Assembly (NCBI GenBank): GCA_023248955.1
Contig: JAHFDP010000025.1
Span: forward strand, 1-49,151
Direction: 5' to 3'
Origin: Deltaproteobacteria bacterium
GTDB lineage: Bacteria; Myxococcota; Myxococcia; Myxococcales; JAHFDP01
Length of the DNA: 49,151 nt
Position numbers and translations under genes: made by a program. Position 1 is the stretch's first letter; each line of letters opens with the position of its first letter. The notes below the pieces were generated by a model. The model worked only from the letters and a program-made list of their open reading frames with translations. It was not told where the DNA came from and did no database searches. Positions 1 to 49,151 of the stretch are shown in pieces.

Positions 1-1
1 A

Positions 2-3000
2 GAAAACGGTTGTGAAGCAAACCTGCGCGCCAGCTCGGCCAATTGCGGCCGGTGTGGGAATCGCTGTGCGTCCATCCATGGAAAGGCCGCTTGTCTCTCG
101 GGCGCTTGCGTCATGCTCAGCTGCTCAGCGGGCTCCGCCGATTGCGACGGTTCAGCGGCCAATGGATGCGAAACCGACACAAGCACGAACGCCGACCATT
201 GCGGCGGTTGCGACCACCGATGCGACATCGCTCACGGAACTGGGAAGTGCATCAAGGGAACGTGCGGCATTGCGACCTGTCACGCGGGCTACGCGGATTG
301 CGACGGCATCGTCGCCAACGGCTGCGAGGTCAACCTCGATCTCAACCCGGCTCATTGTGGCGCATGCAGGCATGCTTGCTCGGCCGCCCACGGGGCTGCC
401 AGATGCGTGGCCGCGGCATGCGCAGCGGCGGCTTGCGCGGGTTCTTTCGCCGATTGCGACGGGAATGCCGCCAACGGGTGCGAAGCCAACCTTCAATCCA
501 ACGCTGATCATTGTGGCGCCTGTGGTCGTGCTTGCGGTTTTACTCACGGCGTCGCTTCCTGCGTCGGAGGAGCCTGCGTTCTTTCCGCCTGCGAACCCGG
601 CTTTGGCGATTGCGATCAGAATCCGGCCAACGGCTGCGAAATGGCGTTGGGTGGCCTTGCCGCGTGCCCAGGCTTCTGCGCGCACGGCCAAGCAGACTGC
701 GATCACGTGCAGGGCAATGGGTGCGAAGTCGACACGTTAACCGACATCAACAACTGCGGCGCCTGTGGCCATCGCTGCTCAGTCGCCGCCGGCTATGCGG
801 CCTGCGTGAATGGGGTCTGCGCCATAGGATCTTGCTTTGCCGGCGCTGCCGACTGTGATCACGATCTGCGAAATGGCTGCGAGACCACGTTGGCGCTCAG
901 CGTCGATAACTGCGGACGCTGCGGGCATAGCTGCGCGAATGTTGCGCATGGTTCGGGAAGCTGCTTCGACGGCGGTCGCTGCGGTGTCGGCGTTTGCGAG
1001 GCAGGGTGGGCCGATTGCAATGCCAACGTCGTGGACGGGTGCGAAACCAACATCAATACGTCGGTCAACAACTGCGGACGCTGTCGCCAGGCCTGTTTCT
1101 TTGCGCACGCTGGTGCGCAATGCGCGAACGGAACCTGCGCCATGGGCGCCTGTCAGTCTGGGTGGGCCGACTGCGATCAGAATCCGGCCAATGGTTGCGA
1201 AACAGATCTGTTGGAAACCAGGACCAATTGCGGAGCCTGCGGCCACAGCTGTCAGTACACGCATGGTTCGGGAACCTGCCTCGGCGGCGCTTGCCAACTC
1301 CTCAATTGCGAAGCCGGTTATCTCGATTGTGATCGAAACGTGGCGAATGGCTGCGAGTACCACCAGCCCACGCCGGGTGCTGCTTGCCCGAACAGTTGCC
1401 AGATCGCCGGATTCGGCGATTGCGACGGCAACGCGCGCAATGGCTGCGAGACCGATCTCTACACGCGATCCAACCAGTGCGGAGCGTGCAATCACTTCTG
1501 CATTCTTCCGGGAACCGATACAACGCGTTGTGTTCGAGGCGTTTGTGCCGCCGATCAATGCAGTCGCGGCCGGGCCGATTGCGATCGCGACGCCACAAAT
1601 GGCTGTGAAGCTAACCTTTACAACGGCGAACCCAACAATTGCGGAAGTTGTGGCCAGGTCTGTCACTTGGCCCACGCGGTCTCGACGTGCGCCGGTGCGC
1701 GTTGCGCTATCGCCTCTTGTGAAACCGGATGGACCGATTGCGATCACAATCCAGACAATGGCTGTGAATGGGAAAATGCCCGGTTAGGTCCCAACTGCCA
1801 GTTGGTCTGTCCCCCTGGCCGCGGCAATTGCGACGGAAACGATCTGAATGGCTGCGAAGCGGAGCTGGCTACCGACACCGCGAATTGCGGCCAATGCTGG
1901 CGGGCCTGCTTCTCGGGCGAGCACGCCGCGGAAATGTCGTGTGTGCGGGGCGCTTGCCAGGTCGAGCGTTGTGATCCCGGTTATACGGATTGCGATCACC
2001 GATTCAATGACTGCGAAGCGTCTCTGGATTCCACCGAAAATTGCGGAACCTGTGGAACGCGTTGCGACTATCCGCACGCGTTTGGGGCTTGCTTCAATCG
2101 GCATTGCCAATTCGCGATTTGCGCCGTTGGATTTAGCGACTGCGATCACGACGCCAACAATGGCTGCGAGGTTCCGACCGCAACGTCGGCCGCGAACTGC
2201 GGCGCCTGCGGGCGCGTTTGTAATTTGCCGCATGCAGTTCCGGCCTGCGTGAACGGCCAATGTTTGGTTGGCTCATGCGATCCCGGCTATGCCAATTGCG
2301 ACAACGATTCGGCCAACGGCTGCGAAGTCGACCTCGCCCACAGTGCCGGCTGCGCTGGGAATTGCCGGCCCGGCTTCCTCGATTGCGACGGATTGCCGCA
2401 GAACGGTTGCGAAACCGACATCCGCAACAGCAACGATAACTGCGGCGCCTGTGGACGCCACTGCAGCGCCGCGAACGGAAACGCCCATTGTTCAGGAGGT
2501 ATCTGCACGGTGGCTACCTGCGCGAACGGATTCGGCGACTGCGACAGGAACCCCTCCAATGGCTGCGAAACGCCACTGCGGTTGAAGGTCGAGGCATCCG
2601 ACTGCGGGTTCTGCGGAAATAACTGCAATTTTACGCACGCGGCGGGCGCTTGCAGCGCCGAAGGAGTTTGCACGATCCTTCACTGCGACGCCGGATTCGC
2701 CAATTGCGACGGCAACGTGGCGAACGGTTGCGAGACGAACCTCGCCTCACCCCAGGCCTGCGGTAGTTGCCTAAATTTCTGTACCCTCGCGCACTCCACG
2801 CCGGCTTGCGACCGCGGTCGCTGTACCATCGCGGTTTGCGACGCAGGGTTTGCGGATTGCGATCATGCGCCGGCCAACGGCTGCGAGACACCGCTCGATT
2901 CTTCGGTCGCCAATTGCGGCGCCTGCGGACGCGTCTGCGCTCCTGCCCAGGCGTCGGCGCGCTGCGCCGGCGGCCGCTGTGAAATTGCCTCTTGCGACGC

Positions 3001-5809
3001 CGGCTATGCCGACTGTGACGGCGATCCGGCCAACGGCTGCGAGTTTCGGGGAGTCTGCCCGTCGCAATGCGCAGCGGGAACCGCCGATTGTAACCACGAT
3101 GCACAAGATGGCTGCGAGGCAACACTCGCCTCCGACGTCACCCACTGCGGCGCGTGCTCAACGGTTTGCCAATATGCGCATGGCGTCGCATCGTGTCTCG
3201 AAGGCGCGTGCCTCTTGTCGCGCTGCGAGCCGGGCTATCAGGACTGCGATGGTGACCCCTCGAATGGCTGCGAGAGCGACGTCCGGATCGACATGAACAA
3301 TTGCGGGCAGTGTAACCAGGCTTGCTTCGTCAAAAATGGACGCGGTCTATGCGCTGACGGACAGTGCTCGCTCATCGCTTGCGACAACCCCTCTACCGGT
3401 GACTGTGACCACAACGTGGCCACGGGTTGCGAGACGGACCTGTACACCCTCGATAACTGCGGCGCGTGCGGCGTGTCCTGCCTCGGAATGCCCCATGCCA
3501 CGCCACGTTGCGACGGGATCTGTGCGGTTGCGCGCTGTGATTCAGGATTTGGCGACTGTGACCAGGATCCCGGGAACGGCTGCGAAGTCGATCTCCTGGA
3601 CTCGCTTGCTAACTGTGGCGGTTGCGGAAAAGTCTGCACGGTCGCACACGGTACGCCCAGCTGCCAGAACGGTAAGTGCGTGGCGTCTGCATGCGATCAG
3701 GGATTTGCCGACTGCGATCAGCAGGGCAGCAACGGCTGCGAACGCCAGGTCGGCTCCGATGTGTTTAATTGCGGACGTTGCGGCCAGGTCTGCGCTGCCG
3801 ATCATGGCTACCCGAATTGTGCCCACGGATCCTGCGGTGTCGCCGCCTGCGCGTCAGAATTCCTCGGCTGCGGCTCATCCTGCGTATTTCCCAGCGCCGA
3901 CTGCGATGGAATTCCAGGGACGGGATGCGAAACGAACCTCCAGTCCGACGATCAAAACTGCGGCGGTTGCGGCGCTGTTTGCGCAGCCTGGGCACACTGC
4001 GAAGCCGGCGCGTGTATTCCATTTCCTTCGAACGGATCGGCGGGGGCGTTTGCGCCGGGTGGAAGCTTGTCGCTCGCGGCCGGCGTTTACCAGTACACGT
4101 CGATTCAGATTCCGGCGGGAGTCGTTGTACGCGTAGTTGGAGGCGCCGATGCGCGGCTCGAGCTTCGCGCCCAAGGCGATGTCGTTATTGCCGGAACGCT
4201 CGACCTCTCGGGATCCGCGGGAGGCGACGCTGATGCCATCAATGGCGGAGGCGGAGCAACCGGATTGCCCGGCGTTTTTGCATCGACCGTGGGTGGATGC
4301 CCCTCCGGTGGTTCCGGCGGCTCTGGCGCCGTGGGAGCGGATAGTTTCGTTTTCGGACACGGCGGATGCGTCGGGATGGGTGGGCAGTTCGGGGGCGGCG
4401 CTGGTGGCGGCTATTGCCGCGGTGGTGGTGGCGGCGGTGGGTACGCTGGCGGTGGCGGCGGATCAACCCCGGGCGGCGCCCTCGGTGCGTGCGGCGGAAG
4501 CAATTACGGTGGACTCGGGGGTTGCGCGGGGGCAGGTGGCAGCAGCGGTGTTCCCGCCTATGAGGCCCGCGACGCGCAGCCTTCTCTCCAGCATCCCTGT
4601 GGGCAGGGCGGCGGCGGCGGGTCGATTGGCGGGACCGCGGCGAGCGATTTGGCCGTTCTCGCAAGCTTCTACGCGGGTTCGGCGGGTGGCGGCGGTGCGG
4701 GCGGTTGTCCCGCGGGCTTGGGTTCTTTCTACGGTGCTGGTGGCGGCGGTGCCGGCGGCGCGCTGCGTATCGTTTCGCCTACGCGCATCTCCATCTCTGG
4801 GGCGATCCTCTCGCGCGGCGGCTCTGGCGGGAACGCCGTTGGCGGCGGTGGAGGTGGTGGCGGCGGTTCTGGCGGGACCATCTGGCTTGGCGCGCCAGTT
4901 CTTGAGGTGTCTGGGCTAATCAGTGTGGCGGCGGGGCATGGCGGCACGCTCGACGCCTACTGCGATGGGTCCAGCGGCGGCGGCGGTTTGGGACGCATCC
5001 GTTTAAGCGCGGACCCTCAACGTTCGAACTTGAACGGTACCTTTGAGCCGGCCATGGCGCAGACTCCCACGGCAGGCCGCACTTACTTGGACCCCTGGCC
5101 GACCCTTTATTCGGCTTGTCCGGAGGGCTTTGCCGATTGCAATGGCTCGCGTGTCGACGGCTGCGAGTCCGTTTTGGGCACCGACCCCTCCAACTGTGGG
5201 GCCTGTGGTATCTCCTGCTCGGTTCCATCGGGCATTTCCGGGTGCGTGGAGGGCCACTGCGTGGTCGCCGCTTGCGACGATGGCCGCGCGGACTGCAACG
5301 CAAATCTCCTCGATGGATGCGAAGTCACTTTAGCCGACGACAGCGCGAACTGCGGACGTTGCGGCGTGCAGTGCGTTTTACCCAACGCCGAGTCGGTCTG
5401 CCGAGCGGGAATCTGCGCGCTGGTGCGCTGTGCTCCCGGCCATGCCGACTGCGACGGCGACCCGACGAACGGCTGTGAAGCGGATCTTTCGACGAGTGAG
5501 CGTGATTGCGGAGGTTGCGGCAACCGCTGCGACGGCCAAGCGGAGACCTGCTGCGCGGGACAGTGCACCTCCATCAACACCATCGAAAATTGCGGTTCTT
5601 GTGGCAATGCTTGCGGTGGAGCGAACGGCGTCTCGGCGTGTATCGCCGGAAGTTGCAGTATGCGTCAGTGCGATCTTGGTTACGCCAACTGCAACTATTC
5701 CGTAGTGGATGGCTGCGAAGCGTACCTTCCTTCGGACGACTACAACTGCGGAAGGTGCAACAACGCGTGCCGCTTCGGAAGACACTGTTCCAACGGCGCG
5801 TGCCGTTAG
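2..5809 (+). CDS. Giant Cys-rich tandem-repeat surface protein (5' partial)
   Basis: The reading frame is open from the first bases of the window, so the true start lies upstream; 1,935 residues are visible. It consists of about 32 copies of a roughly 47-residue module with the signature NGCE, then NCGACG, C, C and DCD, each with many spaced cysteines. Twenty-eight copies come first. A Gly-rich block of about 360 residues follows (nt ~4030-5110), with a beta-rich start and runs of GGGG, and four more copies close the protein. Such modules are typical of secreted or cell-surface proteins of myxobacteria, but their function is unknown; disulfide-rich stalk or adhesin is inference. The last codon pair (Cys-Arg) and the TAG stop lie inside the end of the palindromic element that follows, so the element may have set the present C-terminus. 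No enzyme motif is visible. Confidence 0.9.
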   Translation, partial: ENGCEANLRASSANCGRCGNRCASIHGKAACLSGACVMLSCSAGSADCDGSAANGCETDTSTNADHCGGCDHRCDIAHGTGKCIKGTCGIATCHAGYADCDGIVANGCEVNLDLNPAHCGACRHACSAAHGAARCVAAACAAAACAGSFADCDGNAANGCEANLQSNADHCGACGRACGFTHGVASCVGGACVLSACEPGFGDCDQNPANGCEMALGGLAACPGFCAHGQADCDHVQGNGCEVDTLTDINNCGACGHRCSVAAGYAACVNGVCAIGSCFAGAADCDHDLRNGCETTLALSVDNCGRCGHSCANVAHGSGSCFDGGRCGVGVCEAGWADCNANVVDGCETNINTSVNNCGRCRQACFFAHAGAQCANGTCAMGACQSGWADCDQNPANGCETDLLETRTNCGACGHSCQYTHGSGTCLGGACQLLNCEAGYLDCDRNVANGCEYHQPTPGAACPNSCQIAGFGDCDGNARNGCETDLYTRSNQCGACNHFCILPGTDTTRCVRGVCAADQCSRGRADCDRDATNGCEANLYNGEPNNCGSCGQVCHLAHAVSTCAGARCAIASCETGWTDCDHNPDNGCEWENARLGPNCQLVCPPGRGNCDGNDLNGCEAELATDTANCGQCWRACFSGEHAAEMSCVRGACQVERCDPGYTDCDHRFNDCEASLDSTENCGTCGTRCDYPHAFGACFNRHCQFAICAVGFSDCDHDANNGCEVPTATSAANCGACGRVCNLPHAVPACVNGQCLVGSCDPGYANCDNDSANGCEVDLAHSAGCAGNCRPGFLDCDGLPQNGCETDIRNSNDNCGACGRHCSAANGNAHCSGGICTVATCANGFGDCDRNPSNGCETPLRLKVEASDCGFCGNNCNFTHAAGACSAEGVCTILHCDAGFANCDGNVANGCETNLASPQACGSCLNFCTLAHSTPACDRGRCTIAVCDAGFADCDHAPANGCETPLDSSVANCGACGRVCAPAQASARCAGGRCEIASCDAGYADCDGDPANGCEFRGVCPSQCAAGTADCNHDAQDGCEATLASDVTHCGACSTVCQYAHGVASCLEGACLLSRCEPGYQDCDGDPSNGCESDVRIDMNNCGQCNQACFVKNGRGLCADGQCSLIACDNPSTGDCDHNVATGCETDLYTLDNCGACGVSCLGMPHATPRCDGICAVARCDSGFGDCDQDPGNGCEVDLLDSLANCGGCGKVCTVAHGTPSCQNGKCVASACDQGFADCDQQGSNGCERQVGSDVFNCGRCGQVCAADHGYPNCAHGSCGVAACASEFLGCGSSCVFPSADCDGIPGTGCETNLQSDDQNCGGCGAVCAAWAHCEAGACIPFPSNGSAGAFAPGGSLSLAAGVYQYTSIQIPAGVVVRVVGGADARLELRAQGDVVIAGTLDLSGSAGGDADAINGGGGATGLPGVFASTVGGCPSGGSGGSGAVGADSFVFGHGGCVGMGGQFGGGAGGGYCRGGGGGGGYAGGGGGSTPGGALGACGGSNYGGLGGCAGAGGSSGVPAYEARDAQPSLQHPCGQGGGGGSIGGTAASDLAVLASFYAGSAGGGGAGGCPAGLGSFYGAGGGGAGGALRIVSPTRISISGAILSRGGSGGNAVGGGGGGGGGSGGTIWLGAPVLEVSGLISVAAGHGGTLDAYCDGSSGGGGLGRIRLSADPQRSNLNGTFEPAMAQTPTAGRTYLDPWPTLYSACPEGFADCNGSRVDGCESVLGTDPSNCGACGISCSVPSGISGCVEGHCVVAACDDGRADCNANLLDGCEVTLADDSANCGRCGVQCVLPNAESVCRAGICALVRCAPGHADCDGDPTNGCEADLSTSERDCGGCGNRCDGQAETCCAGQCTSINTIENCGSCGNACGGANGVSACIAGSCSMRQCDLGYANCNYSVVDGCEAYLPSDDYNCGRCNNACRFGRHCSNGACR

Positions 5810-5971
5810 AGCGGTTTTCATTTGCGTCGATCTCGCTCCCGTCATGGCCGGGCCCCGACCCGGCCATCCACGCGGTGGATGCCAGCACGATGCACGTGGA
5901 TGGCCGGGTCAAGCCCGGCCATGACGGCTGAAGAGAGTCGGCTCAACGCAAATGAAAACCGCTCTAGCGGC
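5802..5971. mobile_element. MITE-like palindromic element, copy 1
   Basis: This element of about 160-170 bp has terminal inverted repeats AGAGCGGTTTTCATTTGCGT, read from 5808 inward and, on the other strand, from 5966 inward. Inside is a second long inverted repeat built on CGTCATGGCCGGG and CCCGGCCATCCACG. The same sequence in the opposite orientation begins at 49024. It has no coding capacity, so any movement would need an outside transposase. It sits exactly between two converging genes, includes the stop codon of the left gene and touches the stop of the right one, so it may also act as a bidirectional terminator. The CATGGCCGGG...CCCGGCCATCC core resembles intergenic palindromes that are abundant in alphaproteobacteria; that comparison is from memory. 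Confidence 0.75.
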
Positions 5972-7596
5972 TACTTCGCGCAGCGAAAACCGATGTAAGT
6001 GCCGCGCGGGTCGTAGTCGAAGGGCGGGTAGGTCGTGGTTACCGGGAAGTGCTCCCGGTATGCGGAACGCAGCAGGTCTGCGCCGGAGTCCCAATTTCCA
6101 CCGCGCGCCAAACGGTCCGAGCCCGTCAAAACCGCGCAGTCGCTGCACGGCGCTTGGTAGGTATTGACATTCCAATCGAAGAAATCGATGACCCATTCGG
6201 AGACATTTCCGGCTAGGTCATACTGTCCCCAACGGCTTGGCGCGTAGCTGCCGACCTTGGTGTAGGTAGGCGGGCTGACTCCCCAGCCCTGCCAACCAAA
6301 TGAGGCGTTCGTTCCATTGACGGGGACGTCGTTCCCCCATGGGTAGAGCCGGTTTTCTTCACCGCCCGCCGCCGCGAATTCCCACTCCGCTTCGGTCGGA
6401 AGGCGCGCACCTTCCCAGAGGCAAAAGGCAAAGGCCTCCTGGAAATTCACGCAGTGCATCGGCAGCGCTTCATTTTCGCCTGGAGTAGCTGTCCAAATGG
6501 GAGCGTTGATGCCACCGCAAGAGACATCGGCATTGAGGGATTCGCTGGTGCCGGGCAGGCGATAATTCCACTCTTTCTTCCAACCGCTGCCGGGGATTTT
6601 TGGATGCGCGCCGGCCCCTGCCGCGGGTGGAACTCCATCATAGACGTCGACAAATCGCCGAAAGCGACCGACCGTGACTTCGTAAGCGTCGAGTGAAAAA
6701 GCGCTCACCGTGGCGGTGTGCTCCGGCTGATCTTCGCCGATGCAATAGCCGTAAGACGGACAGCTGTCGGCACCATTTTCGGACCGTCCCATCTGAAATG
6801 TTCCGCCGGGGATCGGGAGCAAATTGCAGCACGCCCCCGGGAAAGACGGTGTGCAGGTCGTGGAGACGCAGCCCAACGCTGTGGGGTCGGCCCACATTCC
6901 GGTGAGTCCCGCATCCAGGGCAGTGCCTGCGTCGATACCGGCGTCGACTCCCGCGTCGATACCGGCGTCGATACCGGCGTCGACTCCCGCGTCCGTACCG
7001 GCGTCGACTCCCGCGTCGATACCGGCGTCGATACCGGCGTCGACTCCCGCGTCGATACCGGAGTCGATTCCGGGGCCTAATCCCGAGTCCGCGTCCGTGC
7101 TAGCGTCCTGGCCCGCATCGGCGGCGCCGGCATCTTGCCCAGCGTCGACGAACGGCCCGCCATCCACTTCGCCACCGTCGGAGCCTGCGTCTGCCCGCGG
7201 AAATCCAGCGTCCGGCGCGAAACAGCGAAGGTCGCATCCGTCGTCGGGAACGTCGTTTCCATCGTCGCAAGCTTCGACGCCGCGCTGCACGAATCCGTCG
7301 CCGCAGCGCGCCTCTCGGCAGTCGTTGAGGCAGGCATCAGTGTTGTCGTCGTTACCGTCGTCACAGCGCTCGAAAAGAACCTGGACGATTCCGTCGCCGC
7401 AGGTGCCGACACGCTGGCAGGCAGCCGAACACCCGTTGCCGTTGTCCGTGTCGTTGCCGTCGTCGCAATCCTCGCCTGGATCGACAATGCCATTGCCACA
7501 CAAGGCCGATTTTGTGCTGCAATCGACACAGATCAGGGCCACAACGGCAAAAGTTACTGCGCTGGGGTGGCTTTTTCGGCCGAGTCTCGAAGTCAC
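5971..7596 (-). CDS. DUF4215 / SUMF1 (formylglycine-enzyme-like) surface protein
   Basis: Domain order from the N-terminus: a hydrophobic leader; three DUF4215 Cys-rich repeats (CGNGIVDPGEDCDDGND, CGDGIVQ, CGDGFVQRGVEACDDGND); a low-complexity Asp/Ala/Gly linker of VDAG and IDAG units; and a C-terminal SUMF1/FGE-sulfatase domain (GGTFQMG, LPTEAEWEFAAAGG, YPWGND, DLAGNVSEW, RGGNW, GFRC). The catalytic cysteine region of true formylglycine-generating enzymes, after RGG, reads NWDSGADLLRSAYR here and lacks the cysteine, so sulfatase-activating chemistry is unlikely; binding or display is inferred. I chose the GTG at 7596 because it directly precedes the leader. The frame stays open to an ATG at 7824, but that stretch looks non-coding and would leave only 20 bp to the divergent gene. 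Protein length is 541 residues. Confidence 0.8.
   Translation of the reverse strand: MTSRLGRKSHPSAVTFAVVALICVDCSTKSALCGNGIVDPGEDCDDGNDTDNGNGCSAACQRVGTCGDGIVQVLFERCDDGNDDNTDACLNDCREARCGDGFVQRGVEACDDGNDVPDDGCDLRCFAPDAGFPRADAGSDGGEVDGGPFVDAGQDAGAADAGQDASTDADSGLGPGIDSGIDAGVDAGIDAGIDAGVDAGTDAGVDAGIDAGIDAGVDAGIDAGTALDAGLTGMWADPTALGCVSTTCTPSFPGACCNLLPIPGGTFQMGRSENGADSCPSYGYCIGEDQPEHTATVSAFSLDAYEVTVGRFRRFVDVYDGVPPAAGAGAHPKIPGSGWKKEWNYRLPGTSESLNADVSCGGINAPIWTATPGENEALPMHCVNFQEAFAFCLWEGARLPTEAEWEFAAAGGEENRLYPWGNDVPVNGTNASFGWQGWGVSPPTYTKVGSYAPSRWGQYDLAGNVSEWVIDFFDWNVNTYQAPCSDCAVLTGSDRLARGGNWDSGADLLRSAYREHFPVTTTYPPFDYDPRGTYIGFRCAK
6928..7072. repeat. 12-bp coding repeats encoding the DAG linker
   Basis: Imperfect 12-bp units alternate between forms such as GATACCGGCGTC and GACTCCCGCGTC. 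On the minus strand they encode IDAG, VDAG and TDAG units. The unit is a multiple of three, so copy changes would lengthen or shorten the linker without a frameshift. Confidence 0.85.
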
Positions 7597-7844
7597 TTCT
7601 ACTGTTGTACGCCGAAGGACCTGCAGGGAACAAAATCTAGCGGGTACGGCCGTGGCCACTTCTTTAAGGATCCCTCGAGTAGCCCGATGCTCGATTTGTT
7701 GGAAATAACACACTCCTCCCTTGCGCACTGAGCTGCGATCCCGATTCGAACAACTGCACAGATCCGACGATGGTGTGCGGAATCGATCCGGCTGGTGATT
7801 CGGCTGTTTACGTTTGCGGCTCAATTGTGGCTGAGTAGGGCGCC

Positions 7845-8681
7845 ATGATGAACCTCTTTGCCCGCCTCTTTGCGTGGCTTCCTCGCCGCTGGGCTTTGGC
7901 GATTGGCGCCGGCTTCGGTTCGCTCGTGTACACGCTTGGCATTCGGCGATCCGTTTCGCTTTCGAACTTGCGGCGCGTGTTTCCCGAGCGGACCGAGGAG
8001 GAGCGGCGCCAGATCGCGCGCGCGTCGTATCGCCTGCATGGAAGAAACGCCGCGGAGTTTTTTAGCAGCGCGGCGCGTGGCAACGTGGATCTCGCTGGGC
8101 GGGTGACGTTCGATCGCGCGCGTGTCGTCGAGGCGGCCCGCGGCCACGGTGCCATCATCGCCATGGCGCACTTCGGAAGTTGGGAGGTCATGGGCGAAGC
8201 GGCGGCCCAGACCGGGTTGCCCATCACGGTGTTGACGCGGCGGCTCTCGGGCGCGGCGAACGCGGGCTGGCGCAAGGCGCGCGCCGCCGGAGGGCTTTCG
8301 TGGGCGCACCAGGGTGAGCTCGGGTTGATGGTGGCGGCGCTTCGTCGCGGCGAGCTCGTGGCCATCTCGTACGACCAGAACATGCCGCGGTCGCGTGGAA
8401 TCTTCGTCGACTTTTTTGGCGAGCCCGCGTGCACCACACCCGCGCCGTCGGTGCTTGCATTGCGCACCGGCGCGCCGATCTTCGCCGCGTTTCCACTCCT
8501 TCGCGAGGACGGAACGCACGACGTGCAGCTCGAGGGGCCGCTTCCCATCGACCCCACGCTGCCAGCGCGGGAAGCGGTTCAGAAGCAAACGCAGGCGTTG
8601 GCGAAGGTGCTCGAGCATTACATTCGTGATCGGAGCGATCACTGGTATTGGCTGCACCGACGGTGGAAAACCAGGCCGTAG
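7845..8681 (+). CDS. LpxL/HtrB-family lipid A acyltransferase-like protein
   Basis: This 278-residue protein belongs to the lysophospholipid/lipid A acyltransferase family that moves an acyl chain onto Kdo2-lipid A or a related lipid at the inner membrane. The family HX4E motif is present as HFGSWE near residue 108. A conserved hydrophobic N-terminus precedes it (ARLFAWLPRRWALAIG, then NLRRVFPERTEEER), and the aromatic C-terminal signature HWYWLHRRWK is intact. The length is normal for short members of the family. Two adjacent ATG codons start the gene and no strong ribosome binding site is visible. It is divergent from the SUMF1 gene and converges with a small gene 18 bp away. The family call is firm; the exact acceptor and chain length cannot be read from the sequence. 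Confidence 0.88.
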   Translation: MMNLFARLFAWLPRRWALAIGAGFGSLVYTLGIRRSVSLSNLRRVFPERTEEERRQIARASYRLHGRNAAEFFSSAARGNVDLAGRVTFDRARVVEAARGHGAIIAMAHFGSWEVMGEAAAQTGLPITVLTRRLSGAANAGWRKARAAGGLSWAHQGELGLMVAALRRGELVAISYDQNMPRSRGIFVDFFGEPACTTPAPSVLALRTGAPIFAAFPLLREDGTHDVQLEGPLPIDPTLPAREAVQKQTQALAKVLEHYIRDRSDHWYWLHRRWKTRP

Positions 8682-8699
8682 CTATCCAGACCGCGCCGG

Positions 8700-8924
8700 C
8701 TACTTCGTACGCGGGTGGCGCTCGAGAACCAGCTGGGCCGGATCGAAGTTCGCGACCGTCGCTTCGCCGTATGCAACGACCAGCTGGTGCGTGTCGAAAT
8801 CGTCCATCTGCGCGGTGGGCGTTTTGCTCAGGAGCCGTTCACCGATGGCCGTCGTGGAGACCAGCGCGGCGAGGGTAACCACGAACGTGAGCAGCGAATT
8901 TTTGGAACGTGTTGAGGAAACCAT
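8700..8924 (-). CDS. Small exported or membrane-anchored protein, unknown
   Basis: The predicted 74-residue protein starts at the ATG at 8924, six bases after a GGAG ribosome binding site. The N-terminus has basic residues followed by a hydrophobic stretch (SLLTFVVTLAALVSTTAIG), giving a signal peptide or single anchor. The remainder is short, with no cysteines and no motif I recognise. It converges on the acyltransferase gene. The frame stays open upstream to 8996, but that extension lacks a ribosome binding site and any sequence character. Function unknown. Confidence 0.55.
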   Translation of the reverse strand: MVSSTRSKNSLLTFVVTLAALVSTTAIGERLLSKTPTAQMDDFDTHQLVVAYGEATVANFDPAQLVLERHPRTK

Positions 8925-9062
8925 GTTTTTCTCCGGGATGTTGTTGACGACGATGCCGGGCTGTAGTTCACGGCACGTGCCATGTGACCGATGCACGCGC
9001 CCTTGCGTGAATTTCAGGAGTTTCCCGAGGTTACGCGTAAGGGTCGGATTCTGTTTTGGCCG

Positions 9063-9269
9063 CTAGCGAACACGTCGTACGAGCGACGTGACGCCCAGCA
9101 CGACGTATTGGCCAGGGCCTAGTGGGGCCTCGGACCGCGGATCGGAGAATCGGGCCAGTGCCTCAGACCACCGACGCGCGGGCGGCACGGCCAAGATCAC
9201 GCTGATCGGCGTCGCGAGCAGTGTCACGACTTCGGCGGCGTTCACGGTAATCGGCGGAACGTAGCGCAT
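9063..9269 (-). CDS. Small hypothetical protein, doubtful
   Basis: A possible 68-residue product begins at an ATG at 9269 (MRYVPPITVNAAEVV) with a moderately hydrophobic middle (VTLLATPISVILAVPPA). No ribosome binding site is obvious and nothing in it is recognisable. It lies divergent to the metal-uptake operon in a gap that otherwise holds no gene. A short inverted repeat (CGTAGCG and CGCTACG, about 9259-9285) overlaps its start and could belong to regulation of either gene. Confidence 0.3.
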   Translation of the reverse strand: MRYVPPITVNAAEVVTLLATPISVILAVPPARRWSEALARFSDPRSEAPLGPGQYVVLGVTSLVRRVR

Positions 9270-9355
9270 CGAGCGTGTCGCTACGCGGTGAGGTAGGTTG
9301 AATTTCGCAGCGCGGCGGTTGAATAAGGAACCACTTCGTTGCGTCTCTATCCTCC

Positions 9356-10597
9356 ATGGCCACGCCCTTGCGTTCATCCACCCTTTTTCTCTCCACGCTT
9401 CTCTCGACAGCGGCATTCGCCGAGGCGCCAGCCGCCGATTCCAAGAGCGACGCCGAGGTGCAAAAGGCGTTGCAGGCCGATCAGCAAGCGCAACAAGCGG
9501 CTCAGCCTGCCGCGGCGCCACCGGCGATGTCGCTCGGACCGCGCGGCACGCAGAGCCTCAATCCCGATCTTTCGCTCATCGGTGATTTCGCCGCGGCGGC
9601 GTTCAGCGATCCCGCGCCACCGCAGCTTGGCGGGCACGATCCGCACGGCAACGGATTTCAGATGCAGGCGCTCGAAATGACCCTGGGGGCGTCGGTCGAT
9701 CCCTATTTGCGAATGGACACCAACATCGCCTTTTCCATCAACGGCGTGGAAATCGAAGAGGCCTACGCCACGAGCTTGGCGCTCCCGCTCAATTTACAAA
9801 TTCGCGCCGGACAGTTCTTGAATAGATTTGGTCGCATCAACACCATGCATCCGCACACCTGGGACTTCGTTGATCAGCCCGTGGTGATGGGAAAATTCCT
9901 CGGCGGCGACGGCAACCGGGGGCGTGGTTTCGAGACGTCCGCGCTGCTCTCGTTCGTGCCCTGGTACACCGAGGTCGTCGTTTCGGCGATGAGCGCCGGC
10001 GTGCCCGGCGAAGACGAGCGCAGCTTCTTGGGCCAATCGGGAAAGCTCGTGGCCTCGCCGCTCGATCTACTTTACATGGGCGCGCTCAAGCAGTTCTTTC
10101 CTATTGCGGATGACGTCTCGCTGGCCTGGGGACTCTCCACGTTGTCCGGTCCCAACGATTTCGGTTTGCACGGACGCACCGAGATCTACGGCACCGATAT
10201 CTATTTAAAATATCGACCGGTCGGTGAAGCGTCCTCCACCATTGTCTCGCTCACGGTAGAAGCGCTGATACGCCGCCGCCATGCGCTGGACGGCCTCAAC
10301 GCCGAGCTTGTCGACGCCGGCGGTTACGCGCAACTCTTCTGGCGCTGGGCGCAGGAGTGGGGCGGGGCGATTCGCGGCGACTACGTCAGCGGCCTCAGCG
10401 GCGATCCGCTCGACTCCGATTGGGCGCTCGCTCGCTCGCGCGTCTCCGCGTCGATCACGTTTTGGCCCAGCGAATTTTCGCGCGTCCGGTTGCAAGCCAA
10501 CTACGATCGCCCGCAGGCCGACGCGGTGCCTCCCGTCACCTCCGTCATTCTGGCGTTTGAATTCGCCGCCGGCGCGCATGGCGCCCATCAATTCTAA
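9356..10597 (+). CDS. Outer-membrane protein of a zinc/manganese uptake operon
   Basis: The 413-residue protein begins with a clear Sec signal peptide (STLFLSTLLSTAAFAEA) and an Ala/Gln-rich linker. The rest is typical of an outer-membrane beta barrel: alternating polar and hydrophobic strands, many aromatic girdle residues, the phrases LQIRAGQFLNRFGRINTMHPHTWDF and FLGGDGNRGRG, and a C-terminal strand rich in Phe. A His-rich tail (HGAHQF) ends it. It is 12 bp upstream of a metal-binding lipid-free periplasmic protein gene and clearly heads the operon, so passage or capture of the metal ion at the outer membrane is inferred. It has no TonB box or plug that I can see. No Zur-type operator was recognised upstream. 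Confidence 0.75.
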   Translation: MATPLRSSTLFLSTLLSTAAFAEAPAADSKSDAEVQKALQADQQAQQAAQPAAAPPAMSLGPRGTQSLNPDLSLIGDFAAAAFSDPAPPQLGGHDPHGNGFQMQALEMTLGASVDPYLRMDTNIAFSINGVEIEEAYATSLALPLNLQIRAGQFLNRFGRINTMHPHTWDFVDQPVVMGKFLGGDGNRGRGFETSALLSFVPWYTEVVVSAMSAGVPGEDERSFLGQSGKLVASPLDLLYMGALKQFFPIADDVSLAWGLSTLSGPNDFGLHGRTEIYGTDIYLKYRPVGEASSTIVSLTVEALIRRRHALDGLNAELVDAGGYAQLFWRWAQEWGGAIRGDYVSGLSGDPLDSDWALARSRVSASITFWPSEFSRVRLQANYDRPQADAVPPVTSVILAFEFAAGAHGAHQF

Positions 10598-10609
10598 GGA
10601 AATAACAAA

Positions 10610-11524
10610 ATGTCAATTCAACGATTCTTGACTTTTTGTGCAGTGGCCCTGGCGATCGCGCCGCTGGCCGCGCAGGCCAAGGTCCGCATCGTGGTCACGG
10701 TGACCGATCTCGGTGCCATCGCGCAGGAAGTTGCGGGCGACAACGGTGCGGTGACCGTGTTGGCCCGCCCGACGCAGGATCCCCATTTCGTCGATGCGCG
10801 GCCCAACCTGATGATCGATTTGAACCGCGCCGACGCGCTGGTCCTCATCGGCGCTGACTTGGAGGTGGGCTGGCTTCCCGTTCTGCTGCGTGGCGCGCGC
10901 AACGAAAAAATTCTCAGCGGCCAGCCGGGCTACATCGACGCTTCGTCGTTCGTTCCACTCAAGGAAGTGCCCACCGCCAAGATCGAACGCTCCATGGGCG
11001 ACATTCACCCGAGCGGCAACCCGCACATCACCACCGATCCGACCAACGCGCCGCTGATCGCGCGGGGCCTGGCCGAGCGGTTGGCCACAATCGATGTGGC
11101 GAACGCCGCGGTCTATCGCGCCAACGCCGAAAAGTTCGCCGCCGCTACGAATGCACGCATCGCTACGTGGAAGGCCGCGCTGGCGCCGTACAAGGGCACG
11201 CCAGCCATCACTTACCACCGCTCTTGGATCTACTTCACCGACTTCGCGGGTCTCGAAGAGGCCGGCACCGTCGAGCCGAAACCGGGCATTCCGCCGAACG
11301 CCAAGCACGTCGCCGATCTCATCGCGCTCATTCGTGTGCGGCACATTCCGCTGGTGTTGCAAGAGTCTTGGTACGGCTCGGCCACCAGCGAAATCGTGGC
11401 GCGTGAGACGGGTGCCAAGCTGGTGGTGGTGCCCGGCATGGCGCGCGAAGGGCAGCCCTATCTCGAGCACATCGACGAAGTGGTGAAGGCCACCGTGGCG
11501 GCACTGGCGAGCAAAAAGACGTGA
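10610..11524 (+). CDS. Metal ABC transporter substrate-binding protein (cluster A-I)
   Basis: This 304-residue periplasmic protein of the ZnuA/TroA family captures Zn2+ or Mn2+ and hands it to the permease. A signal peptide (LTFCAVALAIAPLAAQA) is followed by two lobes. The usual metal ligands appear as His59 (PTQDPHFVD), His139 (GNPHITTDP) and His203 (ITYHRSW), with an acidic position expected near the C-terminus. The long His/Asp-rich loop common in ZnuA is absent, so the metal cannot be named with certainty; three His ligands favour zinc. An AAGGAA ribosome binding site precedes the ATG. The 3' end overlaps the ATPase gene by four bases (GTGA). Confidence 0.9.
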   Translation: MSIQRFLTFCAVALAIAPLAAQAKVRIVVTVTDLGAIAQEVAGDNGAVTVLARPTQDPHFVDARPNLMIDLNRADALVLIGADLEVGWLPVLLRGARNEKILSGQPGYIDASSFVPLKEVPTAKIERSMGDIHPSGNPHITTDPTNAPLIARGLAERLATIDVANAAVYRANAEKFAAATNARIATWKAALAPYKGTPAITYHRSWIYFTDFAGLEEAGTVEPKPGIPPNAKHVADLIALIRVRHIPLVLQESWYGSATSEIVARETGAKLVVVPGMAREGQPYLEHIDEVVKATVAALASKKT

Positions 11525-12273
11525 CCGGGCCGCTGCTCACCTGCACGAATCTCGAGGTCGGCTACGGCGGGCAGGCCATTCTGCCGCGCATCACGCTGTC
11601 CATTTCGCCGGGCGAATTGTGGGCGGTGGTTGGCGTGAATGGATCCGGCAAGACAACCTGGATGCGCACGGTGCTGGGACTCGACGCGCCAGTGAGCGGT
11701 ACCACGCAGATCTCACCGGAGACGCGGCCTGCCTACGTTCCGCAGATGAACGCGCTCGATCCAATTTTTCCGATTCGCGTGAAAGATCTGGTGCGCATGG
11801 GCCGCCAGCGCAGCGGGCACTATTTGGGTCGCGGCAGTGCGGAAGATGAGCAGGCGTGTCGCGAAGCGCTGCGCCGCGTGCGCGCGGAAAATTTGTGGGA
11901 CCGCGCCTTTCGCGATCTCTCGGGTGGGCAGAAACAGCGGACGCTGCTCGCGCGCGCGCTGGCCTCGGGTGCGCAACTTTTTTTCCTCGACGAGCCGACC
12001 AGCGGTCTCGATCGCCAAACCGAATCCGACGTGTTCGAATTGATCGGCGCGCTGCGCAGCCAGCCGGGCGCGGCGGTGGTGCTGATCACGCACCATTTGC
12101 AGGTCCTGCGCGGTCTGGCCGATCGCGCGTTGCTCCTCGACCGCGAACAGATGCACGTGGAGACCGGCCCCGCCGCGGACGTTATGAAAAGCGATTCGTT
12201 TTTGCAGGTGTTCGGTGATTTGTCGCAGATGCATGTGCATGCACCGGTGCAGTCGCCCAGTGGAGCAACGTGA
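11521..12273 (+). CDS. Metal ABC transporter ATP-binding protein
   Basis: The 250-residue ATPase subunit is of the ZnuC/MntB type. It shows the Walker A motif GVNGSGKT near residue 40, a Q-loop (YVPQMNALDP), the ABC signature LSGGQKQRTLLARAL, Walker B LFFLDEPTSGLD, and the switch histidine in LITHH. It starts with GTG, overlapping the stop of the binding-protein gene by four bases, and its own stop overlaps the permease start. The three cytoplasmic/periplasmic parts are therefore probably translationally coupled. Confidence 0.93.
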   Translation: MTGPLLTCTNLEVGYGGQAILPRITLSISPGELWAVVGVNGSGKTTWMRTVLGLDAPVSGTTQISPETRPAYVPQMNALDPIFPIRVKDLVRMGRQRSGHYLGRGSAEDEQACREALRRVRAENLWDRAFRDLSGGQKQRTLLARALASGAQLFFLDEPTSGLDRQTESDVFELIGALRSQPGAAVVLITHHLQVLRGLADRALLLDREQMHVETGPAADVMKSDSFLQVFGDLSQMHVHAPVQSPSGAT

Positions 12274-13178
12274 TGTCGGACGCGCCCGCACTCAGCGATC
12301 TTCTCGCCAATCTGCCGCTCTTTCGCGACGCGCTCTTGTGCGCGCTCTTGGCCGGCGCGCTGCTCGGCTTCCTCGGCGTTTACGTCGTCCTTCGCCGCAT
12401 GGTCTTCGCCAGCGCGGCGATTTCACAGGGCGCGGCGCTCGGCGTGGCGCTTTCGTTTCTCATGGAAATCGTTTTCACCTTCGGCGAGCACACGGCGCGC
12501 CACATCGAAGGCGCCGAGAGCGCAGTCGGTTTGCGATCGTTTCTTTTCGATCCGATTCTCTGGGCCGTTGCCTGCGGTCTGCTCACCACGCTCGTTCTGA
12601 CCGCCGACCCGACGCGCTTTCGACTCACGCGCGAATCCTTGCTGGGCCTGACTTATCTCTTCACCGGCGCGGGCGCGGTGATCGTCGGACAAAAAATTAC
12701 GCAGGAGTCGCACGACATCAATTCGATTCTTTTCGGCTCCGCGGTGGTGGTGCGCCAGATCGATCTGGTCATGGTCGCCGGCGCCACGGTGGTGATTCTC
12801 GCGGTGCAGATGGTCGTGCTGCGCGCGACGGTGTTTGCGTCCTACGATGCGGCGGGCGCGCGCGTGGCGGGGCTACCGGTGACGCGGCTCAACGCGATTC
12901 TTTTTGTGTCGATAGGTCTCGCCGTCGCGCTGGCGACCCGTGCACTGGGCGCGTTGCCGGTCTTCGGATTTTCCGTGTTGCCCGCCATGGCCGCGCTGAC
13001 GCTTTCCAACCGCCTCGGCGTGGTCTTCGCGCTAGCGGCAACGCTGGGCGCGCTCTGCGGTGTCGGCGGTTACGCCATTGCGTTTGTGCTCAATCTTTCG
13101 GTGGGCGCCACGCAGACCGCGACGATGGTGGGCGTGCTGCTCGTCGCGTTGGCGTATCGGGCGGTGCGACGGCGGTAG
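12273..13178 (+). CDS. Metal ABC transporter permease (ABC-3 family)
   Basis: The 301-residue inner-membrane protein of the ZnuB/MntC family has about eight hydrophobic segments. Family features include the early ALLAGALLGFLGVYVVLRRMVFASAAISQGAALG region and the late ALGALPVFGFSVLPAMAAL segment. The ATG at 12273 overlaps the ATPase stop (TGATG); a GTG three bases earlier is an alternative start. This is the last gene of the operon. No terminator hairpin with a T-run follows; the next 600 bp contain only gene remnants. Confidence 0.92.
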   Translation: MSDAPALSDLLANLPLFRDALLCALLAGALLGFLGVYVVLRRMVFASAAISQGAALGVALSFLMEIVFTFGEHTARHIEGAESAVGLRSFLFDPILWAVACGLLTTLVLTADPTRFRLTRESLLGLTYLFTGAGAVIVGQKITQESHDINSILFGSAVVVRQIDLVMVAGATVVILAVQMVVLRATVFASYDAAGARVAGLPVTRLNAILFVSIGLAVALATRALGALPVFGFSVLPAMAALTLSNRLGVVFALAATLGALCGVGGYAIAFVLNLSVGATQTATMVGVLLVALAYRAVRRR

Positions 13179-13192
13179 GTGTCGCACGGTTG

Positions 13193-13300
13193 TCACTTCC
13201 ACTCGCCATCGAGCGCCTTTTCCATCCAGATAGAACTGACGCGCATTCCGTTCTTTTTCGCGTATTCGTTGAGCCGGAAATCCACAGTTGCCGTGGAACC
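13193..13300 (-). pseudogene. Possible C-terminal gene fragment, unidentified
   Basis: Read on the minus strand, about 30 codons ending at a stop at 13193 look protein-like (FRLNEYAKKNGMRV, then SSIWMEKALDGEW), while the sequence upstream of them does not. There is no start or ribosome binding site. It may be the tail of a lost gene. The next 500 bp also contain remnants, which supports decay of this stretch. I cannot name the family. Confidence 0.25.
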
Positions 13301-13393
13301 GAGACGGTCGAACGTGGGCCGGCTACGAGGCGCGGACGAGGAGCCCCCGGAGGCGCACTTTTCGGTGCGCTGAGGAGGCACCGGAGGAGCCCG

Positions 13394-13654
13394 CTATGTG
13401 ATCGGGCGCTTCCAGCGCCACCAATCGGGCCGGCCGCGCTTTCAATATGCGCGGCAAGCACTGAAGCGGCCGGCCCGCGATCGGCCGTCGTAGGTAACGG
13501 CAATTGTGGTTTTCCGATTGAAGACGCCGATCTCGCGAAACCCGAATTTGCGATGGAGCGCCACCGAAGCGTCGTTCGGTAAAGCGATTCCTTTAACAGC
13601 TCGGTGAAGATTCTCGCCCTTCAGCCGCTCGAAGAGGGCGCAGTAGATCGAAGC
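13394..13654 (-). pseudogene. GNAT acetyltransferase remnant, disrupted
   Basis: The minus strand from 13648 reads IYCALFERLKGENLHRAVKG, then IALPNDASVALHRKFGFREIGVFNR. This is the typical acetyl-CoA-binding and C-terminal part of phosphinothricin-type GNAT acetyltransferases. The frame then degenerates and meets a stop. The expected last residues (DWWRWKRPI, like WDVxWYERPL) reappear in another frame and end at a TAG at 13394. Between the two halves lies a GC-rich inverted repeat of about 50 bp. The 5' half of the gene is absent, being cut where the repeated glyoxalase-like fragment begins (about 13642). The gene is truncated and broken; the enzyme is not made. Confidence 0.6.
13427..13476. 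repeat. Inverted repeat interrupting the GNAT remnant
   Basis: Arms GGGCCGGCCG(CG)CTT and AAGCGGCCGGCCC enclose about 22 nt; the left arm has a two-base bulge. It lies at the point where the acetyltransferase homology changes frame, so it may be a small palindromic insertion. Confidence 0.5.
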
Positions 13655-13756
13655 CGTTCGGTGGCGGTGGCCGCACTCCAGCTCATTTTTATGTGAACAA
13701 TCCCACGGGGTACGAAATTGAAGTGGCCCGCTGGGACGAATACCGTATCCATTTTG
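13642..13756. repeat. RHS-flanking direct repeat, copy 1
   Basis: About 115 bp beginning AGTAGATCGAAGCCGTTC and ending ATCCATTTTG recurs in the same orientation at 20135-20246, after the RHS gene. By eye about nine in ten bases match. The two copies bracket about 6.4 kb that contains only the RHS gene. The sequence is the coding end of a glyoxalase-like gene. Confidence 0.85.
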
Positions 13757-13776
13757 CTCAGCTGGGCTTACGGTAA
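13684..13776 (+). pseudogene. Glyoxalase/VOC-family C-terminal fragment
   Basis: The frame reads HFYVNNPTGYEIEVARWDEY and stops at 13776. This is the final metal-binding strand region of vicinal-oxygen-chelate proteins (F-DP-GYEIEV, with the Glu ligand). No N-terminal part exists upstream, where the opposite strand carries the GNAT remnant. The stop lies 27 bp before the RHS start. Confidence 0.6.
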
Positions 13777-13803
13777 GATGGCGCCTTGAAAATCGGAGGC
13801 GTC

Positions 13804-16800
13804 ATGGTCCTGTCGCATCAGCGTGCGTTCGTCCTGGCCGTTTTCTTCCTGAGCGTCCAGGCGTGCCGTAAACCGTCGGGCGGTTCGCACCCGGGCGCGC
13901 CCGCGGACGCGGGCACGGACGCAGGATTCGATGCGGGTTCCAAAGACACGGTCGCGCCAACGTGGCCCAACGATGCTGGGCTGACCGTAACGACAAGTGG
14001 TCCCACGAGTGTCGAGCTCGCTTGGTCCGCGGCGGCGGATGACGTCGACGTGACGCATTACAAAGTAATACAGGATGATGTGCTGCGCCTCGAAGTCGAC
14101 GGCTCAACGAAAGGCATCCACGCTGGCGGATTCAAAGCAGGAAGCACGCACACGTTCGAAATCGAAGCTGGCGACGCGGCCGACAACTGGTCCTCGGGCG
14201 GCCCGAAGGCGACCGTAACGCTCCTTGTTCCGGATCCAAAAAATATTGCGCCGCCTGTCGCTCAGGGCGTTACGAGCACCCTGTTTGATTCCGCGTCCTT
14301 TCTCTTTACCGGCGACGATCCGCTTCAAGCGGGCGTCAAACCAGGCACCATCGAACCCACGCGCATTGCGCTCATTCGCGGCCATGTGATCGATCGCCAA
14401 GCACAGCCGATCGCCGGAGTGAACGTCAGCATCGCCGACCATTTGGAGCTCGGGCATGTCGCGAGCCGCAGCGACGGAAATTTCGAGTTGGCAGTCAACG
14501 GCGGAAGTCTGCTGCGCATTCATTTCGAGAAAGACGGCTACATCGCCTCGGAGCGGCAACTCGACGTCGCGTGGCAGACCTACCGCAATGCGCCCGACGT
14601 GGTCCTCGTTGCATACGACACACAGGTCTCAACCATCGATCTCGCGGCGTCGACGTCAGTGCAAACGGCGCGCGCCAGCGTGGTGTCGGACGTCGACGGC
14701 AGCCGCCAAGCGACGGTGCTCTTTCCCTCGGGCGCTGCCGCGGCCATGACGCTTCCGGACGGCTCCTCGAAAATGCTCTCCACGCTGCATGTACGCGCCA
14801 CGGAATTCACCGTCGGCGATTCGGGGCCCAACGCGATGCCCGGCACGCTTCCGCAAGACAGCGCTTACACGTACGCAGTCGAGCTCTCGGTGGACGAGGC
14901 CGTGGCCGTCGGTGCCAAGGACGTGGAATTTAGCCAGCCCGTCTATTTTTATCTCGAGAATTTCCTCGGGTATCCGGCAGGCGTGTCGGTGCCGATGGGT
15001 TACTACGATCACGCCAAGGGCGCCTGGATCGCCTCAGACAACGGGCTCATCATTGCAATACTAAGTATTACAAGTGGCCGCGCCGATCTCGACGTCGATG
15101 GGAGCGGGACGGTGGCCAACGCGCGCACGCTTGCGCTTTTGAACGTCACGGACGCCGAACGCGCGCAACTCGCGAGCCTTTACAAAGTGGGCCAGAGCCT
15201 GTGGCGCGCCCCGGTGCAGCACTTCTCCGAATGGGACGCCAACTGGGGCTGGGCGCCCGACTGTGAATTTTCCGAGTGCATTGCCAAGCCCCACATCGAC
15301 GATCCGCCGCTCGATGATCCCTGTCCCAACTGCGGTTCGCAGATCGACACCGAGAATCAAACGCTCGGGGAAGGGATCTCCATTCTGGGGACGCCGTTTC
15401 AATTGCGTTACATGAGCGATCGCGTGCCGGGGCACAAAGCCGATCGCTCGATCAACATCCGCCTCACCGGCGACCGCGTTCCCGCGAAATTGAAATCGGT
15501 GGCGTTGGAAGTTGAGATCGCCGGCCAGAAATTTTCGAGCGCCTATTCGCCGGTAGCTAACGCCGTGGTCAATGTTCCGTGGGACGGGAAAGACGTCTTT
15601 GGCCGCGCACTGCAAGGACGGCAGCCCGTTTCTGTCCGCGTTGGCAACGTGTTTCCCATGGTGCGCGTGCCGATTTCGCAATTTGGCTATCGCGGAAATG
15701 GATTGGCGCTGATTACGCCCCAAACCAACGAGCGATCGGTGCGCAATTCGCTCACCGTCTGGAAGGAGACGACCACCTCGATCGGCGGCCTCGACGCACG
15801 GACGGAGGGACTTGGAGGATGGACGCTCAACGTTCATCACGTTTACGATCCCGTGGGCAAGACGCTCTTTCTGGGCGACGGAAGTAAACGCACTGCCGAA
15901 AACATGAACGCGGCGGTGACGACCTTCGCTGGAACGGGCACAGGGTGCGACTCCGGTTCCTGCGGTGAAGGAGGCGCAGCCACCAGCGCGCTGATGACGA
16001 CGCCCTCGCGCGTGGCGGTCGCTTCGGACGGCGCGGTGTTCATCCTCATCCAAGGCAACGGCGGCTACGTGATTCGGCGCGTCGACCGCCAGGGCATCAT
16101 CACGACGATCACAGGTCTCGGCACGGACCGCGGTGACGGCCCCGTTGCCACGCGCGCGCTCAAGGGAATCACCGACATGGTCATTGCACCTGACGACAGT
16201 CTTTACGTTTGCGATTGGGAAAACAACCGCGTCCAGCGCGTCGTGCCCGACGGCAATGTGACGACGGTCGCGGGAACCGGAGTGCGGGGATTTTCCGGCG
16301 ACGGCGGGCCAGCCACGTCGGCGCAACTCGCCGCGCCACGCGGAATTGCCCTGGGCAGCGATGGTAGTCTCTACATCGCGGAAGAAAGCAACAGCCGCGT
16401 GCGGCGCGTGACGCCGGACGGCAAGATCACCACCGTTGCAGGCAGCGGTGGCGACTGCGCCTACTGGTCTGGCTGTGGTGACGGTGGCGCGGCCACCAGC
16501 GCGGACCTCGGCAGCGCGGAGTACGTGGCCGTCGCGCCCGACGGCGCGCTCTACATCTTGGGGAACTCCGGCCAGAAGTTGCGGCGCGTGGGCATCGACG
16601 GAATCATCAACACGATTGGTAACGTTCCGGGATCCAACGGCGGTTACGGCGACGGCGCGGATCTCGCGCACACGCAGATCTCGTCGATCAAAGACATGAA
16701 GTTTGGTCGCGAAGGAAGCTTCTACTTTTCCACTTCCGATGGTGCCCACGATTTCGTTCGTCGCGTCGACTTGCAGGGAATTGTCACCACGATCGTTGGC

Positions 16801-19800
16801 GTCGGCAACGCGGGATTCAACGGCGACGGCGGTGCGGCGACTCAAACCTCGCTCGACTCCAATCAGGGTTTCGCGCTAGCGCCCGATGGAAGCCTCTACA
16901 TCGCCGATCGTGGCAACGCGCGGGTACGTCGCGTGGCGGCGCCATTGCCGGGCTTGACGCAGGACAAGTTGGTGGTGGCCTCCGACGACGGGATGTTGCT
17001 TCACCAATTCGATGCGCGCGGCCGACACCTCGCCACCGTAAGCACGCTCACCGGTGCGACGATGCTGAAATTTGGATACGACCAGTTTGGACTGGTCTCG
17101 ACCATCACTGACGCCGATGGCGCGATCACCACGATCGCGCGGCCACAACCGGGAAGCGTGGTTTTTACCGCGCGGTATGGGCAACAGACGACGCTGCAAA
17201 TCGGTGCCGATGGCTACCTCATCAGTGCGACGTCGGAGGCGGGGAAGATCGCGACGAGCTACGCGGCCGACGGGCTTTTAACGAGCATGACGGAGCCCGG
17301 CGGCGGGGTGCATCTTTTCACGTACGACGCCCAAGGCCGTTTGCTCTCCGACGCGGCGCCAGGCGGCGCCACGAAGACACTTGAGCGCACTGGGAACGGC
17401 AGCGGCCACGCAGTCAGCGTGACGACCGCGCTCGGGCTCAAGACGACCTACGCCACGCAGTCGATCCCCGGAGGAGGCCAGAAGCGAAGCATCACCACGC
17501 CGGAAGGGCTCATCACGAGCGGAATGGACAACGGAAACTTCTCGACAATCACGGCTCTGGACGGAACGGTTGTGACTTCCACGAGCAGCGCCGATCCACG
17601 ATTCGGTGTGCAGGCGGCCTACCCCACGAGTCGGTCGCACACGTTGCCGAGCGGTTTGACGCGCACGGTGACCCAGAAGCGTGCGGTGACGCTGACCGAC
17701 CCAATCGATCCATTGAGCCTTGCGACCTTCACCTCGACGACAACCACCGCCGACGGTCGCGTCTGGACGGAGACCGATTCAGCGACGGCCAAGGCGGGAA
17801 AGATCACCGCGCTCACGACCACGCAAACCAGCCCGCTCGGAAGGGTGGCGAAACGCGTGAGGGATCAGCAGGGCAATCTGTCGGAAATCGACCCGCCAGG
17901 CGGGGCGCCGCTGGTTTTTCAATATGACCAGAATGGCCGAATCTCCACGGTGACGCGGGGGAACTCGAGCGCTGCCCGGTCGTCCTCGTTTGCCTACGGG
18001 CAAGATGGATTGCAGGCTTCGATGATCGATCCACTTGGCAATACGGTGACGCTCAAGCGGGACGCAGCGGGGCGGGTCACGCAGCAGACGCTCGCAGATG
18101 GCCGGACTGTTTCGGCCGAATACGACGCGATGGGAAACAAGACGTCGCTGACGTCGCCCGGAAAGACGGTCCATCGATTCCAATATTCGCCGACCAGTCA
18201 ATTAACGGGTTATTCGAATGGCGATTCATCCACGAAAATAAGCTACGACGCCGATCGACGGCCGGTTCAATATACGCGCGCCGACGGGAAAGTCATTTCG
18301 CTGACGTATGACTCCGGCGGGAACCTGGGATCCATGCAGACGGCGGCAGGAAAGACGTCTTATGTGTATTCGCAAACGACGGGCCTGCTTTCTCGATTAA
18401 TAGGTCCGGACAGTGAGACCATTTCGATAACGTATGACGGCGATTTGCGAAGCGACGTAACCTGGGCGGGTGACGTTTTCGGGACCGTGCACCGCGACTA
18501 CGACAACTCTTTTCGGCTCACCGCGCTTCAGGTCAATGGTGTTGAGGTGGCGAAGTACACGTATGACGGCGATGGTCTGATGACGCAAGCGGGGGCAATG
18601 ACGCTCGCTTATGACCCGACGAGCGCAAGGCTTTCCGGGACCGTGCTTCAGAACGTCTCCACGGCGTTTGCTTATGATTCGTTTGGAGATCTCTCGAATG
18701 ATGCAGTTCGTTATTCGAATAACGCGATATATGCGCTGGATTTTCAGCGGGACAACCTGGGACGAATCAAGCACCGCGTGGAAACGATCGCTTCGCAGGC
18801 GCACACATATGATTACAGCTACAACGCCGCGGGGTGGCTAACCGACGTCAAAAAGGATGGCGCAGCGGCGGAGAATTACACCTACGACGCCAATGGAAAT
18901 CGGACGGACAACGTCGCCCTTTATAACGCTCAGGATCAATTGCTTAGCGACAAAAGGGCGACCTACACCTATTCAGCCAACGGCGAGTTGACCAAGAAGA
19001 CCAGCGCTTCCGGAACGACCACCTACGGGTACGACGCTTTTGGGTTGCTGACCAGCATGGTTGCTCCGGACGGGACGAAATCGGAATTCATGTTCGATGC
19101 TGCCGGGGAGCTTCTGGGCATTAAGCAAAAAGGCGCCTGGAAGCAAAAATTCATCTATCGAAGTTGGTTGCAGCCTATCGCGCAGCTGGACGACAGCGGA
19201 AAGGTCATAACGACGTTTATCTACGTGGGTGGTTCTAATATTCCGGCTTATATGGTGAAAAATGCGGCGACCTATCGATTGATTACCGATCAGCTGGGTA
19301 GCATTCGGCTGGTTGTTGATGTAGCCAGCGGGACTGTGGCGCAGCAAATCGACTACGACACCTGGGGGCAGGTGACCTCCGATACCAATCCGGGGTTCCA
19401 GCCCTTTGGATTTGCCGGAGGCTTTTATGACCAGGGGACCGGGCTCTTGTTTTTTGGCGCCCGGAGTTACGATCCGTCGATCGGTCGATGGATGTCGCCG
19501 GATCCGCTCGGCGTGAATGGCGAAGAAAGCGTTTATGTTTATGTTCACAACGATCCAGTTAATAACGTCGACCCAACGGGATTGACGCCAGTTATCGTCG
19601 GCAATCAGATAACTTTTAATAAGGAGTGGGTCGAAAAGGGGGAAATAAAAAGTATCGCTGCGCAAAATCCGTTCGGTGACGCGCTTATTCTTAATAGCCA
19701 CGGAAAGCGGGGCGGGCTTGCGGTGGACGCCGACGGCAGCGACGAAAGCAGCGGGACGGCGAGGGAAATTCAGGTGGTGGCCGGCCGTAAATTTACGGAT

Positions 19801-20115
19801 TACCAGGGCGGATTTGCAACTGCAGAAGATTTTAAGAGGGGGGATTTCGGCGCTTATGAATTCTGGGACGCACAAAAGACATGGGATTTTATCCAGAACA
19901 ACTACAAGAACCTTCGTCCGGGACAGCCGATCGTCGTCTTCGCTTGCTGGACAGCGCGCGCAGGATATGACGAAAATTTCGCACTGCAACTAGCCCAACT
20001 CTCGGGTCACGAAGTGCTTGCCTACGATCGTCCGGTCGAGTGGGACGGTGCCAATCATCGGGTACTTGACGCAACAACCGGAAGACCGATCGCGCCGTAT
20101 CATTTTTATCCGTGA
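13804..20115 (+). CDS. RHS/YD-repeat lipoprotein with NHL repeats and a putative toxin tip
   Basis: The protein has 2,103 residues from the ATG at 13804, which has GGAGG four bases upstream; a TTG at 13786 is in frame but less likely. The leader ends in a lipobox (LSVQAC), so this is a lipoprotein. Order: DAG linker; fibronectin-III-like domain (~45-135); carboxypeptidase-regulatory-like domain (~195-260); NHL beta-propeller repeats (~705-1050; AGTGVRGFSGDGGPAT, GSLYIAE); YD/RHS repeats (~1080-1780); RHS core (~1824-1926; DQLGSIRLV, GLLFFGARSYDPSIGRWMSPDP, NVDPTGL). A variable tip of 177 residues follows. It has a His-Gly (NSHGK, ~1965) and a Cys (VVFACWTA, ~2047) spaced as in caspase-clan peptidases. 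The 3' third is visibly richer in A/T. No immunity-type gene follows. The RHS cage is certain; the toxin role and tip chemistry are inferred. Confidence 0.9.
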   Translation: MVLSHQRAFVLAVFFLSVQACRKPSGGSHPGAPADAGTDAGFDAGSKDTVAPTWPNDAGLTVTTSGPTSVELAWSAAADDVDVTHYKVIQDDVLRLEVDGSTKGIHAGGFKAGSTHTFEIEAGDAADNWSSGGPKATVTLLVPDPKNIAPPVAQGVTSTLFDSASFLFTGDDPLQAGVKPGTIEPTRIALIRGHVIDRQAQPIAGVNVSIADHLELGHVASRSDGNFELAVNGGSLLRIHFEKDGYIASERQLDVAWQTYRNAPDVVLVAYDTQVSTIDLAASTSVQTARASVVSDVDGSRQATVLFPSGAAAAMTLPDGSSKMLSTLHVRATEFTVGDSGPNAMPGTLPQDSAYTYAVELSVDEAVAVGAKDVEFSQPVYFYLENFLGYPAGVSVPMGYYDHAKGAWIASDNGLIIAILSITSGRADLDVDGSGTVANARTLALLNVTDAERAQLASLYKVGQSLWRAPVQHFSEWDANWGWAPDCEFSECIAKPHIDDPPLDDPCPNCGSQIDTENQTLGEGISILGTPFQLRYMSDRVPGHKADRSINIRLTGDRVPAKLKSVALEVEIAGQKFSSAYSPVANAVVNVPWDGKDVFGRALQGRQPVSVRVGNVFPMVRVPISQFGYRGNGLALITPQTNERSVRNSLTVWKETTTSIGGLDARTEGLGGWTLNVHHVYDPVGKTLFLGDGSKRTAENMNAAVTTFAGTGTGCDSGSCGEGGAATSALMTTPSRVAVASDGAVFILIQGNGGYVIRRVDRQGIITTITGLGTDRGDGPVATRALKGITDMVIAPDDSLYVCDWENNRVQRVVPDGNVTTVAGTGVRGFSGDGGPATSAQLAAPRGIALGSDGSLYIAEESNSRVRRVTPDGKITTVAGSGGDCAYWSGCGDGGAATSADLGSAEYVAVAPDGALYILGNSGQKLRRVGIDGIINTIGNVPGSNGGYGDGADLAHTQISSIKDMKFGREGSFYFSTSDGAHDFVRRVDLQGIVTTIVGVGNAGFNGDGGAATQTSLDSNQGFALAPDGSLYIADRGNARVRRVAAPLPGLTQDKLVVASDDGMLLHQFDARGRHLATVSTLTGATMLKFGYDQFGLVSTITDADGAITTIARPQPGSVVFTARYGQQTTLQIGADGYLISATSEAGKIATSYAADGLLTSMTEPGGGVHLFTYDAQGRLLSDAAPGGATKTLERTGNGSGHAVSVTTALGLKTTYATQSIPGGGQKRSITTPEGLITSGMDNGNFSTITALDGTVVTSTSSADPRFGVQAAYPTSRSHTLPSGLTRTVTQKRAVTLTDPIDPLSLATFTSTTTTADGRVWTETDSATAKAGKITALTTTQTSPLGRVAKRVRDQQGNLSEIDPPGGAPLVFQYDQNGRISTVTRGNSSAARSSSFAYGQDGLQASMIDPLGNTVTLKRDAAGRVTQQTLADGRTVSAEYDAMGNKTSLTSPGKTVHRFQYSPTSQLTGYSNGDSSTKISYDADRRPVQYTRADGKVISLTYDSGGNLGSMQTAAGKTSYVYSQTTGLLSRLIGPDSETISITYDGDLRSDVTWAGDVFGTVHRDYDNSFRLTALQVNGVEVAKYTYDGDGLMTQAGAMTLAYDPTSARLSGTVLQNVSTAFAYDSFGDLSNDAVRYSNNAIYALDFQRDNLGRIKHRVETIASQAHTYDYSYNAAGWLTDVKKDGAAAENYTYDANGNRTDNVALYNAQDQLLSDKRATYTYSANGELTKKTSASGTTTYGYDAFGLLTSMVAPDGTKSEFMFDAAGELLGIKQKGAWKQKFIYRSWLQPIAQLDDSGKVITTFIYVGGSNIPAYMVKNAATYRLITDQLGSIRLVVDVASGTVAQQIDYDTWGQVTSDTNPGFQPFGFAGGFYDQGTGLLFFGARSYDPSIGRWMSPDPLGVNGEESVYVYVHNDPVNNVDPTGLTPVIVGNQITFNKEWVEKGEIKSIAAQNPFGDALILNSHGKRGGLAVDADGSDESSGTAREIQVVAGRKFTDYQGGFATAEDFKRGDFGAYEFWDAQKTWDFIQNNYKNLRPGQPIVVFACWTARAGYDENFALQLAQLSGHEVLAYDRPVEWDGANHRVLDATTGRPIAPYHFYP

Positions 20116-20134
20116 GTAATTCAAAGGCCGACGG

Positions 20135-20257
20135 AGTATCGAAGCCGTTCTGTGGCGTCGGTCGCACTCCAGCTCATTTTATGTGAACGATCCCACGGGG
20201 TACGAAATTGAAGTGGCCTGCTGGGACGAAGACCAAATCCATTTTGATGAAGCGTGA
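20135..20257 (+). pseudogene. Glyoxalase-like fragment, RHS-flanking direct repeat copy 2
   Basis: This is the second copy of the 115-bp repeat. One T is missing in CTCATTTTATG compared with copy 1, so the frame is broken there. Downstream of the break the product reads NDPTGYEIEVACWDEDQIHF and stops at 20255-20257. It is a decayed C-terminal glyoxalase-like fragment, placed 20 bp after the RHS stop. Confidence 0.7.
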
Positions 20258-20322
20258 CTCGCGGTGAGGACTTGGGACCGCCCGTCGGGAGGGGCGCCAT
20301 GAAGATGCCCTCCCAGCGACCG

Positions 20323-20359
20323 TTTGAGTAATTTAAAGTTGTACTTTAGAATACTCAAA
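20323..20359. promoter_or_regulatory. 37-bp palindrome abutting a DUF4143 ATPase start
   Basis: Left arm TTTGAGTAATTTAAAGT, loop TGT, right arm ACTTTAGAATACTCAAA; 15 of 17 positions pair. It is strongly A/T-rich in a G/C-rich region. A single base separates it from the ATG at 20361, leaving no ribosome binding site. It looks like an operator over a promoter for a leaderless or near-leaderless transcript, or a structure that hides the start codon. Confidence 0.7.
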
Positions 20360-20360
20360 C

Positions 20361-21518
20361 ATGAAAATTCGTCGCCAAATCGATTCGCAGCTCGCTGGCG
20401 CTGCTACCGCGTTTCCCGCACTCGTCCTCACGGGACCGCGCCGAGCGGGTAAGACGACCTGTTTGCGGCAGGTTTTCCCGCGCGCGTCCTACTCACTTCT
20501 CGAAGATCCCGACATCTTGGCGCGCGTCAAAGCCGATCCGCGTGCGTGGCTCGAGGAGCTCCGTCGCCCCGCCATTATCGACGAAATCCAAAATGCACCG
20601 GAGCTCTTCCCCTACATTCGCGCCCGCATCGACGCTGCACCGCGAAAAATGGGCCAGTGGCTTCTGACGGGTTCGCAGGATTTTTCGCTCATGGAGGGCG
20701 TGACGGAATCGATGGCTGGCCGCGCCGCGCTGTTTCACCTGCTCCCGTTTTCGTTTCGCGAAATGGGTCGTTGGGATCTTCTGCGCGGCGGATTTCCCGA
20801 GGTTCAAGCGAAGCCCCGCGCCGCGTCGATCTGGTTTCGATCCTACGTGCAAACGTATTTGGAGCGCGACGTGCGCGCGGTGACGGCGGTTCGCGACCTG
20901 ACCACGTTTCGCCGCTTCCTCGCGCTGCTGGCTAGCCGCAATGGACAGATGCTCGACAAGACGGACCTGGCCGCGCCGCTAGGCGTTTCGGTGCCCACCA
21001 TCGGGCAGTGGATTAGCGTTTTGGAGACGACGGGGCTGGTGCTTCTGGTGCCGCCCTATTTCGAAAATTTCGGGAAACGGTTGGTCAAGACGCCCAAGCT
21101 CTATTGGACAGATACCGGGCTACTCTGTTCGCTCCTCGGCTTCGAAGACCGCCGTGCGCTCGAACGCTCGACGTTTATCGGCGGTGTGTTCGAGGCCTTT
21201 CTGGCGAGCGAGATCGTCAAGAATCAGCTGAACGCCGGGCGGCTTCGCGAGCTGTATTACTTTCGTGATCACCAGGGGCTGGAGATCGATTTTGTGATTC
21301 CCGGAAAAAACGGCCGGCTCGCCTTCGTCGAAGCGAAGTGGTCGCGGACGGTGCTGCCCGAGATGGCGCGGGGGATCGTCTCACTGCTTAAGAACGTGAA
21401 GCAACCTGTGCGCGGTCTGGTCGTACATCGCGGCGGGCCCGAAGAAGGCACCGCGCCGCGGAGTCTGACGCCCGGCGTGAAGGCGATTTCCGTCGAAGGC
21501 TTTTTGCGCGCGGAATAG
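20361..21518 (+). CDS. AAA_14 / DUF4143 ATPase, copy 1
   Basis: The 385-residue protein is of the widespread AAA_14-DUF4143 family. It has Walker A GPRRAGKTT near residue 27, Walker B AIIDEIQ near 75, and sensor-like LLTGSQDF. A winged-helix-like middle follows (LDKTDLAAPLGVSVPTIGQW), then the C-terminal DUF4143 region with a PD-(D/E)XK-like core (LEIDFVIPG, then FVEAKWS). Family members are often mobile orphan genes and their physiological role is not settled; nuclease-like remnants suggest contact with nucleic acid. The gene sits beside the broken glyoxalase copy and is preceded by a 37-bp palindrome ending one base before the ATG, which suggests autoregulation. A second family member lies at 35972-37126; the two are clearly diverged and not a recent duplication. 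Confidence 0.88.
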   Translation: MKIRRQIDSQLAGAATAFPALVLTGPRRAGKTTCLRQVFPRASYSLLEDPDILARVKADPRAWLEELRRPAIIDEIQNAPELFPYIRARIDAAPRKMGQWLLTGSQDFSLMEGVTESMAGRAALFHLLPFSFREMGRWDLLRGGFPEVQAKPRAASIWFRSYVQTYLERDVRAVTAVRDLTTFRRFLALLASRNGQMLDKTDLAAPLGVSVPTIGQWISVLETTGLVLLVPPYFENFGKRLVKTPKLYWTDTGLLCSLLGFEDRRALERSTFIGGVFEAFLASEIVKNQLNAGRLRELYYFRDHQGLEIDFVIPGKNGRLAFVEAKWSRTVLPEMARGIVSLLKNVKQPVRGLVVHRGGPEEGTAPRSLTPGVKAISVEGFLRAE

Positions 21519-21654
21519 TCTCCTGAGTCAATGGTTTCTGCACTCATTCTTCCGGACGCCAAAGGCGGCCGCGGCGCGGAGTCGCGCCGAAGCCAGGAGG
21601 GGTCCCCGGCGAGCTTCGCTTGACGGGGAGGGGCGGCGAGCCCCTTCCAGACGG

Positions 21655-21712
21655 CTAGTCTCCTAAAATGACCGCCGCATTTATGCGGCGAACTTCTGAC
21701 TTAGGGGACTAG
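21655..21712 (-). terminator. Nested double stem-loop after the M2 peptidase gene
   Basis: Outer arms CTAGTCTCCTAA and TTAGGGGACTAG (one mismatch) enclose an inner perfect hairpin CGCCGCAT-TT-ATGCGGCG. The structure ends 3 bp beyond the peptidase stop codon. It lacks a clean T-run, so it may be a processed 3' end, a Rho-assisted terminator or a small palindromic repeat. The 135 bp between it and the ATPase gene hold nothing I can name. Confidence 0.45.
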
Positions 21713-21715
21713 CGC

Positions 21716-23536
21716 TTACCAGCCGCAGGTCATCCCTTTGTTCTGCTCTTTGAGCCACGTGTAGAGCGGCGCAAAATAATCCGCCATCGCGCCCGCATCC
21801 ATCTGCCGCTCACCAGTCATCGCGTACAACGCCTCCGGCCACGGCTTGCTCGCACCGAGCGCCAGCATCGCTTTCAGCTTCGCGCCCGCATCTTTGTTTC
21901 CGTAAATCGAGCACGTATGCAGGGGCCCGGTGTGGCCAGCCGTCTTGCACAGCGCGCGGTGAAACTGAAATTGCAAAATGCGCGCGAGGAAGTAGCGCGT
22001 GTACGGCACGTTCGCGGGGATGTGGTACTTCGCGCCGGGATCGAAATCGGACTCCGAGCGCGCCACCGGCGTATCCACCCCCTGATACTTCTTGCGCAGC
22101 GCCCACCAGGCCGCATTGTAATTGGCCGGCTTGATTTTCCCGGAGAAGACATCCCAGCGCCACTGGTCGATGAGCAAACCGAACGGCAAGAACGCCACTT
22201 TGTCGAGCGCGTCCTTGAGCTGGACGTTGATGAGGCCCTTCTCGTCGGTGGGCACCGCCTGAATCAGCCCGAGATTTTTCAAGTAGGCCGGCGTCACCGA
22301 GAGCGCCATGGTGTCGCCGATGGCCTCGTGGAATCCATCGTTGGCGCCCTGCTGATAGAGCGCCGGCAGCATGTAGTACTGGTGAAAGTAGTAGTCGTGC
22401 CCGAGCTCGTGGTGCACTGTGATGAGGTCTTCCTCATTCACCTTGATGCACATCTTGATGCGCAGGTCGTTGTTGTAAGTCACGTCCCAGGCGCTGGCGT
22501 GGCAGACCACTTCGCGATCTTGCGGCTTCGTGAATTGGCTGCGCTCCCAGAATGTCGCCGGTAACGGGTCCAGGCCGAGCGACGTGAAGAAGGATTCGCC
22601 AAGCTTCACCAACTTTTTCGGATCGTAATTTTGCGCCTTGAGGCCCGCGTCAACGTCTAGCGCGGTAGACACTTTGTAGGGCTCGACCAGCGAATAGACA
22701 TTTTGCCACTCCTGCGCCCAGAGGTTGCCGAGCAGGTGCGCCGGGATCGGTTTATCGAGCGCCACTTTGTCCGCGCCGTAAAATTTCGAGAGCCTGGCGC
22801 GCACGTAACAGTGGAGCTGATCGTAGAGCGGCCGCAGCTGATCCCAGAGGCGGTTGGTCTCTTTTTCGAAATCGGCCGGCGACATGTCGTAGCCCGAGCG
22901 CCACAGATCGCCGACGTTCTTGTAGCCAATCTCTTTCGCGCCTTCATTCGAGATCTCGACCATCCGCTCGTAGAGCGGCTTGCTGGCGACAGCGGTGGAG
23001 TGCCAGCCGGTCCAAGCGTCGAGCAGCTCGTCGTAGTTGCGGCTCTTGGCCATCGTCTCGGTGAGCTCGAGAATTTCGCGGCACTTTCCCTTGCCGTCTT
23101 TGCCGCAATACTTGGCTTTGCCGTAGAGCCCCTCGAGCTTGGCGGAAATCGATGCCAGCTCTTCGCGCTGCTTGGCGTCCGACGGCGCGGGAACAGTGGA
23201 CGCGACTTTGAGCAGGTAGAGCATGCGCCCGGTCTCGGCATCGACCTTCACACCGTCGAATTGGGCCGCCTCTTTGATGGCGTTGGCGAGGTACGCCATC
23301 GTTGCTTCGTTGGCCCACGTCGACGCCTGTTCCGTGTCATCGGTGATGTAGGTATTGCGAATCCAGTCGGCGTTGGATTGGCGCACCCAGAGATTTTTGA
23401 GCTCGTCGTTTACCTTGGTGACGAAGGCTTTTGCTTCGGCGGCGGTGGGCTTGTGCTTTGCCTGTTTCGCAGGCGCTGCGACGGCGAGCGTGGCGGCCAG
23501 CGAGAGGGCGGCGATCGCGATTGGCGTGGTTTTCAT
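21716..23536 (-). CDS. M2-family peptidyl-dipeptidase (ACE-like)
   Basis: This 606-residue secreted zinc peptidase removes dipeptides from the C-terminus of oligopeptides. A signal peptide (IAIAALSLAATLAVAAPA) is followed by an all-helical body. The zinc site HHELGH lies near residue 375 and the third ligand follows in GFHEAIGDTM, both as in angiotensin-converting enzymes. Length matches bacterial single-domain M2 enzymes. Cysteines are retained in pairs. It is the last of a leftward run after the POT transporter and two lipoproteins, separated by about 110 bp from the frameshifted gene upstream. Substrate peptides would become available to the POT and OPT carriers nearby. Confidence 0.92.
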   Translation of the reverse strand: MKTTPIAIAALSLAATLAVAAPAKQAKHKPTAAEAKAFVTKVNDELKNLWVRQSNADWIRNTYITDDTEQASTWANEATMAYLANAIKEAAQFDGVKVDAETGRMLYLLKVASTVPAPSDAKQREELASISAKLEGLYGKAKYCGKDGKGKCREILELTETMAKSRNYDELLDAWTGWHSTAVASKPLYERMVEISNEGAKEIGYKNVGDLWRSGYDMSPADFEKETNRLWDQLRPLYDQLHCYVRARLSKFYGADKVALDKPIPAHLLGNLWAQEWQNVYSLVEPYKVSTALDVDAGLKAQNYDPKKLVKLGESFFTSLGLDPLPATFWERSQFTKPQDREVVCHASAWDVTYNNDLRIKMCIKVNEEDLITVHHELGHDYYFHQYYMLPALYQQGANDGFHEAIGDTMALSVTPAYLKNLGLIQAVPTDEKGLINVQLKDALDKVAFLPFGLLIDQWRWDVFSGKIKPANYNAAWWALRKKYQGVDTPVARSESDFDPGAKYHIPANVPYTRYFLARILQFQFHRALCKTAGHTGPLHTCSIYGNKDAGAKLKAMLALGASKPWPEALYAMTGERQMDAGAMADYFAPLYTWLKEQNKGMTCGW

Positions 23537-23644
23537 GCGCGTCCGTTAAGAGTTTTTGGCGACGGCCGCAAGGAGAAAATCGGACGTTTATCGACAGGCA
23601 GCGCCAGGAAAGTAGTGCAAGCACGCCAATCTTAGACTTCCGCC

Positions 23645-24849
23645 CTAATAAAACGTGACGGTGTCGACTCTGCCCTCGTAGTCTTTGACTGTCGCGCGTG
23701 TGGCTTTCGGACCAGTGTCCGGCGCCTCGACTTGGACACTCTTTCCGCCGGATGATTGCGTGGTGGCAAGGGTGGTCGCGCCGTCGTCTAGCTCGATGGT
23801 GGCGGGCCCAAACAGATCGCCGTCGACGCGCATGCCGTATTCGGAGCTGGTCAGGCCGGTCAGATCGAGTGTCACGAGGCAGTCGATGAAGAAGCCGGCA
23901 CCGCTCGACTGGCAGTGCGCGGCGTCGCCTGGGATGTCACCAACGGAAACGATGACACCTTGAATGGACTTGGTCTGGCCGACGTCTATGCCGGAGCCTT
24001 TGATATCCAGGGCAATCGTCTTGCGCTCGCCACCGGAGCTGCCTGCGTCCGACGTTCCGGCGTCGGGGGTGCCGGCGTCCGTAGGATCGCCGACGACGTG
24101 CAGCGTGCAAGAGCTCGAGCCTGCAAAGTCCTCGGCGAAGGGGATCGGCGCGGGCTGAAGCTGATGCAGCAGCAGCCGCACGGTGCCCGCATGCGTGGGC
24201 GTAAACGTTGTGGAGGAGGTCGCCCTCGTTGTCGCCGAGGTATTGACCACGTGGCACGCGTTGGGATCGGGGGTCACGCAGCACGCCCGTGGTAGGCAGA
24301 AACCGTAGTTTCCGCCCGCAGTCTTGCAATCCACCTCCGAGATGAAGCGATCGGCCCCGTCCGTTAAGTGGCAGCAGTTGGGCGGGCAGAGGTCGCCGCG
24401 CGTGAGATCGCAGGTGGTCTTGGTGCCGCAGCAGATGGAATCTCCGACCTCGCCCCCGTTGGAAAGGCACGTCTTGACGGAAGTGCCCGCTTCGTCGCCG
24501 AGGCCACCGCCCCAATTCCAGCGAACGTTGAGCTCCGTTCGCGTGGCCTGGCCCTCGAATGCGCCATCCGCGCCGTCGTTCGAGAGCGCAGTCCATTTGA
24601 CGTTGCCCTCACGGAAAAAAAGCTCGCTGTCGTTGAAGGCGATGTGGTGCGCGTGAACGCCGATCGAACCGGTTGGCCCGTATGAACGGTGAGATCCTGC
24701 ACGTCGTTCGGGTTTCCGCTTTCAGAGCACCAGAGCGAGAGCAGCGCGGCGCCGCTCGGTTCTGGTGCTGCCGGGGCCGGATTGGATGGCTTTTTTCCGC
24801 ACATGGAAAACTGGGCCACCAGGATTCCGCAGAGTAGAGCGAGTCGCAT
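23645..24849 (-). pseudogene. Cys-rich lipoprotein gene with a frameshift
   Basis: Translation starts at the ATG at 24849 with a lipoprotein-like leader (LALLCGILVAQFSMC), a Pro/Ala linker, and SLWCSESGNPNDVQDLTVH. Around 24675-24684 the coding frame moves. The product continues in another frame as GVHAHHIAFNDSELFFREG, then a Cys-rich region (CCGTKTTCDLTRGDLCPPNCC), a DAG linker and a C-terminal domain ending in RVDTVTFY at 23645. The second frame has no start codon until a GTG at 24334, and its codon usage is the strongly G/C-ending pattern of real genes. One missing base at about 24680 would restore the whole gene of about 400 residues. Mutation and sequencing error cannot be told apart. 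Function unknown. Confidence 0.65.
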
Positions 24850-24904
24850 ACGACCTCCGCTTCACGATTCTTACACGCGACCGCGAGGCGTCAAAAACAG
24901 GGCG

Positions 24905-25492
24905 TCACGGAACGTCGAACGTCGCCACCACCACCCCGCCTTGCTGGCCGCCCTTGTCCGAATCGGTCGGTTGGAACACACCCTTGTGAACCGTCGAGGT
25001 GGTGTGCACGCGAACGGTGAGCTCGTAAGGAATCGGATCGGTGCCGCTGCAGTGCTTGAAGAAATCGACCAGGACCTTGTAGGTGCCCGCGGGGGCGGGC
25101 TTGGTCGGCGGATAGATGACGTTCTCCGCGTCGAGGTTGTCGATCTTGCAGCTCGCATTGGAATCGAGATCGAGCAGGCCCAGCGCGCCGCAGGACGAGG
25201 GCTGGCCACGATCGAGGTAGTAGATCTCGCAGCTCCCGCCGTCGGGAAGCGGCTCGATCACGTGCAGATCGAGATCTTGCGGGTCGCTCCAGCGCAACGT
25301 GATCTGAAGCGGACCGTCGTCGCCGTTGAGCACGCAGATCTCGTCGCCGTCCGCCTGCTTGGCGCAGTGAAACCCGTGACCGCATTTGCACGGATCCTTC
25401 GCGATCACCGGAACGCGTACACGGTCGCCACCGCAACCGCCGATGGCGCCAGCCGCGAAAAGCAGCAGAAGATTTTTCCGCATCTTCGTCAT
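24905..25492 (-). CDS. YfaP/DUF2135-like lipoprotein
   Basis: The predicted 195-residue protein starts at the ATG at 25492. A short basic N-terminus and a hydrophobic core end in a lipobox (AIGGC, Cys20), so the mature protein is a lipoprotein. After a small Cys-rich section (CKCGHGFHC) comes a domain of the YfaP/DUF2135 type: LRWSDPQDLDLHVIEPLPDG, SCEIYYLDRGQ, DLDSNASCKIDN, ENVIYPP, and APAGTYKVLVDFF. The fold is an Ig-like beta sandwich in relatives; its ligand is not known. The frame is open further upstream to 25798, but that part overlaps the POT gene and is not protein-like. Only 14 bp separate it from the POT stop, so the two are probably one transcript. Confidence 0.75.
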   Translation of the reverse strand: MTKMRKNLLLLFAAGAIGGCGGDRVRVPVIAKDPCKCGHGFHCAKQADGDEICVLNGDDGPLQITLRWSDPQDLDLHVIEPLPDGGSCEIYYLDRGQPSSCGALGLLDLDSNASCKIDNLDAENVIYPPTKPAPAGTYKVLVDFFKHCSGTDPIPYELTVRVHTTSTVHKGVFQPTDSDKGGQQGGVVVATFDVP

Positions 25493-25506
25493 CGTCAACG
25501 CGCGCC

Positions 25507-26859
25507 TCACGCCGCGGTCAGACTTTTTTCCGCCCCCGCATTCTTGGCATCTTCGGCGCCGTGCATCTTCCGCTTCAGCGGCGCTACCAGGAAGAACAGC
25601 ACCAGCCCTGCTGCCGCGGTGGCCAAGGCGATCGTGAAGAAGAGCTGAAACTCGCCCAGCTTCTCCGAATAGCCGCCGACCACGCCAGCCAACTTGTTCG
25701 CCGCGGCGTTCGACAGAAACCAGACGCCCATCAGCAGGGACGCGTAGCGCGCGGGCGCCAGCTTGGTCACCACCGAAAGTCCCACCGGCGAAAGGCAAAG
25801 CTCGCCGACGGTGTGAAAAAAATAAGTCGCCAAAATCCAGACCAGCGCCGACTTGCCGCTGGCTTCACTCTGCTTCGCGGCCGCCATCATGCAGACGAAT
25901 CCGAGGCTCACGAAAAAGAGTCCGAAGGCCATTTTCAGAGGCGTGGAGGGATCTTTTCCTTGCCGGCCGAGGCGCGTCCACATCATGGAGAAGATCGGTC
26001 CGAGCATGACGATGAGAATCGCGTTGACGCCCTGAAACCAGGTGGTCGGAATTTCCCAGCCGAACAGGATGCGGTCGACTTTTTGATCGGTGTAGAGGTT
26101 CATCAATCCGCCGGCTTGCTCGAAGGCGGCCCAGAAAAAGATCACGAAGAGCGCGAAGACGCAGATGACGGTGATGCGATCGATTTCGATGCGCGTGAGC
26201 GGCGGTGTGTGGGCGGCGTTCGTTTCCGCAGAGCGGCGCGCGGGCGGTAGGCCGATGTTGCCGAGCAGTTTTTTCTGAAAAAGCAAAAACGAAATCAGGC
26301 CCAGCCCCATCCCGACGCCGGCCGATCCGAAGCCCCAGTCCCAGCCGATTTTTTCGCCGAGCGTTCCGCAGATCAGCGGCGAGAGGAACGCGCCGGTGTT
26401 GATGCCCATGTAAAAAATAGTGAACGCGCCGTCGCGGCGCACGTCGCCTTCCTCGTACAGCCCGCCCACCATGGTGGAGATGTTCGGCTTGAAAAGTCCG
26501 TTACCGCAGATCAGAAACGTGAGCGCCGCGTAGAATGCCGTGATGCCGGGAACCGCCATGAGGAAGTGGCCGATCATCATGAGCACGCCGCCCGTGACCA
26601 CCGCGCGCCGCTGGCCGAGGTAACGGTCGGCCAGAAATCCGCCGAGCAGCGGCGTCAAGTACACGAGGCCAGTGTACGTGCCGTAAATATCGAGCGCCTT
26701 GGCTTGGCTCCAGCCGAATCCGCCGCGCGTCTTGTCGACCATGTAGAGCACGAGGAGCGCCCGCATGCCGTAGAAGCTCATGCGCTCCCACATCTCGGTG
26801 GTGAAGAGCAGGTAGAGACCTTTGGGATGGCCGGAAGTTGTTTGCGTGGGTGCGTACAT
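25507..26859 (-). CDS. POT-family proton:peptide symporter
   Basis: The 450-residue membrane protein belongs to the POT/PTR branch of the major facilitator superfamily, which imports di- and tripeptides with protons. The first helix carries the family signature as EMWERMSFYGMRALLVLY (usually ExxERFxYY). The GGFLADRYLGQRR loop and the FYMGINTGAFLSPLICGTLGE motif follow. About twelve hydrophobic segments can be counted. It heads a leftward group that includes two lipoproteins and the M2 dipeptidase, a natural supplier of its substrates. Confidence 0.92.
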   Translation of the reverse strand: MYAPTQTTSGHPKGLYLLFTTEMWERMSFYGMRALLVLYMVDKTRGGFGWSQAKALDIYGTYTGLVYLTPLLGGFLADRYLGQRRAVVTGGVLMMIGHFLMAVPGITAFYAALTFLICGNGLFKPNISTMVGGLYEEGDVRRDGAFTIFYMGINTGAFLSPLICGTLGEKIGWDWGFGSAGVGMGLGLISFLLFQKKLLGNIGLPPARRSAETNAAHTPPLTRIEIDRITVICVFALFVIFFWAAFEQAGGLMNLYTDQKVDRILFGWEIPTTWFQGVNAILIVMLGPIFSMMWTRLGRQGKDPSTPLKMAFGLFFVSLGFVCMMAAAKQSEASGKSALVWILATYFFHTVGELCLSPVGLSVVTKLAPARYASLLMGVWFLSNAAANKLAGVVGGYSEKLGEFQLFFTIALATAAAGLVLFFLVAPLKRKMHGAEDAKNAGAEKSLTAA

Positions 26860-27031
26860 TTATTGACCTCGCCTCTGTTTTTCGCTCGATCGCTGAGTCG
26901 GCAACCTAACGCGGGAGCGGCCGGTAAGCATCCTGAAACGGACGATGCGCCGCGGAATAGATTGCCGCCACGGCGAAAAATTATTACGAACCGCGGCGGG
27001 GGATGTGAGCGGGGGATGTGAGGGGAATACC

Positions 27032-30000
27032 GTGGGAGAAGTCCCCAAATTAATTTCCGGCCGCTATCGGGTCGAGCGGGTGTTGCGTACCGACGCCTCG
27101 TTTCAGACTCTTTTTGCACGGGATCTGGAAGCGGACCGCTCGGTCGTGCTCAAGCGGGTCGACCGACGGTTGGTGTCGCCGAGCGTTCGGCTGCGCTTGG
27201 CCTTCGAGGTGAACGCGCTGGCGGCGTCGGCGCTGGAGGCGCGTCCGCTGGCGTTCGGCGAGGAGGGCGAGAGCCTCTTTACCGTCCGCGCGTTCGTCGA
27301 GGGAGCGAGCCTCGAGACGAAACTCGTGCAAGGTTCATTGAGTGTATCGGAAGCGGCCGACATTTTTATTCGCGTGCTGGACACGCTCGATCAGGCCCAT
27401 CGGCACGGCGTCTTGCATCGCAACATCCGCCCCTCCAACATCATTCTCGAAGCGCAGGGCGCGACGCTGGTGGGGTTTGGCCTCGGGCTCTTTGGTGGGC
27501 AGGATCCGTCGCCGCTGGCGGTGCAAGCGGACGCGGCGTTTTATCTTTCGCCCGAGCAGTTGGGGCTGCTGGCGCAGGACGTGGGGCCGGCGTCGGATCT
27601 CTACGCGGTTGGTGCCGTGCTCTACGAATGCCTCGCGGGACGGGCGCCCTTTTTCGCGGACAGTGTGAGCGAGGTGTTGCGGCAACATCTGTCCGCGGAG
27701 ACGGGTCTGCGTGCGCGCGGCGCGAACGTCCCTACGGTGATCGACGATCTGGTGCGGCGTTTATTGCGCACCGATCCGCGCGAGCGCTACCAGTCGGCGC
27801 GGAGCGCGCGCGACGATCTGCATGAGGTGGTCCGGGCGTTGGCGCGCGGTGAGGCGGAACCACAAGTCATCGTGGGCGCCCACGACATTCGCGTGGATCT
27901 CACCGAGCCGGGTTTCGTGGGGCGAGCCGCCGAGCTTGCGGCGGCCAATGAACATTTTGATGGGCTTGCGCGCGGGCAGGGCGGGATACTGATCGTCGAA
28001 GGTGTAGCGGGTGTCGGCAAGACGCGATTCATCGAAGAGCTGGCGGTGCGCGCAGCGGCGCAGCGATCGATGGTCCTTCGTGGCAAGGGCGTTCGCGGTG
28101 AGGCGCGGCGGCCGTTTCAGCTCTTGCAACCGACCTTCGACTTCATCGTTGACGAGCTGCAACGGTCACCCGAAGAGGTGCTTCGGTTGCGGGAGCGTTT
28201 GGCCCCGCATCTGGATGCACTCTTCGAGGTGGTGCCTCAGTTGGCGCGGCTGTTGGGCGCCGAGTTGCGCACGATGCCGGAGGCGTTCGGCGAATCCCGT
28301 GTGCGCGCGGCTTTGTTGGCGCTGCTCGAGGCGATCGGGACGCAGACACGCCCGGCGTTGTTTATTTTGGACGACAGTCAGTGGGCCGACGCACTCACGC
28401 AGCGGCTCTTCGACGAGTGGCAAGCTCCACGTCCCTCGCCACGATGGACGTCGCTGATTCTGGTGCTCAATACCGACGAGACGCCGTCCGATCACGTTTT
28501 GCGAAAACCGAGCACGCGCGCTCGAATTCAGCTCTTGCCCTTCGATGATCAGGCGGTGCGCGCGGTGGCTGAATCGATGGCCGGCCCGCTTCCCGCCGAG
28601 GTGGCCGCGGCGCTGGCTCGGCTCTCGAAAGGAAATCCGTTCTGGATTCGCGCCACGCTGCAGGGCTACGTCGAGAGCGGCGTCATCGTTCATTCGCCTG
28701 AAGGCTGGCGCATCGGCCAAGGGGCGCTGGAAGCACTCGCTGCTCCGGAACAAGCGGCGCGGCTCCTGGCCGATCGGCTTCTGCTTGTCGCCGATCCCTT
28801 GCGCAACGTGCTTGTTGCTGGCGCCGTGCTGGGCAAGACGTTCACGCTGGAAGCGGTTTGCGCGCTCGTGGATCAATCCACGGAAGTTCTGCCGCTCCTG
28901 GACGAGGCGCGCGCGCGCCACTTTGTTTGGGCCGATGCCCAGGGCGCGGCCTTTACGTTCACACATCAGAAGCTGCGCGATTTTCTTTTGCAGCGCCTCT
29001 CGCCGGAGCGGGTTCGCGACCTGCACGCGACAGCCGCGCGCTTTTTCGCAGCCACTAATCCACCGCTCATTTTCGATGCCGCTTATCATTTTGACGCCGC
29101 CGACCGTTCGGCTCTGGCGCGCGATTTTGCGCTGCAAGCGGCTGAGTTGGCGCGCGCTCGCAGCGATCTCGAGCTCGCCGAGCGCAACTACCGCATCGCG
29201 CTCAAAGGCAATGAAAATGGAGTGTCGCGTTTCAAGATCGCCGAAGCGCTAGGCGAAGTGCTCACACTGCGCGGTAGTTACGACGAGGCGGAGAAGACCT
29301 ACGCGCTGGCCGCTGAGCTAGCCTCCGATCGGCTGGACGAGGCTCGGCTGGCTTCGAAAGTGGGCGATCTTTTTTTCAAGCGCGGCGACGTGAAGGCCGC
29401 GGGTAACGCGCTGGAACGCGCGCTGGCGCTGCTCGGGCGGCCGGTGCCGCAGCGAAAGCTCTCTTTTCTTTTCGCGCTTCTGGTGCAGGCCGGCGCGCAG
29501 GTTCTGCACACGTATTTTCCGAAACGTTTTCTGGCGAAGCGGTTGCCAGAAAATGCCGCGGCCGATCTTCTGGCCATGCGGATCTACGGCGTGCTCATGC
29601 CGACCTGGTTTTTTTATCGGCCGCCCTACTGCTTCCTCTGGGCCCATTTGCGCCACGTGAACTTGGCCGAGCTCTACCCACCCTCGTTGGAGCTGGGGCA
29701 AGCCTACGCCTTGCACGGCGTAGCGATGGTAATGGGTGGCAAAGCGGCGCGCGGTGTTCGTTACGCTGAACGCGGGCTGGCTATTCGCCGCGCCGAAAAA
29801 AATCTCTGGGGCGAGGCCCACTCGCTCTCGCTCTACGCGATGGTGCTCTACAACTCGGGGCGATTGCGAGAAGCCCGCGAACGGTGCCAGCAAGCGCTGC
29901 AGCTTCTGGAGCGGACGGGCGATCGTTGGGAGGCGTCCAATGCCGCCACGCACGACGCGGCCGCGGCGATTCGGCTCGGCAACATTGATGAGGGACTTCG

Positions 30001-32008
30001 GCTCACGCGCGCGATTTACGATGAGGCTATCCGCGTGGGCGCGGCTGCACCGAGTGGATATTCAATGTGGTTGTGGGCTTGGGCAACCGGTGGCCAGGTT
30101 CCGGCCGAGCTGCTCACGCGAGAGTTGGAACGGCCCAGCACCGATGTGCAATCGCGCGTCGAGGTGGAATTTGCGCAGGCGCTGGTTTTCCTCGCCAAGG
30201 AGGATCCACAGCAGGCCGTGACCACGCTCCAAAAGGCGCGAGACGATATTCGGCGCGCCGGCTTGCAAACGCCCTACGTGCAGGTGGTGCATGGACTCTT
30301 GGCGACGGCGTCGCGCGTGGCCGCGGCAGCGCTTCCTCCCTGGTCGAGGATGCAGCGGGCGTCACTTCTCGCACAGGCCGAGCGCGCCGCGAACGATGCG
30401 GTGAAAAACGGTCGGCGCTTTCCCAACGATCTGCCGTCCGCGTTGCGTGAGAAGGGACTGCTCGCTGCCATTCGCGGCGACGCCAAACGCGCGCGGAAAT
30501 TTCTCGACCAGAGTCTGGCGCTGGCCGAATCGCAACAGCAGCGCTTCGAATCGGCGCAGACGCTTTGGGCGCAGGCTCAAGTTGGCGAGGCCTTGGGCTG
30601 GCCTGGCGCGCGGGATCTCGGCACGAAAGCGCGCGCGCAGATCGAAGCGATGGGGCTGAACCTCGTCTTGGGCCGTCCGTTCATGCGCACGCAAGCGGCG
30701 CCGTCAACCGAAGCGACGGTGTCGCTGGCGGATCGCTTCGTGGCCATTCTCGAGTCGGGGCGCGCCATCGCTACCGCGCTCTCGAACGAGGCCATCTTTT
30801 CCGCGCTGCGCACGGCCGCGCTGCGGCTGCTTCGTGGCGATCAATGCCTAACTTTCGCGCGGGGCGCAGAGGGGCTTGAGCCGGTTGGGCCCGAGGACAA
30901 TCGTCCCTTCGATCACGCGCTCGTGCAGCGGGGCATGGTGGAGTCCGGGCCGGTCGCTCGGGTCTCGACCGCGATTGCCTCCGGACCGGCGTCTGCATTG
31001 TGCGCGCCGATTCGTCTGCATGGCGAAACGGCGGCCTGCTTCTACGTGGCCCACGCGAGCCTAACGGCGCTTTACGGGGACGAGGAGCTCCGGCTGGCGG
31101 CGTTCTTGGCCACGCTCGCCGGAGCCGCGCTGGAAAATGCCGCTGGGTTTGCACGCGTCAACGCGTTGTCGCGATCGCTCGAAGCGCAAGTTCTCGAGCG
31201 GACGAGCGATCTGGTGCGCACGAACGAGGAGCTTCGCCAGAGTCTGGAGCAGCTGCGCCAGGCGCAGACGCAACTCGTGGAGGCCGGTCGCGCCGCGGTG
31301 ACCACGTCGATCATTGGCGGGCTGTCGCATGAGATGAACAATCCGCTGGCCGCGGTGCTCACCTGGTCGCAGACGCTCTTGCGATACGCCACGCTTGACG
31401 AGCCGACGCGCACCGCAGTCACGTCCGTCGCTCGCAATGCGCAGCGCTGCGCACGGATTCTGGCGGCGCTTCGTGTGTTCACCGATCACGAGCCGACGCC
31501 GCGCGAACCCCAGTCCGTGGCGACGCTGCTGACGCGGGTGGCCGAGCTCGTGGAAGAGGAAGCGCGCGAGCGCAATGTGCGCACGATACTCAGTGGCGAA
31601 GGGCTGCCGCCGGTGCGGATCGCGGGCGAAGAGATGGCCGCGGCATTGGCGAATCTGGTGCGCAACGCGGTGGAAGCCTCGCCGCCCGCGGGCACCGTTT
31701 CGGTGGTGGCGCATCGCGTGGACGGTGGTGTGGAGATCGCGGTTCACGACGAAGGAGCGGGAATTCCGACGCAGATCGTGGATCGGGCGGCGGATCCATT
31801 TTTCACGACCAAGGGCGTGGGACCAATGGGGCTGGGACTTTCGATCGCGCGGCGGATCATCGATGGGCAGGGCGGGCGGCTGACGCTCGAAAGCGAACCG
31901 GGGAAAGGGACGACGGTGAAGGTGTGGTTGCCAGTTGAGCCTAACGAAGAATCCCCGCCACCGTCAGAAACGCAATCGCCACGCCCATCAGACTCTCACC
32001 GGCGATAA
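27032..32008 (+). CDS. Pseudokinase / AAA ATPase / GAF / histidine kinase hybrid
   Basis: The protein has 1,658 residues from the GTG at 27032, which has GAGGGG six bases upstream; an upstream in-frame start at 26945 is less likely. A 13-bp sequence containing this GAGG site is tandemly duplicated just before the start. Order: Ser/Thr kinase-like domain (~10-270); AAA/STAND-like ATPase (Walker A GVAGVGKT ~321, Walker B LFILDDSQWAD ~444); helical TPR-like region (~690-1190); GAF (~1225-1370); histidine kinase with H-box GGLSHEMNNPLA (~1429), N-box NLVRNAVEAS, DEGAGIP, FFTTKGVGPMGLGLSIA. The kinase catalytic loop reads HRNIRPSN instead of HRDLKPxN and DFG is VGFGLG, so it should be a pseudokinase; the VVLKR lysine remains. 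No receiver or regulator gene is adjacent. Its last 68 bp overlap the converging OPT gene. Confidence 0.88.
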   Translation: MGEVPKLISGRYRVERVLRTDASFQTLFARDLEADRSVVLKRVDRRLVSPSVRLRLAFEVNALAASALEARPLAFGEEGESLFTVRAFVEGASLETKLVQGSLSVSEAADIFIRVLDTLDQAHRHGVLHRNIRPSNIILEAQGATLVGFGLGLFGGQDPSPLAVQADAAFYLSPEQLGLLAQDVGPASDLYAVGAVLYECLAGRAPFFADSVSEVLRQHLSAETGLRARGANVPTVIDDLVRRLLRTDPRERYQSARSARDDLHEVVRALARGEAEPQVIVGAHDIRVDLTEPGFVGRAAELAAANEHFDGLARGQGGILIVEGVAGVGKTRFIEELAVRAAAQRSMVLRGKGVRGEARRPFQLLQPTFDFIVDELQRSPEEVLRLRERLAPHLDALFEVVPQLARLLGAELRTMPEAFGESRVRAALLALLEAIGTQTRPALFILDDSQWADALTQRLFDEWQAPRPSPRWTSLILVLNTDETPSDHVLRKPSTRARIQLLPFDDQAVRAVAESMAGPLPAEVAAALARLSKGNPFWIRATLQGYVESGVIVHSPEGWRIGQGALEALAAPEQAARLLADRLLLVADPLRNVLVAGAVLGKTFTLEAVCALVDQSTEVLPLLDEARARHFVWADAQGAAFTFTHQKLRDFLLQRLSPERVRDLHATAARFFAATNPPLIFDAAYHFDAADRSALARDFALQAAELARARSDLELAERNYRIALKGNENGVSRFKIAEALGEVLTLRGSYDEAEKTYALAAELASDRLDEARLASKVGDLFFKRGDVKAAGNALERALALLGRPVPQRKLSFLFALLVQAGAQVLHTYFPKRFLAKRLPENAAADLLAMRIYGVLMPTWFFYRPPYCFLWAHLRHVNLAELYPPSLELGQAYALHGVAMVMGGKAARGVRYAERGLAIRRAEKNLWGEAHSLSLYAMVLYNSGRLREARERCQQALQLLERTGDRWEASNAATHDAAAAIRLGNIDEGLRLTRAIYDEAIRVGAAAPSGYSMWLWAWATGGQVPAELLTRELERPSTDVQSRVEVEFAQALVFLAKEDPQQAVTTLQKARDDIRRAGLQTPYVQVVHGLLATASRVAAAALPPWSRMQRASLLAQAERAANDAVKNGRRFPNDLPSALREKGLLAAIRGDAKRARKFLDQSLALAESQQQRFESAQTLWAQAQVGEALGWPGARDLGTKARAQIEAMGLNLVLGRPFMRTQAAPSTEATVSLADRFVAILESGRAIATALSNEAIFSALRTAALRLLRGDQCLTFARGAEGLEPVGPEDNRPFDHALVQRGMVESGPVARVSTAIASGPASALCAPIRLHGETAACFYVAHASLTALYGDEELRLAAFLATLAGAALENAAGFARVNALSRSLEAQVLERTSDLVRTNEELRQSLEQLRQAQTQLVEAGRAAVTTSIIGGLSHEMNNPLAAVLTWSQTLLRYATLDEPTRTAVTSVARNAQRCARILAALRVFTDHEPTPREPQSVATLLTRVAELVEEEARERNVRTILSGEGLPPVRIAGEEMAAALANLVRNAVEASPPAGTVSVVAHRVDGGVEIAVHDEGAGIPTQIVDRAADPFFTTKGVGPMGLGLSIARRIIDGQGGRLTLESEPGKGTTVKVWLPVEPNEESPPPSETQSPRPSDSHRR

Positions 32009-33815
32009 TTCCGCTCGACACCGGAACCACATACTTCTCCGCCAGCGCCGGCCGCTTCTTCGAAAAGATCAGCGCCACCAACGCGCCGATGAAGAACGAG
32101 ATGCAGTTAAATCCATTGAGTGTAAAAGCGATGCCCACGCCGGTCGCCGAGGGAATGAACTTTTTGTAACGCGGGAGCGCCAACTCCAGGAGCGGCAAGA
32201 TGATTCCGATCGTGCCGCCGATGACCAGGCCCCAACGCGCCGTGGGATGCAGCGCGCCCGGTCCATGCGCGAGCAGCTCGGCCACGCCCTTCCACACCAG
32301 CGCCGCGGGTGCTGGCCATTTTTCGGTGCCCAGCAACGCCGCGTCGGGAACGAGAATGAAATAGACCGGCACCACGACAAACGCGCCAGCGATCACGCCG
32401 AAAAACTGCGCCAAAAATTGTTGCCGCGGATTGGCGCCGAGGAGGTAGCCGCTCTTCAGATCGACCAAAAGATCCCCCGCGTGACCGGTGGCGCCAGCGC
32501 TAATGTTGGCGGTCATGAGGTTGGTGGTGATGTTCCCCGGATTGAGCGCGCCGAAGGTGAGCTGCGTGATTTTCGACAGCGGCCCGACTGGCGTGATGTC
32601 CGTCTCGCCGGTGGCGCGCGCGGCCACGATGACCAGGAAAAAAGTCGCCAAGACCGCGATGATGCCCATCAGCGGCGCGACGTGAAAAAGCACATTGCCG
32701 AGCGCCACCGCGCCGAGTCCGAACACGAGAAAGCCGACGAGGAACCACGATCCGGGAACTTCGATTCGCTCCATGGGGTCGTCGCCCTTTGGCGCGCGCC
32801 GCAGAAACGCGGTGATGGTGGAGAAGGCGCGCACCACGGTTTTCCAATTCATGAAGAAGAGCAGCAGGCCGCTGGTCACCATCATCGGCACGCCGATCCA
32901 GAGGCTCCAGGCTGAGATTTTGCGGAACGACGGCGCGGCGATCACGCCGGCGTCGAGCATCATCGGGGCCAGCACCACGTAGTTGATCACCGCACCGAGC
33001 AGCATGCTCCACGCTTGGCGAAAGCCCATGATGGCGCCGCCGGCCATGAGCAAGAGCGATCCCTCGAGCGACATGGTGAGCGAAGACAGTGAATATTTTC
33101 CAATCATTATCCAGCTGGTGCCCCAGGTGGACGGAATTTTCGGATACCAATCGAGCCACTTGGCGTCGGCGTCTCGGAACCAAGTGATTACCGCGCCGAC
33201 GATGGCGGACCAGCCCAGCGATCGCGCCTGCCCGGCCGCTTCGCTGCTGCCGCCGTGAAGGCTGCGCATCGTCTCCGCTGCGGCAATGCCGGAGGGAAAC
33301 GGAAGCTGCTCGATGTTGATCATCTGCCGCTTGGCGGGCACGGCCAGAAAAACGCCGAGGCCGGAGATCACGATCATCCACGGAATGAGCCACAGCAGGC
33401 GGTGCGCGAAATCGCTGGGCAGCACCCCGGGGTTCAACATCATCAACGCCGGAATCGAGTTGCACATGCCGCCGACCGCCATCATCCCCGCCGCCGACGC
33501 GCAGGACTGCATGGCGTTGTTTTCAAGGATGGAAAAGGGACCGAACCTTTTCGGGAACAGGCGATGGAGCGTCGCGAAGATCGTGTAGGCCAAGATGCAG
33601 GCCGTGATGGAGACACCCATGCTCCAGCCCACTTTGAGGCCGACATAGACGTTGGAGCAGGCCATGATCATGCCCAGCAGCATGCCCATCACCACCGCGC
33701 GGCGGGTCAGCTGGGGGAGCTTGTCGCCTTGGTAGACGTGTTCGAACCAGTGGCGTTCGATGTCTTCGGGTGCGCTCGACGCGGGGGGCGAAATCTGGTT
33801 GGCGGCAGTTGGCAT
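31941..33815 (-). CDS. OPT-family oligopeptide transporter
   Basis: The 624-residue membrane protein is of the OPT family (oligopeptide or metal-chelate uptake). It has many hydrophobic segments and family phrases: RAVVMGMLLGMIMACSNVYV near the start, IPSALMMLNPG-like loops, the QLTFGALNPGNITTNLMTAN block, and GATGHAGDLLVDLKSGYLLG. The ATG at 33815 follows GGAG with good spacing (CGGAGAACGTG); ten extra codons to 33845 are possible. The C-terminal 68 bp overlap the end of the converging kinase gene, an unusual arrangement for large genes. Together with POT and the two peptidases it points to growth on peptides. Confidence 0.9.
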   Translation of the reverse strand: MPTAANQISPPASSAPEDIERHWFEHVYQGDKLPQLTRRAVVMGMLLGMIMACSNVYVGLKVGWSMGVSITACILAYTIFATLHRLFPKRFGPFSILENNAMQSCASAAGMMAVGGMCNSIPALMMLNPGVLPSDFAHRLLWLIPWMIVISGLGVFLAVPAKRQMINIEQLPFPSGIAAAETMRSLHGGSSEAAGQARSLGWSAIVGAVITWFRDADAKWLDWYPKIPSTWGTSWIMIGKYSLSSLTMSLEGSLLLMAGGAIMGFRQAWSMLLGAVINYVVLAPMMLDAGVIAAPSFRKISAWSLWIGVPMMVTSGLLLFFMNWKTVVRAFSTITAFLRRAPKGDDPMERIEVPGSWFLVGFLVFGLGAVALGNVLFHVAPLMGIIAVLATFFLVIVAARATGETDITPVGPLSKITQLTFGALNPGNITTNLMTANISAGATGHAGDLLVDLKSGYLLGANPRQQFLAQFFGVIAGAFVVVPVYFILVPDAALLGTEKWPAPAALVWKGVAELLAHGPGALHPTARWGLVIGGTIGIILPLLELALPRYKKFIPSATGVGIAFTLNGFNCISFFIGALVALIFSKKRPALAEKYVVPVSSGIIAGESLMGVAIAFLTVAGILR

Positions 33816-33971
33816 CACGTTCTCCGAAAGTGCTGAGTATTGCACGGCCTAAACCGACATCGTTGTCAGCATTTTTGGGCGATCTTCGAAGCCGTCGCGG
33901 ATTTTCCTTCGGAAAAAGTTCGGCACGCCGATTGCTCATGTACCCCGCACACCTTCACAGGGGGAACACAC

Positions 33972-34862
33972 ATGACACGGATCACACTGGCAGCTTTGTT
34001 GATGGCTTCACTGGTCTCCACCGCGCGTGCGCAGGGCGGCTCGGCCACGGTTGTCGTTGCGGACGACGGCGGTCTCGATCCGCAAGCGGCGCGCGGAATT
34101 CGCATGCTGGCGGGCGGCGAGCTGCGCAAGCGCGGCCTCAACGTCGAGGAGAGCACCACGGGCGCATCGCGCATCTTCGCCATTCGCATCGGCGGCAAGC
34201 TCGGCAACAAGATTCCGATTTCCGTCGAGGAGCAGAATCCGGGCGGGCAGGGCGTCCTCTTCGCCGCGTCGCTCGTGGAGAGTAGCATCGAGGAGTCCAC
34301 GGTCGTCGTTCCGCGGCTCGTTGACGCGGTGCTGGATCGCAAATCGCCCGAGGAGAACGCCACCATCGCTTCCGTCTCCGACGAGGAGACGCGCGAGTTC
34401 AAGAAGAAGCCGGGACAGTTTCTGTTCGGTCTTGGCCTGCCCATCGGGCTCAGCGGGATGAGCGGCTCGAGCTTCGGACTCTCGGGCGCGCTCGGTTACG
34501 AAATCGAGCAGATTCGCCTCGACGGTTTCTTGACGGGCGTGGGCGGCGACAAAGCTGGTGCGTTTCTCCTCGGTCTGACCGGCAACTATCTCTTCAACCA
34601 GGGCGAATTCAGCCCCTACGCGGGCGGTGGCGTCGGTTACATGTTCACGCGCAACGGCGACTTCTCCAACGGCGGCATCGGCGGCATTGCCGAAGTTGGC
34701 GTGGAGGCGCTGCGACTGCACTGGGTGCACGCGATTGTAGGCGTCCAGGCGCTCCTGCCCTTCTATCAGCAGGACAATCAGCACACGCTGAGCCTCGTGC
34801 AGACGGAGAAGAAGCAGCAGTGGAATCCCTACTTCCTCGCAGTGGTTCGGATCACGCTGTAG
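33972..34862 (+). CDS. Exported outer-membrane beta-barrel protein
   Basis: The 296-residue protein starts at the ATG at 33972, seven bases after AGGGGG. It has a Sec signal peptide (TLAALLMASLVSTARAQ). The first half (ATVVVADDGGLDPQAARGIR, RKRGLNVEESTTGASR) resembles a small soluble alpha/beta domain. The second half (FGLGLPIGLSG, GALGYEIEQIRLDGFLTGVG, SPYAGGGVGYMFTR, YFLAVVRITL) has strand patterns and an aromatic C-terminal residue pattern of an eight-stranded barrel. I do not recognise a named family. A strong intrinsic terminator follows 29 bp after the stop. Confidence 0.7.
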   Translation: MTRITLAALLMASLVSTARAQGGSATVVVADDGGLDPQAARGIRMLAGGELRKRGLNVEESTTGASRIFAIRIGGKLGNKIPISVEEQNPGGQGVLFAASLVESSIEESTVVVPRLVDAVLDRKSPEENATIASVSDEETREFKKKPGQFLFGLGLPIGLSGMSGSSFGLSGALGYEIEQIRLDGFLTGVGGDKAGAFLLGLTGNYLFNQGEFSPYAGGGVGYMFTRNGDFSNGGIGGIAEVGVEALRLHWVHAIVGVQALLPFYQQDNQHTLSLVQTEKKQQWNPYFLAVVRITL

Positions 34863-34891
34863 CCGCCGTCGTCAAGGTCTAGCTCCGGGCA

Positions 34892-34922
34892 GTCGCCGAC
34901 CCAAAATCGGCGACGGCTTTTT
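34892..34922 (+). terminator. Intrinsic terminator
   Basis: A perfect 8-bp stem GTCGCCGA / TCGGCGAC with loop CCCAAAA is followed by GGCTTTTT. It separates the barrel-protein gene from the OmpA-like gene. Confidence 0.85.
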
Positions 34923-34944
34923 CTCGTCTGGCTAGACTTCGTGG

Positions 34945-35949
34945 ATGCGTCTCGCCCTCTTTCTCCTCGTCCCCACGCTCGCCTTCGCCGACGCCGTCGA
35001 CGTGACCATCAACTCGCCCGTCCAACTCGGGAAAGGCCAGCCTTCCATCAGCGTTCGTATCAACGAAAAAATCGTCGGTTTCGAATTGGTGCTCACGCGC
35101 AGCGACGGCAAATCAGTCGACGTCAAATCCGGCGGCAAACCGGGTACCACGCGGATCATCGACCTGCCGCAGCCCGAGGGAAAATTCGGTTACGAAGGCG
35201 AGCTGCGCGTTCTTTTGCGCTCTGGCGAAAACGGTGTGATGCCGCTCAAATTCGATGCCGCGCTCTACGGTCCGCTGAAGCTGACGTTCGATCCGAAGGA
35301 TCTCGATCTCGCTTCGCGCAAAGTCGCCGTTCGCCTTTCGCGTGCCGCAGACAAAGTTCATCTTGAGATTACCTCGGACACCGGAGCGACGGATAACGAA
35401 GATATTCCATTCAATGCCGCAGTGGCCGGCACGCCACTCGAGATTGGCTGGCCCCAGATGCAAGGCCAGGTGTTGCGCCTCTCGCTGCGTGCCACCGACA
35501 CGGACGGTTTCTTCACCGGCCTCGACCTGTTCCCCTGGCAGGTGAACATTCCCCACGAGGAGGTGAACTTCGACACCGGCAAAGCGGAGATCCGCGCCGA
35601 TCAGCGCGCCAAGCTCGATCAGAGCGCGAAGCTCATCGCCGAAGCGGTGGAGAAATTCGGCCGCCTCGCCGCGATCAAACTTTTCGTCGCGGGCCACACC
35701 GACACGCAGGGCGGCAGCGTACAGAATCGCCAGCTCTCGGAAGCGCGCGCGCGTAGCATCGGCGCTTACTTCCGCGGTCGCGGGCTGCGCCTTCCCATTC
35801 TCTCCGCGGGCTTTGGCGAAGAGGCGCTGGCGGTGCAAACGCCCGACGAAACCGACGAGCCGCGCAATCGCCGCGCCGAGTACATCATCGCCATCGAGCA
35901 TCCGGCGATTCGCGGTGCGTCGTTCGAGCCGACTTGGCGCCCGCTGTGA
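34945..35949 (+). CDS. OmpA-family peptidoglycan-binding envelope protein
   Basis: The 334-residue protein has a short signal peptide (LALFLLVPTLAFADA), an N-terminal beta-rich region of about 190 residues without recognised family, and a C-terminal OmpA domain. That domain shows VNFDTGKAEIRADQ, LFVAGHTDTQGG, NRQLSEARARSIGAYF and GFGEEA, and the paired Asp/Arg positions that hold diaminopimelate are kept (GHTD, NRRAEY). It probably links the envelope to the cell wall. It follows a strong terminator and so has its own promoter. The ATG at 34945 lacks a clear ribosome binding site. Confidence 0.88.
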   Translation: MRLALFLLVPTLAFADAVDVTINSPVQLGKGQPSISVRINEKIVGFELVLTRSDGKSVDVKSGGKPGTTRIIDLPQPEGKFGYEGELRVLLRSGENGVMPLKFDAALYGPLKLTFDPKDLDLASRKVAVRLSRAADKVHLEITSDTGATDNEDIPFNAAVAGTPLEIGWPQMQGQVLRLSLRATDTDGFFTGLDLFPWQVNIPHEEVNFDTGKAEIRADQRAKLDQSAKLIAEAVEKFGRLAAIKLFVAGHTDTQGGSVQNRQLSEARARSIGAYFRGRGLRLPILSAGFGEEALAVQTPDETDEPRNRRAEYIIAIEHPAIRGASFEPTWRPL

Positions 35950-35971
35950 CTGTTTCCTTCCTTGCGTGCTC

Positions 35972-37126
35972 CTACGCCCCGATGAGGTCACCGGCATCCA
36001 AACGGCGCAGAAGTTCGACGAGAGGTAATACGGTGATGGCGCCATCCTTGAGCACCCGATCGCCGAGATAAACCGCCCAGGCCTCTGTGTTTGGAACCTG
36101 CTCGGTGAATGCATGTAACGCGCGCCCCTCCTGCGAACGCCAACGCTCCGAGGCCTTGACTTCGATGGCCACGTTTCTTTTGCCTCGAGACCAGACGAAA
36201 TCCACTTCGACACCAGCCGCCGTCCGCCAATAGGAAAGCTCTCCGCCACAGTTTGAGTCGTTGATGTAGGCGCGAAGCTCGTGAAGGACGTAGGTTTCCA
36301 GGAGTGGGCCGCGTTCGGCGCGTTCGAGAGGCTCGTGCAATCGACGACCCAGGCTGCGTACGACACCGGGATCGAAAAAGTAGAACTTCGGATGCGCGAC
36401 CTCACGAATGCGTGCGCGGGGGCGGAAAGCAGGGAGCCATGTGGCGATGAGCGTGTCGACGAGCACATCGAAGTATCCCTGCACCGTGGGGCGCGCGACC
36501 CCAGCATCGCGCGCGATCGTGGAGACGTTGGTGGTCTGCCCGTTCATCAGTGCGGCGACTTCGAGAAATCGGGCGAATGAGCCCAGGTTCTTGACCAGTG
36601 CCTCGGCGCGAATTTCTTCCGTCAAATAGGTCTCGCCGTAGGCCTCCAGCAAGTCGATTTTGCTTCGTGGATCTCGCTCCAAGCGAATCCTCGGCAGGGA
36701 GCCAAATTGGAGCAGATCATCGACATCGAGCGCGAAATCCATCTCGGCGGCAACCAGTGGGAAAAATCGACGCGTGACGGCGCGCCCGGCCAGGAGATTC
36801 GCTCGACCGCGCTTCAATTTTCGAGCGCTCGAACCGGTAAGTGCAAAACGCAATGGGTAGCGCGAGAGGAGATCGTGCACCTCGTCGAGGAGATTGGGAA
36901 GGCGTTGTACTTCGTCGATGACCACCCAACTTCCCGGAGCGAGGGCTTGCGACTCCCGACTCAGAAGCCCCGGATCGCGAAGGAGACGGACGGTCTCGCT
37001 TTCCTGCAAAAGATTGTACCAACGAGCGCCTCCAAGAACCTCGCGTAGCCAGGTGGTCTTGCCCGTACTTCGGGGACCAAAGAGAAAGAAGGAGCGATCG
37101 GGGAGCGAAAGACGGCGTGTAAACAT
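35972..37126 (-). CDS. AAA_14 / DUF4143 ATPase, copy 2
   Basis: The protein is 384 residues from the ATG at 37126; two in-frame ATGs three and two codons upstream of it lie inside the palindrome. It has Walker A GPRSTGKTT, Walker B WVVIDEVQ, LTGSSARKLKR, a winged-helix-like middle (NVSTIARDAGVARPTVQGYF), and a C-terminal DUF4143/PD-(D/E)XK-like part (VEVDFVW, then VAIEVKAS). Choosing 37126 gives the same layout as the copy at 20361: a long palindrome ends directly before the start. It points away from a gene fragment at 37166, with which it shares the palindrome region. The function of the family is not established. Confidence 0.86.
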   Translation of the reverse strand: MFTRRLSLPDRSFFLFGPRSTGKTTWLREVLGGARWYNLLQESETVRLLRDPGLLSRESQALAPGSWVVIDEVQRLPNLLDEVHDLLSRYPLRFALTGSSARKLKRGRANLLAGRAVTRRFFPLVAAEMDFALDVDDLLQFGSLPRIRLERDPRSKIDLLEAYGETYLTEEIRAEALVKNLGSFARFLEVAALMNGQTTNVSTIARDAGVARPTVQGYFDVLVDTLIATWLPAFRPRARIREVAHPKFYFFDPGVVRSLGRRLHEPLERAERGPLLETYVLHELRAYINDSNCGGELSYWRTAAGVEVDFVWSRGKRNVAIEVKASERWRSQEGRALHAFTEQVPNTEAWAVYLGDRVLKDGAITVLPLVELLRRLDAGDLIGA

Positions 37127-37157
37127 AGCCATCATTTTGTCACGTAAAATGATGGCT
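37127..37157. promoter_or_regulatory. Perfect palindrome abutting the second DUF4143 start
   Basis: Arms AGCCATCATTTT and AAAATGATGGCT match perfectly over 12 bp around a 7-nt spacer. On the minus strand the structure ends immediately before the ATG at 37126. Its sequence is unrelated to the palindrome of copy 1, but its position is the same. Confidence 0.7.
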
Positions 37158-37165
37158 GTCTAGCG

Positions 37166-37444
37166 GTGGTGGCTTTCCCGGACAGCAACGATTGCGCCGA
37201 TAGCTACAGCGGCGGGGCCCGCGTGAATGGACCGATTCCCGATGCGCTGACCGTCACCACCATGCGCCAATTCGCCAATGCGGTAACCAACCCCGATCTT
37301 CTTTTTGGGTGGCTGAGCGAAGACGGCCTCGAAGTGGGAAGCCGTTGTCCCAATGCGTTCGTTCTGCGCGACGAGGCTTCGAAATCGGCCTGGGCCTTTC
37401 CGCAGCTCTGGTCCAACATGGCGCGCAGCTGCCTGGGGCGGTAA
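37166..37444 (+). pseudogene. C-terminal fragment of a secreted protein
   Basis: A frame of 92 codons has coherent sequence (AFPDSNDCADSYSGGARV, then TTMRQFANAVTNPDLLFGWL, EVGSRCPNAF, FPQLWSNMARSCL). It resembles the end of secreted proteins that carry an AVTDP...GW...EIGDxC...WSN...C pattern (EXORDIUM-like or peptidase-like), with the usual HE before the pattern replaced by RQ. No signal peptide or upstream portion exists; the sequence begins beside the palindrome of the DUF4143 gene. It is probably a leftover 3' end. The family match is from memory and tentative. Confidence 0.4.
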
Positions 37445-37535
37445 TAGTCGGCGCGGCCGGCCCCCAAATCCAACTGTTCTGAATCGGAAGTTTCTGCTAG
37501 AACGCTGCTCGCGGCATTTTCTTGGAGGCATGTCT

Positions 37536-38096
37536 ATGGTCCGTCGTTTGGCTCTCGCGCTCTCGTTGGCCCTCACCGGTTGCAAATCGGAAGCGGCCTT
37601 TCATTCGCCGGGAGCCACGGCGGAGACGCTGGTGAAAGCGCTTGCCGACAAGGACTACGCCGCCGCCGAGAGCTGCTTCGTCAAGGACGCGATGCCCATT
37701 TTGATCGCCGCCTGCAACGTGCACGCGCGTGCCGATGAGTGCGCCAACATCAAGCAGAATCCCTGTCCGCTTGCGGAAGGCCGCATCTACCCCGACTGCA
37801 ACACGGGGGAAGTGCAGGGACGCATGACCGACCAGCTGCGGCTCATTGCCGAGAGTCACATGCCGTGCGCGGTGACGGCGCCGGATTCCAAGTCCAAGGA
37901 GGCGATGGCCTCGGTGACCTGCGAAGGTCTCGCCACGCCCGAAATTTTGAAGCTGCGCAAAGAGGGTCGCAACTGGAAGATTGTCCCGACGCTTCCGCTC
38001 TTTCCGGTGACCACCGTCGTCGAAAAGGCCGCGGCTGCCGCAGACGCGGCCGCGGAAGCCGCGGCGAAAGCGGCTGAGCCGGCACCAGCGCCGTAA
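37536..38096 (+). CDS. Lipoprotein, unknown function
   Basis: The 186-residue protein starts at the second ATG (37536), seven bases after GGAGG; the first ATG is only one base from that site. The leader ends in a lipobox (SLALTGC). The mature part has helical segments and four or more cysteines ([35 protein letters not shown]). It resembles a small stress-response-like helical domain with a DYAAAESCF motif, seen in many myxobacterial lipoproteins of unknown role. The C-terminus is a low-complexity Ala/Glu/Lys tail ending APAP. Confidence 0.75.
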
Positions 38097-38118
38097 CGAC
38101 TTTTTGTCAAGTTGACGC

Positions 38119-40266
38119 TTACTGCGCCGTCGCCGCCATCGCGAAGGCCAATTCGTCCGCTGAGCGCGCCAGATCCGCCTTGAGCATGTCCGCGCCACCA
38201 TGGCCGGAGTTTTTCTCGATCCGCAGCACCACCGGGCCACCCGTCGTCGCCGCTTGTAGCGCGGCCGCAAACTTGCGCGCGTGCATGGGGTCAACGCGAT
38301 CGTCGCTGTCGGCCGAGAGCATCAGAAACGGTGGATAGCGCACGCCCGCTTTAACGTGGTGGTAGGGCGAGTAGGCGTAGAGCGTTTTGAACTGCGCGGC
38401 ATCATCGGGCGAGCCGTATTCTTCCGCCCACGTTTTTCCCGAGCCAAAGAGTGTGTAGCGCACCATGTCGAGGAGCGGCACGCCGCAGATCACCGCGCCG
38501 AAAAGTTCGGGATGCTGCGTGGTGAGCGCGCCCATCAAAAGCCCGCCGTTGGAGCGGCCGACGATGGTGAGCCGGCTGGCCTTGGTCGTGCCGTTGCCGA
38601 TGAGCGTCTGCGCGGCCGCGGCGAAATCGTCGAAGACATTTTGTTTATTCGCACCCATGCCCGCGCGATGCCAATCCTCGCCGTATTCGCTGCCGCCGCG
38701 AATGTTGGCCAGCGCGAAAACGCCGCCGTGCTCGATCCACGGAATGACGCTCATGCGAAACGTGGGCGTCTCGGCTATCTGAAAACCACCGTAGCCCCAC
38801 AGCATGGTGCGCGCGGATCCGTCTTTCACGAGGTCTTTTTTGTGCACCACGAACATCGGGACGCGCGTGCCGTCCTTCGAGTTGAAAAAGATCTGCTCGA
38901 CCACGAGGGTCGAGGAATCGAGCGGCACCTTCGGCCGGAACCAGAGGTCCATGGTGCCGCGGGATATCGACACTGAGTATATCTCTCGCGGAACAGTGAA
39001 GGACTCGAAGGCGAAAAAGGCCTCGTCTTCGTCCTCGTTGCCGGAGATGCCATCCACCGATCCGATGGCCGGAAGTTGGAGCTGGTTCACGAGCCTGCCG
39101 TCGAGCGAGCGGACTTCCAATCGGCTCGAAGCATCTTGAATGGTGCCGATCACCAGATGGCCGCCGATGATGGCCATGCTGTCGAGCGTGGCGTCGCTGC
39201 GCTCGGGGACGATCGCCTTCCAGTGCGCGGGTTCGGGATGCGCGGGATCGACTTCCACCACGCGCCAGCGCGCCGCGCCGTCGTTGGTGCGCGCGTAGAT
39301 TTTTCCTTGGAAGGCGGTCGGTTCGAAGAGCGAGCCGCGGCCCACGGAGAGCGGTTTCAAATCGCCTTCTTTGCCGCCGCGTATTTCATTGTAATACACG
39401 TCGGTGGAGTTCCAGCCATGCTGGATTTCGATGAACAGAAAGCGGCCGTCGCGCGAAAGTCCCGCGCTGAGAAACGTCGAGGGATCGCCGGTGCGCGCGT
39501 GGACGAGGCGGTCTTGGCGCGGGTTTTCGCCGAGACGGTGAAAGCGAATTTCAGAGGTGCCAGGACGTTCGGAGACGGGGATTTTCGGATCGACCGGAAG
39601 CCACGTGTAATAGAAACCGTCGCCCGCGGGCGTCCAGGAAGGCTCCGCGTATTTCGCGCCTTCGATGGTGTCGACGTCGCTCTTCTTGCCGCTGGCGACG
39701 TCCATTAAATGGAGCGTGGCCTCGTCGGAGTTGTTGCGGTGAACGGCGTAAGCGACGGTTTTTCCGTCCCAGGAAACCGACCAGGTGCCGAGCGAAACGC
39801 TGCCGTCCTCGGACCAGGTGTTGGGATCAAAGAGGACCTGCTCGGCGCCGTCCTTGCCTTCCTTCCAGCAGACGATGGCTTTCTCGCGCGTGGCCAAGCG
39901 GCGGGCGTAAAAGTAGCGCGTGCCACGGTGCAAGAGTCCGCTCTGCGTGTCGATGTAAGCGAGCGCGCGGAGGCGCGAGAGGATGGATTCCCGCTCGGGA
40001 AGCGTGCCGAGAAAATCGCGCGCGGACTTGTCTTGCGCTGCCATCCACGATTGCACTTCGGTGGATTTTTCGTCTTCGAGCCAGCGGTAAGGGTCGGCGA
40101 CCATTTGCCCGTGCAATACATCCGTGATCGGTTGTAATCGCGTGGCGATCGGCGTCGGACGGGTAGTGGTGCTGGTAGTGGTGCTGGTAGTGGTGCTGGT
40201 AGTGGTGCTGGTGGTGGTCATGGTGGCGCAGCTGGCGAGGAGGAGGAAGCGCGTGTGGAGTTTCAT
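38119..40266 (-). CDS. S9 prolyl oligopeptidase, lipoprotein form
   Basis: The 715-residue serine peptidase cleaves short peptides after proline. The family beta-propeller is followed by the hydrolase domain with Ser in [10 protein letters not shown] (~569), Asp in [10 protein letters not shown] (~650) and His in NSGHGGADM (~685), at spacings normal for the family. The leader ends LLLASCAT, so it should be lipid-anchored. Between the lipobox and the propeller lies a Thr/Ser linker of repeated STTT units encoded by a 12-bp tandem repeat. DPYRWLEDE, the usual first conserved motif of the family, follows that linker. Envelope-anchored peptidase action on imported or prey peptides is inferred. 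Confidence 0.92.
40162..40209. repeat. 12-bp tandem repeat encoding the STTT linker
   Basis: Four exact copies of GGTAGTGGTGCT, plus a partial unit, encode STTT repeats on the minus strand. Copy number change keeps the frame and alters linker length only. Confidence 0.92.
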
Positions 40267-40357
40267 GGCCGCCGAATTAGCACGAAAAAGAAGGGGGGCC
40301 GAGAGAGCGCCTATCGATTTGCGCCGATGATTCGATTTTTCTCAGGCTACGGCATAC

Positions 40358-40399
40358 GAAAAAACCAAAGGGCGGCGGAAGCGCTCGGCTCCGCCGCCC
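40358..40399 (-). terminator. Intrinsic terminator for the switch lipoprotein gene
   Basis: A perfect 10-bp stem GGGCGGCGGA / TCCGCCGCCC is followed on the minus strand by CTTTGGTTTTTTC. It lies 12 bp beyond the stop codon of the lipoprotein gene at 40412. Confidence 0.8.
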
Positions 40400-40411
40400 G
40401 AATAGAGAGAA

Positions 40412-41565
40412 CTAGTCGCAGTTCAGCTGAATATCGGCGTCGGTTTGGCTTTTATCGAGTTGTTGGAAATCGACGGTGGGGAGTTTGGCCGGACCGGCGA
40501 CTAGGTTTGGGTCTCCGTACTTCATTCCTGTAATGATACCCCCCGGGTTATCGTTCGTACGGCTGCCCCCCTCAATATCGACACCGAACCCGGACGCCTT
40601 TTTAAAGCCCGTAATCTCATAAGTGCTCATATCGCGCGACGTATTGGAGATGTTCGCTCCCGTGAACGCCTGCACTGTGGATTCCGCCGGGCAGATGACT
40701 TTTGAGTTCCACACCCCAGAAAGCGACGAGTCCAACGACATCTCAAAACTCAGGACGTACGGTTTGTTGTCGGGATCAAGCGCTTTGAATGCACCCCTTA
40801 TGATCACGTCACCGCCACCTCCGCCGTTGTCACCGCCACCGCCACCACCACCGCCGCCCGGGTCCGAGCACGTGCCGCCACTCTGGCCAGGCTCCGTTGG
40901 GTCCGCCCAGGTGCAGAGGTTGTCTTCGCAAACGGTAGTGTCGTGGTTGTAGTCCGTGCAAGTGGCATCGACTCCGCCAGGACAGCTCGCAGGGTTGGCC
41001 GCCATGCCACCTATCGGAGGGTTAAAGCAGTCGCTCTTTCGCTCCCAAAAATTCGCAATCTCCGGTTGAGCGCCTGAACTACCCGGCAGGATTTGGCAGC
41101 AAATCGTGTCGTTATCGCTGTTATCGCCTATGGCATTGTCCGAGCAGGTGCCGGGGCCGAGCGTACCGGTGCCAGGTTCCGTCCAGCCGCACGCGTTGGC
41201 CTCACAAATCTGCTGGTTGTGGTTGAAATTGCCACACGTCGCGTCGCCACAGTCCGCCCTGTCAGCCGCCTCTTCGCCTACGTCGCCGTTGCTATTAAGA
41301 CTGAGACAGTCGCTCTTCGTGTCCCAGAAATCCGGAATCTCCGCGATTGCGCCGGCTTGGTGGTTTGTTTGATTGATGTGGCAGCAGACCGTGTTTCCGC
41401 TCTCAACATGGGAAGCACTCTTGGCGGGCGTCTTGGATTTCGCCGCGCATGCCGCGGCGAGCGCGATCAGCGTTATAGCGAATAGCGAATAGCGAATAGC
41501 GAATAGCGAATAGCGAATAGCGAATAGCGAATAGCGAATAGCGAATAGCGAATAGCGACCTTCAT
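40412..41565 (-). CDS. Predicted phase-variable Cys-rich lipoprotein (off as assembled)
   Basis: The ATG at 41565 follows GGAGG by four bases. After MKV come eleven 7-bp units that read AIRYSLF in cycles. With 11 units the frame ends at a TAA after 30 codons. From 41479 to the stop at 40412 another frame is open and starts AITLIALAAAC, the core and lipobox of a lipoprotein leader. The mature part has two repeats of about 85 residues (CCHINQ...EIPDFWDTKSDC...CGW; CCQILP...EIANFWERKSDC...CTW), a Gly-rich spacer and a C-terminal domain ending QLNCD. With 9 or 12 units the start and body would be in frame (about 380 residues). The body alone has a first possible start only at 41005, inside the second repeat. 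Surface lipoprotein with on/off control is inferred. Confidence 0.75.
41480..41556. repeat. Heptanucleotide tandem repeat (11 x 7 bp), probable phase switch
   Basis: Eleven perfect copies of GAATAGC (GCTATTC on the coding strand) are joined without interruption. The unit is not a multiple of three, so each change in copy number shifts the frame. All seven codons made by the repeat are sense codons in every frame, so the tract itself never stops translation. Confidence 0.95.
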
Positions 41566-41721
41566 ACTACCTCCAGGGACTGCAGGTTGGCAATCTGTTG
41601 TTCAAAATAACACGTTTGAAAATTCGGCCAAAATCCTGCTTGTCGGGGGGCGCACTCGCTGGCCGCCTGAGCACATCAGAGACGGAGCGGCGCCAGAAAA
41701 AGCAGGCGCCGCTCCGGTCGC

Positions 41722-42063
41722 TCATTTCCGAAGGGCTTTGAGCATCTGCTTGAGCCGGATGGCCAGAGCCTGAATGTCCCGCGCCTGCTCTTCGGCCACC
41801 GCCCCAATCGCAGCGGCTAAATCAATCGCGCCCGCGGTTTCGTGGAGCGAATTGTTGGACTGCACGAAATACTTTCGCCTCAGCGCCACGCTGTCATTCG
41901 GCAGCCCCTCGCAGAGATTCAAGAACGCGCTCTTGGCCGCCCGTGTAGCCTGATCGCGCAGCTCTGCATCGCGAATATCCGCCAGGTGCACCAGCCGCGC
42001 GATCTCCCGCGCCACCTGGTAGGCATCCATTCGTTGGAACGACATCAAGGTTTCCTTCTGCAT
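41722..42063 (-). CDS. Four-helix-bundle protein (S23/TIGR02436-like)
   Basis: The 113-residue protein starts at the ATG at 42063, eight bases after GGAGG. It has the family pattern: FQRMDAYQVAREIARLV, ELRDQATRAAKSAFLNLCEG, RRKYFVQSNNSLHETAGAID, and a helical end (QALAIRLKQMLKALRK). Relatives are encoded in intervening sequences of 23S rRNA and as Avd of diversity-generating retroelements; they bind nucleic acid. Here no rRNA and no reverse transcriptase is near. The ribosome binding site and start codon lie inside one arm of a 27-bp inverted repeat. A 5'-truncated copy lies at 42409-42605. Confidence 0.82.
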   Translation of the reverse strand: MQKETLMSFQRMDAYQVAREIARLVHLADIRDAELRDQATRAAKSAFLNLCEGLPNDSVALRRKYFVQSNNSLHETAGAIDLAAAIGAVAEEQARDIQALAIRLKQMLKALRK

Positions 42064-42125
42064 TTTGTCGACCTCCTTGCCCCCGGGCGGCCACAGCCGG
42101 AGGTCGACAAAATGCGGAAGGAAAC
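42050..42125. repeat. 27-bp inverted repeat around the four-helix gene start
   Basis: Arms at 42050-42076 and 42099-42125 differ at one position and flank a 22-nt loop. Each arm holds, reading outwards, GGAGG, GTCGAC, AAAATG and GAAGGAAAC, so a ribosome binding site and a start codon exist in both directions. The leftward one starts the four-helix gene; the rightward one opens a frame without recognisable product. Confidence 0.9.
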
Positions 42126-42200
42126 GCTGGCACGACATTGGCGTCATCGACGATCCGTCGAGGTCGATTTGTCGATGGTCGATTCTCGCGGACGACCGGA

Positions 42201-42242
42201 CGCGGACGACCGTCGACCATCGATGGCCGACGGTCGTCCGCG
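42201..42242. repeat. 42-bp near-perfect palindrome
   Basis: Arms CGCGGACGACCGTCG and CGACGGTCGTCCGCG flank CCATCGATGG, with one mismatched pair. It is part of the module tail. In copy B the same place (about 42650-42699) keeps the outer CGCGGACG / CGTCCGCG but the inner right half has changed. Confidence 0.9.
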
Positions 42243-42408
42243 ACTACGAGCCCGACCTCGAAAATCGACTATAGACCGCGATTCACTCGGTGCTCCCACG
42301 ATCCTGCCGTGCGCCCAAAATCCCGTCTGTCGGGGGGCGCACTCGCTGGCCGCCTGAGCGCATCAGAGACGGAGCGGCGCCAAAAAGAGTCGGCGCCGCT
42401 CCGGTCGC

Positions 42409-42605
42409 TCATTTCCGCAGGACTTTGAGCATCTGCTTGAGCCGGACGGCCAGTGCCTGAATGGCCCGCGCCTGCTCTTCGGCCACCGCTCCAATCGCGG
42501 CGGCCAAATCGATCGCCCCCGCGGTTTCATGAAGCGAATTGTTGGACTGCACGAAATACTTTCGCCTCAACGCCACGCTGTCATTGGGCAGTCCCTCGCA
42601 GAGGA
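42409..42605 (-). pseudogene. Truncated four-helix-bundle gene copy
   Basis: This copy encodes only the last 60 or so residues, from CEGLPNDSVALRRKYF to the stop, nearly identical to the intact gene. The N-terminal helix, the start and the ribosome binding site were lost in the 235-bp deletion, so the product is unlikely to be made. Confidence 0.85.
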
Positions 42606-42790
42606 TCCGTCGAGGTCGATTTGTCGATGGTCCATTCTCGCGGACGACCGGACGCGGACGACCGTCGACCATCGATGGCCGTCCACGTCCACGTCCGCGA
42701 CTACGAGCCCGACCTCGAAAATCGACTATCGACCGCGATTCACTGGGCGCTCCTCACAATCCTGTTGCGCCCCTTTCGGGGGGCGAGTGT

Positions 42791-43402
42791 TCATCGCCCC
42801 TGCACGAGCTCCTCGAGTTTCTCCGCCACGAGCGTGCGCAGCCACTTCGCGGGAATCCGCTTTACCCACGCTCTCGCCACCCCAACGCGGAACCGCGCCG
42901 GCAGTTCCAGCTCCGGAAGCGTCGTGAAAAGCCGACTTCGACGCGTCGAGAGATACAGCACGTCGAGCAATGCCTTCTCCGGCGTGGCGAGCTTGACCGT
43001 GGAGTCGGGTCGCACGTCGAAACCTCCAAAGAATTCCGGCGCGACGTGGTGGATGCTGAAAACGCCGTCCGTCGTTCGAATGCGCTGCGTTCGATCGAGC
43101 GATACCGCGTACACCACCGCCGGAATCTGGCTCACCATTCCGTGCAGGTAGAGCGCTGTCTGGAGCGACACGTAGCTTGGCTGCGGCGCCGTGAGAAATT
43201 CGGGCAGCGCGAGCGGATCGATCGGCGGACGAATCGCCCAGAGTCCGTGCCGAACGCGCGAAATCATGCCTGCCCCGGCCAGTCGAGCCAGGGTGTTGCT
43301 GGCTTGCGCGATGGGCATTCGCAAGAGCGCCGCCGCGTCCGCCGTGGCGACTGCGGGCGTCTCAAGCTCACGCAGGCGCCGCAGCGCTTCGAGGGCCGTC
43401 AC
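42791..43402 (-). CDS. AbiEi-family antitoxin
   Basis: The 203-residue protein starts at a GTG at 43402 that overlaps the stop of the nucleotidyltransferase gene by four bases (GTGA). The first 60 residues form a winged-helix DNA-binding domain (TADAAALLRMPIAQASNTLA, then RHGLWAI). The AbiEi body follows: LPEFLTAPQPSYVSLQTALY, IPAVVYAVSLDRTQRI, FSIHHVAPEFFGGF and ATPEKALLDVLYL. In known type IV systems this partner represses the operon and counteracts the toxin. An upstream extension of the frame to 43450 is unnecessary given the overlap. Unlike the usual order, it is the second gene. Confidence 0.85.
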   Translation of the reverse strand: MTALEALRRLRELETPAVATADAAALLRMPIAQASNTLARLAGAGMISRVRHGLWAIRPPIDPLALPEFLTAPQPSYVSLQTALYLHGMVSQIPAVVYAVSLDRTQRIRTTDGVFSIHHVAPEFFGGFDVRPDSTVKLATPEKALLDVLYLSTRRSRLFTTLPELELPARFRVGVARAWVKRIPAKWLRTLVAEKLEELVQGR

Positions 43403-44157
43403 GACGGCCGATCCAGGGCGTCCACCACGCGCAGCTGCAAGGCTTCCCACATCGCCGGCGATGCGTAGGTCTCGGCTTCTTCGACCGGAAGGTAGGCCGC
43501 AACCTGGCTCTGAAAATCGTCATAGGACAGCTCAAGCGCGCGCGCGATTGCCTGTTTGCTGGTGCGAGCGGAGCCCGAAAAGGCCGCGGCATCTGGTCCC
43601 GACTGGCCCAGCAGGAGTGCCAAGTCAAAAACATCGCGCGCTTGCGCCTGCATGCGACCAGCCAGCGCCGCGACTTTCTGGTCAATGGCGGCGGGGAGCA
43701 GGTAGTGGCAGGCCAGGACCGGCGGGGTGCGATGGTGAGCAACGAGTGTCGGTGAAACCGCATCCAGCTTGGATTCGCCGGTCGTGCCCCGGTGAGAAAA
43801 TTCGATCTTCGTCCGTAGCTCGACGGAGCGTCCCTCGACAGCCAATCCAACTTTCCAGCGCTGCGTGGTTTCGGTTTGTTTGGGCGCCGTGAACGCGGTG
43901 ATGCGAATCCCTGTGCTGCGCAAGAGCAGCGAGAGCGCTGGTCCTTGGAGCAGCTTGTCGACGCGCGATTTCACCGAATGCGGCGACGCCTGCAGAACGT
44001 CGATGTCAACGTCTTCGGAGTAGCGTGGGCTGCTGAAGAAGAAACGCAGATTGCAGCCGCCCTTGATGATGAACTTTGCTTTATCGGGGCCCGTTGCGAG
44101 CAGCCGGACGAAGTGCAGGTGGAAGATTTCGACGAGCTCTCGGTCGGTAACGGCCAT
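43399..44157 (-). CDS. AbiEii-family nucleotidyltransferase toxin
   Basis: The 252-residue protein is of the AbiEii/DUF1814 nucleotidyltransferase family, which modifies tRNA or other targets with nucleotides. Motif I is KGGCNLRFFF with the GG pair, motif II YSEDVDIDVL provides the acidic pair, and the late conserved block is IDQKVAALAGRM followed by RDVFDLALLL. It starts at the ATG at 44157 and is joined to the antitoxin gene by a four-base overlap. In most AbiE operons the antitoxin comes first; here the toxin-like gene does. An A/T-rich stretch with two direct repeats lies just upstream. Confidence 0.87.
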   Translation of the reverse strand: MAVTDRELVEIFHLHFVRLLATGPDKAKFIIKGGCNLRFFFSSPRYSEDVDIDVLQASPHSVKSRVDKLLQGPALSLLLRSTGIRITAFTAPKQTETTQRWKVGLAVEGRSVELRTKIEFSHRGTTGESKLDAVSPTLVAHHRTPPVLACHYLLPAAIDQKVAALAGRMQAQARDVFDLALLLGQSGPDAAAFSGSARTSKQAIARALELSYDDFQSQVAAYLPVEEAETYASPAMWEALQLRVVDALDRPS

Positions 44158-44167
44158 TCATACCAAA

Positions 44168-44196
44168 TACAATATTTTATCTTTAGTTACAATATT
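44168..44196. promoter_or_regulatory. Candidate AbiE operator: paired TACAATATT repeats
   Basis: Two exact copies of TACAATATT begin at 44168 and 44188, 20 bp apart, in an A/T-rich island 10-40 bp upstream of the toxin-like gene. Spacing of two helical turns suits binding of a winged-helix dimer to one face. The second copy overlaps the stop codon of the uracil-DNA glycosylase gene. Confidence 0.5.
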
Positions 44197-44932
44197 ATGT
44201 TTTGTTTTCGCGTGACATCGCCGGCTTCGCCAGCTCCATCACTGCGTCGAACATCGCTGGCGTCAGCCGTCCCGTGAACGTGTTCTGCTGACTCACGTGG
44301 TAGCAGCCCAGCAAGATGTATGGGCTCCCATGCAATTGGTATCGAACCCCATGCCCGAACGGAAAATCGCGGCGGGCCGCGCCCAGCGTGGTCAGGAGCT
44401 GATCGTGCGCGATGCCGCCGAGCGTGAGAATGACCCGCAGTGTTGGCGCCAGCAGCTCGAGCGTGCGTTGCAAAAACGGCCGGCAGCGCGCCAATTCGAC
44501 GGGTGTCGGCTTGTTCGCAGGAGGTGCACAGCAGGCGGACGCGGTGATGTAAACGCCCGAAAGCTTCAGCCCGTCGCCACGCGCCACGCTGGTCGGCTGG
44601 TTGGCGAATCCCGCGCGGTGCAGCCCCGCATAGAGAAAGTCGCCCGAGCGATCGCCCGTGAAAACGCGGCCGGTGCGGTTGCCGCCGTGGGCAGCGGGAG
44701 CCAACCCCACGATGAGTAGAGACGCTTGCGGATCACCGAACCCCGGCACCGGCCGGCCCCAGTAGTCCTGGTCAGCGAAGGCGCGGCGTTTGGTGCGGGC
44801 AACCTCGCCGCAATACTTCGTCAGCCGCGGGCAAGCGCTGCACGCGGTGACGGCGCGCTCGATCGCGGAGATTGTGATGAGCCGTGGCACGCATTCCGCG
44901 GGAGTCGGAGACGGACTGGGCATTCGCCGCAT
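44195..44932 (-). CDS. Family-5 uracil-DNA glycosylase (UdgB-like)
   Basis: The predicted 245-residue enzyme removes uracil and other deaminated bases from DNA. Motif A is the family-5 form GLAPAAHGGNRTGRVFTGD, lacking the catalytic Asp/Asn of family 1. The late His motif appears as LLGCYHVSQQNTFTGRLT. Cysteines for an iron-sulfur cluster are present: CSACPRL near the N-terminus and CCAPPANKP plus ARCRPF later. The start is uncertain: I chose the ATG at 44932; 44923 and 45007 are alternatives and none has a good ribosome binding site. Confidence 0.88.
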   Translation of the reverse strand: MRRMPSPSPTPAECVPRLITISAIERAVTACSACPRLTKYCGEVARTKRRAFADQDYWGRPVPGFGDPQASLLIVGLAPAAHGGNRTGRVFTGDRSGDFLYAGLHRAGFANQPTSVARGDGLKLSGVYITASACCAPPANKPTPVELARCRPFLQRTLELLAPTLRVILTLGGIAHDQLLTTLGAARRDFPFGHGVRYQLHGSPYILLGCYHVSQQNTFTGRLTPAMFDAVMELAKPAMSRENKT

Positions 44933-45119
44933 GCTAGCGCCAACGTTCGCGTTGCGTCGGAAAGCCGCGCCAGGACTGGTGCAGCGAGACGCCAGTGGAC
45001 TGTCCATGTGCCGCTCGGACGGCGCTCGTGGCCCTCTAAATCCCTGTTTTTGCGAAGTCGCGGCGCTGGCATGAATGGTGCTTAGTCAACAGTAATCCGT
45101 TCACGTCCCTGGAGCTGCC

Positions 45120-49151: not shown

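Follow-up and report, generated by a model that had tools for sequence, protein, structure and literature searches.

A lipoprotein gene in the window (the whole stretch of DNA analysed here, 49,151 nucleotides from a Myxococcia-class bacterium) is probably a translational phase-variation, or contingency, locus that operates via slipped strands, with several exported proteins affected in this manner. A contingency switch at this site had been proposed in the preliminary description of the DNA, and our analysis supports that proposal through the arithmetic of the reading frames, three more genes of the same construction, and paralogs that lack the repeat and start in frame.

Reading frames across the repeat

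The relevant elements, in the order in which they are transcribed, are the following.

41570..41574, minus strand: Shine-Dalgarno-like GGAGG, with a 4-nt gap before the ATG (from the sequence)
41563..41565, minus strand: ATG start codon, with AAG GTC as the next two codons (from the sequence)
41475..41558, minus strand: perfect heptanucleotide array with the unit TCGCTAT, 84 bp or 12.0 units long (100% matches in Tandem Repeats Finder)
41447..41473, minus strand: remaining signal peptide TLIALAAA-C, which includes a lipobox-like LAAAC and in the assembly is not in the frame of the ATG (body-frame translation)
40412..41449, minus strand: body of the mature lipoprotein, with 345 residues counted from the lipobox Cys, plus stop (translation)
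40370..40399, minus strand: terminator-like hairpin with a T-rich tail directly 3' of the stop (consensus scan, 11 pairs, 9 of them G-C), weak on its own given that shuffled sequence averages 1.9 such sites

The GGAGG, the start, the three codons and the 11 perfect 7-bp copies of the preliminary description are thus all present on the minus strand, the array containing 11 whole units when it is read in the CGCTATT phase. Translation from the ATG of the assembled sequence yields MKV followed by AIRYSLF repeats and terminates after 30 codons. At this length the ATG frame is not the body frame, which past the array reads ...AITLIALAAA-C and, in agreement with the earlier claim of an open but displaced lipoprotein body, continues for 353 open codons to a stop codon at 40412-40414 (minus strand). 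No ordinary start rescues the body because the first ATG, GTG or TTG in its frame, at 41005, lies far beyond the leader. A TAG stands immediately upstream of the array in the body frame, and from stop to stop this frame contains no ATG before codon 187; an alternative body-frame start was accordingly ruled out.

Simulation of unit changes on the sequence showed that the two frames are joined by the gain of one unit or by the loss of 2, 5, 8 or 11, the open lengths being 13, 10, 7 and 4 units in the TCGCTAT count. The arithmetic given previously (9 or 12 units open, 10 and 11 closed) holds when units are counted as CGCTATT. Also as described before, the array translates into a cycle of the heptapeptide AIRYSLF in all frames. 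Because the unit is 7 bp long, three units encode AIRYSLF whichever frame is read, so that the leader tolerates changes in length. The four-unit version has the leader MKVAIRYSLFAITLIALAAAC, a lipoprotein signal peptide of normal length, and its lipobox cysteine closes the signal peptide MKVAIRYSLFAITLIALAAA-C, as judged by pattern and not by a predictor. The lipobox was called by eye, and its residue at −3 is A, which is rarer than L.

Under the proposed mechanism, replication slippage in the stretch from the start codon to the lipobox would add or remove 7-bp units. With 12.0 units, ribosomes entering at the ATG would halt at the early stop and no lipoprotein would be made, whereas at any of the open lengths the frame would reach the TLIALAAA-C signal peptide, with export and lipidation of the product. 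One length in three would connect the start with the body, and the in-frame lengths would differ in the n-region only, with the hydrophobic end and the lipobox kept constant. The structure of the gene is that of a contingency locus: the repeat is perfect, has a non-triplet unit and a slippage-prone length, and lies between start and body; in simulation, gain or loss of units toggles between the full protein and an early stop; and the intact downstream frame appears, by pattern and by eye, to encode an exported or surface-related product. From these features of the sequence, we infer that the repeat slips in living cells, that the gene switches reversibly, and that its product is exported and lipidated.

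The body itself consists of two cysteine-rich modules, a Gly-rich linker and a C-terminal domain, and its GC content at the third codon position is 0.675 vs 0.548 and 0.525. It matched no family in Pfam and had no meaningful relative among the solved structures in the PDB, where the weak matches were antibody-fragment linkers aligning to the Gly-rich stretch and were discarded. The structure model built from the single sequence (pLDDT 33) is too poor for the fold to be judged.

Repeats in front of other exported-protein genes

We listed the perfect short tandem repeats in 2.11 Mb of unmasked sequence, equivalent to 55% of the window's genome. The window array is the longest of them and is therefore no product of chance. 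Among the non-triplet repeats, those ranked second and third by length are (GCAC)8 in L115 and (CCGTTCG)4.6 in L119, and each of the top three starts no more than 7 nt away from an ATG, fronting a gene for an exported protein. With the shorter L114 there are four such genes, carrying a heptamer x12, a tetramer x8, a heptamer x4.6 and a heptamer x2.6, respectively, the last array being too short for frequent slippage. The three loci other than the window gene are as follows.

L115:14735-14766 (G000:C27), minus strand: (GCAC)8 at the ATG at 14768; encodes a Dickkopf-like cysteine-rich lipoprotein whose frame is displaced and becomes open at 7 or 10 units
L119:5507-5538 (G000:C31), minus strand: (CCGTTCG)4.6, with the ATG at 5542; encodes an exported TIG-domain protein of ~1,300 residues, likewise displaced in frame and open after the loss of one unit
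L114:7567-7584 (G000:C26), minus strand: (GCTACTC)2.6, with the ATG at 7591; encodes a probable paralog of the window lipoprotein, again displaced in frame and open after the gain of one unit

All four bodies are intact yet out of frame with their ATG in the assembly, and a change of a single unit (+1 in the window and L114, −1 in L115 and L119) opens every one of them into a lipoprotein-type signal peptide. The leaders opened in this way are MTVATRYSLLALALSAGC in L114 (+1 unit), MHARTHARTHFVRSLLFLVALTGC in L115 (−1 unit) and MSVRRSPFAVALSAAC in L119 (−1 unit). Purine-rich, possible ribosome-binding sites precede the ATGs of the window gene, L114 and L115; the sequence upstream of the L119 ATG contains no clear ribosome-binding site.

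Signal-peptide-like segments, as defined by a regular expression, make up 0.75% of the surveyed DNA and contain 3 of the 15 non-triplet repeats vs 1 of the 53 triplet repeats. L119 was missed by the regular expression, its open frame beginning far upstream, and its addition by eye brings the non-triplet count to 4. When the window locus is removed and L119 is retained by eye, 3 of 14 remain (binomial ~5e-4 with a 1.5-fold margin; Fisher 0.026 against the triplet repeats). Because the sample is small and the calls were partly made by eye, we treat this over-representation of non-triplet repeats in leaders as supportive but not conclusive. A separate scan for lipoprotein leaders displaced in frame from an ATG returned L114 as its sole repeat-bearing find, using a pattern so strict that it recovered neither the window locus nor L115. 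Further loci may be present in the ~45% of the genome outside the survey. A different arrangement was seen at L133:10145-10160 (G000:C45), where (CGAT)4 lies just 5' of the ribosome-binding site of a TIG-family lipoprotein gene, possibly as a repeat acting on expression level.

The window switch would be one of a small set, with at least three other exported-protein genes carrying a 4- or 7-bp repeat straight after the ATG. We lean, if only slightly, towards the broader view that this Myxococcia-class bacterium possesses dispersed contingency loci built on unrelated 4- and 7-bp repeats, which were placed independently after the start codon within export signal peptides and would turn several lipoprotein families (cysteine-rich, Dickkopf-like cysteine-rich, and the ~1,300-residue TIG proteins) on and off at random. 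The benefit would presumably lie in cell-to-cell diversity of surface proteins, for example against phage, prey or competitors.

Origin of the repeat and alternative explanations

Repeat-free paralogs of L115, L119 and, probably, the window gene have ordinary in-frame starts. In-frame relatives of L115 exist in L102, L139 and L086, and 33 other genomes of the class gave matches to it. For the L119 family, we found 15 matches in this same 3.8-Mb genome, mostly 68-78% identical in their N-terminal parts and with TIG domains, and the family is distributed over G000 contigs C31, C45, C78, C106, C73, C115, C75, C112, C1, C34, C37 and C94. The relatives in L133, L163, L191, L158 and L200 combine an in-frame ATG with a lipoprotein-type leader, and this large family of exported TIG-domain proteins is possibly one of surface antigens or adhesins. 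The window protein is, judging from the sequences, probably related to that of L114, the similarity being a weak local match obtained with composition correction off, and probably also to the product of another gene, in L158 (MHLIRHWSLFALIFFAACLGCAKKAADKVGKASAHV). The window, L114 and L158 leaders are of a common R-(Y/W)-S-L-(F/L)-A type and are followed by a similar stretch past the Cys.

The most economical account is that codons of the leader gave rise to the heptamer and that it is not a mobile repeat that landed there. This agrees with a pattern search of the whole genome, in which GCTA(C/T)TC tandems occurred only in the window and L114 leaders. A search through 145 genomes of the order turned up the window array in the window's own genome and in none of the other 144.

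Growth from leader codons would also fit a neutral history, in which a chance duplication of the heptamer within RYSLFA codons expanded and shifted the frame, leaving a recent pseudogene with no selected, reversible switching. The RYSLFA leader type of the probable paralogs shows how the heptamer could come from ordinary codons, and in the assembly each of the four genes is OFF, a state that also fits decay and that would arise at random with a chance of ~0.2. We nevertheless consider neutral expansion unlikely: all four bodies are intact, one of them with a frame of ~1,300 codons; in unrelated gene families, the equivalent position is taken by unrelated units of two lengths (7 and 4 bp), the heptamers alone being of three different sequences; and triplet-unit repeats, which would be harmless in leaders, are not concentrated there.

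Decidedly less probable is an assembly error concealing a fixed, in-frame number of units, in which case the product would be a lipoprotein made constitutively and possessing a long n-region. A perfect array of 84 bp is hard to size with short reads, and the genome is split into 116 contigs, in which 100-base gaps are filled with N. The arrays of L114, L115 and L119, however, are 18-32 bp long, fit well within a short read and should be sized correctly, and they are out of frame as well; moreover, an array of 12 non-triplet units after an ATG stays slip-prone even if it has been mis-sized.

The same heptamer is found in other bacteria. We detected it in 14 stretches of a viral collection and in 58 genome contigs (the search demanded ATGA shortly upstream), and most of these foreign arrays are intergenic, for instance upstream of nuoD-like genes of Rhizobiales (a respiratory-complex-type name assigned by eye). 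Because the heptamer is common elsewhere and mostly located between genes, the motif alone is no sign of a switch. Its copy number really does change at orthologous sites: in the viral collection, L012 has 4.43 units vs 7.43 in L025, exactly three apart, with flanks 95-98% identical, and two species of Mesorhizobium have, at one site, 15.9 (L032) vs 5.7 (L036) units. An independent case is L074:3836-3867, from an Elusimicrobia MAG, where GCTATTC x4.6 lies in frame within a TPR lipoprotein leader, MKKNTLFAIRYSLFALPLLLAAC.

Least plausible of all is that such a dispersed intergenic heptamer, of the gene-near kind known from Xanthomonas and Nostoc (PMC4692102), inserted at the front of the window gene with a regulatory role or none and no connection to the frame, because within this genome it is confined to the window and L114, in leaders in both cases, is absent from the 144 other genomes of the order, and has unrelated repeat sequences as counterparts at the same position in L115 and L119.

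Neighbouring features and relation to known switches

Several other features of the window were recorded. A prolyl oligopeptidase gene (38119-40266, minus strand), closest to PDB 2bkl, which we take to be the Myxococcus xanthus enzyme, contains a 12-bp repeat (40162-40218, 4.8 copies) that encodes TTTS repeats straight after the leader and permits only in-frame changes of length. Whole-genome kinship puts the host in an order that includes numerous genomes of 9-13 Mb, and this, together with the 2bkl match, points to the Myxococcia and Myxococcales. Two 23S-rRNA-IVP (four-helix-bundle) gene regions with common flanks lie at 41632-42147 and 42326-42672, the second gene being shortened. The heptamer probably does not travel with the neighbouring 23S IVP-type gene (41722-42147), the repeat being absent elsewhere in the genome except for L114. 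At 42791-44157 (minus strand), an AbiEii-type nucleotidyltransferase gene (43399-44157) adjoins a gene in the antitoxin position (42791-43450), likely forming an AbiE toxin-antitoxin pair. An imperfect 12/36-bp tandem repeat with the unit GCGTCGATACCG, in ~12 copies, occupies 6929-7089. No plasmid homology of the window was found.

With respect to known switches, the preliminary description had invoked the logic of opa genes; the position in the leader and the proposed switching of frame fit the comparison, but the closest heptanucleotide precedent is neuO, not opa alone. In neuO of E. coli K1, units of AAGACTC begin two nt past the start codon and encode RLKTQDS heptads, and the gene is on only at multiples of three (PMC3046976; PMC13001214). 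This polysialate O-acetyltransferase gene of prophage CUS-3 thus resembles the window gene in having a heptanucleotide VNTR after the start, one length in three on, and a heptapeptide independent of frame. It differs in that neuO encodes a prophage enzyme with the heptads on the mature protein, whereas the window repeat is located in the export leader of a lipoprotein; the unit, the protein and the class are all different, and variation has been measured in neuO, whereas the window locus is known from assembled sequence. The Pfam search gave no sign of homology between the window body and the neuO O-acetyltransferase.

The opa repeat encodes the core of the leader. Likewise, the window repeat lies in an export leader, and in both cases several genes per genome carry one device. 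The opa genes of Neisseria switch a surface protein through the frame by means of pentanucleotide CTCTT/CTTCT repeats (PMC5320596), in contrast to the 7-bp TCGCTAT of the window, and they share one unit, whereas the units here differ between loci. Opa proteins are outer-membrane barrels and not lipoproteins; in the window protein, the lipobox and the cysteine-rich modules of a body that belongs to no Pfam family argue against an opa-type beta-barrel, the poor structure model notwithstanding. The window locus would work like neuO and opa and belongs to neither family.

The frame logic of L115, with its (GCAC)8, is that of the tetranucleotide contingency loci of Haemophilus influenzae and Neisseria (AAGC in autA), which also have a 4-bp unit; the unit and the gene are different, L115 being a cysteine-rich lipoprotein with class-wide relatives. 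The GGGAATC-type heptamer arrays known from Xanthomonas and Nostoc are similarly perfect and near genes, but they are intergenic, G-rich, dispersed and under-represented in coding regions, unlike the window array, which lies in a leader and is nearly unique in its genome (PMC4692102). Phase variation as such is known in a myxobacterium, namely the yellow/tan variation of Myxococcus xanthus, for which PMC3986340 describes no repeat mechanism and mentions gene conversion as a possibility. Our literature search found nothing on repeat-based phase variation in Myxococcota.

Taken as a whole, the mechanism is one already known, and we found no precedent for the setting, which combines lipoprotein leaders, mixed repeat units and a myxobacterium-type host. 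Repeat-driven contingency loci are known mainly in host-adapted pathogens. If our interpretation is correct, this strategy would extend, at the level of export leaders, to the Myxococcia, a lineage noted for predation and multicellularity, and the loci would represent a testable molecular source of cell-to-cell surface diversity in a bacterium of this class.
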